This document shows, in pieces, positions 1 through 64,000 of a stretch of DNA of 64,000 nt. The notes beneath the pieces are model-generated. The model saw only the letters and a list, made by a program, of their open reading frames with translations, searched no databases and was not told the origin of the DNA. The position numbers were made by a program, and so were the translations under genes. The number at the start of each line of letters is the position of its first letter. Within the stretch, counting starts at the first letter, position 1. The stretch is taken from NCBI GenBank assembly GCA_902727895.1, contig CACVAP010000093.1, forward strand, positions 106,353 to 170,352, in the 5' to 3' direction. This DNA is from an uncultured Sulfurovum sp. GTDB taxonomy: Bacteria; Campylobacterota; Campylobacteria; Campylobacterales; Sulfurovaceae.

Positions 1-1044
1 TCTTCTACTTATTGTGTTGAATTTGTACTTCCTCCTAACCATCTAGTCTCTCCCTCTACAGGTACTAATGATGCTAAAAACTCTGATGCTAACAGTAGTG
101 GTTTTATTACCAACATTAATTTAACAGCTGATTCAGAAAATGAAGATATTGGTATTTATCCTAAGATAGACCCAGTAATATTAACCGTACAAATAGGAAA
201 TCAAGTTTGGATTGAAAGTGATAATGATGGTAATGCTTCAACAGGTACTATTACCTTACTAAATGGGATAATAGTAACTGCGACATCTACTAATGGGAAA
301 GAATATTCATCCACTACAACTTCTAAGGGGGAGTATTTAATTACCGTTCCACAAAATGACACCTATATTGTTAGAGTTTCCATGCCAGATGGTTATATAG
401 CAACAGCTAGATCAACTGATAACAATATCGTAGATACTACCTCAGAAAATAATCTTTCACATGATGGGAATGGAACTACAGTACAAGTAAAAACTACTGA
501 TAATTTAACTGTTGACTTTGGATTTAGGGTTGCTAACACTGTTTTAGGTACAACAACATGTAGTGACATGATAATTAACGATAATACACAAGCAGCAAAT
601 GAAAATAATGCTACCACAACGATAGATGTTTTAGCTAACGATTCAGGAAGTAAAACAGCTCAGAGAATCAAATTTCTTTCACTAGATGAGGGAAAAGTTC
701 TATGGGAAAATCAAGAAAGTAATCTAACTACCATTAAAACACTTGACACTCTAACAGTCGTAAATGAAGGTACATGGAGTATTCAAAATGATAAAGTAGT
801 TTTTACTGCATTAACATCATTTGATGGAAAAATTCCTACACCAGTATACTATGTAGTTGAAGGAGGAGTCGATTGTACTACACTCACTAGATATTCAAAT
901 ATTGGGAAAATAACTATCAATACACCTTGTACTTGTCCTAGCTACACTACAAAGTCTGTATCAACTTATAATACCTTAAGTATTATTCTGCTCATTTTAC
1001 TCACACTAACCATAAGTATATATATAAATAGAAAAGATATATAA
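1..1044 (+). CDS. SdrD-B-like surface protein, 3' part
   Basis: The frame is open from the first base, so the N-terminus lies outside the window; 347 codons are visible. Residues about 68-170 form an SdrD-B/Cna-B-like module: an opening GNQVWIESDNDGN segment, then a DTYIVRVSMPDGY strand and a DFGFRV ending, as in repeat beta domains of bacterial surface proteins. A second Ig-like stretch with a TTTIDVLANDSG motif follows. The protein ends with a Cys-Thr-Cys pair, about 19 hydrophobic residues and the short basic tail INRKDI. That tripartite end resembles the IPTL-CTERM class of Gram-negative sorting tags, although the motif itself is not canonical. It is probably exported and held in the envelope. 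It faces the polysaccharide locus tail to tail. Confidence 0.7.
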   Translation, partial: SSTYCVEFVLPPNHLVSPSTGTNDAKNSDANSSGFITNINLTADSENEDIGIYPKIDPVILTVQIGNQVWIESDNDGNASTGTITLLNGIIVTATSTNGKEYSSTTTSKGEYLITVPQNDTYIVRVSMPDGYIATARSTDNNIVDTTSENNLSHDGNGTTVQVKTTDNLTVDFGFRVANTVLGTTTCSDMIINDNTQAANENNATTTIDVLANDSGSKTAQRIKFLSLDEGKVLWENQESNLTTIKTLDTLTVVNEGTWSIQNDKVVFTALTSFDGKIPTPVYYVVEGGVDCTTLTRYSNIGKITINTPCTCPSYTTKSVSTYNTLSIILLILLTLTISIYINRKDI

Positions 1045-1056
1045 ACTTTTTAAAAT

Positions 1057-1081
1057 AAGAGGAAGTTTTAAACTTCCTCTT
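1057..1081. terminator. bidirectional hairpin terminator
   Basis: The arms AAGAGGAAGTTT and AAACTTCCTCTT pair perfectly over 12 bp around one central base. T-rich sequence follows on both strands, so it can end both the surface-protein gene and the polysaccharide operon. The hairpin includes the last codons and stop of the heparinase-like gene. Confidence 0.75.
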
Positions 1082-2621
1082 TCAAATCTATCTCAATTAA
1101 TAAGTCTTTATTAAAATAAACTTCTAATACTAAAGCTTCTAAATATGTATTGAATTCTGGAGAATAATTATAGGTAGTAACCTTATAATCTAAATGATTA
1201 CACTTTACTCTTTTGAGAATCTCTTTTTTAGTTACAGCTGGATGGAAATGTAGTCTAGAAACTGCTGTAGCCATTTTATTTAATTCTTCTTTTATTTCTA
1301 TCTTACTATCTTTAAAAGTCCAAATTCTTGTATGATATATACCATAGTTTTTATATCCATCGTGTGTAGCTTTAACAAAGTCTTTTCCTTCTTCAAGGTT
1401 TATAATATTCGCTCGTTTTGCAACTCTAAACCCAGCCCAAACTTCACTTTGACTTTCTCCATTCACTTCAACTGTATTATGAGAAAAAGTGGAGCGTTCC
1501 AAAACTCTTCTTTCATTTGTTTCATATGTACTTAATCCTGTATCAACAATAAATAGATTACTATTTACCATTAGCTCAAAATTAAATACATCTGCATGTG
1601 CATGCCCTGGAATATACGATGCACCTATTGGTCCAACATCAAGAATACATTCGTAGCTATTAGTAAAGACCTTTCTATATCCACTCTCTCCTAAGGATAG
1701 CTCTACTATATCAACTTCTAACCTCTCTGCATAATCAAAAAGTTGTAAACTTGAAGGAGCAATACCATATGTACTATCATTAAAAAGAGGCATCTCCCCA
1801 TTCTTATATGTAATATTTTTTAGCCAGCCAAGCATAAGCCCTGCTTTATCTAACAAAAATTTTAATAACTCTTCATTTTTCCATGAATTATTTTTTACTA
1901 AGTTAATACAATCTAATACTCTAAAGAGCATAATTTGATGATACATAGGTGTTAATTCAAAGTGAGCACCATCTTTTAAAATCTGTTCTTCTAGTTCTTC
2001 ATTTAAAATCTCTTTAGCTTTTAAATAGAATACTTCATCTTTAAAGTAATAAGCAGCAAAAAGTAAAGAGAAACCATTTTCAAGTAAATGATTTCCTAAA
2101 AGGTGATATTCTAAATTATCTAGTAAAATATCGTATTGAGCATATAGAGAATCATCTATCTTTTTATTTCTAATTTCTTTAAATGAAAGGTATTTCACCC
2201 AATTAATACCACGTAAAGAGATAGGAAATGGTTCTAGTCCAGCCTTTATATCTTTTGTACTATCTATAAATGATTCCATCAAAAAAAGTTTATCATCTTC
2301 ACTGTCTTGAGATAAGTAATCAAAGTAAACTAAATTATAAGTCCATAATTTACCATAAGTAGCAAAGTTCCAATCAATAACATTTTCAAATTTTTTATCT
2401 AAATTTAAAAAACTAAATTTCTTATCCTCAAAATAACAATCTACAATATGAATACTCTTTTCAAACTTTAAAACCTGAGTATTCGCGCTTTTAGATAAAT
2501 CATAATTTTTGCCAAGTACTTCTCTAATTCGTTTTCTAAAGAAATAGTAAAGTCTATAGTTAATCTGCTTAGGTCTTAAATACTTAACTGTATGAAAAAG
2601 ACGAATAGCGTTACTTAACAT
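1068..2621 (-). CDS. heparinase II/III family protein
   Basis: 517 residues. The N-terminus (LFHTVKYLRPKQINYRLYY) is the usual opening of heparinase II/III-like proteins found in capsule and O-antigen loci. It is followed by an all-helical toroid (about 80-310) and a beta-sandwich whose motif GHAHADVFNFELMVN carries the family's conserved His residues. There is no evident signal peptide, which is common for these locus-encoded members. The likely role is beta-elimination or trimming of a uronate-containing polymer, consistent with the WecC-type dehydrogenase that opens the locus. An upstream in-frame TTG exists, but ATG at 2621 is preferred. It overlaps the oxidoreductase gene by 11 bases, so the two are probably translationally coupled. 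The substrate cannot be read from the sequence. Confidence 0.8.
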   Translation of the reverse strand: MLSNAIRLFHTVKYLRPKQINYRLYYFFRKRIREVLGKNYDLSKSANTQVLKFEKSIHIVDCYFEDKKFSFLNLDKKFENVIDWNFATYGKLWTYNLVYFDYLSQDSEDDKLFLMESFIDSTKDIKAGLEPFPISLRGINWVKYLSFKEIRNKKIDDSLYAQYDILLDNLEYHLLGNHLLENGFSLLFAAYYFKDEVFYLKAKEILNEELEEQILKDGAHFELTPMYHQIMLFRVLDCINLVKNNSWKNEELLKFLLDKAGLMLGWLKNITYKNGEMPLFNDSTYGIAPSSLQLFDYAERLEVDIVELSLGESGYRKVFTNSYECILDVGPIGASYIPGHAHADVFNFELMVNSNLFIVDTGLSTYETNERRVLERSTFSHNTVEVNGESQSEVWAGFRVAKRANIINLEEGKDFVKATHDGYKNYGIYHTRIWTFKDSKIEIKEELNKMATAVSRLHFHPAVTKKEILKRVKCNHLDYKVTTYNYSPEFNTYLEALVLEVYFNKDLLIEIDLKEEV

Positions 2622-4749
2622 CAACTAAAATACCAGTATTAATTGATTCAAGAATTTTAAATGTTGTTTTAGTGGTATTGTAGATTGAATCAAAAGAAAT
2701 AGCTGAGACACCAGTTCTCACTGCCTCATTAAAAGCTTTAAACTCATTAGTAAAACCTTTGTCCTGATTACTACTCTTCTCTTTTTTCTTTTTTCCATTT
2801 TCATAAATAACCAGTTCTCTAAAATCATGCATTTCCATGCTAACTCCATTCGCAAAGACCTCTATATATTCTTTTGCCATAGTCGTATCACCATATGCAT
2901 AATAAGCAATTGTAGCTGTACTCCCATTACTATAGTTTAAGATAACATTAATATTGTCTTCATCAGGAATGGACTGATTAGACTTTTGAACTGTTGAAGC
3001 ATACACAGAAGTAATATCACTATCTATCAAATAAGAACATGTATCTATAAAATGACAAACTTCACCAATAATACGTCCACCTCCAAGCTCTCTATCTTGA
3101 ATCCAAATATCCTTAGGAACTATACCAGCATTAACTCTATAGTTAACAGACATTTGTCCATGTAAATGATTCTTCATGGTTTGTACCATAGGAGAAAATC
3201 TTCTATTAAAACCTACTTGAATCAATGATTCTCCACTATACAGCTTGCTAATACTTTCTAGTTCCTCTTCATAAATACAAAGAGGTTTTTCAATAAAACA
3301 ATGTTTCTTATATTCAAGGGCTTTTTTTACTAAACTCGCATGTGTATTATGTTGTGTTGTTATTATGACTGAGTTGATTTCACTATTTGTAAAAATTTCA
3401 TTGCTATCCGTTGTAATATATTTAAAATTATACTTCTTCCCTGTTCCTTCTGCACTCACGCCTGTTGCTGTACAAACACCAACCAGTTCATAATCATCAA
3501 TTTTTTGAATATTTGGTAAGATCACAGATTTTGTAAAATTACCAGCACCAATTAGTCCAAGGTTTACTTTGTCTTGACTAATTATTTTATCTGTTCTTTT
3601 CACAACTTTGTGCTCTGCCAAATTAATTTCATTATCATATTCTAAGACAATCCCAAGATATTTCTCTTGAATTTTACCCTCCAGTAAATCATAGGCCGTC
3701 ATAGCATTGTTATAGTTAAATGTATGTGTTAATAACTTCTTAGGTGATATTTTTCCCTCTTCAATTAAGCCTAAAAATGCTTCAAAATTACGCTGTTCAG
3801 TCCAACGCACTAAATCATAAGGATAATCAATTCCTTTCTCTTCATACTGAGGATCATAACGTCCTGGACCATATGCCATTGAAAGTCTTAAGTCTAATTC
3901 TTTTTTATAATAATCATTACGAGGAATATCCATTCCTACCATTCCTACAAAAACAACACGCCCACGCATTCGTGAAATCTCAGCAGCATCAATAGCTGGC
4001 TGATTAGATGCTGTAGAAGCTGTAATAATAACAGCATCTACCCCATAACCATTAGTAAACTCATCTGATTTCTTAATTAAGTCCGTAGCATTACAAGCCT
4101 CATCAGCACCCATTTGGAGAGCGAGCGAAATCTTATCTGGATCAACGTCAGAACCAATGACCTTACAACCATTTGCTTTAAGTAGTTGAATAGTCAACTG
4201 TCCTAAAAGTCCAAGACCTATTACAGCTACACGCTCACCTAATTTTGGTTCCGTTTGCCTTACTCCTTGTAATGCAATTGCTCCTACTGTTACAAAAGAA
4301 GCATCAACATCATCAACATCATCTGGAATTTTAACCATCAAATTTTTAGGAATATAATTTATCTCAGCATGATTAGCATAACCTGCTCCACCACAAGCAA
4401 CTCTATCACCAATATTTATACCACTCATATTCTTTCCAACTTCAAGTACACGACCCGATAAACTATAACCAAGAGGGATTGGTGTGTCTAACTTTGTAAA
4501 AACTTTCTCTAAAGTATTTTTAACACCTTCTTTCTTCATTTTTCCAACTACCTGCTTAACTAAATCAGGTCTATCTTTTGCTTTAGCTAACATTGATTTT
4601 TTAGCAAAATCTACCAGCATTTTTTCTGTACCAGCACTCACTAAACTTACGGAGGTATGTACTAAAACTCCATTTTCTTGACATATAGGTGCTGGTACCT
4701 CAAATAATCCTAATTCTCCTGTTTTAAAACTCTGTATTAATTGTTTCAT
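2611..4749 (-). CDS. bi-domain oxidoreductase (Zn-ADH-like + Gfo/Idh/MocA)
   Basis: 712 residues with two fused dehydrogenase modules. Residues 1 to about 370 are a medium-chain alcohol dehydrogenase: a GroES-like part (GDRVACGGAGYANHAE) and a Rossmann motif VAVIGLGLLGQL. Residues about 395-712 are Gfo/Idh/MocA-like, with NLGLIGAGNFTKS and the EKPL motif of that family. This fusion is typically next to a heparinase-like gene in surface polysaccharide clusters, as here. It presumably oxidises or reduces a nucleotide-linked sugar or an inositol-like group; the substrate is unknown. It is the penultimate gene of the minus-strand cluster. Confidence 0.85.
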   Translation of the reverse strand: MKQLIQSFKTGELGLFEVPAPICQENGVLVHTSVSLVSAGTEKMLVDFAKKSMLAKAKDRPDLVKQVVGKMKKEGVKNTLEKVFTKLDTPIPLGYSLSGRVLEVGKNMSGINIGDRVACGGAGYANHAEINYIPKNLMVKIPDDVDDVDASFVTVGAIALQGVRQTEPKLGERVAVIGLGLLGQLTIQLLKANGCKVIGSDVDPDKISLALQMGADEACNATDLIKKSDEFTNGYGVDAVIITASTASNQPAIDAAEISRMRGRVVFVGMVGMDIPRNDYYKKELDLRLSMAYGPGRYDPQYEEKGIDYPYDLVRWTEQRNFEAFLGLIEEGKISPKKLLTHTFNYNNAMTAYDLLEGKIQEKYLGIVLEYDNEINLAEHKVVKRTDKIISQDKVNLGLIGAGNFTKSVILPNIQKIDDYELVGVCTATGVSAEGTGKKYNFKYITTDSNEIFTNSEINSVIITTQHNTHASLVKKALEYKKHCFIEKPLCIYEEELESISKLYSGESLIQVGFNRRFSPMVQTMKNHLHGQMSVNYRVNAGIVPKDIWIQDRELGGGRIIGEVCHFIDTCSYLIDSDITSVYASTVQKSNQSIPDEDNINVILNYSNGSTATIAYYAYGDTTMAKEYIEVFANGVSMEMHDFRELVIYENGKKKKEKSSNQDKGFTNEFKAFNEAVRTGVSAISFDSIYNTTKTTFKILESINTGILVDVK

Positions 4750-4839
4750 TTTTTACCTTCTTTATTATATATTATTTTTAAACTTTATTATACATCCTTT
4801 TAAATAAAATAAAACAAAATATATTATTTTTAAATTAAA

Positions 4840-6261
4840 TTATTCAAAAATCAAGCTATTCAAGTAAACTTCTATATTTGTATAACCTAGTGAACTTAAA
4901 TTTTTTTTGTTTCCATCTTTAAAATTATTAGGATTTAACTTATTTTCAATTTCCCAAGTATCAGGTATCCCATCATTATCACTATCTTTCAATCCATGAC
5001 TAGAAGCGATATTTGGCCATCCTCCAACTTCAGAAGGATCGTTAACAAAAGTTTTTGGTGCTTTTCCACTTTTTATAAAGTTTACAACTCTAGTATCAGC
5101 TTCATCTCGTTTAGGATAAACTGTCCCTGCATTAGCCAAAACTAAAACATATGCTTCATGTACCGTTTGTCTTTTAATAGGTGAAAAATCATGAGGAGCT
5201 ATTCTATCCTCTACATATCCATCAGAAATATCTACGTTAGAGGGAGTGTGTAAAATTCTTATATTTGTTTGATTTTCATTTTTTTGAGGACGAAAATAAG
5301 CATCATAGTTATCTTCATAATAAATACTTGAATTACCATCATATCCTTTATTATTATTAAAAACACGTATTGGTGGTCGCTTATGTATATATGATCGAAA
5401 ATAATTACCAATAAAATTTGCTCTTACTTTTGCTTTAAATGGCTGAATAAATACTTGATACTGATAATTAACAATAACATTATTAATAGCATCAATATCA
5501 CTACTTTGAACTAAAGGATTTCTTTTATAATTTCGGTATAGAATATTATGATGAAACGAAATATTTCGGCTATCTTCAGATATCATAGACCCTCGACTAT
5601 GTTCCCAGATATTTTTTCCTTTGACAACTTTACAGGGTTTCCATTGCTCACCATATTTCCCTCCATCATAAGATGAGCAATGAAGTCCCTCTGCAATAAT
5701 TGACCATTGTATTGTCACATTATCAGAGAATGATCCAGCATTCATAGTTTCATCTACCCCCCAAAAAGCTGATACATGGTCAATTATAATATTCTTTTTT
5801 CTATCATATCGATTGGGAGACTTTATATTTAAAGCATCAACACTAGCAGATGCTGGTCCTGGTCGGATCCTAAGATAACGGATAATGACTTCACTAGCTC
5901 TAACACTAATTCCTCCATTTTTAATTTGTATCCCTTCTCCAGGTGCTGACTGTCCAGCTATAGTTAAATAATCATTTTTGATAATAATATTATTACCTTT
6001 TAAATCAATTGTTCCACCTACACGAAAAATAACTGTACGGCTACCATTTGTCTCACATGCTTCCCGAAGACTACCTCTCCCTTCATTATTCAAGTTTGTA
6101 ACGGCTATAACTCTACCATTTCTACCACCTATACTATTCGCACCTCCTCCTTCAGCAGAAGGAAATGCTTTTAACTTAGTATCTGAAATAGGATAGTTTA
6201 CAAAAAATAAGAGTAAGAGCGAGAATAAGAATAAAAATAAAAATAAAGTTTTTTTCATCAT
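4840..6261 (-). CDS. secreted pectate-lyase-like protein
   Basis: 473 residues with a strong signal peptide (MMKKTLFLFLFLFSLLLLFF). The body is a right-handed beta-helix of the PL1/pectate lyase type: AFPSAEGGGANSIGGRNG at the start, AGQSAPGEGIQIKNGG and IIRYLRIRPGP in the core, and IIDHVSAFWGVDE with the conserved D-H-S cluster. The C-terminus has the calcium-binding style ending DSDNDGIPDTWEIENKLNP and GYTNIEVYLNSL, common in secreted pectate lyases. It should act outside the cytoplasm on polyuronate-like polymer, perhaps releasing or shaping the locus's own product. Two adjacent ATG codons (6261, 6258) can start it; the AAAAGG motif fits the second slightly better. Confidence 0.82.
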   Translation of the reverse strand: MMKKTLFLFLFLFSLLLLFFVNYPISDTKLKAFPSAEGGGANSIGGRNGRVIAVTNLNNEGRGSLREACETNGSRTVIFRVGGTIDLKGNNIIIKNDYLTIAGQSAPGEGIQIKNGGISVRASEVIIRYLRIRPGPASASVDALNIKSPNRYDRKKNIIIDHVSAFWGVDETMNAGSFSDNVTIQWSIIAEGLHCSSYDGGKYGEQWKPCKVVKGKNIWEHSRGSMISEDSRNISFHHNILYRNYKRNPLVQSSDIDAINNVIVNYQYQVFIQPFKAKVRANFIGNYFRSYIHKRPPIRVFNNNKGYDGNSSIYYEDNYDAYFRPQKNENQTNIRILHTPSNVDISDGYVEDRIAPHDFSPIKRQTVHEAYVLVLANAGTVYPKRDEADTRVVNFIKSGKAPKTFVNDPSEVGGWPNIASSHGLKDSDNDGIPDTWEIENKLNPNNFKDGNKKNLSSLGYTNIEVYLNSLIFE

Positions 6262-6375
6262 TGACCTTTTAATTAAAACAATTATAACATAAAGAATTAC
6301 ATTAAAATAAATACAATTAATATAGAATATTTTAATTGTATTTTTACTATACTTTTATCAAATGGAGATACTTAC

Positions 6376-6990
6376 ATGAATTATACGTTCAAAAAAATTT
6401 TATATGACCCTCTACTAATTATCGATTGGCTATTAGGCTCAATAGCTTTAAAATATTATACCTTTCGTTCAAAAATTGTAGCACATAACTCAGTTAGAGT
6501 TATTGGATTACCTCTAATTGATATTCGAGGTAAATCAAAAGTTATTTTAGGAAAAGATGTTGTCTTACGTTCAAGAAATAGAGGTTACCATATCAATATG
6601 CTAGCACCTTGTAAATTAATGACAGACCCTAATGGTTCAATTATAATAGGAGACAATAGTCGCATTTATGGAACATGTTTACACTCAAGTCAAGGTGGTA
6701 TTATAATTGGGAAAAACTGTCTGATTGCATCCAATGTTAATATTATTGATAGAAATGGTCATGATATGTCTATGCAGAACCCTGAAAAAAGATATGAAAC
6801 GATTGGTGCTAAAAATGCACATGCCGTCTTAATTGAAGACAATGTTTGGATTGGAGCAAATTGTATAATAACCCCTGGAGTTACAATCGGAGAAGGTTCT
6901 GTTATCATGGCAAATAGTGTTGTAAATGTAGATATACCCCCCAAAGTTTTAGCTGGAGGGGTTCCAAGTAAGGTGTTGAAAGAATATTAA
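6376..6990 (+). CDS. hexapeptide-repeat acyltransferase
   Basis: 204 residues of left-handed beta-helix acyltransferase (LbH, WbbJ/NodL-like). Isoleucine-rich hexapeptides run through about 50-200, for example IIIGDNSRIYGT, GGIIIGKNCLIASNVNIIDRNGH and VWIGANCIITPGVTIGEG, ending AGGVPSKVLKEY. It probably O- or N-acetylates a sugar residue of the locus product. It is the only plus-strand gene inside the minus-strand locus and has its own promoter-like TATACT and a GGAGA ribosome-binding site at 6363. Separate transcription suggests that this decoration is independently controlled or was added later. Confidence 0.85.
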   Translation: MNYTFKKILYDPLLIIDWLLGSIALKYYTFRSKIVAHNSVRVIGLPLIDIRGKSKVILGKDVVLRSRNRGYHINMLAPCKLMTDPNGSIIIGDNSRIYGTCLHSSQGGIIIGKNCLIASNVNIIDRNGHDMSMQNPEKRYETIGAKNAHAVLIEDNVWIGANCIITPGVTIGEGSVIMANSVVNVDIPPKVLAGGVPSKVLKEY

Positions 6991-7046
6991 CTTGTAAACG
7001 AATGAGTTCAAAAAAATTATATAAAAAGTTTGACTTTATCTAAATT

Positions 7047-8138
7047 TTACTGCTTATTTTTTATTGATATATTATACAAATCAAATATTTTTTGACAATT
7101 AACATCAATAGCATGATTTTTTTCCAAAATAGCTTGACTATTTTTAGAGAATTCTCTTCTCAAATCGAGAGAATTCCCTAGATTTTTAATAGCTTGATAA
7201 AGTTTCTCCTCGTTTCTTGGAGATACTAAAAAACCATTATAGCCATCAATCACACTTTCTGAAACCCCTCCTACATCAGTAGCAATAATAGGTAATTGAT
7301 AACTTAATGCTTCTAAGATTGCGTTAGGAAAGCCTTCTGCATGAGAAGGTAAAACAAGTACATCAGCTTCTTCATAAAATTCTCCTACAAGAGAGGAGTC
7401 AAGCCATCCAGTAAATGTTATATTCCTTGCACTAGCTAGTTCAACTTTTTTAGTTAGCTCTTCAACTAATGTTCCTCCTCCAACAAATATAAATTTATAT
7501 TTTGATAACTCTTTATGCCTCAAAATCGTATCAATAAGTTCAATAACACCTTTTTTTTCAACCATCCAACCTACATAAAGAAATGTTGGCGTTGAAGAAA
7601 ATGTCTTTATTTTATATTGAGGAATTTTTATCCAATTTAAAATTTTTATAAGTTTTTTATCTTCTATCCCTACTTTAGTATAAAACTCTTCCCATTTTCC
7701 TCCTTGATAACCTATATACGATAACTTATTCATAAAATACTTTTTAAATGGAACGATATAGTTTTTATCTATGACAGATTGCATAAAATGTCCAGATCGA
7801 ATAAAAAAAAGTGTTTTAATACCTTTTTTTTCCATAGTTAATGAAAAAAACAATTTCTCCCAAAACCCTAATCCATATGATGCAAATACTAGTCCTCCCT
7901 TATAAGTATTTGTCTTTAAAGCCATACGTAATTCTTTATATTTATCCCAAGATTCCAACAGTTTTTCTTTTCCACTTTTTGGAGGAAAGCTACTCCTAAA
8001 CATATCAATAACATCATAGGAAATATCATGTGTTTCCATGTATTCTATTAAGTTTGTCATAGCTGTTAATTGTCCACCTGGGTGATTAATTTTCTCATTA
8101 TTTGGATTGGAACCAATTATTAATATATCTTTTTTCAT
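7047..8138 (-). CDS. glycosyltransferase, GT4-like
   Basis: 363 residues, GT-B fold. The N-terminal donor motif is replaced by IIGSNPNNEKINHPGGQLTA, while the C-terminal half is classic GT4: TFLYVGWMVEKKG, FTGWLDSSLVGEFYEEADVLVLPSHAEGFPNAILEA with the EX7E pair, then PIIATDVGGVSE. It should transfer one sugar to the lipid-linked repeat at the inner face of the cytoplasmic membrane. It overlaps the next upstream gene by four bases. Donor and linkage cannot be deduced. Confidence 0.88.
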   Translation of the reverse strand: MKKDILIIGSNPNNEKINHPGGQLTAMTNLIEYMETHDISYDVIDMFRSSFPPKSGKEKLLESWDKYKELRMALKTNTYKGGLVFASYGLGFWEKLFFSLTMEKKGIKTLFFIRSGHFMQSVIDKNYIVPFKKYFMNKLSYIGYQGGKWEEFYTKVGIEDKKLIKILNWIKIPQYKIKTFSSTPTFLYVGWMVEKKGVIELIDTILRHKELSKYKFIFVGGGTLVEELTKKVELASARNITFTGWLDSSLVGEFYEEADVLVLPSHAEGFPNAILEALSYQLPIIATDVGGVSESVIDGYNGFLVSPRNEEKLYQAIKNLGNSLDLRREFSKNSQAILEKNHAIDVNCQKIFDLYNISIKNKQ

Positions 8139-9223
8139 TTATACCTTTCATTAAAAATATCTGTAAAGAATTCATTCACACTTATAATTTTTTGCATATA
8201 TGTATACTTTTCAACATCTATCTTTTTATAATTAAGAATTGCTTCTGCTAAACTATTTGCATCCTCTATATCAACTAACAAACCACTAACTCCATCATCA
8301 ATCAATTCACTCATATAAGGAACACACCGAGTTGCAATAACTGGTTTTTTCATATAAATATTTTCAAGAACAACATTAGGTAAACCTTCTCGTCGCGAAG
8401 ATAGAACAAATAAATCACTAAAAAAGAAAAACTTAAAAGGATTTGTTCTATATCCTAAAAAATTAACATAATTAGAAATAGATAATCTTTCTGCCTGTTT
8501 TTTTAAAGTATCTTCTTCTCCTGCATCTCGTCCAATAATATATAAACTAAAATTATTATTCTCTTCTAAAACTTTAGCTAACGCATCAATTAGAATATCA
8601 AACCCTTTGACATCAGACAAGCGTCCTGCTGCAACTATATTAATGCGTTTAGGATTAAAAGGATTCTCAATATTAGTAGTTTGAATATCAATCATTTCTG
8701 TATCAATAGGGTTTAGGAAAACTTTAATTTTATCTTTATCGATTTGATGATATCTCGCTATTTCCTCTTTCATTTCAGGAGTCTGAGCCAGAACCATATA
8801 GGAATTCATATAAGCCTTTTTAATAAGATATCTCATGAGAAAGCCTATCTCTTTTCTTAAAAAAAGAAGTTTAGGAGAGGAAGGACTCATATAAATTGTT
8901 TTAAATTTATGTTTTAAATTTATTAATGCTAAGTCTAAAGCTACATGTGTACGAAAAAGTGTTGAATAAATTATGTCAGGATTAATATCTTTTAACACTC
9001 TTCTTAAAGAAAGAATCGAAAAAAGAGTTTTAGTTTTTTTTAAATCAATAATCTTAACTTCTTTAGGAATTAACTCTAAAAAAGGACCTTGCTTATTCAC
9101 TAAAATCAAATAAATATCATATTTACTTGAATCTAATTGTCGAATTTGAGTAACGGTTACTCTTTCAGCTCCACCAGCATTTAAAGTCGCTAGAAAAAAA
9201 ACTATTTTTACTTTTATATTCAT
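8135..9223 (-). CDS. glycosyltransferase, GT4-like
   Basis: 362 residues. The N-terminal motif VFFLATLNAGGAERVTVTQI is the nucleotide-sugar-adjacent glycine loop of GT4 enzymes. The C-terminal half has NIVAAGRLSDVKGFDILIDA and REGLPNVVLEN with the EX7E pair, then KPVIATRCVP. It is probably the second of the cytoplasmic enzymes that build the repeat unit. It ends in a four-base overlap with the following gene and begins nine bases after the polymerase-like gene, so it is in one transcription unit. Confidence 0.88.
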   Translation of the reverse strand: MNIKVKIVFFLATLNAGGAERVTVTQIRQLDSSKYDIYLILVNKQGPFLELIPKEVKIIDLKKTKTLFSILSLRRVLKDINPDIIYSTLFRTHVALDLALINLKHKFKTIYMSPSSPKLLFLRKEIGFLMRYLIKKAYMNSYMVLAQTPEMKEEIARYHQIDKDKIKVFLNPIDTEMIDIQTTNIENPFNPKRINIVAAGRLSDVKGFDILIDALAKVLEENNNFSLYIIGRDAGEEDTLKKQAERLSISNYVNFLGYRTNPFKFFFFSDLFVLSSRREGLPNVVLENIYMKKPVIATRCVPYMSELIDDGVSGLLVDIEDANSLAEAILNYKKIDVEKYTYMQKIISVNEFFTDIFNERYK

Positions 9224-9231
9224 AATGGTCC

Positions 9232-10620
9232 TTATAGTTTTAGGTAATTAATAGTAAATACTAAAGTCATATAACACATCAACATGGTAATCCATACTTT
9301 TATTCTTTCAGATTTATCCATTTTTAAATAACTAAAAACCATAAAAAGATAAATTATAGGATACACAGGCATTTGTCTACGCTGACTAAAGTCTACTACT
9401 GCAATTAAAATTAAATAAGCTATAGAAAATAAAAAAATTAATTTTAATTTTAAATCAACTTTATCAAAAATATTTTTACGTACAAAAGCATAAACCAAGA
9501 AACCCCATCCAAAAAACCAACTAACTGCTGCAATAAGATATGTTAGTTCAAAGAAACCTTTATTTGCACCACTAAAAATCCATAAAGGAGGGAATGGTTG
9601 TATTTGACTAAATCCAAATAGGGCTAAAACATTAAGTCCAAATGGTAATTTGGAAATTTTTGCACCCAGTGATCCAGAAGAACTACTGGCTTCAGATCTT
9701 TCAGCTGAACTGTTTGAAATTAAATTAAACATATCCATTAAAAATGTTGAACTTAAGACTATAAATAATAAACTGGCTGCAATAGTCATATAAACAAGAA
9801 ACCTTCTTATTTTACTCTGAACTAAATTTTCAATAAAAACAAATAAGTATACACTTATAAAGCCCATCATAAAAATACCAGTTTGTTCTCTTAAACTATA
9901 AGAAAAGAAAGAGACAATGATAAGAAGAAGAAAGTTTAAAAAAGAAAATTTTTGTAAAAGAATATATATTGTGATAATAAACATCAATGCAACATGAATA
10001 TCTCGTAATATCATGCTTGACAAATAAGGAACAAATGAAAAGAACCCATAAATTAAAGCCATATATACTGAAATTCTTTCACTTAAATATAATCTACTAA
10101 TAGCATAAAGAATCATAGGAATTAATGCTGAAATAGCTGAAATCACAACTTTCTGAGATAGTACTGTATTCTCTCCAACCATAGTAGAATATTGAGCTAT
10201 CCGTCCTAAAAAGTAAACAGCACCAGGCGTATCTACATATTCTTGAATTCTTGTTATATCAAGATAGGTAAAATTGTCATTCAGCTTTTGCATTGCATCT
10301 TTTGATACTTGATAAAAAGTTGTTTCATCTGGCTTTATATGTTCAACTCCATAGACTTCAATTAAACTAAAGTGAATTAAGGAACTATATAAAAAATAAG
10401 AAAAGAAAAAAAGTATAAATAGGTAAACTCCATGAGGTGTCATATAATTCCTAGTTATAAATACAGTAAATATAATTCCAATAATTAAAGAGCTTATAGT
10501 TAATATAATAATTGCAAAATTACCACCGACAAAGACACTCTCAAAATAGGAGAGAAGTAACAAACCCATTAACATATAATAAAGATATATTTTATTTAAA
10601 TTAAATTCTTTCCTCTCCAT
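9232..10620 (-). CDS. Wzy-like polysaccharide polymerase (predicted)
   Basis: 462 residues, polytopic. About eleven hydrophobic segments are visible, with a large extracytoplasmic loop at about 85-135 and another at about 280-330 (serine-rich SSSAERSEASSSSGS). Sequence identity among Wzy polymerases is low; the call rests on length, topology and position between a flippase/glycosyltransferase block and two GT4 genes. The segment around IISFFSYSLREQTGIFMMGF matches the loop-plus-helix style seen in EpsG/Wzy proteins. It would join repeat units at the periplasmic face. A membrane glycosyltransferase is the main alternative. Confidence 0.6.
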   Translation of the reverse strand: MERKEFNLNKIYLYYMLMGLLLLSYFESVFVGGNFAIIILTISSLIIGIIFTVFITRNYMTPHGVYLFILFFFSYFLYSSLIHFSLIEVYGVEHIKPDETTFYQVSKDAMQKLNDNFTYLDITRIQEYVDTPGAVYFLGRIAQYSTMVGENTVLSQKVVISAISALIPMILYAISRLYLSERISVYMALIYGFFSFVPYLSSMILRDIHVALMFIITIYILLQKFSFLNFLLLIIVSFFSYSLREQTGIFMMGFISVYLFVFIENLVQSKIRRFLVYMTIAASLLFIVLSSTFLMDMFNLISNSSAERSEASSSSGSLGAKISKLPFGLNVLALFGFSQIQPFPPLWIFSGANKGFFELTYLIAAVSWFFGWGFLVYAFVRKNIFDKVDLKLKLIFLFSIAYLILIAVVDFSQRRQMPVYPIIYLFMVFSYLKMDKSERIKVWITMLMCYMTLVFTINYLKL

Positions 10621-10625
10621 AGTAT

Positions 10626-11693
10626 TTAATTAATTCCCCATGTTTTTAAATATTGTCTTGCTACTTTAATATGATCATGTGTATTTTCAGCAAAAACTCT
10701 AGATTCATATCCTAATTTTGTAATATTTTCTTTCTCATTTAATAATTTTTCTACTGCTGTAACTATACTCATAGCATTAGGCTCAATATTAATAACTGGT
10801 GAACTATTAACTCCTAAGGAATGTAGTGATTCTTCTTCTGCTCCACCTAATACAACTTTTCCCATCGCTAACGCATAAACACCATTTACACCTAGTGAAT
10901 ATGTACTTGTTTGGTCAATTACTACATTGGTTTTTGCCATCAATAGTAAATATTCTTCCAAGGGTAAATTACCATCTATTATTAATTCTAAATCATTAGG
11001 ATATTTATTTATTAAAATTTCAAAAGCTTCTTCTACATATTTTGTACCTTTAAAACCATATCTGTTTAAACCATGAAACACTACCAACTTATCTTGAACT
11101 ATATTCTCTGTATATTCTATTTTAGACATATTCATAGGTATAGGTATAACTTTTTTTAAATTCTTAGCTCCCCTATAACATTCTTCATAGTCATACATAA
11201 TGGGAATAATCCCATTGACATGATTAGCCACAAAAGTATTATATTCATATGCTTTTTCAGTCTGCATATAATACTTCTTTAATTTCTTATCGTATTTTAG
11301 TGCATCATTATGTGGTGTATATCTAAGTCTTTTAGGTCCATATTTCCAATAATATGCATCATCACCTGCAGCCAAAAGAAAAAAATCTTTATTATGTTTA
11401 ATTAAATAGTCAACATAAATTTTATTGGGGAAGTATTGCTTATAATATAATATAAAAGGATTAATCAGTTGGACAACATCAAAACCAGTCAATTTATGTG
11501 TTTTAAAAATTAGTTTTAAACTTTTTAATTTATTAGGAATATACTTACGGTGACATTTTAAATCAATATCTCTAGGTACATTTTTCCAACTATCTCCTGT
11601 TGAAGCAATAACTACATCATATCCTAGTTCAACAAGTCCATCTTTTAAATTTTTATGTAGAGAACTAAATTCCCCTAACAAAAGTATTTTCAT
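10626..11693 (-). CDS. probable GT-B glycosyltransferase
   Basis: 355 residues. It opens with [20 protein letters not shown] and has the general GT-B layout: an N-terminal Rossmann half with LLAAGDDAYYWKYGP and a C-terminal half with VVFHGLNRYGFKGT and DQTSTYSLGVNGVYALAMGK. The usual EX7E motif of GT4 is missing; the QTSTYSLGVNG loop occupies the place where the nucleotide-binding motif normally lies. It is thus a divergent member, and its family number is uncertain. It overlaps the flippase gene by four bases. Confidence 0.65.
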   Translation of the reverse strand: MKILLLGEFSSLHKNLKDGLVELGYDVVIASTGDSWKNVPRDIDLKCHRKYIPNKLKSLKLIFKTHKLTGFDVVQLINPFILYYKQYFPNKIYVDYLIKHNKDFFLLAAGDDAYYWKYGPKRLRYTPHNDALKYDKKLKKYYMQTEKAYEYNTFVANHVNGIIPIMYDYEECYRGAKNLKKVIPIPMNMSKIEYTENIVQDKLVVFHGLNRYGFKGTKYVEEAFEILINKYPNDLELIIDGNLPLEEYLLLMAKTNVVIDQTSTYSLGVNGVYALAMGKVVLGGAEEESLHSLGVNSSPVINIEPNAMSIVTAVEKLLNEKENITKLGYESRVFAENTHDHIKVARQYLKTWGIN

Positions 11694-12934
11694 ATAAATC
11701 TCCTTCTAAAAATCACTATCATCAAAATTAAATATAATAAATAATTTAAACTATATGCATAAGTTATTCCAATCAAGCCAAAATAGTTAATAAATATAAT
11801 AGATAAAACTGTAAAAGATATACTAAATAAGATTTCTGTAATAACAAAAATTTTTGTCATAGCTTTTGCTAACATTAATGTACTTAATAACCATGATGCT
11901 ATTTTAATAATATCTCCAATCAATTGCCATTTAAAAAGCTCTAGCATTGGTAAAAATTTATCAGTAAAAGCTATATATATAATATCCTCACGAAAGATAT
12001 AGATACTAAGTGCTAAAGCAGAGACAATAGGCATAATTATCTTATATCCATTGAAGATTTCAATTTTTAAAAGTTTGTTATCCTTTATTTCTGATAGCTT
12101 TGGTAAATAATAAATTCCTAATGATGTTGTTACAACCATTAAATACATTGTTGAGATATACCAAATACTTTGCCAATACCCAGCAGCATCCCAACTTAAG
12201 TTAGTGCCTATGTATTCTCTAACTATTAGATGAGAAACTGGAATAGTCAATGCTGTAACGACTGCCATTAATGCAAACTTACCTAACTTTATACCACTAC
12301 TCTTATCCCATCCTCCCATAAAGTCCTTAACGCTAAACCAAGCGCTATTAATCATAAATAAAAGTGTTATAAAGAATATAATAGATTGATTTAAAATTAA
12401 TGCATAGAGAGCTCCAAGAAGACCAAATTTAATAATAAGAAAAGAAGTGAATACTAGGGAAAATACACTACTCACAATATTAATTAAAACATATTTCTTT
12501 ATTTCTTTTTGTCCATTTAAAATAGATAATATTAGAGTATTAAATGCAAACAATATAATCAAGAAACTAAAACTTAGAAATAAGTGATTATATTCATTTG
12601 ACTTTAAAATAACTTCTGAGAAATAATTTGAAAAAAAGTTTAAAAAAATTCCAACAATGATTGATGAACATAAAGTAATTATAACTGCTGTACTAAAAAT
12701 CTTATTCTTTTTATGATTATCATCAAAATATTCTGCTGTATATTTTATTACACCTTGAGAAATAGCACCTTTTGAAAAAGTTGTTGTAATTGTTATAAAA
12801 TTCTGTAGCTGTCCAATTAATGCTAATCCAGATGGACCAATATATATCGATATTAACTTATTAATTATAAAACTTGTTATTACTCTTATAATCGTCGCAA
12901 TTGCTGTTAAGATAGAAGTTTTAATTAAAGTCAT
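11690..12934 (-). CDS. Wzx-type flippase
   Basis: 414 residues with about 12 membrane segments, of the MATE/MOP exporter superfamily. The opening [20 protein letters not shown] and the [20 protein letters not shown] segment match O-antigen translocases that accompany dTDP-amino-sugar pathways (WzxE-like). It should move undecaprenyl-diphosphate-linked repeats across the inner membrane. It overlaps the aminotransferase gene by 14 bases, a coupling that fits co-expression with precursor synthesis. Confidence 0.85.
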
Positions 12935-14024
12935 TAACTATTTTTACTATGTGTTTTACATCATTAAAATCCATAATACCACTAATAGGTAAACTAATAA
13001 TTTCATTATGTATCTTTTCTGTAATTGGAAATTTTAAATTATTAAAATCCTTATATGCATTTTGTTTATGTGGTGGAATAGGATAGTGTATTAAAGTTTG
13101 AATACCATGTTTCAATAAATAGTCTTGAAATTCTTTTCGATTCTTAACAGAAACTACAAATAAATGCCAGACATGTCGACTCTTATCTTTAATAATAGGT
13201 AAAACTACATGTTCATTTTTTATATGTAAACAATAATACTCTGCAATTTTCCTACGATGTTTAATTTCATCATCTAAATATCTCAATTTAACTCGTAACA
13301 TAGAGGCTTGAATTTCATCTAAACGACTATTTACGCCCTTATAATGATTTTCATATTTTTTACTACTTCCATAATTTCCTAATATGCGTATTGTATCTAT
13401 TAAGGTTTTATCATTTGATGTCACAGCACCTCCATCCCCTAAAGCACCAAGGTTCTTACCAGGATAAAAACTAAACCCACTTGCATCACCTAAGTTTCCA
13501 GCTTTTCTATCATCAAATGATGCACCATGAGATTGTGCTGAGTCTTCAATAATTTTTAAATTATATTTTTTTCCTAACTTATTAAATGCACCCATGTTAC
13601 AAGTCTGACCATAAAGATGTACTACCAGAATAGCTTTTGTTTTCATTGTTAAACTTTCTTCTATTCTCTTTTCATCAAGTAGGTAAGTATTAATATCTGG
13701 TTCGACTAAAACAGGAATAAGTCCATTTTCACTAATTGCTAAAATAGATGCTATATAAGTATTTGCTGGGACAATAATTTCATCTCCATTATTAAAAATC
13801 CCCATTTCTTTATATGCTCTAATAATTAAAGTCAAAGCATCTAATCCATTAGCTACACCTACAGTATATTCAGTTCCACAATAAAGTGAAAACTCCTTTT
13901 CAAATAAGCTACATTCTTGACCTTGAATATACCAACCACTATCAATGACTTTTGTACATGCTTCTATTAATTCTTCTCTATACTGCTGGTTAATTGCTTT
14001 TAAATCTAAAAAAGATATCATCAT
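12921..14024 (-). CDS. dTDP-3-keto-6-deoxyhexose 3-aminotransferase (QdtB/FdtB type)
   Basis: 367 residues, DegT/DnrJ/EryC1/StrS family of PLP enzymes. [17 protein letters not shown] is the characteristic N-terminus of 3-aminotransferases such as FdtB and QdtB. The PLP lysine lies in [15 protein letters not shown], and the D-S-A-Q phosphate-side motif is in [11 protein letters not shown]. It should convert dTDP-3-keto-6-deoxyhexose to dTDP-3-amino-3,6-dideoxyhexose with glutamate as donor. Its upstream neighbours supply the ketosugar (RmlA, RmlB, ketoisomerases) and the immediately upstream gene formylates the new amine. Its start overlaps the formyltransferase stop by four bases behind a GGAGG motif; either of two successive ATGs may be used. 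Confidence 0.87.
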
Positions 14025-15223
14025 CTAGCCTCCATAATTAATTCAAGTACATCTAATTCACTATTCTCTCTAGTATAATCTAAAACATTTTTATCTTGAT
14101 AATCTTGCTGATAAATATCAACATCTAAAGCAAGAAGAATTTTCAAAATTGTACTATCCTTACTTTTACAATAACTAGTTTTCGCATACATCAAGGGAGT
14201 TGTTCCTTTAAAATTAGTTAACTGTATATCAGCACCATTAATTAATAAAGTTTTAACTATCTCTATCTCATTATTATATATAGCGACAATTAAAGGAGTC
14301 CAACCTATTTGATTTTGAATATTAATAATATTTGGTATTTGAATTAGCTCATTAACCAATGATAAGTTTCCATTAGCACAAGCCTCAAATAAAGTATCTC
14401 CTCTATCCTTATATAATACGATATCATAATCAATAGTACTCACTAAGAATGAAATACTATTTTCTAAAATAATACTTCCTACTCTTTTTTTTGATTTACT
14501 ACAAAGTATTTCACTCGAAATGATGTTGTAATCAAATACTTTAGGAATTTGATATTCTCTAAAATAAAATGCTCTAACTTGATTATGGATATTAATCGCT
14601 ACTTGATTTAAATCAATAATGATATTAGAAAAATCAATTATATCCTTTGAATAATATTGTGAAGACATAGCTACCTGTGGCATAGCATTTATATAAATAT
14701 TTTCTTCCAGCCTTTGAAAGTTATCTTTAAGCAATTCAATACCAGCCTTTAGATATTTAAAATATAAATTTCGTGAATTATCATTTTTATTAATGGAGAA
14801 TTCTTTTGTAGCAATAATATCACCTGTATCTATTCCTTTATCTATTTTGTGTAAAGTCACTCCAGATAAAGGTTCATTATTTAAAATAGGTAAAATTGAT
14901 GTAAACATTCCTTTATATTTTGGTAAAATTGAAAAATGAATATTATAAAGTTTATTTGTTTTAAATTTTTCTACTTTAATTATTTTATCAAACTCTAATG
15001 ATAAAAATAACAAATCTTCAATATCATAAACTTGATCTAAAGAAACGATTTCTAGTTCATTTTCCTTAGCATATTTCCCTAGTGACCTTTGCCATGTATC
15101 AGTATAATTATCTGTTTTATTTAAAACAATATATATCTCATTTTTAGAAACTAATTCTTTCTCTATCAAAAAAGATACTATTTCAACTGCAATATTATTT
15201 TTTCCAGCGATACAAACTTTCAA
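14021..15223 (-). CDS. dTDP-3-amino-sugar N-formyltransferase with ankyrin repeats (QdtF/FdtF-like)
   Basis: 400 residues. Residues 1 to about 185 form a formyltransferase fold with the N-x-H and D catalytic signature in [13 protein letters not shown] and [13 protein letters not shown]. Residues about 275-395 are ankyrin repeats, clearest in [20 protein letters not shown] and [11 protein letters not shown]. This arrangement matches QdtF/FdtF enzymes, which formylate dTDP-Qui3N or dTDP-Fuc3N with 10-formyltetrahydrofolate and whose ankyrin part binds extra nucleotide-sugar. The start is TTG at 15223, behind an AGAGG motif; its TTGA overlaps the upstream stop. No other in-frame start preserves the nucleotide-binding N-terminus. 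Confidence 0.87.
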
Positions 15224-15627
15224 GTTGTAACCTCTTCCATAAATTGATTGTAATTATTTATATAATCATTTTCATCATATAACTCACTAGCAAAAACTAA
15301 AAGAATACAATTCTCACTAAAGTCATGCATCGTACCCCACACCATACTCTTTTGTAATAATCCAATATTTGGCTCATTTAAATCATATGTCTTTTCATGT
15401 ACACCATCATTTAATGTTACCTTACAATTTCCAGCAATAGCAACTAAAAACTGTTCTGTCTTATAATGGGCATGATTTCCACGAGATGTTTTCTCCTTCA
15501 TTCCAAAAAGATAAAAAATTCGTTGAATGCTAAAAGGAATGTCTATATTCTCCTCACATACAATAAGTTTTCCTCTATTATCACCAAAAGTATTAAATTT
15601 CTTTACTAAGTTCATCATCTTTAACAT
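15220..15627 (-). CDS. sugar 3,4-ketoisomerase (FdtA/QdtA family), second copy
   Basis: Up to 135 residues, small cupin of the FdtA/WxcM C-terminal family. It has the RGNHAHYKTEQFLV motif with the catalytic His pair, then WGTMHDFSENCILLVFAS and YDENDYI, which are conserved throughout the family. It interconverts the keto group of dTDP-4-keto-6-deoxyglucose from C4 to C3. Three in-frame ATGs lie within the first five codons (15627, 15618, 15615), and all overlap the upstream paralogue's end by 23 to 35 bases, so the exact start is undecided. It sits next to its paralogue; the two differ at many positions and may give different C4 configurations. Confidence 0.85.
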   Translation of the reverse strand: MLKMMNLVKKFNTFGDNRGKLIVCEENIDIPFSIQRIFYLFGMKEKTSRGNHAHYKTEQFLVAIAGNCKVTLNDGVHEKTYDLNEPNIGLLQKSMVWGTMHDFSENCILLVFASELYDENDYINNYNQFMEEVTT

Positions 15628-16021
15628 CCAATATCATTTTTAAATAATCACTATAATCTCTTATGTAATCATCTTCATCATAGTACTTATCAGCTAGTAG
15701 TAATAGTATACAATCCGTAGAAAAGTTATACATTTCCCTCCACAAGCAATGCTCTAACAAAAGCCCTTCTTCTGGACTATTTAATTCTATATTTTCTTCT
15801 ATTCTTCCATCCGTTAATAAGAACTTACAACTTCCTTTTAAACAAATAGCCAATTGTTTTAAGTCTTTATGTGCATGACCTCCTCGTCTAACTTTCTCTT
15901 TTGTATCAAAAATATAATAAACTCGTTTAATCTCAAAGGGAACATTATATTGGTCTTCCAATGCGATTAACGCACCTCTCTCATCTCTATTTGACTCAAA
16001 TTTAATTAACTTAGCTAACAT
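15593..16021 (-). CDS. sugar 3,4-ketoisomerase (FdtA/QdtA family), first copy
   Basis: 142 residues, same cupin family as its downstream neighbour. It shows SNRDERGALIALE at the start, RRGGHAHKDLKQLAICLKG with the two catalytic histidines, and WREMYNFSTDCILLLLADKY followed by YDEDDYIRDY. It has a longer tail than the second copy. Its ATG lies inside the last codons of rmlB (11-base overlap), so translation is probably coupled to RmlB, which makes its substrate dTDP-4-keto-6-deoxyglucose. FdtA-type (galacto product) and QdtA-type (gluco product) enzymes are hard to tell apart without structural alignment. Confidence 0.87.
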   Translation of the reverse strand: MLAKLIKFESNRDERGALIALEDQYNVPFEIKRVYYIFDTKEKVRRGGHAHKDLKQLAICLKGSCKFLLTDGRIEENIELNSPEEGLLLEHCLWREMYNFSTDCILLLLADKYYDEDDYIRDYSDYLKMILDVKDDELSKEI

Positions 16022-17024
16022 TTAATTTTTCCATATACCAATTAATCACTTTAAGAATACCTGTTTCAAAATTTTCCTCAGCTTTCCAACCTAAAGTTTT
16101 TTCAATCTTACTTGCATCAATTGCATAACGTCTATCATGTCCTGCTCTGTCTTCTACAAAACTAATTAATGTTGTATAGCTTTTTTCAGAAGGTACTTTT
16201 CTATCTAGAATACGACAAATACTATGAACAATTTCTAAATTAGTTTTTTCATTCTTACCACCAATATTATAAACATTTCCAACAACACCTTCATGATAAA
16301 CTAAATCAATACCTTTACAATGGTCAAGAACATATAACCAATCTCGAACATTTTTTCCATCACCATAAATAGGAATCTCTTCCCCAGCTAATGCCTTTCG
16401 AATAATAGTAGGTATTAATTTTTCATGATGCTGCTTAGGTCCATAATTATTTGAACAATTTGTAATAACAGTATCTAAGCCATAAGTTTCATGATAAGCA
16501 CGTACTAACATGTCACTTGATGCTTTTGAAGCACTGTAAGGTGAATTAGGTGCATAAGGTGTCTCTTCAGTAAATAAATCTATTTCATTTAAAGTTCCAT
16601 AAACCTCATCTGTTGATATATGATGAAACCGTGACTCTGTATAGCCTTCTTTATATTCAAAAGGTTTCTTCATCCAATATTTATATGCAACATCTAATAA
16701 AGTGTATGTCCCATTAATATTTGTCTCTATAAATACACCTGGATTCTTAATCGAATTATCTACATGCGACTCTGCTGCAAAATGGATGACACCTTCTATT
16801 AGATATTCCTCAAAAATAAACTCAACTAATTCACGATTCGCAATATCCCCTTTTATAAATTTATATCTCTTATCATTTTGGACTTCTTTTAAGTTCTCTA
16901 AGTTACCAGCATAAGTTAATAAATCTAAATTAACAATATTATAATCTTTATACTTATCTAAAAAGTATGGCAAAAAGTTACTACCAATAAAACCTGCACA
17001 GCCTGTTACTAATATAGTTTTCAT
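16011..17024 (-). CDS. rmlB: dTDP-glucose 4,6-dehydratase
   Basis: 337 residues, extended short-chain dehydrogenase. The NAD-binding motif is [11 protein letters not shown], and the catalytic set is present in HISTDEVYG (Thr-Asp-Glu) and [20 protein letters not shown] (Tyr-x3-Lys). The reaction gives dTDP-4-keto-6-deoxyglucose, the branch point for the two ketoisomerases downstream. No rmlC or rmlD is present, so the pathway is not dTDP-rhamnose. Two ATGs are possible, at 17030 and 17024; the AGGGAG motif is two bases from the first and eight from the second, so 17024 is chosen. It overlaps rmlA by four bases. Confidence 0.95.
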
Positions 17025-17884
17025 TCGCATAACTCCCTTAGGTACTTTCCATAACTCGTCTTGACAAGCTTTTTCGCTGCTGCCAATACTTCTTCTTTCG
17101 AAATCCAGTTATGATGGTAAGCAATCTCTTCTAAACAAGCTATTTTATAACCTTGTCTTTCTTCAATCGTTTGTACAAATTGTCCAGCAGCAAGTAAACT
17201 AGCATGCGTTCCTGTATCTAACCACGCAAAACCACGCCCAAGAAGTTCAACTTTTAAATTTCCTTGATTTAAGTATTCTTCATTAACTGAGGTAATTTCT
17301 AATTCTCCTCTAGCTGAAGGTTCAATATTCTTAGCAATTTCAATCACTTTATTATCATAAAAGTACAAACCTGTAACAGCAAAATTTGATTTAGGCTCTG
17401 TAGGTTTCTCCTCTATACTAACAGCATTTCTTTCGTCATCAAATTCAACTACCCCAAAACGTTCAGGATCTTTAACTTGATAACCAAAGACAACAGCTCC
17501 TTTATCTAAAGCAGCAGCATTTTGAAGCATTGGAATAAGTCCTGATCCATAAAAAATATTATCACCAAGTATTAAACAAACATTATCGTCACCTATAAAC
17601 TCTTCACCAAGTATAAAAGCTTGTGCTAGACCATCAGGAGATGGTTGAATTTTATATTCTATAGAAATACCCCATTCTTCACCATTACCTAACAAGTTTC
17701 TATAATTCTCAATATCTGTAGGTGTTGATATTATTAAAATCTCTTTTATTCCTGCTAACATTAAAACTGATAATGGATAATAGATCATTGGCTTATCATA
17801 TATCGGCAATAATTGCTTTGAAATCCCCTTTGTTATCGGATAAAGTCTCGTACCACTTCCACCAGCTAAAATTATACCTTTCAT
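17021..17884 (-). CDS. rmlA: glucose-1-phosphate thymidylyltransferase
   Basis: 287 residues, full length for RmlA. The nucleotidyltransferase signature [20 protein letters not shown] and the metal-site motif [10 protein letters not shown] are intact, as are [16 protein letters not shown] and FAWLDTGTH. It makes dTDP-glucose from glucose-1-phosphate and dTTP, the first step of the dTDP-amino-sugar route encoded by the next five genes. It starts 36 bases downstream of the dehydrogenase gene and shares the operon. Confidence 0.96.
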
Positions 17885-17920
17885 GTAACTCCTTTTTATT
17901 ACTAATTAATATTTATCATA

Positions 17921-19108
17921 TTAAATACCACAGAAATTAATAATAATTTTATTATTACTTTCCAGACCTTTAAACTCATTATGTCCCACCAAAAAGACAA
18001 CAACATCAGCTTGGGAAACAGCATCTTCATAATTAATCACATCAAATTCTGAAAAGCTTTCTATATTTGGCTCTACGGCTAGTACATCTAAGTCAGATGC
18101 TCTTAATTGACGTGTAATATAAAGTGCTGGAGACTCTCGTAAATCATCAATATTTGGCTTAAATGCAAGTCCCATACATGCCACTCTTGCTTTTCTTTGA
18201 TGTTCATTTTCAAAAGAAAGTGCTGCATTTTTAATTTTTTCAATCGCCCATTCTGTTTTATAAGTATTTACTTCTCTGGCTGTTCTAATAATCTTTGCAT
18301 CAGCACCACCAGCATGGACAATAAACCATGGATCAACAGCAATACAATGTCCACCAACACCAGCACCTGGTTGTAGAACATTCACTCTCGGATGTCTATT
18401 GGTCAAAGAAATTAATTCCCATACATCTATTCCAAATTTATCACATAAAATAGACAATTCATTTGCAAATGCAATGTTAGTATCTCTAAATGAGTTCTCT
18501 GTTAACTTTGCCATTTCAGCTGTTTTAGCATCCGTTGACAATACTTCTCCATCTACAAATGTTTTGTAAAATTCGACAGTTTTGGCTGTAGCCTCTGGTG
18601 TTGTACCTCCAACGATACGGTCATTCTCAACCAATTCCCTCATAATTTGTCCAGGAAGTACACGCTCTGGACAATGAGCAATGTAAAGTTTTGTAGTATC
18701 TACACCCTCTTCTTTTAAAACTTCCTCTACCCTGTCTGTAGTACCTACTGGTGAAGTTGATTCTAAAATGACAATGTTTCCTTCTTTTACATAAGGAGCA
18801 ATTGCTTTAGAAGCAGAAATTACATAATCAATATTAGGTACATACCCCTCATGGAATGGTGTTGGTACAGCAATGATAAAAACATCAGCCTCAATAGGTT
18901 TTAATGATGCTTTTAATTTTTCACTTTTTACTGCTGCTTGTACAAAGGTATCTAGTTCTGGTTCTACAATGTGAATTTCACCTCTATTTATAATATCTAC
19001 TGTCTTTTTTACCACATCCACACCATGGACATCGTAGCCTTTATTTGCCAACAAAGCTGCTGTTGGTAAACCAATATATCCTAATCCTATTACACATATT
19101 TTTTTCAT
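17921..19108 (-). CDS. wecC: UDP-N-acetyl-D-mannosamine dehydrogenase type enzyme
   Basis: 395 residues, UDP-sugar dehydrogenase family. It has ICVIGLGYIGLPTAALLANKG at the N-terminus, ESTSPVGTT, the GQIMRELVENDRIVGG segment typical of the WecC branch, and the catalytic cysteine in GGHCIAVDPWF. Two NAD-dependent oxidations would convert UDP-ManNAc to UDP-ManNAcA. No wecB epimerase is in the window, so the ManNAc supply must come from elsewhere. A TTG at 19118-19120 gives a four-residue longer form, but ATG at 19108 with GGGGA just upstream is the better start. It is the first gene of the minus-strand polysaccharide operon. Confidence 0.88.
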   Translation of the reverse strand: MKKICVIGLGYIGLPTAALLANKGYDVHGVDVVKKTVDIINRGEIHIVEPELDTFVQAAVKSEKLKASLKPIEADVFIIAVPTPFHEGYVPNIDYVISASKAIAPYVKEGNIVILESTSPVGTTDRVEEVLKEEGVDTTKLYIAHCPERVLPGQIMRELVENDRIVGGTTPEATAKTVEFYKTFVDGEVLSTDAKTAEMAKLTENSFRDTNIAFANELSILCDKFGIDVWELISLTNRHPRVNVLQPGAGVGGHCIAVDPWFIVHAGGADAKIIRTAREVNTYKTEWAIEKIKNAALSFENEHQRKARVACMGLAFKPNIDDLRESPALYITRQLRASDLDVLAVEPNIESFSEFDVINYEDAVSQADVVVFLVGHNEFKGLESNNKIIINFCGI

Positions 19109-19176
19109 TATTTTCCCCAATATTAGAAAAATTATTATTTAAAGACCAAGTAAATTAGTCTTTCCTATTCTACTCT

Positions 19177-19221
19177 AAAAATAACTAAAAACAACTAAAA
19201 ACAACTAAAAAAGTTATTTTT
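19177..19221. repeat. inverted repeat enclosing 10-bp tandem repeats
   Basis: Arms AAAAATAACT (19177-19186) and AGTTATTTTT (19212-19221) are perfectly complementary. The region between carries three close copies of AACTAAAAAC from 19183. It lies in the 266-bp divergent gap between wecC and tpx, on the upstream side of the whole polysaccharide operon. It could be a regulator site or a leader hairpin; no function is established. Confidence 0.4.
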
Positions 19222-19338
19222 ATTTTTTATATCCTAATTTAACAATAAAAAATCTAATATATGTTGCAAATAACCTCTACTCAATATAATTCTAGCGTTC
19301 ATAAAATCCAATTCATACTAAATTTATCCTATTTAAAC

Positions 19339-19344
19339 TATAAT
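19339..19344 (+). promoter_or_regulatory. -10 element for tpx
   Basis: A TATAAT hexamer stands 30 bases before the tpx ATG, with an AAGGA ribosome-binding site at 19364. No good -35 is evident, which is usual for Campylobacterota sigma-70 promoters. Confidence 0.5.
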
Positions 19345-19374
19345 CGCAAACATTCAAAAAATTAAGGAATTAAT

Positions 19375-19890
19375 ATGGCAACAGTAACATTTAAAAATGA
19401 CATCGTATGTACTCTTGGTGGTACAGAAGTAAACGTAGGCGACACAGCACCAGTAACTACAGTGGTAAATTGTGATCCAATGCTTCAAGACGAGCAAATT
19501 GGTGGAGAAGGTAAAGTTCAACTTGTTGTTGCAGTACCATCTTTAGATACAGGTACATGTGATGCAGAAACTAGAAGATTTAATACAGAAGCGACATCTT
19601 TAGAGGGTGTAGAAGTAATTACTGTTTCTATGGATCTTCCATTTGCTGCTGCTAGATGGTGTGGAGCTGCTGGTGTTGCAGACATTAAAGTATGTTCAGA
19701 CTTCAGAAACAAAGACTTTGCAAACGCGTATGGTGTTCTTTTAGCTGATGGTCCTTTAGCTGGTTTAACTGCTAGAGTTATTTTTGTAATTGGTAAAGAT
19801 GGTAAAGTTTCTTATAAACAAACTGTAGCTGAAATTACAGAAGAGCCTAACTACGAAGAAGCACTTGCTGCTGCTAAGGCTGCTTGTTAA
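19375..19890 (+). CDS. tpx: thiol peroxidase
   Basis: 171 residues, Tpx branch of the peroxiredoxins. The peroxidatic cysteine is Cys62 in PSLDTGTCDAETRRFN, with Thr59 in place. The resolving cysteine is Cys96 in ARWCGAAGV, the normal atypical two-Cys spacing for Tpx. It reduces hydrogen and alkyl peroxides with thioredoxin. The protein ends in an extra cysteine (AAC), which is not part of the known mechanism. It has its own TATAAT and a strong terminator and is probably monocistronic. Confidence 0.95.
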   Translation: MATVTFKNDIVCTLGGTEVNVGDTAPVTTVVNCDPMLQDEQIGGEGKVQLVVAVPSLDTGTCDAETRRFNTEATSLEGVEVITVSMDLPFAAARWCGAAGVADIKVCSDFRNKDFANAYGVLLADGPLAGLTARVIFVIGKDGKVSYKQTVAEITEEPNYEEALAAAKAAC

Positions 19891-19909
19891 TCCCAAGCTT
19901 CTCTTTATG

Positions 19910-19933
19910 ACTCCCAAGTACTTACTTGGGAGT
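19910..19933 (+). terminator. tpx terminator hairpin
   Basis: ACTCCCAAG and CTTGGGAGT pair over nine bases around a six-base loop, 20 bases after the tpx stop. It is followed by TT and a T/C-rich stretch rather than a long T run. Confidence 0.6.
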
Positions 19934-19977
19934 TTCAATCAATTAATACTTCCTTTTTACTAAAACTTATATTACGC

Positions 19978-19983
19978 TATAAT
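19978..19983 (+). promoter_or_regulatory. -10 element placed for a leaderless transcript
   Basis: A perfect TATAAT ends only seven bases before the ATG at 19991, and nothing resembling a ribosome-binding site lies between them. Initiation at the usual distance would begin at or next to the A of the ATG, giving a leaderless mRNA. Confidence 0.45.
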
Positions 19984-19990
19984 ACTTCCA

Positions 19991-20362
19991 ATGAGATACA
20001 CACCCAAACAAATAGAGAAATACCAACGGCAACGTTACATTACTTTTCTTGAAAAAGTCACTAAGAATCTTTTTAAAATGTTTCGCGATGAAGAAACGAC
20101 CCAAGAACAATTTTTAAAAAAGTTTGACGAGCTCAAAAAAAAGCTTAATGAACAAGTTGAAATTCAACTTCACTCTGAATACCACCATCAAATGAAATCC
20201 TACATCGAAAGACTTAGCTTTGAAGTAGAAAGAGAATTTATACTCGATGACATCCGTGAAGCTAACATGACCTTACTTAACCGACTTCAAAAACTTAAAA
20301 ATGGTACTTCTTATAAAAAAGATAAACATAGAAATGAAAGTAAAAACCAAGACTGGGGTTAA
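19991..20362 (+). CDS. charged helical protein of unknown function
   Basis: 123 residues, very rich in Lys, Glu, Gln and Arg, with no membrane segment or signal peptide. Residues about 15-100 should form long helices or a coiled coil (for example KMFRDEETTQEQFLKKFDEL). No family is recognised. It is the first gene of a three-gene unit with the two genes downstream. A TATAAT box seven bases before its ATG and the absence of a ribosome-binding site suggest leaderless translation. Because the next gene encodes an exported protein, this one may be a cytoplasmic partner, but nothing in the sequence proves this. Confidence 0.7.
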   Translation: MRYTPKQIEKYQRQRYITFLEKVTKNLFKMFRDEETTQEQFLKKFDELKKKLNEQVEIQLHSEYHHQMKSYIERLSFEVEREFILDDIREANMTLLNRLQKLKNGTSYKKDKHRNESKNQDWG

Positions 20363-22538
20363 TGTGAAAGTTATATTAACAAGCATACTTTTTATAACTA
20401 TTTTTACAACCAACCTATTTTCCTGTGCTGCTTCTTATCAGGAAATGTATATTAAAAATGAATATTATAACTTTACTGACCCCGACATGGTTAACTTACC
20501 AAGAGACAATCCTCTATACAAACTCTTAGGGTCACATGCTGCACATGATGCACGTTTTGAGCACTTTTCTAAAAAGAAAAAAGAGGCCAATATTAAAGCG
20601 TGGCAAGGTTATTTCAAAGGAGAATTAAGTCCTAATAGAATCGAGTCACTTTTTTATAAAAAAGACTCTATAAAAAAAGCAGCCAAATACTATAAAAATA
20701 GCTCAAAGTTTCCAGCTTTTGGAAAGTATATTAACTTCCTACATTTACAAAATCAACTTGCTCAAAATATTGAGGTAAACAATAAAGAAGAAATTATCAA
20801 ACAAGGACTACTACTCTTCAATAAAGAAGAAGACTATTTTATAAAAGAACGTTATCTGTATCTACTTATAAGACTTTACCATCACAGTCAGCAGTATCAT
20901 AAACTTTTAGATATCTATAGTAATAACCCCTTGCTTTTAAACCCTGAAGGTGTTGTCAAAGAATGGGTAGAAGCATTAAGAGCTGGTACCTACCAGCACC
21001 TCAATCAAAGTGTTAAGGCAAACCAACTTTATGCACAAATATTTGCACATCATAAAACAAATTCCCATTATGGATATTATGACTTTACAATTAATAATGA
21101 TGAAGAATGGCATGCACTCCTAAACTCTACTACAGATAAAGAAACAAAAGCACTTTATCACTTTTTACGTGCGATGAAATGGGAAAATGAACCCTTGTAT
21201 GAACTCAAGAGTATTGCCTCTTTAGCCCCAGATTCCATTTGGTTCGAACGTCTTAGTTATATGATAATGCAAGGACTACAAAACAAACGTTACAGCATTA
21301 TGGTACATTCAGGAAAGAAAGACAAATATTTTAAAGCAAAAGTAAAAAATTATAAATTACAAAAGAAACACTTTTTAAATGTACTTAGCCAACTAAAAAA
21401 ACAAACTTTTTTTACACTTTATTCCAAACTCTACCTCAATGTACTTGAATACACTTCCCTTGAACGAAAAGAATTAATAAAACTACGTGCATTAGCCAAT
21501 AATAAGCAAATGCCTTTTGCTAAACTACTTACTTATATATACGGACTACATCAACTTTCTTCCAGTTCAGATCAAGAGCAATATGCACTCTACCAACAAC
21601 TAAAACCTCTTCTGCCAAAATTTTCAGCCACAAAGCAAAAATCTATTTTAAGATACACAGCCTTACAAATCTCTACGCTTGATGAAGAAGGAACCATTGA
21701 AAAAAAGCTAAACAAGCTTTTTGCACAGAGCAATAACTATAGAGCGACTATACTAAATGCACTGAACTACGTTGATGCTTCAAAGTTTAAAAGCTATGTC
21801 GAAGAAGAAAAACGTTCTTTTTTTGAAGACAAGGTTTTCAAAACAGCCATGATTAACCTTGAAAGAGGTGATGTTGCTAAAATTTTGGGAACACTCTATT
21901 TACAAAAGAATGACTTCCAGCAAGCACAATTCTATCTTAGACAAGTACCAACAAAAAATGTTTTTACACCCTATAATCCTTTTAATGTGAGTATTAATAC
22001 CTCTAACCGAACTCCTTCCAAACAAACTTATTCACAAAGAAAATTTGTAGAGACACTATTACGAATTCAAAGAGCTCTTGAACAAGACCCAACTTCAGCC
22101 ACAGACCACTTTCTTTATGCCAATGCACTTTATAACAAAAGTTGGTTTGGAAACTTTCCAATGTCTTCAGTTCTTTATCGTAGTACTAACTTAGACCAAG
22201 AAGATATATTGCCCAAAACAGCTGATCTATTCCATGCTCAAAAAGAATATGAACTAGCATTGAAATATGCAAAAGATGAGAATTTTAAAGCGAAAATCAC
22301 TTACCAACTTCTCAAAATCAAGTTTAACCTTGCTATTTCAAACACTGAAAACTATGGAAGTGATATCTGGGCTATGCCACGTTTTAATGGTTGGAATAAT
22401 GGTACAGAAAAAGTTATACGTCTGTTAAAAGAATCCAAAAATTTTACAGAAGGAATCAAAGATTTTAAAGCAAATTATGGACATACACCCTATGCCCAAG
22501 AGGTCATAGAAAAATGTATAACTTTTAAGTACTTCTAA
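20334..22538 (+). CDS. large exported helical-repeat protein, unknown function
   Basis: 734 residues if translation starts at ATG 20334. A GTG at 20364, immediately after the stop of the upstream gene, gives 724 residues and a tidier signal peptide (VKVILTSILFITIFTTNLFSC). The cysteine in LFSCAAS could be a lipoprotein attachment site, though the lipobox is imperfect. The mature part starts SYQEMYIKNEYYNFTDPDMV and continues as alternating amphipathic helices, with TPR-like pairs near 155-260 and 580-680. No catalytic motif is seen. It lies one base from the DUF3142-like gene, and the two look like a conserved pair: a helical scaffold plus a barrel-like partner in the periplasm. Confidence 0.7.
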   Translation: MKVKTKTGVNVKVILTSILFITIFTTNLFSCAASYQEMYIKNEYYNFTDPDMVNLPRDNPLYKLLGSHAAHDARFEHFSKKKKEANIKAWQGYFKGELSPNRIESLFYKKDSIKKAAKYYKNSSKFPAFGKYINFLHLQNQLAQNIEVNNKEEIIKQGLLLFNKEEDYFIKERYLYLLIRLYHHSQQYHKLLDIYSNNPLLLNPEGVVKEWVEALRAGTYQHLNQSVKANQLYAQIFAHHKTNSHYGYYDFTINNDEEWHALLNSTTDKETKALYHFLRAMKWENEPLYELKSIASLAPDSIWFERLSYMIMQGLQNKRYSIMVHSGKKDKYFKAKVKNYKLQKKHFLNVLSQLKKQTFFTLYSKLYLNVLEYTSLERKELIKLRALANNKQMPFAKLLTYIYGLHQLSSSSDQEQYALYQQLKPLLPKFSATKQKSILRYTALQISTLDEEGTIEKKLNKLFAQSNNYRATILNALNYVDASKFKSYVEEEKRSFFEDKVFKTAMINLERGDVAKILGTLYLQKNDFQQAQFYLRQVPTKNVFTPYNPFNVSINTSNRTPSKQTYSQRKFVETLLRIQRALEQDPTSATDHFLYANALYNKSWFGNFPMSSVLYRSTNLDQEDILPKTADLFHAQKEYELALKYAKDENFKAKITYQLLKIKFNLAISNTENYGSDIWAMPRFNGWNNGTEKVIRLLKESKNFTEGIKDFKANYGHTPYAQEVIEKCITFKYF

Positions 22539-22539
22539 G

Positions 22540-23487
22540 ATGCGTAAATTCTTTCTACTCTTACTCTTTTTAATGGCAATAGCTATACTTTATTTCTACC
22601 TCACTAAAGTAAATACAGACTATGCTTTCTACCATTGGAAACAAAACTATAAAAACACAGAAATGACAGAGCCAAAATACATCAAGGTTATGGACATTGG
22701 CTATGAGTCTAAATCAAAAATTCACCTTACTAAATTTAAAGTCAAACCAAGACATAAAATCGTCCCCGTTATCTACATAGATAATCCAATCTTTAAACAT
22801 GAAAATGCTAAAAAATTTGCTAAAAAACTTTTTCTTTTATTAGAAGAACAAGCAAAGAATACTTTTTACTATCATGAAGTTCAAATAGATTGTGATTGGA
22901 CAGACAGCACAAAAGAAGCCTACTTTTTGTTCTTAAAAACCTTTAAAGTACTCTCAAAAAAACAACTCTCTACTACTATTCGGCTTCACCAAATAAAATA
23001 CCATAAAAGAACAGGTGTTCCCCCCGTAGATAAGGGAGTTCTGATGTATTACAACATGTCTAACTTTAAAGATTTAGAAACTAAAAACTACATTTTAGAC
23101 CTAAAGTTAGCCCAGCAATACCACCATAACTTTGATACTTATCCACTAAAACTCGACTTAGCCCTACCCCTGTATGCACAAGCCACTGTTATCCGTTTTG
23201 AAGAAGTAGTTAGCATTATCGAAGGAGTAAGAAAAGAAGATTTAAACACTCATTTTAAAGCATTAAAGCAGAATCATTATCAAATAACCAAAACGCACTA
23301 TTTAAAAAAGAGACTGCTCTATAAAGATGATATCTTACGTATTGATGAAGTAAGTATAGATGAGTTAAAACAAGCCATAAAAAATTTAAAAGAAGTGATG
23401 AAACAACCAGAAGAAATTATATTTTACCGTTGGGGAAATAAAAAATTTTATGGTGAAGAAAATTTAAAAAAAGTAACCAATTGGTAG
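22540..23487 (+). CDS. membrane-anchored DUF3142-like protein
   Basis: 315 residues with an N-terminal signal anchor (MRKFFLLLLFLMAIAILYFYL). The body resembles DUF3142-type predicted TIM barrels: VIYIDNPIF, the acidic strand VQIDCDWTDSTKEAY, STTIRLHQIKYHKRTGVPPV and LKLDLALPLY. Acidic residues at barrel strand ends suggest a glycosidase-like fold, but no activity is established for this family. It is translated almost without gap after the large helical protein and ends the cassette. Confidence 0.6.
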   Translation: MRKFFLLLLFLMAIAILYFYLTKVNTDYAFYHWKQNYKNTEMTEPKYIKVMDIGYESKSKIHLTKFKVKPRHKIVPVIYIDNPIFKHENAKKFAKKLFLLLEEQAKNTFYYHEVQIDCDWTDSTKEAYFLFLKTFKVLSKKQLSTTIRLHQIKYHKRTGVPPVDKGVLMYYNMSNFKDLETKNYILDLKLAQQYHHNFDTYPLKLDLALPLYAQATVIRFEEVVSIIEGVRKEDLNTHFKALKQNHYQITKTHYLKKRLLYKDDILRIDEVSIDELKQAIKNLKEVMKQPEEIIFYRWGNKKFYGEENLKKVTNW

Positions 23488-23700
23488 ATTAGATTTCACC
23501 AAAAATCTTCTTCAAGACCTCTCCCTTAGTATCAGTACTTTCAATAATAGACTTCTACAGCCATTGAAAAAAAATATTATTATTAAAGTAAAAAGTACAT
23601 ATGGGCTTAGTCTCACTTTTTCTACTCCTGAAAAATGCATAAGAAAATACAATGTTTATTATAATAGAATTACATTTAACTAAATTTTATTTTAAAAGTA

Positions 23701-24480
23701 CTAAAGAACCTGCACCTCATCAACCAATTCAATCCCAAATTTCTCCAAAACTTTCTCTTTTGCTAAATCCATCAAATACTTAGCATCCTCAAAAACACCC
23801 CCACCATGGTTCACTAAAAAGTTAGCATGCATCTCTGACCATTGCATTGCCCCTTTACTAACGCCTTTCAATCCTACCTCTTGAATCAAACGTCCAGCAT
23901 AGTCTCCTTCTGGATTTTTAAAAGCAGAACCAGCAGATGCAGTTTTAGGTTGATTCGAACGTAAGTTTACTAATTCATCCAAAAGTTCTTTAGAAAAGCC
24001 TTTTTCAACTCTAAAACGTACTTCAGTAGCCACACCACCCAAGTTTGCAAAACGGTAACCATGTTCTATGTTTTCTTTTTTAACCCATATCCCATCAATC
24101 TTAATGGCATCAAGTATATTAAAGATCTCATAACTCTTTACCCCAGCATTCATTGCCAACATACCACCAATAGAGCCTGGTAATTTAGAAACAAACTCAA
24201 AACCAGCCAAGTCATTCTTTTTAGCAAATGAAAGCAATTTACCTGTAGGTGTTGCTGAGCCAACGACTAGTACCTCATCTTCAAGTTCCATAAAGGAAAA
24301 ATCTTTAGAAAGCATCATAAGGGGTCGTGGGTTCGAAGAGACCAACAAATTATTAGCATGCCCAATAATCATTCTGTCTTTGGGTATTTCATCATTACGT
24401 TCTAACATTAAAATCTCAACAGGAGAACCTACTTTTATGCTTGAAAATTTTGAAAAATCTATGGTTTTAAAAAACGCCAT
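23701..24480 (-). CDS. murB: UDP-N-acetylenolpyruvoylglucosamine reductase
   Basis: 259 residues, the short form of MurB usual in Campylobacterota. FAD-binding and catalytic motifs are present: FSSIKVGSP near the start, KLPGSIGGMLAMNAG, and SAGSAFKNPEGDYAGRLI with the catalytic serine. It ends GIELVDEVQVL with the conserved late Glu. It reduces UDP-GlcNAc-enolpyruvate to UDP-MurNAc with NADPH in peptidoglycan synthesis. Its start codon directly follows the mqnD stop (one-base overlap), so the two are co-transcribed. Confidence 0.95.
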   Translation of the reverse strand: MAFFKTIDFSKFSSIKVGSPVEILMLERNDEIPKDRMIIGHANNLLVSSNPRPLMMLSKDFSFMELEDEVLVVGSATPTGKLLSFAKKNDLAGFEFVSKLPGSIGGMLAMNAGVKSYEIFNILDAIKIDGIWVKKENIEHGYRFANLGGVATEVRFRVEKGFSKELLDELVNLRSNQPKTASAGSAFKNPEGDYAGRLIQEVGLKGVSKGAMQWSEMHANFLVNHGGGVFEDAKYLMDLAKEKVLEKFGIELVDEVQVL

Positions 24481-25343
24481 TAACTATTCCGTAAAGCTTC
24501 ATACTCTCTAGGAATCAAATACTCTTCTGTTTTCATCGGTTGGTAAAAGACTCCTTTGTTATAACCAATCTCATAAAGTCTATCTAAGGCTTTAATTTGC
24601 AATTCTGAAAGCTCTACCGAGTCATCCGAAGCATACATATCTAAGTACTTTGTTAACATTTCAGAAGAAATTCTTACCAAGTTCTCATCTTCAAGTTTTT
24701 TACAAAGTTCTTCTTTCTTCGCATTCGCAACTTTTACCCCATCTATAAGTATATTTTCAATATCAATCGATTGGTTAAGAGGAATGGAACGACGAATTGC
24801 CATACCACCAAGAGGCAAGGGTAAACCTTCGCCAGCCAACTCCACCCAAATGTCCCAAAGTTCTTTTTCCACTTCTAAACTCTCATCATAATCCAAAATC
24901 GACTCATGAATAAGCACACCAGCATCAACCTCACCATTTACCACAGCCATTTCTATTTCTAGGAAGTCCATGTAAACAGGTCGTGCATCAGGATAATAAA
25001 GTTTAAACAACATCGCATTCGTAGTATATTCGCCAGAGAGTGCTACTCTAAAATTTCGTTTGAGTTTTTTGTCTTTTCGTTTTATAAGTTTTGGACCATA
25101 ACCATCACCAAAACTAATGGCTGTTCTAAGCATGGCATACTCATTTCTAATAAACGGATACATCCCAAAACTAATTGCCGTTACATCATAAATCCCAGCC
25201 ATCGCATCTTCATTTAATGTCTCTATATCTAACGCTATATTAGAAAACTCATAATCTTTTGTTTCAACCCAGCCAAATTTAATAGCATAGTACATAAATA
25301 TATCATCAGCATCGGGAGAGTGGGCAAGTTCTATTTCTTTCAT
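24480..25343 (-). CDS. mqnD: 1,4-dihydroxy-6-naphthoate synthase (futalosine pathway)
   Basis: 287 residues, MqnA/MqnD family with a periplasmic-binding-protein fold. The N-terminal LAHSPDADDIFMYYAIKFGW and the LPLPLGGMAIRRSI motif mark the MqnD branch. VDAGVLIHESILDY carries the conserved active-site His. The enzyme converts cyclic de-hypoxanthine futalosine to dihydroxynaphthoate on the way to menaquinone, the quinone used by Campylobacterota. It is followed directly by murB and preceded seven bases upstream by the restriction-like gene pair. Confidence 0.88.
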   Translation of the reverse strand: MKEIELAHSPDADDIFMYYAIKFGWVETKDYEFSNIALDIETLNEDAMAGIYDVTAISFGMYPFIRNEYAMLRTAISFGDGYGPKLIKRKDKKLKRNFRVALSGEYTTNAMLFKLYYPDARPVYMDFLEIEMAVVNGEVDAGVLIHESILDYDESLEVEKELWDIWVELAGEGLPLPLGGMAIRRSIPLNQSIDIENILIDGVKVANAKKEELCKKLEDENLVRISSEMLTKYLDMYASDDSVELSELQIKALDRLYEIGYNKGVFYQPMKTEEYLIPREYEALRNS

Positions 25344-25350
25344 TTTTTTC

Positions 25351-26067
25351 CTATTTTTGTATTAAATTTATCCAAATATGATACATTGAAATTTCTTTAG
25401 ATTTACATTGATGTTCTGAATTATAAGTAGAAAAAAATTCATTCCTTTTATCTATTGTCAATTTATCTTTTTCTTCCCAAACTAATTCATTTGAAGATGA
25501 AGAATTTATCTCTTCATCTATATATTTATTAATTTTTTCAAACCAATCATCAAAACTGTTTGTTTGCAAGTATCCAATCATTCCAACATAAACCAATCCA
25601 TTTCCATGAATTTCTTTTTTAAAACGTTCTATCCCACCACTCTCAATGTATTTTTCATCATCATATCGACCAATGACATATTCTTTTTTTCGTTTCTTAA
25701 CTATTTTACTATCTAATCGTTTTGCTTCTATCGCAATAAAAGGCTTGTTATTAGGATAATATGTTGTATTAATAGTCACACCATGAATAGCTCTAATTCC
25801 AATATCATCTCTTCTAGAGTTACCTTTAGTTGTATCTTCCATGTGTTCAGTACTAAAACCACAAAGAGGTAACTTCTCTCTTGATTCATTATCTAAAATA
25901 TAAACTAATTCTTGCGTTAATCCATCTTCAGGCTTAAGTAAAGAATGTCTATTTTTAAATTGAGGTAAACACTCTTCAATAAAATTAAAAATTTTCTTAA
26001 TTGATTGACTTTTTTCTAATCCATTAAACTCTTGTTCAATATTATCATTTGGTTGATTACAAAGCAA
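25351..26067 (-). CDS. PD-(D/E)XK nuclease-like protein, partner of the adjacent methyltransferase
   Basis: 238 residues. A nuclease-like core is visible: SRRDDIGIRA (Asp87/88) followed by KPFIAIEAKRL (Glu114-Ala-Lys116), spaced as in PD-(D/E)XK enzymes. Downstream, YIESGGIERFKKEIHG and the VYVGMIGYLQTNSFDDWFEKI block look conserved. The reading frame has no ATG before residue 80; it starts at TTG 26067, two bases after the methyltransferase stop, with GGGA about eight bases upstream. It is very likely the restriction or effector half of a two-gene modification system. Cleavage activity is inferred, not shown. Confidence 0.65.
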   Translation of the reverse strand: MLCNQPNDNIEQEFNGLEKSQSIKKIFNFIEECLPQFKNRHSLLKPEDGLTQELVYILDNESREKLPLCGFSTEHMEDTTKGNSRRDDIGIRAIHGVTINTTYYPNNKPFIAIEAKRLDSKIVKKRKKEYVIGRYDDEKYIESGGIERFKKEIHGNGLVYVGMIGYLQTNSFDDWFEKINKYIDEEINSSSSNELVWEEKDKLTIDKRNEFFSTYNSEHQCKSKEISMYHIWINLIQK

Positions 26068-26068
26068 A

Positions 26069-28936
26069 TTAATATCCCATCTTCACTAAATCTGAAAATG
26101 TTTCATCAGCATCTCTTACAGCAATTGACTTTAACCAAAAACGATATTGTTTAGGTTTTATAATATAAATTACATTATCATCATAAAACCTCAATACCCT
26201 TTTGATATTTACATTTTGACCTATTTTATGATTAATAATAGAAAACAAATTCTCTTCTAAGTCTTTTGAATTTTCAATTAATATCTTTTTGGGCTTATCT
26301 TTATAATAAAAAGAGCATCCTATAAAAGATTCTGTTTCAAAACTATTTAAAGACTTGAAGTCATCATAAGTAGAGTTTAATAATTCACAATATACTAATT
26401 GAAATTCATCTAGCTGTTTATCAGTTACATTTTTTAAAATAGGAGAATTTTTATTTCCTTTACAAAAATTCATCATATACTTTATCGTATCACTCGCAAA
26501 ATACTCTTCTATTTTAGATAGTCTTAACAATTCGTCATTCTCGACATAAGGTAATAAGTCTATATCTTTTTTCAATATTGATGTAGCTTTACTAACACCA
26601 ACTCTACCACTTGTGGCAATAAGGTAGAACATATACTCTAAATTATTATCTTTTAGTCTTTCCACAAGTCTCTTTAATTCATTCTTATATTTTAAAGGAG
26701 CATGTATACCACTAATTCCTATTTTAAATGTTAATGGAATATCTATATATTCTATTAATAAGCTTTGTTTTCCTAATACATTCTTTATTAAAACTAAGGG
26801 AGGCTGGAATAACTCTTCTACTCTTGGTGATTCAAAGGAAGATTCATTTAAAGACTTTATCTTTCTATAATTTATTCCATCTTCAGTAAATGCATCAGTA
26901 GGTAAAGTTGGTTTGTTTATTAAGAATTCGATATCAGTATATTTTTTATTTCCAACTTTAAATCCAGAAAGATAAATCCAATTATCTTTTTCTCTACTTT
27001 TTAAATATTCCATAAGAGTTGGGTAGCCTTCTAATCTACGGATAATAGAACTTATTCGACTGCCTCCCATTAAGTTAGACTTCCAAATACTTTTTTGAGT
27101 TAAGACATCTTTATATCGTAACCAATGAAAATCATAATGGGTTAAATCAAAATAAATTTTTTCTTTAGCTAAAAAAGTATTTCTTACTGTTATATGTAAT
27201 ATATTATCTTTTTTTACATTTGATTTCTTATTTTGAATAAAAGAAACAGATACAGCAACATCTGCCCCACTACCACTCCTTTTAAATAAGGAATTATTTA
27301 AACATGCAAAATCTATAATCTGATGACATTTATATTTTTCAAATATTTGGTTTCTAAAAGTAAAACTATTTTCACTATACAAAAATGCTGATGGCTGAAC
27401 CATACATATGAAAGCATCCTCTTTTAATAATTGAAATCCTTTACTTAGAAAGAGAAAAGAGAGTTGTTGATTAGGAATCATAGAAATATCTTCTTCTAAT
27501 ACTTCAGATACTTTTGCCCACTTAACAAATGGAGGATTCCCAATAACCAAATCAAATGTATTATAATGTTCTTCTTCTTGAATATACTCAAAAAAGTCTT
27601 GTGCTACTACATTTTTTGATTCTTCAAGATTATCAAACTTTAATTTATTCCAAATAATATTAGGTAAAAAAGTATCACATAGTGCTAAAACCAGACTAAA
27701 TACAGAAAGTTGAACTGCTCCTTCTTCTTTATCAACACCATAAATACTTTTTTTAATAATATTTCTAGCTATAGTAGGAGATGGTCTTTCCCAATCATTC
27801 TCTATCATCCACCATTGAATTAGTCGCTTATATGCACCTACAAGAAATACACCTGAACCACACGATGGGTCAATAAGTTTAAAGTCTTTTTGAGGTTTAT
27901 CTAGTGGCATTATTTCATCTATCATAAAATTTACTAAAATAGGAGGTGTATAAACTACACCTCCTTTAGCTTTATCTTCTGACTTTAAAAATAACTCATA
28001 AATATTACTAATAAGCTCAATAGGTAAATCTTTGAAAGAGTAACGAGACCATAGAACTAATTGTTTACCATCTTTATTTCCTTTTAAAAAATATTGAAAC
28101 TCTTTTAAATTAGCATTTAATAGTTCTATTCTCTCTTCACTACTCTCTTTCCCAATATCAAAGACTCCCCCATTAAAATGAACATTCAAGTCATCTAATA
28201 GTGATACAACTGCCTTATTATCATCAAATAAATCTGTAAATGAAACTGCACCTTTCTTAAATTTATTCCAATAAGGTTTTTTATTTTCAATTCCTTCATC
28301 AAAAATACCCCGTTCTTCAAGGTAACGAAGTAAAATAGTTTTAATCAATAAACTCTCTGTGCTTCTAATTGAAAGTATCTCTTTCTCAATTAAATTATCT
28401 CGTAATAACTTTAACTCATCAAGTAATGATTCGTAGACACTATTAGAAAAAGAAAAATTATCTTTATATTTTGAGTTCCAAAATGCTCCACTATCAAACA
28501 TTTGAGCTTTAAACTCTTTATTGATAGAAGAAGTTAAATTAATTATTTCTAATGGAGTAATATATTCAAGTTCTCCATTATCTTTAATATCAGGTTTTTC
28601 TAAACAATTAAAAACTTTAACTTCTGTTGGAGTAAAAACAAAAAACATCGGAACTTTATAAGCATTCCAAAGTCTTTTATGTTGTTCTGAAATTTCTCTT
28701 TCTGTTAATTGATTTGATGTATTATCATAAATATATATTTGAGGTTTTACCGAACCATTTTCAAACTTCGTTACATAAATTGCAGTAGGATTATATTTTT
28801 TTGCCTCTTCTATATGTATTTTTATTTGAGGATTATCAATTGGAGTATTTAAAAAATATAGACCTCTAGCTTCTTCCATCTCATTATCTAACATTGAGAG
28901 CTTTTGCAAGCCATCTTCAAAAGGAGAAAGACTCAT
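26069..28936 (-). CDS. adenine-N6 DNA methyltransferase with C-terminal target-recognition region
   Basis: 955 residues. An N-terminal region (1 to about 150) contains AIYVTKFENGSVKPQIYIYD and VPMFFVFTPTEVKVFN, a module often fused to Eco57I-like methylases. It is followed by helical GGVVYTPPILVNFMI, motif I DPSCGSGVFLVGA at about 356 and motif IV IGNPPF at about 465. The C-terminal third shows TaqI-like specificity-domain character, for example LLPYVENDELLRLSKIEEYF. It should methylate adenine in a specific site using S-adenosylmethionine. No helicase is present and the N-terminal module shows no clear nuclease residues, so the next gene may supply cleavage. Confidence 0.85.
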   Translation of the reverse strand: MSLSPFEDGLQKLSMLDNEMEEARGLYFLNTPIDNPQIKIHIEEAKKYNPTAIYVTKFENGSVKPQIYIYDNTSNQLTEREISEQHKRLWNAYKVPMFFVFTPTEVKVFNCLEKPDIKDNGELEYITPLEIINLTSSINKEFKAQMFDSGAFWNSKYKDNFSFSNSVYESLLDELKLLRDNLIEKEILSIRSTESLLIKTILLRYLEERGIFDEGIENKKPYWNKFKKGAVSFTDLFDDNKAVVSLLDDLNVHFNGGVFDIGKESSEERIELLNANLKEFQYFLKGNKDGKQLVLWSRYSFKDLPIELISNIYELFLKSEDKAKGGVVYTPPILVNFMIDEIMPLDKPQKDFKLIDPSCGSGVFLVGAYKRLIQWWMIENDWERPSPTIARNIIKKSIYGVDKEEGAVQLSVFSLVLALCDTFLPNIIWNKLKFDNLEESKNVVAQDFFEYIQEEEHYNTFDLVIGNPPFVKWAKVSEVLEEDISMIPNQQLSFLFLSKGFQLLKEDAFICMVQPSAFLYSENSFTFRNQIFEKYKCHQIIDFACLNNSLFKRSGSGADVAVSVSFIQNKKSNVKKDNILHITVRNTFLAKEKIYFDLTHYDFHWLRYKDVLTQKSIWKSNLMGGSRISSIIRRLEGYPTLMEYLKSREKDNWIYLSGFKVGNKKYTDIEFLINKPTLPTDAFTEDGINYRKIKSLNESSFESPRVEELFQPPLVLIKNVLGKQSLLIEYIDIPLTFKIGISGIHAPLKYKNELKRLVERLKDNNLEYMFYLIATSGRVGVSKATSILKKDIDLLPYVENDELLRLSKIEEYFASDTIKYMMNFCKGNKNSPILKNVTDKQLDEFQLVYCELLNSTYDDFKSLNSFETESFIGCSFYYKDKPKKILIENSKDLEENLFSIINHKIGQNVNIKRVLRFYDDNVIYIIKPKQYRFWLKSIAVRDADETFSDLVKMGY

Positions 28937-29096
28937 TTATTGACCTATATATTTTATTTTAATAATTTTTATTATAGCATACATTGCTACAGAGGAAAAA
29001 TAAAATCCTAAAGATTACTAAATATTTTATTATAAACATTACATATTGAGACATTATTTTATATTTTCAAATAAATACTAGTCAAAATGACTTTTT

Positions 29097-29138
29097 CTAT
29101 AGCTTACATTAGATTTGGTAAGCCTTACTAAGCTATAG
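29097..29138. repeat. long inverted repeat in the mgtE / methyltransferase gap
   Basis: CTATAGCTTA and TAAGCTATAG are perfect 10-bp arms separated by 22 bases, and the loop holds a smaller GTAAG/CTTAC palindrome. No T run follows on either strand, so it is not a standard terminator. The 28937-29310 gap otherwise holds only this structure and decayed coding fragments. Confidence 0.5.
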
Positions 29139-29141
29139 TTG

Positions 29142-29310
29142 TTAGTGACGGCATACATCTTTTCTATTTTCTCCTTTAACATTCTCTAAACAAGATTCGT
29201 AAATCCATGAGCTATTTTCTCTCTGTTCTTCTTTGTTATAGTTTGCAGTAAAATAGGTATAATTACATAAAATTTAAACTCAGCAGTTCTTGTATCCTCT
29301 GGAAAAATAT
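29142..29310 (-). pseudogene. decayed small gene fragments downstream of mgtE
   Basis: On the minus strand two protein-like stretches occur in different frames. One, just after the mgtE stop, reads VDIFPEDTRTAEFKFY. The other, further on, includes YFTANYNKEEQRENSSWIYE and ends ENRKDVCRH before a TAA at 29142. A single shift near 29265 would join them. No start codon is visible. This looks like the broken end of a former gene; the family is not recognised. Confidence 0.3.
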
Positions 29311-30666
29311 CTACAAAACAAGCATTTCAGCAAACCATAGAAAACTAAAGAAGCCCATAATATCTACCAAAGTAATCACCACTACCGAACTGGAAATGGC
29401 TGGGTCTAGCCCTACTTTTTTAACAAGCATGGGAACCGTAGCCCCTAAAACTCCAGCAAAAACAAAACTCACAAACATGGACAAACCTATGGCATACGCT
29501 ATGAGTTCTTGCCCAAACCAAAAGTACGCCACAGCCATACTTAAAATAGCAAAGAGTAAACCATTAAGCGTTGCCATGGTCATCTCTTTTATTAAAATAG
29601 GACGGATGTCTTTAAGGTTAATCTCTCCTAAACCCATCTGCCGTACAACAACTGTCATGGTCTGTATAGAAGCTGTTCCTGCCATGTTAGCCACAATGGG
29701 CATGAGTACAGCCAAAGCAACAATGGTTTCTAAGGTATGTTCAAACAAGCCAATAACCAACGACGCTAAAATGGCATTAACAAGATTGATACTCAACCAT
29801 ATAGATCGGGTCTGAGTCGTTTTCGTAAAACTCTCTTCAATCTCTTCATCGGCATGAAGTTTGTTTAAATTATAAATCTGTTGAGTTGCTTTTTTTTGTA
29901 GACTATCCAGTAAATCATCATGGGTTATTTGACCAATTAAATGCCCTTTTCTGTCAACAACAGCCAAAATGTTTAGGTCGTATTTTTCTATCATTTGTAA
30001 AGTATAGTCCAGCTCTTCATGTGCTGAGACAACATGAGGGTGAGGGAACTTATCCATAAAGTCTGAAACTTTTTGTGATTCATCCTCTAAAATCAAATCA
30101 TCTAAACAAATGGTTTTCAATAACTTGTCATGTTCATCCGTAACATACAGACTTAAAACCCTACCAATCCCTTCTTCTTTTAAAATAGCTAGTTTTTTAA
30201 GTGCATCAACAATACGTTCATCTTTACAAACTTTAAAAAGCTCTGTCTGCATCAATGAACCAGCTTCCTCTTCGGTATAGTCACTTAGCTGTTCTATCTC
30301 TTCCTGTCGTTTGTCACTTAAAAAACTAAAAACATCTTCTTCTTTTTCAGGCGTACTTTGAGTAAGAAGCAGAAACACATTACTGGCATCATCACTTTTA
30401 AGTACTTCAATGAGTTCTGCTAAAGTTCGAGCATCATAGTTTTTAAGTACATCTTTTTTAAAAGTACTTGGAAGTTCTAAAAAAGTCTTTGCTTTCTTCT
30501 CAATGGGAAGAAGATTAAAATGTTCAAAAAACTTATCTTCATCAGACTTTTTAACCTCTTCTAAATAGTCTGCCATATCAGCATGATGTACTTTAGGTTC
30601 TATCTTCTCATGGTGAATTCCCTCTTTTAATTGTTCGAGGTATTTATGAATACTATTTTTAAGCAT
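29311..30666 (-). CDS. mgtE: magnesium transporter MgtE
   Basis: 451 residues in the standard MgtE order: N-terminal superhelical domain (about 20-130), a CBS pair (about 135-255, with ILAVVDRKGHLIGQITHDDLLD), then five membrane helices from about 285. The pore signature is PIVANMAGTASIQTMTVVVRQ. It is a magnesium channel in the cytoplasmic membrane, gated by cytosolic magnesium at the N and CBS domains. It runs alone, with its promoter region shared divergently with an unknown membrane protein. Confidence 0.95.
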   Translation of the reverse strand: MLKNSIHKYLEQLKEGIHHEKIEPKVHHADMADYLEEVKKSDEDKFFEHFNLLPIEKKAKTFLELPSTFKKDVLKNYDARTLAELIEVLKSDDASNVFLLLTQSTPEKEEDVFSFLSDKRQEEIEQLSDYTEEEAGSLMQTELFKVCKDERIVDALKKLAILKEEGIGRVLSLYVTDEHDKLLKTICLDDLILEDESQKVSDFMDKFPHPHVVSAHEELDYTLQMIEKYDLNILAVVDRKGHLIGQITHDDLLDSLQKKATQQIYNLNKLHADEEIEESFTKTTQTRSIWLSINLVNAILASLVIGLFEHTLETIVALAVLMPIVANMAGTASIQTMTVVVRQMGLGEINLKDIRPILIKEMTMATLNGLLFAILSMAVAYFWFGQELIAYAIGLSMFVSFVFAGVLGATVPMLVKKVGLDPAISSSVVVITLVDIMGFFSFLWFAEMLVL

Positions 30667-30751
30667 ATGCTTCCTTCTTCTGACTTAATCTCTTTTACTA
30701 AAGAAGTATACTCTCAAAATTAAAAAGTAGAATAAATTATTAATACAGAAT

Positions 30752-30791
30752 TCATTTTGAAATAAATAATATAAATTATATTTCAAAATGA
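30752..30791. repeat. 13-bp inverted repeat between divergent genes
   Basis: TCATTTTGAAATA (30752-30764) and TATTTCAAAATGA (30779-30791) are perfect arms around a 14-base AT-only spacer. Placed between mgtE and the plus-strand membrane-protein gene, it has the form of a dimeric regulator operator. The regulator is unknown. Confidence 0.4.
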
Positions 30792-30871
30792 CATATTTTA
30801 CTGATTATTTAACATCTTATTGCTATAATTTAATAATTAATAAGTCAATTTATAATTAAAAAGGATAAAAA

Positions 30872-32128
30872 ATGCACTTAGAATCAAATTATAAAGCCCG
30901 ACAATCACTCAACTACCAATATGCACAGATAAAAGGAGCCTCAGCCATTAATGATGTTGCCGTAGGATTTGGTAAGGGTTGGATTATTTTTGCCATTCTA
31001 TCCACCTTCGCCAGTGCATTTTCTTTTTACCAAGACTTCTACAAATCCATAGGTATGATTGGGACTATTATTATGGTTATTGTTTTAGCCTTTGCCTTAG
31101 AAGCCTTTAAACATCTTTCTATTAAAGGGATGTTTTCAAGTATGAACTACATCAGTAAAGGACTTATCTCTGTTATTGCCATAGGTCTGATTGCTATTAG
31201 TTTTTATACGCACTTTAAAAGTATTCAAACCTTTCAGAAAAACCTTGTGGGAGATGACTTAAAAAAAGAGATCTCCTATCAACGTGATTTACAAAATATA
31301 CAAAACCAACAAATCAGTACCATCTTAGCCTCCAACAGAGAACTCTCAAAAGCATTAAACAATGGTTCAAGCAATGACGACCAACCCTCAGTACGAAGTG
31401 TGGAAAGCAACAACCAGCTCATTGGCACGCTTCAAAAACTTTCGGCGCAGAATAACATGAGTAATACCAATCTTATTTTAGAACAGTCAAGGGCTACAGC
31501 TAAGACCACCTCTTCTGCAATTTTGGTGATTTTTATTATGATTGAGATTATGGCGTTGTTCAGTATTTTGAGTAAGATTATTGTGGTTGACAATGTCTCA
31601 GGAAATGTCAAAGACTTTGTAAACGTTATGGACAGACTTGACGAACTGGAAAACAACACCTATCAGTCACTTAGTTCACAAAAAGTACAGCAAACACAAG
31701 AACGAATTAAAATGGTACAAAAACATCAAAAAGTACTGCATAGAGCAGAACTTGAAAAAATTTCTTATGAGAACCTAGATAAGGAAGAAGAAGTTGAAGT
31801 AAAAAAGCCTAGAAAACGAAAAAAAGCTAATGCAGAGACTAAAACAGAGGAGCAAAACAGAGAAAAAAAAGTTGAACAAGACACAGCCAACTATCTCTTT
31901 ATGAATCAATTTGACCAAACAGAACAAAAGCTTTTAAAATTACTCTGGAGAGATGGGACAGTAAAACCAAATGAACCACTAACCTCTCGCAAAAATGTTT
32001 TAAAACAAGCAGGTGTACTAAAGGGGAAAAGTGGCGTACTCTCTAACCTTTATGCAAAGTTATTAGAAAGTACTTATGTAGAATTTGACAAGCGTTATAA
32101 AGCAAAGGTCACCTTAGTTGATGGCTAG
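30872..32128 (+). CDS. membrane protein with coiled-coil and basic linker, unknown function
   Basis: 418 residues. Three membrane helices lie in about 33-125 and one at about 215-240. Between them is a polar segment of about 90 residues with SNRELSKALNNGSSNDDQPS. After the last helix comes a coiled coil (about 245-305), a highly basic KKPRKRKKANAETKTEEQ linker, and a globular end that resembles a small DNA- or protein-binding domain (LLKLLWRDGTVKPNEPLTSR). No family is recognised. The layout, an anchor plus a cytosolic C-terminal domain, would fit a phage-derived or plasmid-derived membrane protein, but this is speculation. Confidence 0.65.
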   Translation: MHLESNYKARQSLNYQYAQIKGASAINDVAVGFGKGWIIFAILSTFASAFSFYQDFYKSIGMIGTIIMVIVLAFALEAFKHLSIKGMFSSMNYISKGLISVIAIGLIAISFYTHFKSIQTFQKNLVGDDLKKEISYQRDLQNIQNQQISTILASNRELSKALNNGSSNDDQPSVRSVESNNQLIGTLQKLSAQNNMSNTNLILEQSRATAKTTSSAILVIFIMIEIMALFSILSKIIVVDNVSGNVKDFVNVMDRLDELENNTYQSLSSQKVQQTQERIKMVQKHQKVLHRAELEKISYENLDKEEEVEVKKPRKRKKANAETKTEEQNREKKVEQDTANYLFMNQFDQTEQKLLKLLWRDGTVKPNEPLTSRKNVLKQAGVLKGKSGVLSNLYAKLLESTYVEFDKRYKAKVTLVDG

Positions 32129-32152
32129 AAAACTAAGATGCTTTTGCCTTTT

Positions 32153-33640
32153 TTAATACTTAAAAGGTGTCTCCACTACAGCTTGATACCAGCCAATAAG
32201 TCCCATACCATCACGAAAGGACATTTTTGTCGAACCTGCTTTAGCAACACCCTTTTGGGTAATAATGATACTTTTAGAAATTTCAATGGCTTTGAGTGGG
32301 TCAGCAACCACCATAGAGAAACACGTAATCCCTGCTTTGGTCAAGTCAATTTCATCTTTACCTTTTAAAATTCTATTGGCAATGCTCTCTCCTGTTAAAA
32401 AACCTACCGAAGAAGATGCTTGTGCTGAAGGAGAAAATTTATGATAACCCATAATATCCCCAGCAATGTAAACAAATGAATCTGATACGGAGTAAGTTTT
32501 AGATGGCGCACAGAGCATTCCTCCCCATTTGTCTTGTTTTACCTTAAATAAGTCAGCTGTTTTATTTCCTCTATGATAGGGAATAAGGTTACAAATTGCA
32601 TAAGAAATACTTTCTTTTTTAGCCTCTTCAAATACGTTCTCTGAATATAAAAATGCTAGCTCTTTTTTATCAAAGTCAACATCTTTAATGTCACATACTG
32701 GCAAGGTCTCCTCTAATTCTGAAAAGTTCTCTTTTTTCATAAAGTTACTCATGTCAAAACCAGCTTTTTTAATGCGACTTTCCATCTCAGCACCACTCAT
32801 CCCATTAAATACAAGTGTATCTTTATGATGTTTAATAAAAATTTCTATGAACTTAGCCCCTTTAGCTTGGGGTTTTGGAGAGTTGTCAAGAATATAAACC
32901 TTCCCCGGAAGTTTGTACTTTTTAATAAACTCTGAAACCATACAAGCACGTTCATAAGGCGCTGGTTTACAACGCACCTTTCCACCTTTAGGAGGAATAA
33001 TTACAAAATAACCCTCTCCTCCACTCTTTTTCCAATCTTGTAACTGATTTAAAAGTATCTGTTTTTCTTTTCCTGAATCTGAAAACATCGCTGCTGGTGT
33101 TTCTTTGGTCGCACGTCGTATCTTCTCTTGCGACCATATTGGAAAAAGTTTCTTGTAGTTGTAGTCAATCCCTGGAGCTACTACCACATAATCATATTCT
33201 ATGGTTCCTAACGTAGTTGTAATAATTTTTTTCTTAATATCAGCATCAATTACTTCGGTAATAATCACGTCTATGTTATGGTTTTTTTCAGCCAAGGTGT
33301 AGTCATATTGAAAAGGAATTTTAGCTTCTTCTACCTCTTTAATTTCTCCAAAAAGTGTGTTAGACATAGGGCAAGCAAAATACTGTGCATTACGTTCAAG
33401 AACAATCACTTCTATTTTATTGTCAGGGTCATTTTGTTTAATGGTTTCAGCCACAGAAAGTCCAGCTATACCACCACCCACAACCACAACGCGTTGTTGC
33501 TTTTTTGTTTTGGGTAACAGTTCTTTCTTTTGTGCCAAAAGTCTAGTTTCATTACGCTCATTATTAGCTTCAACTACCATCGTTGAAGCAGTCGTAAGGG
33601 TTAAAAATTTAAAAAATCCTCTACGTGTAATCATTGACAT
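32153..33640 (-). CDS. FccB/SoxF-like flavoprotein (sulfide dehydrogenase flavin subunit)
   Basis: 495 residues. It begins with a twin-arginine signal, ITRRGFFKFL. The FAD motif VVVVGGGIAGLSVAE follows, with NAQYFACPMSNTLFG and the FccB-specific KVRCKPAPYERACMV, which includes a redox-active-type cysteine. The late SVSDSFVYIAGDIMGYHKFSPSAQAS motif contacts the flavin. Flavocytochrome c sulfide dehydrogenase oxidises sulfide in the periplasm and passes electrons to a cytochrome c subunit (FccA). No such subunit gene is next to it. It is consistent with the soxC gene at the end of the window. Confidence 0.85.
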   Translation of the reverse strand: MSMITRRGFFKFLTLTTASTMVVEANNERNETRLLAQKKELLPKTKKQQRVVVVGGGIAGLSVAETIKQNDPDNKIEVIVLERNAQYFACPMSNTLFGEIKEVEEAKIPFQYDYTLAEKNHNIDVIITEVIDADIKKKIITTTLGTIEYDYVVVAPGIDYNYKKLFPIWSQEKIRRATKETPAAMFSDSGKEKQILLNQLQDWKKSGGEGYFVIIPPKGGKVRCKPAPYERACMVSEFIKKYKLPGKVYILDNSPKPQAKGAKFIEIFIKHHKDTLVFNGMSGAEMESRIKKAGFDMSNFMKKENFSELEETLPVCDIKDVDFDKKELAFLYSENVFEEAKKESISYAICNLIPYHRGNKTADLFKVKQDKWGGMLCAPSKTYSVSDSFVYIAGDIMGYHKFSPSAQASSSVGFLTGESIANRILKGKDEIDLTKAGITCFSMVVADPLKAIEISKSIIITQKGVAKAGSTKMSFRDGMGLIGWYQAVVETPFKY

Positions 33641-33722
33641 TCATGTTCCTTAATTAATTTAAAATTATAATAAATATAATATTAAGTTATATATTAGTGC
33701 TTGCTTACTTTTAGATACATTC

Positions 33723-34943
33723 TTAGCGACTGCCCTCTTTTAAGCGAAGGCTCAAGCCAAGTCCAAGTACTAAAAGCCCAATACTTAACAGATAAATCAC
33801 CGTATAAGAGCCTATAAATTTTAAAATTAACCCACCCAAAATAGGGAAAAAAAGTCCAAAAGAAGTAAGGGTAACTTGTAACGCAGTATAAATAGGACGT
33901 TTCTCTTCAGGTGCTATCTCAATCACCATGTTCATACCTGCAATATTAAAGCCATCGAGTGCTACCCCAAAAAGTAAGAAAATTATCCCATACATATAGA
34001 TATTGTTAGCAAATAAAGCAAGTATAAATGCCACAATCATAAAGACAAAACTGAGCGATAACATTTTTTCATAATTTGAGATTTTTCGCCATAAGAAAGT
34101 GCTTCCTAAAATACTTCCGATCATCTGTAGCGTAATAAATCCACCCAACATCCAACCTGTTAAAGTAAACATATTATTGGCATTTAAAATTACAAAAGGC
34201 ATGGACAAAAAATAACTGAAGCCTAAAAAAATAACCACAATTTGCTCTTGTAAGCGTTTGTCAGATTTTAAAAGTACTCTAGCATGTTTTAAAAAAAGTT
34301 TAAAACTTTTTTCTTTAACCAGAACTTTCTCTTTTATAGGTTCTTCAATGGTCGAAAAACTTGCAAAGCCAATTGCCATAAAAAAGCTACTCACTAAAAA
34401 CAGATAAGCATAACTCATGGGTGCTTCAAAATGTTGTAATACATATCCAGCTACACCACCACTGATAATAGAAGCAATCGCCCCAGCCACACTTCGGTTT
34501 GCCATGGTCTTACCACGATAGGTTTTAGAAAAAAGTTTGGCTTGAAGTTCCTTAAAATAAATTGCCCCAAAACCTGCTGTAAATGAAAAGAAGAAAAGCC
34601 CAAGACCAATAAAAAAGAGGGTTAATGTTTTATGGGTCTCTCCTAAAAAGAAAATCACCACCCCAATCATAAACCAACTCATGAAACGAAAGAAAAAAAC
34701 CTTGCGTAAATAGGGTAAAACTTTCTTGTATGCTTGTGCATGAAAAGCTGCATAAAGTTGAACCACAATCGCTCCACCACGCAGTAATGAAGCAAACACA
34801 CCAACAATTATCATACTATCTGAAAAATGATGCACCATTAAAGGTAAAATGGTCGAAGGCTCAGCAATGGTGATTCCCAAAGCTAAAAAGAAAGCATGGC
34901 TTACGTTTCTATAATTATTTTTAGGGTCATCAATTTTAAACAT
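33723..34943 (-). CDS. MFS transporter
   Basis: 406 residues with about 12 membrane segments, Major Facilitator Superfamily. Family features include the FFSFTAGFGAIYFKELQAKLF loop and the NRSVAGAIASIISGGVAGYV helix, and a symmetric second half. The N-terminus places a short cytosolic segment (MFKIDDPKNNYRN) before helix 1. The substrate is unknown. Its ATG shares one base with the stop of the 51-residue Cys protein upstream (TAATG), so the two are translated together. Confidence 0.85.
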   Translation of the reverse strand: MFKIDDPKNNYRNVSHAFFLALGITIAEPSTILPLMVHHFSDSMIIVGVFASLLRGGAIVVQLYAAFHAQAYKKVLPYLRKVFFFRFMSWFMIGVVIFFLGETHKTLTLFFIGLGLFFFSFTAGFGAIYFKELQAKLFSKTYRGKTMANRSVAGAIASIISGGVAGYVLQHFEAPMSYAYLFLVSSFFMAIGFASFSTIEEPIKEKVLVKEKSFKLFLKHARVLLKSDKRLQEQIVVIFLGFSYFLSMPFVILNANNMFTLTGWMLGGFITLQMIGSILGSTFLWRKISNYEKMLSLSFVFMIVAFILALFANNIYMYGIIFLLFGVALDGFNIAGMNMVIEIAPEEKRPIYTALQVTLTSFGLFFPILGGLILKFIGSYTVIYLLSIGLLVLGLGLSLRLKEGSR

Positions 34944-35098
34944 TATTCACTAATCTGAATAAACTTACCACAACCTTTATGAGGCTTACCATTAAATGTT
35001 TTATAAGGTTTTGCACCAGAGTCATAAAGTCTCTTTCTTTCACACTCATCTTTTTTCAGACATACATTATTGTCACATGCTAATATTATCTCAGACAT
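34943..35098 (-). CDS. 51-residue four-cysteine protein
   Basis: A short gene that size cut-offs would omit. The translation opens MSEIILACDNNVC and ends KGCGKFIQISE. The four cysteines (8, 13, 19, 43) and His40 suggest a small metal-binding or redox unit. It has a proper AAAGGA ribosome-binding site eight bases before ATG, and its TAA overlaps the ATG of the MFS gene. Both the good start site and the coupling argue that it is real. It lies upstream of recA in divergent orientation. Confidence 0.75.
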   Translation of the reverse strand: MSEIILACDNNVCLKKDECERKRLYDSGAKPYKTFNGKPHKGCGKFIQISE

Positions 35099-35270
35099 TA
35101 TTTTTCCTTTAAATATAAATTTTTTACCCTATTATTATATCTATAAACTATAAATATTATAATAAAAAATTATAATTTTTTTAAAATATGACAATTTGAC
35201 ATATTTCTAGGGCAATCAACAGAAACCTACTAAAATAGTGATAATATTTTACAACTTAAGGATTATAAGG

Positions 35271-36341
35271 ATGTCAGTTACTATGGATGCAAACAAACAA
35301 AAAGCTTTAGATATGGCGATGAAACAGATTGACAAAAATTTTGGTAAAGGTACAATTGTACGTTTAGGTGATAAAGTAATTGAACCTATTGCAGCCATTA
35401 GTACAGGGTCACTTGGCTTAGATATGGCACTAGGGATTGGTGGTGTTCCAGAAGGAAGAATCATTGAAATTTATGGACCAGAAAGCTCAGGAAAAACAAC
35501 CTTGGCCTTACAAGTAACAGCTTCAGCCCAAGCAGATGGTAAAGTATGTGCATTTATTGATGCTGAACATGCATTGGACGTACTTTATGCTAAAAACCTT
35601 GGGGTAGATGTAGAAAACCTATTGGTTTCTCAACCAGACTTTGGAGAACAAGCCCTTGATGTACTTGAAACTTTAGCACGTTCTGGTGCTGTCGACTTAA
35701 TCGTTATTGACTCCGTAGCTGCCTTAACACCAAAAGCAGAGATTGAAGGTGAAATGGGAGACATGCAAGTAGGTCTTCAAGCACGTCTAATGTCTAAGGC
35801 ACTTAGAAAAATCACAGCTGTTTTACACAAGACAAATACAACCGTTATTTTTATTAACCAACTTCGTATGAAAATTGGAATGATGGGTTATGGTTCACCA
35901 GAAACTACTACAGGTGGTAATGCACTTAAATTCTATGCTTCTGTAAGAATTGATGTTAGAAGAATTGCAACACTCAAACAAGGTGAATCACAAATTGGTA
36001 ACCGTGTAAAAGCAAAAGTCATCAAAAACAAAGTTGCACCACCATTTAGACAAGCAGAGTTTGACATTATGTTTGGAGAAGGTATTTCTAAAGAAGGTGA
36101 GCTTGTTGATTATGGTGTGAAGCTTGATATTATTGACAAATCTGGTGCTTGGTTCTCATATGGTGAAGGAAAACTTGGACAAGGTAAAGAAAAAGTTAAA
36201 GCTAAATTCAAAGAAGACCATGCTCTTCGTGACGAGATTGAAGGGAAGATTAAAGAAGCCCTTGGGATTACCAGTATGTTGACCATGGATACCAAAGAGA
36301 TTAAAGATACTGAAGAGAATGAAAATAGTGATGAGGAATAA
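35271..36341 (+). CDS. recA: recombinase A
   Basis: 356 residues. [20 protein letters not shown] is the normal Campylobacterota start; a GTG at 35238 is in frame but gives a non-native extension, and AAGGA lies eight bases before ATG 35271. The Walker A motif is [11 protein letters not shown], followed by [20 protein letters not shown] (loop 1) and [17 protein letters not shown]. It forms filaments on single-stranded DNA for strand exchange and LexA-type autocleavage. It is followed by a terminator, then the pel operon instead of eno. Confidence 0.97.
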
Positions 36342-36404
36342 CACTCTTCACAGAAAAAAATAATAATAATTTACTTAAATATAAATATTGATTAAATATT
36401 TTAC

Positions 36405-36429
36405 AAAAGTACCTTTTAAAGGTGCTTTT
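36405..36429 (+). terminator. recA terminator
   Basis: AAAAGTACCTTT and AAAGGTGCTTTT form a near-perfect stem with one G-T pair and end in TTTT. It stands 64 bases after the recA stop and separates recA from the pel genes. Confidence 0.6.
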
Positions 36430-36504
36430 CTTACAAAACTCCTTAAAACTTAAGTGTAAAAACTTAAAATGAAATAATCAAACTTGTTTTTTAGGGAGTC
36501 TTCA

Positions 36505-37017
36505 ATGATGTTAAAAAAAATCACTTTACTTATCTCACTGCTACTATTTACAGCTTGTTCTTCTATAATGCATAAAAAATCAACTTCACTTTCTAGTAAC
36601 AAAACTTATGCCATCGCTTCTTTTTCGAACTACACTGAGACACCTATGGCTGGATTACGTGCTGCGAGTATTGTTGAGTCTGTCCTTGCAGAGCAAAATA
36701 TTGCCATTCATTCCCTCATTGATGGTTCAGACGATCTTAGCTCTAAAAAAACCAAACTAGAACTTTTTAGCATACAAAAGGCACATGCGAAAACCATGAA
36801 AGCAAATTACCTCATAACAGGTAATGTGCAAGAGTGGCAATATAAAACAGGGATTGATGGTGAACCCGTAGTTTCCTATACTATTAAAGTCATTGACCTT
36901 GAAAACAATGCCATAGTATTTAATGGTGTAGGTGCAAAAAGTGCTTGGGGACATAAGTCCATAGGTGTTGTGGCTCAAGAGATTGCCAAAGAGTTAATTC
37001 CTCAGTTTATAAACTAA
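36505..37017 (+). CDS. pelC: Pel outer-membrane lipoprotein PelC
   Basis: 170 residues. A lipoprotein signal MLKKITLLISLLLFTACSS places the lipid on the cysteine after LFTA. The mature part, with SNKTYAIASFSNYTETPMAG and ITGNVQEWQYKTGIDGEPV, matches PelC, which forms a periplasmic ring beneath the PelB channel. An AGGGAG motif six bases before 36505 selects the first of two adjacent ATGs. It is the first gene of the operon in this genome, whereas pelA is first in Pseudomonas. Confidence 0.85.
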   Translation: MMLKKITLLISLLLFTACSSIMHKKSTSLSSNKTYAIASFSNYTETPMAGLRAASIVESVLAEQNIAIHSLIDGSDDLSSKKTKLELFSIQKAHAKTMKANYLITGNVQEWQYKTGIDGEPVVSYTIKVIDLENNAIVFNGVGAKSAWGHKSIGVVAQEIAKELIPQFIN

Positions 37018-37021
37018 CGCC

Positions 37022-38368
37022 ATGACACTGAAAAAGCAGTCACCTTTTCTTCAAGCATTTGAAGTCATTATTTTTACCCTCCTTATCGGGAGTATTGGTT
37101 ACTATATAGATCCAGCAGATCCTCTTTTAGCACATGCTGATTTTTCATTTATGATTCTTTGGCTTGCCATAGTAACCTTATTCTATGGACTAAATATGGG
37201 TTTACTTATGTGGATAAGTTTTGCAATTATGAGTTTTATCTCTTATGGTGATGATAATATTTTTGCCAGTATCTTACTTGAGAATCTTTTCTTTGTTTTT
37301 CTTTTTGGACTTTTCTTCTCCAATTTACATGATGAAATGGATAGATATAAGATTAAAAACAATTATCTACAACTAAGACTTAAAGAGCTAACCAATGCCT
37401 TTTTTACTTTAAAAATTTCACATGACAAGCTGGAGTCCATTTACATTATTCAACCTGCCTCTTTTCGTTTTGTTATTTCAGAGATTTTAGAAAGTTCTGA
37501 CCACAATACAGCAGCACAAAGTGCTGACAATACTTTAAAAGTTCTCAAAAAGTTTTTCTCTGTCAATGCTGCCATGATTTTTAGCGTTAAAGGGGATATG
37601 ATAGGACAATGTTTGGCTTCTGTTGGGGAGGTAAATAAAAACATAAACCACAGTGATAAACTTATAGAAGAAGTCTTAAGCCACCAAAAAGCCATGTACC
37701 TCAAAGACTTAGAAGATAAGGCACAAACTTCTTATCTCTATGCTGTTCCATTTTTAGATAAAAGAAATACCATTGTTGCCATACTCATTGTTCAAGACAT
37801 GCCTTTTTTATACTACAATCAAGATACCTTATTAAAAATAAATGTGGTATTTAACTATGTCTGGACAGAATATAAAAAACGTGCTTCTCTTAAAGAGATT
37901 ATGCTAAAAGACAAAGATGTACTCAATTTAAAACCTGAAAAACATATTCGACAAGACATTGTTGACTTTAAACTTGAAGTCATTAGACTCTCCAATATTT
38001 TAAAAGGTTACAACATTGACAGTAGAATCTACTCTATCTACACTAAAAGTAGTTATGTGGACAAAGAAATAAAAGATTTTCTCTATGAAAATGAACTCTT
38101 TGAGATTGTAGACCAATATATCTCTATTAAATGTGGAAATCAATATGTGCACCTCATACTTTTTCCTTTTGTTTCCAGTGCTGGAATACATCAAAAATTA
38201 AAAGATGTTGATACAGCCTTAGACACTATTGAAAGTCAATTAAGAGTCAGAATGCTTGACGAGGGACTACAAACACACCTGAGTGAAAAAAGTTATGAAG
38301 GCTTACGTAAAAAACATATTTCGGTTAAAAACTTTAATAACTTACTAACGGAGTATGCTTGTGAATGA
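37022..38368 (+). CDS. pelD: PelD membrane receptor
   Basis: 448 residues. About four membrane helices in 10-105 are followed by a coiled-coil linker, a GAF-like domain (about 150-290) and a degenerate GGDEF domain (about 305-440). This is the PelD architecture of the c-di-GMP-controlled inner-membrane synthase complex with PelE, PelF and PelG. The GGDEF signature is absent, as in all PelD proteins. The expected inhibitory-site RxxD before it is not evident: the region reads FLYENELFEIVDQY. The only RxxD nearby is RMLD at about 410. Four bases separate it from pelC. Confidence 0.88.
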   Translation: MTLKKQSPFLQAFEVIIFTLLIGSIGYYIDPADPLLAHADFSFMILWLAIVTLFYGLNMGLLMWISFAIMSFISYGDDNIFASILLENLFFVFLFGLFFSNLHDEMDRYKIKNNYLQLRLKELTNAFFTLKISHDKLESIYIIQPASFRFVISEILESSDHNTAAQSADNTLKVLKKFFSVNAAMIFSVKGDMIGQCLASVGEVNKNINHSDKLIEEVLSHQKAMYLKDLEDKAQTSYLYAVPFLDKRNTIVAILIVQDMPFLYYNQDTLLKINVVFNYVWTEYKKRASLKEIMLKDKDVLNLKPEKHIRQDIVDFKLEVIRLSNILKGYNIDSRIYSIYTKSSYVDKEIKDFLYENELFEIVDQYISIKCGNQYVHLILFPFVSSAGIHQKLKDVDTALDTIESQLRVRMLDEGLQTHLSEKSYEGLRKKHISVKNFNNLLTEYACE

Positions 38369-39323
38369 GTTCCTAAACCTTGAAAATATTAGCAACCTAC
38401 TCATGCAAAAAAACAGTGTGGAAGACCTTGTCCTATTTATTCTTATAGAAGTTCTTGTTTGGCTTGTTATCTCTTTTTTACTCATTCAATTCTTACCTAA
38501 AAAATATATCCAATACAAAAAAGAAATTTTTATTTTCTTTGTCGTACTCAATATTGGTTTACTCTTTATTGGAATACTCTTAACCCTTATTATGATGCTT
38601 TTTGGTCTTTCTTGGGCAACCCACCGTTTAAGTCGTCCTGATTATGAAACCATACACTTTGAAGAGCAAGTATCTGAGTTTCCCATTGTCTACAGTCAAT
38701 TTCAAGAAGGTCTACTCATGATGGAAGGACACCAACAAGCCTCGCTATCAAGTGACCAAAAAATCAAGTCCTTAAAAATTCTCTACGAAAACAATTCCCA
38801 AGGTAATATTGCAAAAATCAAGCTTTTTTTGTCTGACAGTTCAGATGAGACAAGACTCTATGCTTTTGCCCTTGCTTCTAGCTTTGAAAAAAACCTCAAT
38901 GATAGAATCAAAAGCCTACAAGATAAGATACAAGAATTAAGTGAGCCAAAAGAACTTGAAGAGATGATTTTTACTTTAGCCCAAACGTATTGGCAATTTA
39001 TATTTCATGGCGTAGTAACGGGTCAACTTACGGGTTTCTACACTAAGAAGATAGCCACACTTTTAAAAGCAAGTCAGCATAATCCCTCTTCTTTTATTTT
39101 ACTGGGGAAAATTCATCTTTTTAATGGTGCACTTGAAGAAGCAGAAAAAGCTTTCTTAAAAGCCATTGAGTTGGGTATTCCTAAACAAGCTCTCTATACT
39201 TTTTTAGCTGAGATTAAATATGGGCAAAAGAAATATGATGAGATTTCACAATACATTATTGAAGATGAATTTAATATTGACTTACGACTAAAGCCTTTAG
39301 TCCAAATGTGGAGTGAAAAGTGA
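38361..39323 (+). CDS. pelE: PelE inner-membrane TPR protein
   Basis: 320 residues. Two N-terminal membrane helices (LVLFILIEVLVWLVISFLLI and IFIFFVVLNIGLLFIGILLT) precede a cytosolic helical-repeat region with LLGKIHLFNGALEEAEKAFL, a clear TPR. It bridges PelD and PelG in the Pel synthase complex. A GTG at 38361 has a GGAG motif seven bases upstream, whereas the ATG at 38355 lies only one base after it, so GTG is preferred. It overlaps pelD by eight bases. Confidence 0.82.
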   Translation: MNEFLNLENISNLLMQKNSVEDLVLFILIEVLVWLVISFLLIQFLPKKYIQYKKEIFIFFVVLNIGLLFIGILLTLIMMLFGLSWATHRLSRPDYETIHFEEQVSEFPIVYSQFQEGLLMMEGHQQASLSSDQKIKSLKILYENNSQGNIAKIKLFLSDSSDETRLYAFALASSFEKNLNDRIKSLQDKIQELSEPKELEEMIFTLAQTYWQFIFHGVVTGQLTGFYTKKIATLLKASQHNPSSFILLGKIHLFNGALEEAEKAFLKAIELGIPKQALYTFLAEIKYGQKKYDEISQYIIEDEFNIDLRLKPLVQMWSEK

Positions 39324-40858
39324 AAGTAATACATGACATCGGTGAACCTGATATCCTAATTCCCTGTGAAGGAACTTTTCCTTATGTACGAGGGGGTGTT
39401 TCTTCATGGATTGCACAACTTATGGCTGGGTTACCTCAATACAAGTTTGGTATTGTTTTTATTGGAAGTAAGCGTGAAGAGTATTCACCTAAACCTTTAT
39501 TTCCATTTCCTGACAATCTTGTTTACGTCATAGAAACTTTTATGTTTGACGAAGAAGAAAAGCCACCTATTAAAGCAATTAATGGTGATCCAAAAAACTT
39601 TGAAGAGATAGAAAAACTCTATGAATGGTTTAAAAATAAAAAAGATAAAACAGCCTTTCCTCAAGAAATAAAAAGTTTAGATTTTTATCTTAAAAAAGTA
39701 ACTGAATTAGAATTTTTATTTAGCCGTGAAGCCTGGTTCTTTATTTCTAACAAAAATACCCAAAACTGTAGTGAAATACCATTTTTAGATTATTTTTGGA
39801 CAGTACGAAGCATCCACATTCCTATTTGGAAAATAGCCAAGCTGGCTAAAGTTATTAAAGATAAAGGTCGTGTTATTCACGCTCCCTCTACGGGTTATGC
39901 TGGTTTTTTGGCCACTATTATTGCCAATGAAACAGGCAAACCTTTTATCTTAACTGAACATGGTATTTATACCAAAGAGCGAAAAATTGACCTCATCTCC
40001 TCTTCTTTAACCTATTATAAAAAACTAAACCTGTTTAGGGAGTCAGCTGAAGACAACTACATCCAAAGCATGTGGGTACGTTTTTTTGAAGGTATTGGAA
40101 AAATGAGTTATGAAAAAGCCAATCCTATACTCTCACTGTTTGGTGTGGCAAAAGAGACACAAATTGCTTATGGAGCAGATGCTAGCTTATGTACAGTAAT
40201 TCCCAATGGCGTCGATGTTCATAAATTAGGTGCTACGCTAAAAAATCGTCCAAAAGGTGTACCAAAAATCATTACACTTATTGGTCGCGTTGTTTCCATT
40301 AAAGACATTAAAACATTTGTACGAGCAATTCAAATTACAGCACAAACCATTCCAGATGTTGAAGCATGGATTGTAGGACCAGACGATGAGGAAAAGACCT
40401 ATGCCCAAGAGTGTCGAGAGCTTATTGACATCATTGATGTTAAAGATCATATTAAATTTTTAGGTTTTCAAAACATTGCTGATATCTTACCCCAAAGTGG
40501 GGTCTTAACCCTTACGTCTATTAGTGAGGGTATGCCTCTGGTTATCTTAGAAGGTTTTGCAGCTGGAGTACCTTGTGTTGCTACCGATGTTGGTTCTTGT
40601 AAAGAATTGGTTTACGGAGGGGAAGACCCTGAAGACAAAGCCTTAGGTTCGGCTGGTAGTGTTTGTCAAATTGCCAATGTTGAAGAGTTAGCCAAAGGTT
40701 ACATAGAATTACTAACCAATGAGGAACGCTGGCTTGAAGCACAAGCCGTTGCCATTAAACGGGTAAATACTTTCTATACCCAAGAACTATTTCTAAATAA
40801 TTATCAAAAAATTTATGAAGACACTTTTTCCAAATTGGAGTCAACATGGCAGGAATAG
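39320..40858 (+). CDS. pelF: PelF glycosyltransferase
   Basis: 512 residues, GT4. It has the PelF opening DILIPCEGTFPYVRGGVSSW, IPNGVDVHKLG, and a clean EX7E in ISEGMPLVILEGFAAGVPCV. It is the cytosolic enzyme that polymerises N-acetylhexosamine for Pel. The start is GTG at 39320, with GGAG upstream, and it shares GTGA with the pelE stop. The end overlaps pelG by 13 bases. Confidence 0.93.
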   Translation: MKVIHDIGEPDILIPCEGTFPYVRGGVSSWIAQLMAGLPQYKFGIVFIGSKREEYSPKPLFPFPDNLVYVIETFMFDEEEKPPIKAINGDPKNFEEIEKLYEWFKNKKDKTAFPQEIKSLDFYLKKVTELEFLFSREAWFFISNKNTQNCSEIPFLDYFWTVRSIHIPIWKIAKLAKVIKDKGRVIHAPSTGYAGFLATIIANETGKPFILTEHGIYTKERKIDLISSSLTYYKKLNLFRESAEDNYIQSMWVRFFEGIGKMSYEKANPILSLFGVAKETQIAYGADASLCTVIPNGVDVHKLGATLKNRPKGVPKIITLIGRVVSIKDIKTFVRAIQITAQTIPDVEAWIVGPDDEEKTYAQECRELIDIIDVKDHIKFLGFQNIADILPQSGVLTLTSISEGMPLVILEGFAAGVPCVATDVGSCKELVYGGEDPEDKALGSAGSVCQIANVEELAKGYIELLTNEERWLEAQAVAIKRVNTFYTQELFLNNYQKIYEDTFSKLESTWQE

Positions 40859-42246
40859 GATTTGAACTTAAACAAATTCTCAAAGAGAAGTCTTTGGCTT
40901 CTGTTTTTAAAACCTTTGGATACTCTGCTGTTCTAAGTTCAGGTCCATGGGTTATCTCCATGATTATTATTTTGGGTATTGGTCTTTCAAACATCTATCT
41001 CTACCATACCCAAGATCCTTCACAAACCATGCTAAAAGCTTCTGTTACCTATGTATCTGCCTTAGCCATTAGTTCTGTGTATACAGGTTTTTTCCAACTT
41101 CCTTTCACCCGTTTTGTTGCTGACAGAATGTATGAAAAACGACACTATTTAATCTTACCCAACTTTATTGGTACCATTATTTTAACCATTGCTGGAGGCT
41201 TTGTTATTGCTTTTCCTCTGGCTATTTTTCTTTTTGACAGCCAATCGAATCTCTTTGTACTACTCTATACCACCATGTTTATTGTACTCTCCTGTGTTTG
41301 GGTTGCTAACATTTTGGCTGCCAGTTTAAAACTCTATAAACAAGTTATTATTTTCTACCTATTGGGTTACTCACTGGTATACCTTTGTGCCTATCTACTA
41401 AGAGATTATGGACTTGAAGGTTTACTCATTTCCTTTATTATAGGGAATTCTTTACTTTTTATTTTACTATTCTTAGGGATTATCTACTACTACCCTTCGT
41501 CTAACAAAGAAAACCAACGCTTTATTCGTTTTGATGTTATTCAACAAACTTATGGAAAGTTTTACTGGAAACTTGGTTTTTCAGGGATGTTTTATAACAT
41601 TGCCATTTGGGTTGATAAAGTCATCTTTTGGTTTACCCCTATTGTTGGGTACATGGTTATTGACAAGCTTCATGCTTCTATGGTCTACGACTTTCCTATC
41701 TTTTTAGCCTACCTCTCTATTATCCCAGGAATGGCGATTTTCTTCTTTAGGTTAGAAGTAGATTTTGCCAGTTCTTACGAAAAGTTTTACCGTGCCATTA
41801 ACAAACATGGAACGCTCAAGCAGATTAAATATCATAAAAAAGGGATGATTACAGCCGTCACCAAAAGTATTCACGAAATACTCTTTGTACAGGGAATGTT
41901 TAACATCTTAATTTTCTTAAGTGCTGAACAGTTGTTTGAACTTTTATCATTACCAAAACTCTATCTTCCTCTTTTCTATGTCGATGTTATTGGGGTTCAA
42001 TTACAATTAGGGTTCATGTCTATTTTAGCCTACCTTTACTACTTAGACCGACAAAAAGAAGCCCTACTTTACACCCTTGCCTTTGTCTTACTGAATGCCT
42101 TACTTACTTGGATAAGTATTCAATTAGGACCTTACTTTTATGGTTACGGATATGCTGTTTCCCTACTTATTTTATTTGTAGCAAGTATTCAGACACTAAA
42201 CAAAATTTTACAGGAGTTGGATTATCAAACCTTTATGTTGCAATAA
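40846..42246 (+). CDS. pelG: PelG inner-membrane transporter
   Basis: 466 residues with about 12 membrane helices, MOP superfamily. The N-terminus MAGIGFELKQILKEKS is diagnostic for PelG. It moves the growing Pel chain across the cytoplasmic membrane with PelD, PelE and PelF. The last codons overlap the start region of pelA in another frame. Confidence 0.93.
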   Translation: MAGIGFELKQILKEKSLASVFKTFGYSAVLSSGPWVISMIIILGIGLSNIYLYHTQDPSQTMLKASVTYVSALAISSVYTGFFQLPFTRFVADRMYEKRHYLILPNFIGTIILTIAGGFVIAFPLAIFLFDSQSNLFVLLYTTMFIVLSCVWVANILAASLKLYKQVIIFYLLGYSLVYLCAYLLRDYGLEGLLISFIIGNSLLFILLFLGIIYYYPSSNKENQRFIRFDVIQQTYGKFYWKLGFSGMFYNIAIWVDKVIFWFTPIVGYMVIDKLHASMVYDFPIFLAYLSIIPGMAIFFFRLEVDFASSYEKFYRAINKHGTLKQIKYHKKGMITAVTKSIHEILFVQGMFNILIFLSAEQLFELLSLPKLYLPLFYVDVIGVQLQLGFMSILAYLYYLDRQKEALLYTLAFVLLNALLTWISIQLGPYFYGYGYAVSLLILFVASIQTLNKILQELDYQTFMLQ

Positions 42247-44971
42247 AATAGTATCACTCTTAGTCATACTCTTTTCAGGACTCTTCGCACAAACAGAATC
42301 AAGTGAACGCTATGCTTTTATTTATAGTAAAAATATTGATGACAGATTTATAAATTTCTATGACAAAGTAGTCGTTGAAGCTGACTCCATTGATAATATC
42401 TATGCCATACGTTATCCTGAAAAAATGGTTGCCTATGTGAGTGTTGGAGAGATTGAACCTTGGAGAAAAACAAAAACACCTTACCAAAAATCATGGGTAC
42501 TCTCTGAAAACAAAACATGGAATTCCTTGGTTGCTGACTTAAATCAAGAGGCATATCAAGCGTTTATATTTGAACGTATTGCGAAGCTACACAAAATGGG
42601 TTACCGTCACTTCTTCTTAGATACCATGGATTCATATCATGTCACAGCAGAAGATAAAAAGCTATTTAACAGCCAACAAAAAGCACTGGTTTCTTTTATC
42701 CATAAATTACATAAGAAATATCCTAAATCCAAACTCATTGTCAACCGTGGATTTGAACTTTTAGACAAAATTCATAAAGAGATCCATGCTGTGGTAGCAG
42801 AAAGTCTGATTGCCCGTTATAATCATGCAGAAAAATCTTATGTTATGGTGCCTAAAGCTGACCATGATTGGTTACTAGCAAATTTTAAAAAAGCACAAGA
42901 GTATGGATTAGAAGCGATTTCTATAGAATACACGAACAAGTCAACCAAAACACGTCTACACATTGCAAAAAGAGTTAAAGCCCTAGGCATTGTTCCTTAT
43001 GTTACGGATGGCTTGCTTCAAGAACAAGGCGAATGTGAAATTGAACGTATTCGTCGTGATGTACTGGTCTTAATCAATCAATCTGTTTTTAAAGAAAAAA
43101 ACCCTATTTACTCAGATGCTCACCTTGCCATCTCTATGCCCATTGAACACTATGGATATGTGCCTATTTTATATGACATTTCAAGCAAAGAACTTCCCGA
43201 ACGTATTGAAGACCGATACCATTCGGTCATTGTATGGGTAGGAGGAGAAACTAAAAACAATGCTAAGCTTTATGAATGGGCATTAAAAGCCAAAGAAAAA
43301 AACATAAAAGTCCTCTTTTTAGACAACTTTTCTTACCTTGGTAAAAATGAACAGCTTCAAGCCTTTGGTTTAAAAAAAGAAACCAACAAGAACAAGCTAA
43401 CTGATAAGAGTGAAGTGAAGTATCATACTAGCTATGCACCTTATGAAGTTCCATTTAAGGGTAGTTACTACGACGAGTTATTGACAGTAGAAAATGCCAA
43501 AGAAGTACTTAAAATAAACTATAAAAACAAACAAACTGCGACACCAATGGCGATTACACCTTGGGGTGGTTATGCTTTATACTCTTCTTTTCTCATCACC
43601 ATTGACAACGTAATCCATTGGACTGTTAACCCTTACCAATTCATAAAAGAAGCCCTTCAATTTGATGAAATTCCTATGCCTGACCCAACCACAGAAGCAG
43701 GTAGACGAATTTTATTTACACACATTGATGGTGATGGTTTTGTAGAGTTTGTACGTATGGAACGTGAATCTTTATCCATGGAATACTTAATTAAACATAT
43801 TTATAAAAAATATCAAATTCCTCATACCATTTCACTTATTCAAGGAGAAATGCAACACCTTTTTCCTAAGCTAACAACACGTATGGAAGATGTGGCACGT
43901 GAACTCTATGAAATACCTTGGATTGAACCAGCGAGTCATACGCTTTCGCATCCTTTTTATTGGGCAAAGGTTATAAAGTCTGAAAATGCTTCACCCAAGA
44001 AAGGTAAGCACTACCATTTACCCATTAAGAATTATCATTTTTCTTTAAAAAGAGAAACCATTGACTCGGTAGACTATGTATTGAACTTAGCTCCAAAGTC
44101 AAAACAAAAAGAACGCATCATGTTCTGGTCAGGAGACTGTCAACCTCCTAAGTCTGTACTTGAATATGTTGAGAAAAATGGCATTATTACTATGAATGGT
44201 GGAGACACAACGATACAAAAAAAACATCCAACACTGAACCATGTTGCACCCTTTGGGCTACAACATGATGAATATTGGCAAATCTACACAGGTCAACAAA
44301 ATGAAAATGTCTACACAAACGACTGGTTAGGACCATTTTGGGGTTACCGTAATGTCATTGAAACTTTTGAAATGACAGGAAAACCCTATAGAATTAAACC
44401 TATAAACATCTATTATCATCTTTATATTGCTTCTAAACTGGCTTCATTTAATTCGCTAAAAAAAGTCTATGAATGGGCTGAGAAACAAAAGACTTCGAAA
44501 CTTTATGCTTCTCAATACATTAAAAAAGGACAAGGTTTTTACCGAACTGCTTTAGGAAAAATAGACAATGGTTTTGAAATTAGAAACCAAGGTTTTTTAA
44601 GAACAATGCGTTTTGACAAACACATTAACATTGACATTGCCCAAAGTAAAGGGGTTGCTGGACATAATTTTGACAACAATGCCAGCTATGTTAGCTTTGA
44701 TGCAAGTGGTAAATATAAACTTATTTTAGAAAGGAACAATCGTTCACCTCATCTAATAGACGCTAACGGATGGGTTGAGAAAGTTTTAACAGAGCAACAA
44801 AAGCATACTTTTAAACTCAAAGCCAATGTCCCTTTAGAAGCAAACTTTTATGTACCAAAACCTTGTAAATACTTGCAAAATAAGAACTTTAAAATTAAAA
44901 AAACTAAAGATCACTTAGCTATTTCAAGTTTCAAAGAGCAAGGAGTTACTGTTGTATTCCTCTGTCAATGA
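42224..44971 (+). CDS. pelA: PelA bifunctional hydrolase and deacetylase, non-ATG start
   Basis: 915 residues if translation starts at ATC 42224. From the in-frame stop at 42197 to the first ATG at 42425 there is no ATG, GTG or TTG, yet a signal peptide (about NKIVSLLVILFSGLFA) and the first hydrolase strand ERYAFIYSKNIDD lie in this stretch. AGGAG at 42212 is seven bases before ATC and four before ATT 42221. Hydrolase acids are Asp133 (HFFLDTMD) and Glu193 (AVVAES). The deacetylase has Asp502/504 (THIDGDGF) and His572/His576 (SHTLSHPF). Both activities process Pel in the periplasm. A start at 42425 would remove the signal peptide. Confidence 0.85.
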   Translation: MKPLCCNKIVSLLVILFSGLFAQTESSERYAFIYSKNIDDRFINFYDKVVVEADSIDNIYAIRYPEKMVAYVSVGEIEPWRKTKTPYQKSWVLSENKTWNSLVADLNQEAYQAFIFERIAKLHKMGYRHFFLDTMDSYHVTAEDKKLFNSQQKALVSFIHKLHKKYPKSKLIVNRGFELLDKIHKEIHAVVAESLIARYNHAEKSYVMVPKADHDWLLANFKKAQEYGLEAISIEYTNKSTKTRLHIAKRVKALGIVPYVTDGLLQEQGECEIERIRRDVLVLINQSVFKEKNPIYSDAHLAISMPIEHYGYVPILYDISSKELPERIEDRYHSVIVWVGGETKNNAKLYEWALKAKEKNIKVLFLDNFSYLGKNEQLQAFGLKKETNKNKLTDKSEVKYHTSYAPYEVPFKGSYYDELLTVENAKEVLKINYKNKQTATPMAITPWGGYALYSSFLITIDNVIHWTVNPYQFIKEALQFDEIPMPDPTTEAGRRILFTHIDGDGFVEFVRMERESLSMEYLIKHIYKKYQIPHTISLIQGEMQHLFPKLTTRMEDVARELYEIPWIEPASHTLSHPFYWAKVIKSENASPKKGKHYHLPIKNYHFSLKRETIDSVDYVLNLAPKSKQKERIMFWSGDCQPPKSVLEYVEKNGIITMNGGDTTIQKKHPTLNHVAPFGLQHDEYWQIYTGQQNENVYTNDWLGPFWGYRNVIETFEMTGKPYRIKPINIYYHLYIASKLASFNSLKKVYEWAEKQKTSKLYASQYIKKGQGFYRTALGKIDNGFEIRNQGFLRTMRFDKHINIDIAQSKGVAGHNFDNNASYVSFDASGKYKLILERNNRSPHLIDANGWVEKVLTEQQKHTFKLKANVPLEANFYVPKPCKYLQNKNFKIKKTKDHLAISSFKEQGVTVVFLCQ

Positions 44972-47900
44972 TTATGAAAAACACAAATCCATTCTTTCGT
45001 TAAAAGAAGTCCTAGGAATTGTTATTGTTTTTTCATTTATGCTTTATTTACTTTTTCCTAAAGGCAGTATTCAAAACTTTTTAGGAGGAGAAGGAGAACA
45101 TTCTAACCTCTCTATTCATTACTTGGAAAGTTTGGTTCTTTATCAGCCTGACAATGTTGATTTAAAAATGATTTTAATCGAAAAATATACACAGACAGGA
45201 AAAGAACATAAAGCTTTAGCACTAAACCATAAACTTATTGAAGGCACTCAAGAAAAAAAACTACTCACACAGCTTTACAAAATAGAATACTTACTTGAAA
45301 AGACACTTTATTTCCAAAATTCTAATACACAAAAACTTGAGAAACTAAAAAACAAACTACTTGCCTATTATAACTATACAGAAGGAGAAAGAGACCACCT
45401 TTTCTTTTTTGCTGAATCTTCTAGCATTGACTATAGTTATTTAATGTATGACTCTCTATTACATTTTATGGAAGAGAAGCCAGAACTCGTAGACTATGAA
45501 CTTGAAAAAATGGCTTTTGACTTAGCCAACAAACTGGGCTATAAAGAAGAAGCACATGTCTATTTGCAAAAACTTATTAAATATCCTGAATTGGATGATG
45601 AACTAAGTGAATACCTTGTCTATTCTCTTTTTGAACGGGGTGAATTTAGCAAAGCTAGAAAAATTACAACCGAACTTTTCTTACGAAGTGAAACAGAAGA
45701 CGAACTAACACAATATTTTCACTTGGCACTCTACACTTTAGTACAAGACAAAACCAAAACCTCTACTGATGTAAGTCAACTTATTCAAGACTATGCCAAT
45801 TTAAAAGATTTACTTTCTCCTGATGTTATTATTATTTTAAGTACTTTACTAGAACTAGGTGATTCAAAAGAAGCTGCTAACTTTGCTGTTAATATGTTCT
45901 ACACAAACCCTGACAGCTTTGATGAAACAGGCATGGACATGGCACTTAAAAGTTTACTCTACAATTCGGAACTTGAACATGCCCAAGCCTTAAGTTTTTT
46001 TGCAGAAGCCAAATTTAAAAAAGAGAAATATCTTGATCAGACCATTCAACTCTCTCTATGGCTAGGAGACAATGAAGCTGTAGGTGCTTTAAATAATCAA
46101 GGTTACTATGAATACAATCCTAAAAAATATGAACAATACTTTTTAAAGAGTGAAAATTTCGACTTTGACTATGAAATTTTAGGGTATATTTTTAAGAAAA
46201 AGGTTGCAGAGAAAAACTATAAATTCATTGATAAAATGGCAAACTACTATGAGTATACGGGAGAGATAGATGAGGCAGAGGCATATTTTACTGAGCTACA
46301 TCACAAAACAAAACAACAAAAAGCCACCTACTATGCCATCGAATTTTCACATAAAAACAGCCATTTTGAAAAAGGCTTAGCACTTTATAAACAATACAAG
46401 TCAAAGTATGGAATAGATTCTAAATTACATGAACTTTCCATAAAAAGGCTTTTAGCACTTAAACGATTTAGCGAAGCCTATGCCATGACAAAAACAGTTG
46501 AAGAAAAAAACTTTCTAAAAAAGAAACAACGCTTTACTGACTTAGCTTGGTTCGAAAAAGACTATGCGTATCTACATCAAAAATTGTGGGACTTTGAGGC
46601 TAAAAATGTATTAGCAGCTACAGACTATGAACATTTTCTTCTTTTAGAAAAAGGCTTAACTCAAGGTACTAAATTAAATTACCTTTACAAGCAAGCATGG
46701 AAAGAAACACATAATGCATACTATCTTACGGCAGTTATGTACAAACTACTTCAAGAAAAAAAGTTTAAAGAATTTAAACAGACGTTAAATGCTTTAAATA
46801 AAAAAGAAAAAAGTATTGTTAACAATAATATTAATCTTCAGGTTTTACTGGCTGAGTACCATGTACAAAATGCCAATATACCTTTAGCACTTAAAAGTTA
46901 TAAAAAGATATTTAAACTGGCACCAAATAAAATTAGCAGTCATGAATCTTATCTTTGGTTCCTACTAGACAACCAAGAGAATCATCCTAAGCTAAAGACA
47001 AAAATAGCAATACATTTAAAATATCTTGAAGAACATCCAATCTTACGCGAACAAATAGGACTTGCCTCAGTAGTTGCAGCGATGAGTAATAGACAACATA
47101 AACTAGCACACAAATGGGTAAAAAAACTCTTACAAAAGAATCCTAGAAATAAAGAATACCTGAGTATTGCCAAAGACATAAAGACCTTAGAACAAGAAAT
47201 ACTTTATGCCCGTTATGACAAAACACTTAATCCTGAGTATCTTAATGCCCAAGTGAATTTCAAAACAAAACATCTTGGTTCTGCCCTAACTGTTAATGAA
47301 GCAGATTTTTCTTACCAATGGAAGCTTTATCAGAACATCAAATCTAAGATTATGCTCAAACATTATGAATATAAAAATGCTAAAGGAAGAACAAATAGAC
47401 AAACAGCCTTTGAAGTAAACCTGAAAAATTCTGATAAAAAATTCCTTTGGGACTTTAGTTTAGCACAAACAACTGCTAGAAAAGATTTTACATCTGCCTC
47501 ATTAAACTTAGGGTACAGCACCCATAATTTCAATGTTAACCTCAATTCTAAATACAAAAGCAAGACGCGCCTAACCCCTCAATTGGAGCAAAATGCATTA
47601 GAAGATTCCTTAGCACTTAATCTCCAAACCTATATTAACAAACGTACCTCTTTTAGCTTTCTTGCACAACAAAGTGAATTTGAAACATTGGATGGCTTTA
47701 ATGCAGGTGAAGCCAAGAAAATACAACTAAACGCTAATTACATTTTACGTTCTGGATACCCAGATATATCCTTTAATACCTATGTTAGTCACAACCAGTT
47801 TTCGAAAAATATTTCACAAGATTTTTCTGAATTTGGAATAGCCTCTAGTATTGGTACAGCCCGTCAACATACTTTGAACTCTTCATGGAAACCTTTTGGA

Positions 47901-48071
47901 ACCGTTGCACTAGCCATAAATGATGAACAGAACCTTGGTGGCTCATTGACTTTTGGTGTTTCTAAAATGTTAACAGGAGATGACTCAATTGATGTTCTTT
48001 TTGACTACTATAACGGTATAGGTGTGATAAGTGAGCCTATTTATGGGGTGAATGTTAAGTATAGGTTTTAA
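44952..48071 (+). CDS. pelB: PelB outer-membrane porin with TPR superhelix
   Basis: 1039 residues. An N-terminal membrane helix (EVLGIVIVFSFMLYLLF) leads to a long TPR-like superhelix (about 60-740), then a C-terminal beta-barrel of alternating strands ending in YGVNVKYRF with the terminal Phe of outer-membrane proteins. PelB is the Pel export channel and guides PelA. The start is TTG at 44952 with AGGAG six bases before; nearby ATGs are out of frame. It overlaps pelA by 20 bases and is the last gene of the operon. Confidence 0.85.
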   Translation: MYSSVNDYEKHKSILSLKEVLGIVIVFSFMLYLLFPKGSIQNFLGGEGEHSNLSIHYLESLVLYQPDNVDLKMILIEKYTQTGKEHKALALNHKLIEGTQEKKLLTQLYKIEYLLEKTLYFQNSNTQKLEKLKNKLLAYYNYTEGERDHLFFFAESSSIDYSYLMYDSLLHFMEEKPELVDYELEKMAFDLANKLGYKEEAHVYLQKLIKYPELDDELSEYLVYSLFERGEFSKARKITTELFLRSETEDELTQYFHLALYTLVQDKTKTSTDVSQLIQDYANLKDLLSPDVIIILSTLLELGDSKEAANFAVNMFYTNPDSFDETGMDMALKSLLYNSELEHAQALSFFAEAKFKKEKYLDQTIQLSLWLGDNEAVGALNNQGYYEYNPKKYEQYFLKSENFDFDYEILGYIFKKKVAEKNYKFIDKMANYYEYTGEIDEAEAYFTELHHKTKQQKATYYAIEFSHKNSHFEKGLALYKQYKSKYGIDSKLHELSIKRLLALKRFSEAYAMTKTVEEKNFLKKKQRFTDLAWFEKDYAYLHQKLWDFEAKNVLAATDYEHFLLLEKGLTQGTKLNYLYKQAWKETHNAYYLTAVMYKLLQEKKFKEFKQTLNALNKKEKSIVNNNINLQVLLAEYHVQNANIPLALKSYKKIFKLAPNKISSHESYLWFLLDNQENHPKLKTKIAIHLKYLEEHPILREQIGLASVVAAMSNRQHKLAHKWVKKLLQKNPRNKEYLSIAKDIKTLEQEILYARYDKTLNPEYLNAQVNFKTKHLGSALTVNEADFSYQWKLYQNIKSKIMLKHYEYKNAKGRTNRQTAFEVNLKNSDKKFLWDFSLAQTTARKDFTSASLNLGYSTHNFNVNLNSKYKSKTRLTPQLEQNALEDSLALNLQTYINKRTSFSFLAQQSEFETLDGFNAGEAKKIQLNANYILRSGYPDISFNTYVSHNQFSKNISQDFSEFGIASSIGTARQHTLNSSWKPFGTVALAINDEQNLGGSLTFGVSKMLTGDDSIDVLFDYYNGIGVISEPIYGVNVKYRF

Positions 48072-48131
48072 ACTCTCTTTTCTCTATGGGAGAATATGCT
48101 AAAATTTCAGTATTAATTTTACTAAAGGTAA

Positions 48132-49406
<1,275 letters not shown>

Positions 49407-49676
49407 ATGAAAATCTCATTTGAAGAAGATATTAGACCTATGATTGAGAAGCTCGAGGAAATCCTCGGGCTGTCATTTAAAGTCTTTCTTAGCACAGCAC
49501 TTATTGTTATGGCACTTGGTATTTACATTGCCAACCTACTTTTTGGAGACCACTCTTTACAAGTTTTAGAAAAACTAAAACAAGAAAAAGTACAGCTTAC
49601 ACAAGAAATAGAAGTACTAAAAGATCAAAATGCTAAACTCCATAAAGAGTACCTTGAATGGACTGATGCTCAGTAA
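49407..49676 (+). CDS. small FtsB/DivIC-like coiled-coil membrane protein
   Basis: 89 residues. One membrane helix at about 27-45 (FLSTALIVMALGIYIANLLF) is followed by a coiled coil (SLQVLEKLKQEKVQLTQEIE). This is the septum-formation initiator topology. The ATG follows the eno stop with no gap, as in other Campylobacterota where a small gene trails eno. A role in cell division is likely from family and position, but not proven. Confidence 0.8.
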   Translation: MKISFEEDIRPMIEKLEEILGLSFKVFLSTALIVMALGIYIANLLFGDHSLQVLEKLKQEKVQLTQEIEVLKDQNAKLHKEYLEWTDAQ

Positions 49677-49728
49677 CTAAGATTATGTAATCTTAATAAA
49701 GATTACACCCTCCTCTTAAATTAACAAA

Positions 49729-50886
49729 CTACTTTTGTTTTACCAATACTTTAATAATAATCATCGAAATAATAACTTCTAATAGACTCGCTAAAATTAC
49801 AGCATAGTAATCATATCGACCAATACTACCATGCTCATTAGCAATGGTTGCAACTGCAATCATAAGTGTTAAAGGCATAGAAAGTGCTAAACCTATAAGT
49901 AATGCTTGCCTTTTTTCAGTGATAAACGACAAAGTAAATGCTGCAATAATTCGTATCGCAAACATACCACTTAAAAGAATTGAGGTCGTTATTAATACCT
50001 CGGGTACAAAAATATTATTTAAGTCAAAGGATGCACCTATATAAATAAAAAATATAGGTACTAGAAAACCAAATCCAAACGATGACATTTTCTCTTCTAA
50101 CTCTTTTTTATGATGAAAAAAGGTAGCAATAAATACCCCTGCAATAAAGGCACCAAAGGCAACTTCTAAATGTAACTTTAGCATAATAGAAATCATGATA
50201 AAAAATATACCCATTGCAAGACGTAAGTCTTGATACTTACCATCCACTGTTTTAGAACTTGGCATCAGAACTGTTTTAAGTTCAGGATACCACCAAAAGA
50301 GTGTTTTAAAAAATATATAAAGCGCCCAAATAGCCCCTAAAAATATGAGTAATAGTGCTAACTTGGAAAAAAGTTCTTCAAATTCACTAACCGTAGAAGA
50401 AGCTTCAAATATGGTCAAAGCAATAATGCTTAATACCTCTCCAATTGTTCCTACTAAAAATGCAATTTTAATCCAAGGCTCTTCTTTCCCATACTCCTTT
50501 GACAATGTTGCCAAAATACCAATGGAAATAAGAGGCAAGATAATAATTAAAACGGCATCTAAATCAGTTAATATACCAAAGACTACGGCAAGCACCCACA
50601 TAATAATGAGAAAGTAGATGGATTGTATAATATAAATCCGAGGCATTTTAAAAATACTTTTTAGATTTACTTCTAATCCAGCTAAAAACATAAGATACAA
50701 AAATCCAACGTGTGCAATCAGTGAGAAGTTTTCATTGTCAATTTGGATGACACCCAAAATGGCAAGAATGGAACCCAAGATAATTTCTATGGGTGCCGTA
50801 GGTAGGCGAAAAAGTCTAGAGAAGTGTGGAGAGAGGACTAGTACTAGCGAAATAGCCAGAATAGAACCAATATTTTCATTAGTCAT
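49729..50886 (-). CDS. cation:proton antiporter (CPA2/Kef-like)
   Basis: 385 residues with about 12 membrane helices, Na+/H+ exchanger family. It has FRLPTAPIEIILGSILAIL near the start, LMFLAGLEVNLKSIF, and EVAFGAFIAGVFIATFFHHKKELEE in the second half. There is no C-terminal TrkA-N domain, so it is the transporter only. It exchanges a monovalent cation for protons. It overlaps bioB by eight bases and is co-transcribed with it. Confidence 0.87.
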   Translation of the reverse strand: MTNENIGSILAISLVLVLSPHFSRLFRLPTAPIEIILGSILAILGVIQIDNENFSLIAHVGFLYLMFLAGLEVNLKSIFKMPRIYIIQSIYFLIIMWVLAVVFGILTDLDAVLIIILPLISIGILATLSKEYGKEEPWIKIAFLVGTIGEVLSIIALTIFEASSTVSEFEELFSKLALLLIFLGAIWALYIFFKTLFWWYPELKTVLMPSSKTVDGKYQDLRLAMGIFFIMISIMLKLHLEVAFGAFIAGVFIATFFHHKKELEEKMSSFGFGFLVPIFFIYIGASFDLNNIFVPEVLITTSILLSGMFAIRIIAAFTLSFITEKRQALLIGLALSMPLTLMIAVATIANEHGSIGRYDYYAVILASLLEVIISMIIIKVLVKQK

Positions 50887-51727
50887 GACAAGATGTTGCT
50901 ACTCCATATCCTAATCGTTCCAACATCTCTTTGTCTTTTTGAGGTGCATCCCCTACTGTGGTCAAATAATTTCCAATAACCATTGAATTTGCACCAGCAT
51001 CAAACATGAGTTCTTCACAACCATCAAAAAGAAGTTCTCTTCCTGCTGCTACCATTAGTAGTTTATCTTCACCAAAAAGCTTTCTAGCTCTTTTAACAAT
51101 TTCGACAGCTTCATCTCTTGAGATGTTTCTAGTTTTAATTGGAAGTGCTTCATTAGGGTGATAAAAGTTTAAAGGTGTTGATTCTGGACTTAAAGAAGCA
51201 ATTGAGTTTAACAAAGACGTTCGGTCTTCTGCTGTTTCACCCATACCAAAAATACCACCAGAACAAAGTTGTAAACCAACCGACTTCGCATTTTGGCAAG
51301 TCTCATAGCGTTCAGACCAATTATGTGTGGTACAAATACTAGGATAATACTCTTCAGAAGTTTCTAGATTATGGTTATAACTGTCAATACCATGTTCTTT
51401 CAGGTAACGTAACTGTTCTACAGAGGCAGTTCCATTACAAGCAATAAGATTTAAATTTTCAACTTCAGCTTTTACAGCTTGTGCTGCGCGTGCAACAAAG
51501 TCTACTTTTTTGTCATCTAATCCTTTACCAGCTGTTACTAAACAATAACCCAAAGCACCATAAGATTTAGCTTTTTTAGCTTCTTCTACGATGGTTTCAA
51601 TGCTCTTGTAGTTATAACGTTCTATATCAGCATGATAACGTACACTTTGTGTACAAAACTTACAATCTTCTAGGCAGGTACCAGACAAAATATTATTGAT
51701 GGCACATAAAAATATCTCTTTTTTCAT
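50879..51727 (-). CDS. bioB: biotin synthase
   Basis: 282 residues, radical SAM. The iron-sulfur motif is CLEDCKFCTQS (Cys18, Cys22, Cys25). Family regions ICTTHNWSERYETC, LCSGGIFGMGET and FYHPNEALPIKTRN are all present. It inserts sulfur into dethiobiotin. It is shorter than the enterobacterial enzyme, as is normal in Campylobacterota. It precedes the antiporter gene in the same direction. Confidence 0.95.
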   Translation of the reverse strand: MKKEIFLCAINNILSGTCLEDCKFCTQSVRYHADIERYNYKSIETIVEEAKKAKSYGALGYCLVTAGKGLDDKKVDFVARAAQAVKAEVENLNLIACNGTASVEQLRYLKEHGIDSYNHNLETSEEYYPSICTTHNWSERYETCQNAKSVGLQLCSGGIFGMGETAEDRTSLLNSIASLSPESTPLNFYHPNEALPIKTRNISRDEAVEIVKRARKLFGEDKLLMVAAGRELLFDGCEELMFDAGANSMVIGNYLTTVGDAPQKDKEMLERLGYGVATSCHD

Positions 51728-51831
51728 AATCGCATTATTCCAAATTTCAAAGAAGAGATTGCTGAAAATACTTTATAAAAGGTTATAGTGTATAATTACA
51801 AGAACAGATACAATTTCTACAAAGGATTTTC

Positions 51832-52905
51832 TTGAATAAGAAACAAAAAATCACCTTATTTTTTATACTTATATTAATATTTATACTTTATCTTTTTTGG
51901 AATAATTCTAAAAATAAAGAACCCATTAAGATTGAACCCATTAAAATCGCTCCTATTGTGATAAAAGAATTAAATTCAGAAAAGAGTGACTATAAAAATG
52001 AATCATCAGAGGCTATTTTAGCAAAGCTTAAAATAGCTACTCAATTATCTCAAGAAAACATTGTTCGTTCTAAAGAAGAAGAACAAAATGAAGTTCTAAT
52101 GAATCTTAAACAAACAATAGCGCAACAAAAAGTCTCTCTAAATAAAAAAATGTTGTCAGAGAAAGAGTCTCAAACTAGTATAGATAAGCCTAAAGTGGTT
52201 GTAAAAGCTTCTATCCCTAAAAAAATAGTATCACCAAAAGAATCTAAAGCTATTATGCATAAGCCTAAAGTAATCGCAAAAGCTTCTATCCCTAAAAAAA
52301 TAGTATCACCAAAAGAATCTAAAACCATTATGCATAAGCCTAAAGTAATCACAAAAGCACCTACTCATCAAACGGTGCTAGTGAATAAAGAGGTAAACGC
52401 TCTTCAAGAGATAGCCCTCATCCAAAAGAGAGTAAATCAAGAAATGCTATATCAACCAGTCAGCATAACAGAACATACGCTTCCAAAAGAATCTAAATAT
52501 GCTAAGAAACTTTCACGAGAAGAAGAAGTAGCTTTATATCAAAGTACCTATGCAAACTCATTAGAAGTGGTCACTGTTTCAGAAAATTTTGAGATTGAAG
52601 AAGTAGATAATCATTTACCTGATTCACACTATTTTGAGCCTATTGAAACAGCTAAAATGACCGAGCTAAATGCACCACTAGCATTTGTAGAAAAACTAGG
52701 AGTAGTTGCAGTTTCTAACAAATATGAAAGTAATTTTAGTATTCCTCAAAAAATTGAATTAGCACAAGAAGGTATTGTAAATATTTCGAGTGCTAGTCTT
52801 GAAACGCAAGAGCTTAAAAAATTAGATTTTGTTGATAGCTTAGGAGTAGTAGAAGTTTCGCAAGACTTTGAAACAACTCAAGCAGATAGTTATTTAAATA
52901 ATTAA
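51832..52905 (+). CDS. membrane-anchored repeat protein, unknown function
   Basis: 357 residues starting at TTG with AAAGGA five bases upstream. A single N-terminal membrane helix (ITLFFILILIFILYLFW) precedes a long extracytoplasmic part. Residues about 119-180 hold a 25-residue tandem repeat, near-identical at the DNA level, of the form KPKVVVKASIPKKIVSPKES then KAIMH. The C-terminal half holds a second, diverged repeat built on LGVVAVS and similar (LEVVTVS, LGVVEVS). It is rich in Lys, Pro and Ser, with no cysteine. It may span or brace the envelope. It faces the rhodanese-like gene tail to tail. Confidence 0.75.
   Translation: MNKKQKITLFFILILIFILYLFWNNSKNKEPIKIEPIKIAPIVIKELNSEKSDYKNESSEAILAKLKIATQLSQENIVRSKEEEQNEVLMNLKQTIAQQKVSLNKKMLSEKESQTSIDKPKVVVKASIPKKIVSPKESKAIMHKPKVIAKASIPKKIVSPKESKTIMHKPKVITKAPTHQTVLVNKEVNALQEIALIQKRVNQEMLYQPVSITEHTLPKESKYAKKLSREEEVALYQSTYANSLEVVTVSENFEIEEVDNHLPDSHYFEPIETAKMTELNAPLAFVEKLGVVAVSNKYESNFSIPQKIELAQEGIVNISSASLETQELKKLDFVDSLGVVEVSQDFETTQADSYLNN
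52186..52365 (+). repeat. 75-bp coding tandem repeat
   Basis: Unit starts at 52186 and 52261, with a partial third copy from 52336; the period is exactly 75 bp, or 25 codons. Copies one and two differ at only a few bases, which points to recent duplication or gene conversion. Confidence 0.85.
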
Positions 52906-52909
52906 AAAA

Positions 52910-53623
52910 CTAAGTAGTAGTTAAACCAAAGTCTTTCCATGCCTCTATACCAGAACGATAATAAAGTAATTTAGAACTAGGGTATCCTAGTTCTAAAAGT
53001 TTTTTAATGGCACGTGAAGCTTCACTACTGCTAGCAGAATCACCAAATATCAGCAAAAATTGTGCATTTTTAAAAGACCATTTCTTCTTTGCTGTTTTTA
53101 AATTAACTTTTGCACCAAGTAGTTTTAATACTTCATCTTGATATTTACTTTCATTTTCTAAAATATTCAAAGGTAAATTAATTGCACCAGGAATTGTAGC
53201 TTTCTGGTATGTCTTACTACTTCTTACATCAACCAGTAAGCGAGCTTGTTTTTCTTTTAACTTTTCTATAAAATTTAAAGTTTCTAACTCACCTACTGTC
53301 TGAACATCTCCAATACTCATAGGTTCCAAACAAAAGGGAGGACAACTCATCTGTTCCTCTATACTTACTCTTTCTATTAAAAGCTTTTGATTATCATGTT
53401 CCACTTCAATAAAGTCCAACTTTTTTGTAATTCCCATAGTTTTTTTTTGAACTATTCTTTCTTGAACAGTGAGAACTTTCTCTACAATTAGTGATGGAGG
53501 ATTCTTTAAAACATTTGAAATAGAACAACCAATAGGCTCACTCTCAACAACAGTATTACAACCTACATCATTTTGCGCAACAAGATTAACAGTTAATAAA
53601 GTAAAAAATAATTCTTTTCTCAT
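52910..53623 (-). CDS. exported rhodanese-like protein lacking the catalytic cysteine
   Basis: 237 residues with a short signal peptide (MRKELFFTLLTVNLVAQ). The N-terminal third (about 18-110) has cysteines in QNDVGCNTVVESEPIGCSIS and SCPPFCLEPM. The C-terminal half is a rhodanese domain (about 115-235): LLVDVRSSKTYQKATIPGAI and YYRSGIEAWKDFGL. Where active rhodaneses carry the cysteine, this one reads LLIFGDSASSSEAS, so the residue is replaced, apparently by Gly. It should not transfer sulfur and may bind. It follows the TlpA-like gene by two bases in one operon. Confidence 0.8.
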   Translation of the reverse strand: MRKELFFTLLTVNLVAQNDVGCNTVVESEPIGCSISNVLKNPPSLIVEKVLTVQERIVQKKTMGITKKLDFIEVEHDNQKLLIERVSIEEQMSCPPFCLEPMSIGDVQTVGELETLNFIEKLKEKQARLLVDVRSSKTYQKATIPGAINLPLNILENESKYQDEVLKLLGAKVNLKTAKKKWSFKNAQFLLIFGDSASSSEASRAIKKLLELGYPSSKLLYYRSGIEAWKDFGLTTT

Positions 53624-53625
53624 GA

Positions 53626-54222
53626 CTATTCTCTTAGTAATGCTGCTTTCATTAATTCAGACAAAGAATAAGACTTCGATCCAAGTTCAAAGGCAAGAAC
53701 ATCACCTCCTTTTGAAATCACAATGGTTAGAGGTATAATCCCAGTCCAACCATATTTCTCTTGTAAATAAGCATAAAACTTAGATTGAGAAGCTCCAGGA
53801 ACAATATGATAATTAATTCCATATTCTTTCATATATTTTAATGAATCTTCTTTTGAGAAATGTTGTGCCTCAACAGCTATTACTTCAAAAGAGTCACCTA
53901 ATTGCTTTTTTAGATTAACCAATTCAGGAATCTCTTTTTTACAAAACTTACAATCCCAACCAAATACTTTCAAAAAAACAGTTTTATCTTCCATCCCTTT
54001 AATATGAAAGATTTTATCTTCTACATCAATTTCAATTTTCTTCTTATGCACTGTTTCAAATAAAAAATCTGAGCTTACTATGCTACTTTTATCTAAAGTT
54101 ATATCCATAACTTTTGTTCCATCCAATGTCATATTCTTATTTTGAGTAACAAAATAAAAAGATCCAGCCAAGACCATTAATAGTAGCAATATCAAAAATA
54201 TTAACTTTGTTTGTTTCTGCAA
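53626..54222 (-). CDS. TlpA/ResA-like periplasmic thioredoxin-fold protein
   Basis: 198 residues. The N-terminal membrane helix (LIFLILLLLMVLAGSFYFV) anchors a thioredoxin-like domain with Cys91-Lys-Phe-Cys94 in FGWDCKFCKKEIPELVNLKK and the cis-proline region WTGIIPLTIVIS. The start is TTG at 54222 with AAGGAG five bases upstream; no in-frame ATG precedes the membrane helix. It likely reduces disulfides in the periplasm. It is translated just before the rhodanese-like protein, whose cysteines are plausible clients. Confidence 0.82.
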   Translation of the reverse strand: MQKQTKLIFLILLLLMVLAGSFYFVTQNKNMTLDGTKVMDITLDKSSIVSSDFLFETVHKKKIEIDVEDKIFHIKGMEDKTVFLKVFGWDCKFCKKEIPELVNLKKQLGDSFEVIAVEAQHFSKEDSLKYMKEYGINYHIVPGASQSKFYAYLQEKYGWTGIIPLTIVISKGGDVLAFELGSKSYSLSELMKAALLRE

Positions 54223-54455
54223 TGCTTCTCCTTTTTTATAGACATTAGAATAACTAAAAGATTATTTAAAGTAACTTTATATATTGTTATTTACTGTTCT
54301 TTTTAAACTTTAAGTCTATTAAAAAATTTTATTTTATTATTTTTATAGAATAAGTGTTTATTTTCACCTTTCGTACCAAATATAAACATATAATTCACAA
54401 TGATAATGCTAGGGAAACATTTATTATATTATTTAGGCATAGAGAGGGAATAAAC

Positions 54456-54821
54456 ATGCTAAAAGAAGTTAAAATACTTTTAACTGAAGACACAAAAATT
54501 AATCAAGAGATCTTTATTGGCTTACTAGAAGGAAGTGGTATTGCAATTGACATCGCAGAAAATGGGAAAGAAGCTGTAGAGAAGTCAAGAGAAAAAAAGT
54601 ATTCATTAATTGTCATGGATATTGAGATGCCTATTATGGATGGCTATGAAGCAACCAGAATAATTCGAACGGAAAACAGTACTGTTCCTATAATAGCTTT
54701 AACAACTAATAATAGTAGTCAAGATAAATTAAGGACAAAGCAATTCGGTATGAATGCACATCTTTCTAAGCCCATAGACCTTGACATTCTATATCAAGCT
54801 TTTTCAAAATATATAGCTTAA
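54456..54821 (+). CDS. single-domain response regulator
   Basis: 121 residues, one receiver domain and nothing else. Acidic pocket Glu11-Asp12, phosphoacceptor Asp55 in VMDIEMPIMDGYEA, Thr83/84 and Lys105 (LSKPID) are in place. The ATG at 54456 follows AGAGAGG; upstream frames up to 54354 are not needed. It is close in sequence to the receiver domain of the hybrid kinase downstream. With the HPt gene 12 bases behind it, it looks like a phosphorelay intermediate. Confidence 0.88.
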   Translation: MLKEVKILLTEDTKINQEIFIGLLEGSGIAIDIAENGKEAVEKSREKKYSLIVMDIEMPIMDGYEATRIIRTENSTVPIIALTTNNSSQDKLRTKQFGMNAHLSKPIDLDILYQAFSKYIA

Positions 54822-54833
54822 AAGGAGTAGCTT

Positions 54834-55145
54834 ATGCATAACGAAATAAAACTACCAAACTCACCATATATTGATACTCAATTAGGGCTAAAATACCTTA
54901 ATGGAAATAGAAAACTTTATTCAAAAGTATTAAATAGTTTCTTCACTAGATACAAAGACCTAGAAATAAGCACCCTAACTGAGAACGAACTCAAAAATAC
55001 AATGCATACTATTAAAGGTCTCTCGGCAACGCTGGGAATGAAAGAACTTAGCACTTTAGCTGAAACATTAAATGAGTCAATTACAGAAGAATTACTACTT
55101 AAGTTTTCTAAAACATTAAAATTGATTATGTATGATTTACGATAA
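54834..55145 (+). CDS. HPt phosphotransfer protein
   Basis: 103 residues. The motif MHTIKGLSATLGMKELS carries the phosphorylated His58, with the following Lys-Gly of the HPt consensus. No other domain is present. It should relay phosphoryl groups between the receiver of the hybrid kinase and the free response regulators of this island. Confidence 0.85.
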   Translation: MHNEIKLPNSPYIDTQLGLKYLNGNRKLYSKVLNSFFTRYKDLEISTLTENELKNTMHTIKGLSATLGMKELSTLAETLNESITEELLLKFSKTLKLIMYDLR

Positions 55146-55309
55146 ATACACTTATAAAAATTAAAAATAACTTTTTAAAATATTATACCAGTCAGATTTA
55201 AATCAAATAATAATATTTATGTAAAATATAATTTATAATATTTTAATTTAAGAAAAAATTAATATATATCTCTTTATACTCTTATTCTATATTTAATAAG
55301 GGATTATTC

Positions 55310-55699
55310 ATCAAAACACTACTACTAACTATTTTATTATCTACTTTCGCATTTTGCGATATATCAATTTATATTTCACATAACAATACACTTTCCAAAG
55401 TAAGTCAAAAAGATTTAGCAAACTTATATCTTAAAAAAACAGATAAAATCAATGGTATTAAAGTTATTCCAGTGGACAGTCAAGATAAAAAACTATTTCA
55501 AGAATTTTATAAAAAAATAGTCAAGAAAAACCCAAAACAACTTCATGCCTATTGGATGAAACAAATCTATAGAGGAAATACGCAACCCCCTAAAAAACTT
55601 TCTCCGTCAGCTATCAAAAAAGCAATGAAGAGTAATAAGTCTATTATTGCTTACGATAAAAATCCAAAAACTGGTCGTATTCTTTTAACTATTAAATAA
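55310..55699 (+). CDS. PstS-like periplasmic substrate-binding protein, non-ATG start
   Basis: 129 residues from ATC 55310. The frame from the stop at 55244 contains no ATG, GTG or TTG before a GTG at 55472, inside the folded domain. A signal peptide (IKTLLLTILLSTFAFC) precedes ISIYISHN, LANLYLKK and KVIPVDSQDKKLFQEFY, then LHAYWMKQIYRGNTQPPKKL, the pattern of short PstS-like phosphate-binding domains. AAGGGA at 55298 is six bases before ATC. Placed between a HPt gene and a hybrid kinase, it may be the sensory binding protein of that kinase. Confidence 0.72.
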   Translation: MKTLLLTILLSTFAFCDISIYISHNNTLSKVSQKDLANLYLKKTDKINGIKVIPVDSQDKKLFQEFYKKIVKKNPKQLHAYWMKQIYRGNTQPPKKLSPSAIKKAMKSNKSIIAYDKNPKTGRILLTIK

Positions 55700-55814
55700 C
55701 TTTATTTGTTTCATAAAGTAGCATTCTTTAAAGCTAGAAGTAATATACGTAATATATAAAATATTAAACTAAAATACATACTAAACTTCTAGATAAAACT
55801 CTAGGGTTTTACTA

Positions 55815-57755
55815 ATGTTTAACTTAACCATATTATCAAGACTTCGTTTTATTTCTATCATTGCTATTTTATTTTTTATATTACATATGACTATTAACTA
55901 TGTCTTTACCAAAAGTACCATTAATTCTGTACACAATATAACTGGAAAAAGATTAAATATCTCTAACTATGATAAACAGAACCTTCAATTAATTGAAGAA
56001 CTTATAAGAGTGTTTGAAGATGCTGCTCGTATGGCAGAAGCAAATTACTTACTTATTGCTAATCATAAAAAAACACTTATCCTCAATAATTTAGAAGCAT
56101 CCAAAGCTTTGGGTAGAGACAAAAATATCACAAAAGTTTCTTCTGAATTTAAAGAGTTTTTTCTCCATTCTCATACCATTACACAGACCTTTATTAAACA
56201 AGTAACAGAAAATGAATCTTTAGTTGACGATGGTAGTCCTGAAGAACTACAACATAAAAGACGTATACAGTATGCAGTCTTCAAAGAAATGGAAAGAGGT
56301 TCTAGACAAAAACTTGAAAATGCTAAACAATTACTAGATACTAAAAATCATAGTTATTTTATTTTCACTTTAATTTTGTCCTTATCTGGTCTATTCATTG
56401 TTTCGACATTAACTTACTTTTTATACAAGCATATCCAACGTAGATTTCGTAAAGTTCAGTATATGTTAAAAAATTTAAATACTCATACTCCTGATTTCAC
56501 GAAAGAGGTAACAGCAGAATACTCAGATGAGATTGGCACTGTTGTAGATCAATTCAATGAACTAAACCATAAGCTTGAAAAAGATTATAAAATTCTAAAT
56601 AAACTAAAAATAAAAGCTGAAGATACGGCTAAACTAAAATCAGAATTTTTAGCTAATATGAGTCATGAAATACGTACACCTATGAATGGTATTATAGGAA
56701 TGTCATACCTCGCTCTCCAAACAGACCTTAATGATAAGCAAAGAGACTTTATTGAAAAAATAGATAATTCAGCCAAAAACCTCTTAGGTATTATTAACAA
56801 TATTTTAGATATTTCAAAAATAGAGGCTGACAAGCTAACGCTAGAGAAGATTAACTTTAAGCTACACGAAGTTATTGATGATTCTATTAGTCTCTTACAG
56901 TTTAAAATGGAAGAAAAAGATCTCAGCTTTGAATTAAACTATGAGGAGAGTATATCTACACTTTATTATGGGGATTCTTTACGCCTTTCTCAAATACTTA
57001 ACAATCTACTCTCAAATGCTGTCAAGTTTACCTCTAAAGGTAAAATTTCTCTCTTTGTCTCAAAGGTTAACCAAAATCGCTTTCAATTTAAAATTAAAGA
57101 CACAGGAAAAGGATTAACTAAAGAAGAACAAAAAAAGATTTTTAAAGCTTTTACACAAGCTGATGCAACTTCTAGCCGTCAATATGAAGGAACAGGTCTT
57201 GGATTAACTATTTCTAAACAATTAGTTGAAATGATGAATGGTAAAATCTGGGTAGATAGTACTTACAATAAAGGTAGTTCATTTATTTTTGAAATAGAGC
57301 TAAAAGAGTTAGTAGATAAATATACCACTAAAGTTTCCCCTATAGAGACCTATACCGAAACACTTCCTACAGACCTTAACTTACTTGAAGGGAAACGTAT
57401 TTTGGTAGCTGAAGATAATTTCATAAACCAAGAGATTATTATAGGGTTACTTGAAAACTCTCAAATTATTATTGATATTGCAGAAAATGGAGAAGAAGCA
57501 ATTGCATTACATAAAAAGAATAACTATAATATCATTCTAATGGACATTCAAATGCCTATTCTTGATGGTTATGAAGCAGCTAAAATTATTAGAGAGACTG
57601 ATCTAGATATTCCTATTATTGCTGTTAGTGCCTCAGCAATGAAAGAAGACATAGAAAAGACCATAGAATCAGGAATGAATGACCACTTAAAAAAGCCTAT
57701 TGATGTCACTAAACTATACGAGATGCTCCTGAACTATGCTCTTTTAAAGGATTAA
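55815..57755 (+). CDS. hybrid sensor histidine kinase
   Basis: 646 residues. Two membrane helices (about 11-30 and 181-204) flank a helical periplasmic domain. A HAMP-like region is followed by HisKA with His284 in [19 protein letters not shown], a HATPase domain ([43 protein letters not shown]) and a C-terminal receiver from about 525 with Asp in [14 protein letters not shown]. It senses a periplasmic signal and would phosphorylate HPt/regulator partners. Its last 47 bases overlap, on the other strand, the end of the OmpR-type regulator gene. Confidence 0.93.
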
Positions 57756-58437
57756 ACCTATAACCCTCTCCATAGATATTAAGTACTGATTCTTTAGGAA
57801 TTTTTTTTCTTAATAATTTTACTAAAGCTCTGACTTGTCCAGCATCATAGCTTTTGTCAAAATCTTCATAAGAGATATAATCAAAAATTTCAAAAAATGT
57901 AAATACTTTATTTTCATTAGTTGATAATAATTTCAATAAGCGTCTTTCATTTTTAGTCAATTTCACTTCAATACTGTTTTCATAAAGCTTTTCGGTATCA
58001 AAATTCCATATATGCTCTTCATCTAAAGAAAATATTTTTTCTGAAGCTACTTCATCTTCTCTTGATGCTAAAACTTCACTTTTTGCTTTTAACAAGGCTT
58101 CTTTTAATATTTTAGGATCAATGGGCTTTAAAATATATTTAATCAAATATAACTCAATTGCTTGTAGTAGCTTATCTTGTTCCCCGTAGGCTGTGGTAAT
58201 AATAATTTTAACTTTACTATCAGCTTCCCTAATCTTTTTAGCTAAAGAAAGACCATCTACTTTTGGCATATTAATATCAAGTAATATAATATCTGGCTTT
58301 ATATTTAAGTAAAGAGCATATCCTTCTTCACCATCATGGGCTAAATGAACCCTATCTACTTCTTCATTAATTAAATCTAAATATATCTCTTGTATATCTT
58401 TATCATCTTCTATATATAGTAAACTAATTTTATTCAT
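57709..58437 (-). CDS. OmpR-family response regulator
   Basis: 242 residues. Receiver domain with Asp54 in [12 protein letters not shown] and the conserved Lys in ILKPIDP; winged-helix DNA-binding domain at about 150-235 with [20 protein letters not shown] and GEGYRFNP. It is convergent with the hybrid kinase and overlaps it tail to tail. It is a likely transcriptional output of the same island, but cognate pairing is not shown. Confidence 0.9.
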
Positions 58438-58580
58438 TTTTTAAATTTTTCTCTCTTTCACGGATATTCTAACTAAAACAAGGCTGAATTATCTTAGATA
58501 ACTTTTGCAAATTATATCTATTTTCATTATTATGACCAATTCAGAAGTTATACTTCTTCAAATGAAAAAGGACAACAAAC

Positions 58581-59129
58581 ATGAAAACAATTAAAAAACT
58601 TCTGGCTTTCGGACTACTACTTACATCTACTATTACAGCAAATGCTAATGACTATGCTCTACTGAATAGCTACCCTTTATTAAATGATATGAAAATGGTA
58701 AAAAAAGAGCAACTTCTTCTTAAGAATATGCGTACATTAATTAGTGACCGTAAAAATAACAATAAAAATCAACTGGCAGAACAAAAAAAAGCTTTCACAA
58801 CTATTATTACTGGACTTTCAGAGGGTGATATAGCCTTAAATTTACATGGTACAGAACTTGTATTTCTAAAAAATAAAATAAAAACAATTCAACTACTTTG
58901 GTCTCAAGAAAAAAGAATCTTAGACTCAGCAATCAATAATAAAATGTATGTAAATGATGCTTATGCAACAATTGATGGTCTAACAAAACACTTAGATGTC
59001 TTAAATAAGCTATACAAACAATCTTATGAAAGATATAAGAAAAATTCGGTAATGAAGTCTCTTGTAAACTCATATATGAGAAAAACTATTCCTTCAGAAC
59101 CAATGTATGCAATGAATATTGTAAAATAA
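58581..59129 (+). CDS. exported helical protein, possibly PilJ-like
   Basis: 182 residues with a signal peptide (MKTIKKLLAFGLLLTSTITANA). The mature part is predicted to be helical, with LNSYPLLNDMKMVKKEQLLL and LHGTELVFLKNKIKTIQLLW. This loosely resembles the PilJ/NarX ligand-binding helical bundle. A good AAAGGA ribosome-binding site precedes it. Its function is unknown; the position next to a two-component system fits a soluble sensor or binding protein. Confidence 0.6.
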   Translation: MKTIKKLLAFGLLLTSTITANANDYALLNSYPLLNDMKMVKKEQLLLKNMRTLISDRKNNNKNQLAEQKKAFTTIITGLSEGDIALNLHGTELVFLKNKIKTIQLLWSQEKRILDSAINNKMYVNDAYATIDGLTKHLDVLNKLYKQSYERYKKNSVMKSLVNSYMRKTIPSEPMYAMNIVK

Positions 59130-59141
59130 AGATAGAAATAT

Positions 59142-59648
59142 TTAAATTTCTATCTCTCGCTTAGTCCACTCTTTTTTACTAAGTTCCCTAAAGTAATGTG
59201 CCACTTCAAAAGAACTATTTTCAACTATAACTACAGCACATTCACTTAGAGGTTTTTCCCTCGCACAAACTTCACCTGGATTAATAAACAAAGTTTTGTT
59301 TGATAACGATGCTTCAAACATATGGGTATGTCCTGATACAACCATATCAACATCAGCAGCCATAAAATATGGCATATGCATCATTTTAATTTTTAAATCT
59401 TCTATTTTAAAGTAATGAGGTTCTTGAAAAATATTATATTGTCCATCTAAAGAAATAAGTGCTGTATCATTATTCCCATAGACACAGGCATAAGGGAGAC
59501 CTGTATCAACTAACATTTGAAGATGTTCTTCTAACATAATGTCTCCAGCATGTAAAAGATACTCTACTCCTAAGGAAAGTAAATGTTCAATGGCATCCTT
59601 ATGCAGTGTCGTTTTTGTGTGACTATCTGAGAGAATACCAATTTTCAT
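59142..59648 (-). CDS. YfcE/MJ0936-type metallophosphoesterase
   Basis: 168 residues. MKIGILSDSHTKTTLHKDAI, HAGDIM, VYGNNDT and VVSGHTHMF form the metal-binding motifs of the calcineurin-like fold. A longer frame to 59768 exists, but it runs through topA; the ATG at 59648 restores the family's N-terminus and lies four bases after the topA stop. Members hydrolyse phosphodiesters, with Mn2+ typical. Its natural substrate is unknown. Confidence 0.9.
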   Translation of the reverse strand: MKIGILSDSHTKTTLHKDAIEHLLSLGVEYLLHAGDIMLEEHLQMLVDTGLPYACVYGNNDTALISLDGQYNIFQEPHYFKIEDLKIKMMHMPYFMAADVDMVVSGHTHMFEASLSNKTLFINPGEVCAREKPLSECAVVIVENSSFEVAHYFRELSKKEWTKREIEI

Positions 59649-59652
59649 AATA

Positions 59653-61914
59653 CTACTTTTCCTCTTTTTTAACTTCAGCTTCTTTACTTGCAGGTAAACC
59701 TTTTTGTTTATCTGCTGGAACAGCTTCTGACCATTTACATTTTTTGTCGATACAATCGTAAACTTCACCAGTTTTCAATACTTTATGAACTACCATACTT
59801 TCACATTCTGGACATTTTCTATCCAGTGGTTCTCCATTCGAAATAAAACGACATTTAGGGTAGTTAGAACAACCAAAAAACTTACCACGTTTCCCTTCTT
59901 TCTCATGAATTTTCGATCCACATTTAGGACAAGGAACATCCAATTCTCTAGGAGGGATTAAAGGTTGTGCATTTTTACATTTTGGATAAGCTGAACATGC
60001 ATAAAACTTACCACGACTGCTGTCTTTTATAACCATCATCTCACCACATTTTTCACATGGTCTATCTGTTAACTCTGGCTCTGGTGGTGCATTTCCATCT
60101 AAATCTGTCGTGTATTTACACTTAGGAAAGTTACTACAAGCAATAAACTCACCATAACGCCCTTTTCTTCTGAGTAATTCATGTCCACATTTTGGACACA
60201 TCTCACCTGTGGGAATTGCCATTTTTTGACTTTTGATATTTTCTTTACCATCAGTAATTTTTTTCATGAAAGGATCATAAAAGGCAGTTAGTACTTTTTG
60301 CCAGTCAAGCTTACCTTCATCAACCTCATCAAGATCAGCTTCCATATTGGAAGTGAATGAAGAGTCAACAATTTCAGCAAAATGTTCTTCTAGCATCTCA
60401 ATAACAGTAAAAGCTACTTCAGTTGGATGAATTCTTTTTTTCTCTAATTCAATATATTTACGTGTTTGTAAAATAGTAATGGTAGGCGCATAAGTACTTG
60501 GACGACCAATTCCTAATGACTCAAGTTTTTTAATAAGACTTGCTTCATTATAACGTGCTGGTGGCTCAGTATAATGTTGTTCAGGTTTAATGTCATCTAA
60601 AATAACTTTTTGACCTTTTTTCAATTCTGGTAAAAGTTTATCTTTTTCACTATAGCCTGTTACTCTGTAAAAACCATCAAAAAGTAATTTACGTCCAGAA
60701 GCTTTAAAGGTAGATTTTTGACCTTTAAAAAGAAGTGTTTGTGATTCAAGACGTGCTTCTGTCATTTGACATGCTAAAAAACGGTTATAAATTAAACGGT
60801 AAAGTTTAAATTCATCAGCACCTAGATAATCTTTAGCAACCACAGGAGGGAAATCTACTCTTGTAGGACGAATAGCCTCATGTGCTTCTTGTGCACCTTT
60901 TGATGAAGTAACATACGATTTTGCTTTAGCAGGTAAATAGTCATCACCAAAGTTAGACTGAATGTACTCTCTTGCAGAAGCCACAGCCTCTTTCGCTAAG
61001 TTCATACTGTCCGTTCTCATGTAGGTAATAACCCCCATGTTCCCTTTGTCAGTTTTTACACCTTCATAAAGCTTTTGAGCTACCATCATGGTCTTTTTAG
61101 GTGAAAATCCTAACTGTGTTGAAGCAGCTTGCTGCAAAGTTGATGTCATAAAAGGCGCTGGAGTTTTACTCTTACGCTCTTTCTTTTCTAAAGATTCCAC
61201 CACAAAATTTTCTTTAACAGCAGACTGAGTAATCTCTGTAGCCATTGCTTCATTTTTAATGGTCATCTTATCCATTTTTAAACCATCAAAAGAATAAATA
61301 CTAGACTCTATATTTTTTTCAAAAAGCCCCTCAATTGTCCAATATTCTTCTGGCTTAAAGGCTTTAATCTCACGTTCACGGTCAATAACAATTTTTAAAG
61401 ATGAACTCTGAACACGTCCAGCACTCAGTCCTTTTTGAATCTTAGAAGCCAAAAGTGGAGAAAGCTTATACCCTACTATACGGTCAAGCAATCTTCTTGC
61501 TTGCTGTGCATTAACAGAATCCATATCTAGTTTACGTGGATTATCTAAGGCATGCTGAATTGCCGTCTTAGTAATTTCATGAAAAACAATACGTGGTAAA
61601 GACTCTGGTTCTTTCTTAATTGCCATTGCAATGTGCCAACCAATCGCTTCACCCTCACGATCTTCATCAGTTGCGATGTAAATGGTTTCAGCTTCTTTGG
61701 CTAATTTTTTAAGCTCTTTAACCGTAGGGTTTACTTCTCTTGGAATCGAGTACTTTGGTACAAACACACCCTCTTCATCAACAGTAATTCCAAATGAACT
61801 TTTAGGTAAATCTCTAATATGACCTTTTGAGGCAACTACTTTATAGTTCTTACCAAGAAAAGCTGAAATAGTTCGTGCTTTAGCTGGGGACTCTACAATA
61901 ATTAAATTTTTCAT
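59653..61914 (-). CDS. topA: DNA topoisomerase I
   Basis: 753 residues. The Toprim domain (LIIVESPAKARTISAFLGKN, ATDEDREGEAIGWH) precedes the catalytic Tyr region (GVITYMRTDSMNLAKEA). Four C-terminal zinc ribbons follow from about 585: CPKCGHELLRRKG, CEKCGEMMVIKD, CPKCGSKIHEKEG and CPECESMVVHK. It relaxes negative supercoils in the nucleoid. A TTG-type extension to 61956 is not needed; ATG 61914 gives the family start MKNLIIVESPAKA. It is followed closely by the phosphoesterase gene. Confidence 0.96.
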   Translation of the reverse strand: MKNLIIVESPAKARTISAFLGKNYKVVASKGHIRDLPKSSFGITVDEEGVFVPKYSIPREVNPTVKELKKLAKEAETIYIATDEDREGEAIGWHIAMAIKKEPESLPRIVFHEITKTAIQHALDNPRKLDMDSVNAQQARRLLDRIVGYKLSPLLASKIQKGLSAGRVQSSSLKIVIDREREIKAFKPEEYWTIEGLFEKNIESSIYSFDGLKMDKMTIKNEAMATEITQSAVKENFVVESLEKKERKSKTPAPFMTSTLQQAASTQLGFSPKKTMMVAQKLYEGVKTDKGNMGVITYMRTDSMNLAKEAVASAREYIQSNFGDDYLPAKAKSYVTSSKGAQEAHEAIRPTRVDFPPVVAKDYLGADEFKLYRLIYNRFLACQMTEARLESQTLLFKGQKSTFKASGRKLLFDGFYRVTGYSEKDKLLPELKKGQKVILDDIKPEQHYTEPPARYNEASLIKKLESLGIGRPSTYAPTITILQTRKYIELEKKRIHPTEVAFTVIEMLEEHFAEIVDSSFTSNMEADLDEVDEGKLDWQKVLTAFYDPFMKKITDGKENIKSQKMAIPTGEMCPKCGHELLRRKGRYGEFIACSNFPKCKYTTDLDGNAPPEPELTDRPCEKCGEMMVIKDSSRGKFYACSAYPKCKNAQPLIPPRELDVPCPKCGSKIHEKEGKRGKFFGCSNYPKCRFISNGEPLDRKCPECESMVVHKVLKTGEVYDCIDKKCKWSEAVPADKQKGLPASKEAEVKKEEK

Positions 61915-62035
61915 ATATTTTCTATACCACTTTGTATTTTTTTTGCATTGTAACAAAATATATTGATAAAGAGCAAATTATTTATATAGCTGTGACATTT
62001 TTTGATATACTATTAGGAAAAAATGGGAAAACTAT

Positions 62036-63019
62036 ATGGGAAATCTTGATGTAGCTACTTTACTTGTTTTTGTACTCTTCTTTTTTATTGGAATAGGCTC
62101 TATTTACTTATTCAAACTAATTAAATTTGACCCTTTACGTGCAAAACAAAAAAAGACTAGAACCAATAGACAAAAGTGTCGAATAGAAAAGAGAATCATT
62201 CTTAAACAAAACTGGACTGATTATTTCTGGTCTCATTACATGAGGTCTGCATGGATTCTACTCATACTAACTTTTACCATTGCACTTTGTTTTGCTATAG
62301 GAAATATAGTAACTATAATAATAGGTATTCTAATTACTATTATTACTTTTTTCTTTCTACGTTTTGCCATAAAAAGTTATAAAGCTTTTCCAGATAAAGC
62401 AAAAGAAGCACTAAGTACTTTTGAAGCTGAGGTTCATGCTGCTTTAGAAAAAGAAGTTAGTTTTAATGGAGATAACATTCAAAGCTTTACAGACAACGAT
62501 CAAAGATTTGATACTAAGCCTCAAATTTTCTCTTTTCCTATAGGCATAACTAAAATTCCTTTTCCCCCTTATGAAAAAAATGCAAAAAAACACCCAATTA
62601 TCGCAACTAAAAAATTAGAATTTTTAGTCCTTTCTCGTGAATATTTTAGTATCTGTAAAAATGCCTCTAGTTTTAATTTACTTGAACCAGCCCTTGCTCC
62701 TGAAATGAAAGAATGTGCTAGAAAAAAAGGAATTTCAGGAGATTGTCACGAACATTACTATTCTCAAATGAGAAATGTAGAGTATGATGGAGAGAAAGAG
62801 ACAATACGAATTCTCTACTATGATGGAAGAGATGATGTTGAGTTTGCATGTAAGAAACTAGCACCTAATAGGAAAGCAGCACTTAAAGCATTAAAAGAGA
62901 AACTTAGACTAACTGAACGTCAAAGACTTCAGAAAATTGATGAACATGAAAAATATGAAGAAATTTTACAAAGAAGAGAAAGAGAAAATAAAGAAGAGCC
63001 TTCTCCTGATAATTCATAA
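62036..63019 (+). CDS. membrane protein of unknown function
   Basis: 327 residues. One membrane helix at about 8-28 and two at about 70-115 (WILLILTFTIALCFAIGNIV and neighbours) flank a basic linker with RAKQKKTRTNRQKCR. The rest is a soluble domain with cysteines at about 212, 234 and 244 and a Lys/Glu-rich tail. No family is recognised. It stands alone on the plus strand between topA and the soxC promoter. Confidence 0.7.
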   Translation: MGNLDVATLLVFVLFFFIGIGSIYLFKLIKFDPLRAKQKKTRTNRQKCRIEKRIILKQNWTDYFWSHYMRSAWILLILTFTIALCFAIGNIVTIIIGILITIITFFFLRFAIKSYKAFPDKAKEALSTFEAEVHAALEKEVSFNGDNIQSFTDNDQRFDTKPQIFSFPIGITKIPFPPYEKNAKKHPIIATKKLEFLVLSREYFSICKNASSFNLLEPALAPEMKECARKKGISGDCHEHYYSQMRNVEYDGEKETIRILYYDGRDDVEFACKKLAPNRKAALKALKEKLRLTERQRLQKIDEHEKYEEILQRRERENKEEPSPDNS

Positions 63020-63458
63020 TAAGAAATTATACTTGAATCATAAGATACTTTAATAACTTAAAAATTTTCAAAAAAAGTAAAATTCTTCTCAATTAAAGTT
63101 TTAATAGCTTACTTTAGAAGACAATCATTCTATTGACAGCTATAGCGTTAATGGATAGGTATTTAATTATGTTTAAAATCTTCACAGTTTATGTTTTCTC
63201 TTTATATTGTCACAGTTTAACACAATAACAAAAGTTAGACTGTTTCATATGTACACAAGGGGTAAAATTTAATATATCCATAAATAAAACTGAAATATTA
63301 ATTAAATAAAAATCATTTTTTTTGATTATTAATGTAATTAGGGGCTTTTATAGCTTAGAATATAACTTTAAATTATAATATATAATCAAAAAATGAACTT
63401 ATAATCATGATAAGCTCTACATATCATTATTACTTATGAAAAATATAAATAAAATTAC

Positions 63459-63487
63459 TTGACATTTAAAAAAGCTTGCCATATAAT
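63459..63487 (+). promoter_or_regulatory. consensus sigma-70 promoter for soxC
   Basis: TTGACA (63459-63464), 17 bases, then TATAAT (63482-63487): both boxes are exact consensus at the ideal spacing. The soxC ATG is 55 bases downstream, behind an AAGGAGG ribosome-binding site at 63532. The rest of the 63020-63542 gap is AT-rich and shows no other gene. Confidence 0.75.
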
Positions 63488-63542
63488 TTATTCGTTCAGA
63501 GTATTTCTCTATTATAAATACCAAAATCTTTAAGGAGGACAA

Positions 63543-64000
63543 ATGACTAAAATTACTAAAGACTCAATGTCTACAGAAGTTTCTACTAATGAAACGTCTG
63601 AAGAACTTATGAGTAGAAGAAATTTTTTCAGAAAAGCTGCGACCTATTCGGCATCTGCAGTAGTTGCTACATCTGTGTTAAACGCTTCTGGTGATTATGC
63701 ACCAAGTGGGCATGACGGACATATTAAACCAACCCCAGAGGATGATTTAAATATCATAGAACATAAACCATGGAGTTTAGAGTTTGGTGCACCAGTAACG
63801 TCTAATCTTTACGGTATGCCATCACCTTATGAGCATAAGGTTACAAGAAGAACAACACCTATTCTTTCTTCAGGAAATATGAGAGCTTCGATTGCTGTAA
63901 CACCTATTCAAGATGCTTGTGGAATTATTACACCAAATGGTCTTTTCTTTAACAGACACCATGGTGGTACACCAGACATTGATCCTAACCAACACAGACT
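63543..64000 (+). CDS. soxC: sulfite/sulfane dehydrogenase molybdoprotein SoxC, 5' part
   Basis: The first 152 codons are in the window; the frame stays open to the end. A twin-arginine signal, MSRRNFFRKAATYSASAVVA, marks export of a folded cofactor protein. The mature start matches SoxC: HKPWSLEFGAPVTSNLYGMP, SPYEHKVTRRTTPIL, ITPNGLFFNRHHGGTPDIDP. SoxC with cytochrome SoxD forms the periplasmic sulfane dehydrogenase of the Sox thiosulfate pathway. The molybdopterin cysteine lies beyond the window. It is presumably the first gene of a soxCD-type operon. Confidence 0.88.
   Translation, partial: MTKITKDSMSTEVSTNETSEELMSRRNFFRKAATYSASAVVATSVLNASGDYAPSGHDGHIKPTPEDDLNIIEHKPWSLEFGAPVTSNLYGMPSPYEHKVTRRTTPILSSGNMRASIAVTPIQDACGIITPNGLFFNRHHGGTPDIDPNQHR

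Follow-up and report, generated by a model that had tools for sequence, protein, structure and literature searches.

The biofilm-polysaccharide gene pelA of an uncultured Sulfurovum sp. raises a simple question: at which codon does its translation begin? We examined it in a 64,000-nucleotide stretch of DNA (the window) from a draft assembly of 105 contigs. All features given below lie on the + strand. The pelA frame (42200-44971) is closed on its 5' side by an in-frame TAA (42197..42199), and the next ATG, GTG or TTG is an ATG at 42425..42427, 75 codons past that stop; the sequence thus confirms the absence of a standard start noted in the preliminary description. In its product and its surroundings the gene resembles pelA of Pel operons. 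An N-terminal GH114-type hydrolase domain is present (PF03537, Glyco_hydro_114, E 2.1e-18); the C-terminal part has no Pfam match at 1e-3, and the length of 915 residues fits a PelA with a deacetylase domain. Pfam matches identify the neighbours as pelF (DUF3492 and GT4), pelG (40846..42246; PelG, 2.8e-126) directly 5' of pelA, and the beta-barrel gene pelB (44952..48071; B-barrel_PelB_C, 5.4e-18) as the 3' neighbour in the operon, giving the order pelG-pelA-pelB.

Upstream of ATG 42425 we found a candidate start that the preliminary description had proposed and that the comparisons below support. A Shine-Dalgarno motif, AGGAG (42212..42216), is followed after seven nucleotides (TTGGATT) by ATC (42224..42226) and then AAA, exactly as first described. 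Both the motif and the ATC are held within the last codons of PelG (Q-E-L-D-Y-Q-T-F-M-L-Q-stop); pelG ends at 42246, and a pelA gene revised to 42224..44971 (915 codons) overlaps it by 23 nucleotides (42224..42246) in the +1 frame. The 67 codons from ATC 42224 to ATG 42425 encode a signal-peptide-like N-terminus, IKPLCCNKIVSLLVILFSGLFA (42224..42289), whose first residue is Met if ATC initiates, and the conserved hydrolase start RYAFIYSKNIDDRFINFYDKVVVEAD. That an export signal and the beginning of the hydrolase are encoded here had also been claimed, and both segments are kept in all PelA homologues of the genus; an n/h/c-region pattern is visible by inspection, without a predictor, in an alignment of 18 PelA N-termini. 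A start at ATG 42425 would cost the protein its signal peptide together with about 45 residues that are conserved. We conclude that pelA is very probably translated from AUC 42224 by the initiator tRNA, guided by the strong Shine-Dalgarno motif, and give the grounds for this in turn.

To see how the pelG-pelA junction is built in relatives, we compared 34 genomes of the genus; relatives with a name in their records are Sulfurovum and other Campylobacterota, and the genomes read are mostly or all metagenome assemblies. PelA occurs in 22 of them and PelG in 23, and 22 junctions are readable. The codon homologous to 42224 is ATC in nine junctions, ATA in five and ATG in five; in the remaining three (L155/L047, L156/L009, L160/L015) the start has been relocated to an ATG of its own further downstream. 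The pelA frame is open in all 14 genomes with ATC or ATA. In nine of these the first standard start lies at least 45 codons into the frame, and in the other five it falls at codon 12-20, within the signal peptide, where it would yield a truncated signal. Seven of the 14 carry an in-frame TAG two codons 5' of the ATC or ATA. The start of pelA is thus bracketed almost to the codon. These 14 sequences are related, so the counts are not independent trials. We also observed one ATG-start pelA (L019/L153, G028) in which about 45 inserted codons (ITELFGNGGFRPEQ...) separate the first residues from the signal-peptide-like core.

Constraint on the Shine-Dalgarno motif is visible in the wobble positions of pelG. 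In the 14 non-AUG genomes, pelG codons -11 and -10 always end in G, producing AGGAG or a close equivalent, and codon -11 keeps its final G while the residue varies between Q, R, K and E (CAG, CGG, AAG, GAG). None of 31 comparable A/G-ending pelG columns is all G, and of 210 columns in the body of pelG with an invariant amino acid just 16 (7.6%) are codon-invariant as well. Tyr460 of PelG is TAT in all 14 genomes, a weak point on its own because the three relocated lineages have TAT too. Across the 14 non-AUG genomes the calculated Shine-Dalgarno duplex energy ranges from -6.9 to -9.5 kcal/mol. Of the three relocated lineages, two show a motif that has decayed through loss of the G (CAA), with energies of -2.9 and -3.6 kcal/mol.

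The overlap also accounts for which codons occur at the start. The third base of the pelA start codon is the first base of the codon for PelG residue 461, such that Glu (GAA/GAG) goes with ATG, Gln (CAA/CAG) with ATC and Lys (AAA) with ATA. Conserved ATC or ATT among the PelA N-termini of relatives had been named as support for the ATC start; ATC is indeed conserved, together with ATA, but ATT never occurs at this codon, since it would create a TAA in the overlapping pelG. Outside the genus but within the order, PelG carries Y-E-T close to its C-terminus in 27 of 27 sampled junctions, and the start codon there is ATG in every case. The ATC of pelA is therefore the exact homologue of an established start rather than a chance match, and ATG is the older state. 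PelG has the same Y-E-T end in Cupriavidus, Azonexus, Caballeronia and Pseudoalteromonas, where there is no overlap, so PelG prefers Glu here independently of pelA, and the genus has lost it. On a PelG tree built without the C-terminus, ATG versus not-ATG requires four changes and the three codons at least eight, and the deepest branches of the genus have ATC or have relocated after Gln. One early loss of ATG followed by later returns is the shortest account, but single-base reversals leave the direction uncertain. In two records (L168 and L169; Cetobacterium and a Fusobacterium plasmid), PelG runs well past its usual end with further membrane-like segments, either a C-terminal extension or a fusion.

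We weighed four other ways to explain the missing start codon. A frameshift near the end of pelG could produce a PelG-PelA fusion and leave the ATC as a mere relic. The two frames do overlap by 23 nucleotides and the pelA frame stretches back to 42200, and a low level of shifting would be compatible with the data; however, the TAG found two codons before the ATN in seven genomes confines any shift to about 25 nucleotides, in which no known slippery motif was seen. Such a fusion would also leave unexplained why the Shine-Dalgarno motif is maintained ahead of non-AUG starts and degenerates once pelA has relocated, and why separate downstream starts evolved in three lineages, and we regard it as very unlikely. 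A start at ATG 42425, with a cytoplasmic or decayed protein in the ATC and ATA genomes, has in its favour that this is the first standard start and the one a gene-finder would choose. We judge it to be a false start: the pN/pS ratio is 0.17-0.19 for PelA residues 23-67, all upstream of 42425 (0.40-0.56 in the signal peptide), which indicates purifying selection on the 67 upstream codons, although within the overlap this conservation is partly that of PelG. The first conserved part of the hydrolase lies upstream of 42425 as well, and the frame is intact over 915 codons, which makes this a very improbable reading. Much the same low probability attaches to initiation at another nearby non-standard codon. 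The ATT at 42221 is likewise an AUH codon, but it lies only 4 nucleotides from AGGAG and is ACT in several relatives (L005, L006, L008 and L016), and the signal peptide contains no conserved candidate codon. Finally, a sequencing or assembly error, the alternative raised in the preliminary description, could in principle hide a standard start near 42224 behind one wrong base or small indel in a draft assembly, but the 14 genomes come from many independent assemblies, their pelG and pelA frames are intact and free of indels, and the error would need to have arisen again and again in the form of two different codons that both keep the frame. This is scarcely credible.

Initiation at AUC 42224 could proceed with ordinary components. 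The AGGAG within the last pelG codons would position the 30S subunit, and the CAU anticodon of the initiator tRNA would pair with the first two bases of AUC, or of AUA in sister species, so that PelA would begin Met-Lys-Pro-Leu and carry its putative export signal. We looked for an altered initiator tRNA as the cause and did not find one: the initiator tRNA is ordinary, with a CAU anticodon, C1/A72 and GGG/CCC, and is present in three copies. Coupling between overlapping genes acts over short distances (PMC10666635), and ribosomes ending pelG 20 nucleotides downstream would probably assist, opening up the structure of the site and perhaps also re-initiating. As for its origin, ATC and ATA would have arisen from AUG when PelG Glu461 (GAA) changed to Gln (CAA) or Lys (AAA), and the strong Shine-Dalgarno motif may have allowed the non-AUG codon to survive through much of the history of the genus. 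Judging from AUA and AUU starts that have been measured, PelA output should be a fraction of what AUG would give and be sensitive to IF3; for repression of pelA by IF3 the analogy is with infC and sigR only. According to PMC12022489, PelA both trims and deacetylates Pel, so one may speculate that low output is tolerable or even useful. It may also be that weak starts are simply tolerated in this genus when a strong Shine-Dalgarno motif is present, comparable to the compensation described for GUG and UUG starts (PMC5622118).

The reading of pelA gains support from the use of AUC elsewhere in the same genome, namely at 55310, in priA and in a DEAD-box helicase gene. A scan of the window for start-less frames identified the first of these, a gene for a small secreted protein without a Pfam match (55310..55699), in which AAGGGA (55298..55303) stands 6 nucleotides before ATC AAA; most of its roughly 25 homologues in the genus have ATG at this codon and two have TTG. 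We then extended the scan to about 1.76 Mb, of which about 800 kb came from the window's genome and 965 kb from G009, a relative. Since a first ortholog scan was swamped by opposite-strand shadow frames, we used a Shine-Dalgarno-anchored scan of frames in which the first standard start lies at least 8 codons past the codon behind the motif. ATC is the commonest codon behind the motif in such frames, occurring in 10 of 77 against an expected 1.4 (1.8%), an enrichment of about 7-fold (p = 1e-6); ATT and ATA are not individually enriched in the same 77 frames. Some of the ATC matches (C31:8660- in the window's genome, G000; C18:111619+ in G009) were discarded in favour of a better-fitting standard start. 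For the window's genome the scan yields at least five AUH-start genes among about 730 reading frames, not all of which are real genes.

Two of the matches were checked across the genus. Of 27 genus genomes, about 20 have ATC, ATT or ATA as the homologous first codon of priA (L299-L328; G000:C86), in most with GAGGAG or AGGAG close on the 5' side; in six a standard start lies at the site or close to it, among them L316 with an ATG at this very codon, and in the window's genome the first standard start lies 41 codons in. Beyond the genus, a priA DNA pattern matched ATH in 23 genomes and ATG in one, counts that are uninformative because a reversed control matched about as often as ATH. The DEAD-box RNA helicase gene (L329-L344; G000:C31:33718) has ATC as its first codon in 12 and ATT in three of 15 genus genomes and ATG there in none, with one (L331) having an additional ATG 20 codons upstream. 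An N-acetylmuramoyl-alanine amidase-like gene has ATC in the window's genome (G000:C31:25909, L238) and ATT in G009:C8 (L256, L298), with a Shine-Dalgarno motif and a signal peptide in both. Further AUC candidates, on the minus strand of G009:C18 (L286-L290 region) and in L268, are a lipoprotein gene (ATC AAA AAA) and a second amidase-like gene (ATC TTT AGT).

Taken together, it is possible, and we propose it tentatively, that AUC, with AUU and AUA, is a regular minor start codon in this genus, at which perhaps 20 genes in each genome begin (pelA, priA, the DEAD-box helicase, the amidase and secreted proteins), as old as the genus and possibly an IF3-sensitive, low-output set. In the bacteria studied to date, fixed AUH starts amount to a handful per genome. 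AUC is a start codon that gene-finders reject, and the priA and helicase cases suggest that essential and secreted proteins of this group are annotated with their N-termini missing, export signals among them; these two cases also make regulation by initiation fidelity directly testable. The pelA start, locked to a residue of the overlapping pelG, for that reason alternates between AUC, AUA and AUG within one genus and offers a natural series for the cost of a weak start and its compensation.

The closest known cases share parts of this arrangement. The IF3 gene infC has AUU, AUC or AUA starts in E. coli, Streptomyces and S. aureus and, like pelA, an AUH start behind a Shine-Dalgarno motif that is conserved within a clade (PMC5472188, PMC13009471); unlike pelA, it is autoregulated by its own product, and in the present genus infC, read as a control, appears to start with TTG, which opens its frame in the genomes read (L085-L114). 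Staphylococcus ccpN (AUA) and cvfC1 (AUU), mapped by Ribo-Ret, also combine a conserved AUH start with a strong Shine-Dalgarno motif, and reach about 10% of AUG activity in poor medium, while in rich medium ccpN attains up to 30% (PMC13009471). Their initiation has been shown experimentally, whereas for pelA sequence comparison shows the position and conservation of the codon and the open frame; neither gene is nested in an upstream gene, in contrast to pelA with its alternation of AUC, AUA and AUG. Streptomyces sigR, whose GTC start is repressed by IF3 (PMC5472188), resembles pelA as a conserved non-standard operon start with a strong Shine-Dalgarno motif that gene-finders miss, but its codon is GUC rather than AUH, and a role in the sigma/anti-sigma ratio is proven for sigR. 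In Listeria, as in the present genus, several conserved genes of one lineage have fixed AUH starts: six of 2265 conserved genes have fixed non-canonical starts, with infC ATT and rnhC ATC confirmed (PMC13068326), although the genes are others and the present figure is at least five in about 730 frames, some of them not real genes. In a survey of 36 genome groups, just one of 61,358 reconstructed AUG starts had switched to AUU (PMC5622118). Compared with the Pel operons of Pseudomonas aeruginosa and others, the present pelA likewise encodes a GH114-type hydrolase, with a putative export signal, beside pelF, pelG and pelB, and is set apart by the order pelG-pelA-pelB with its overlap and by a start at AUC or AUA.
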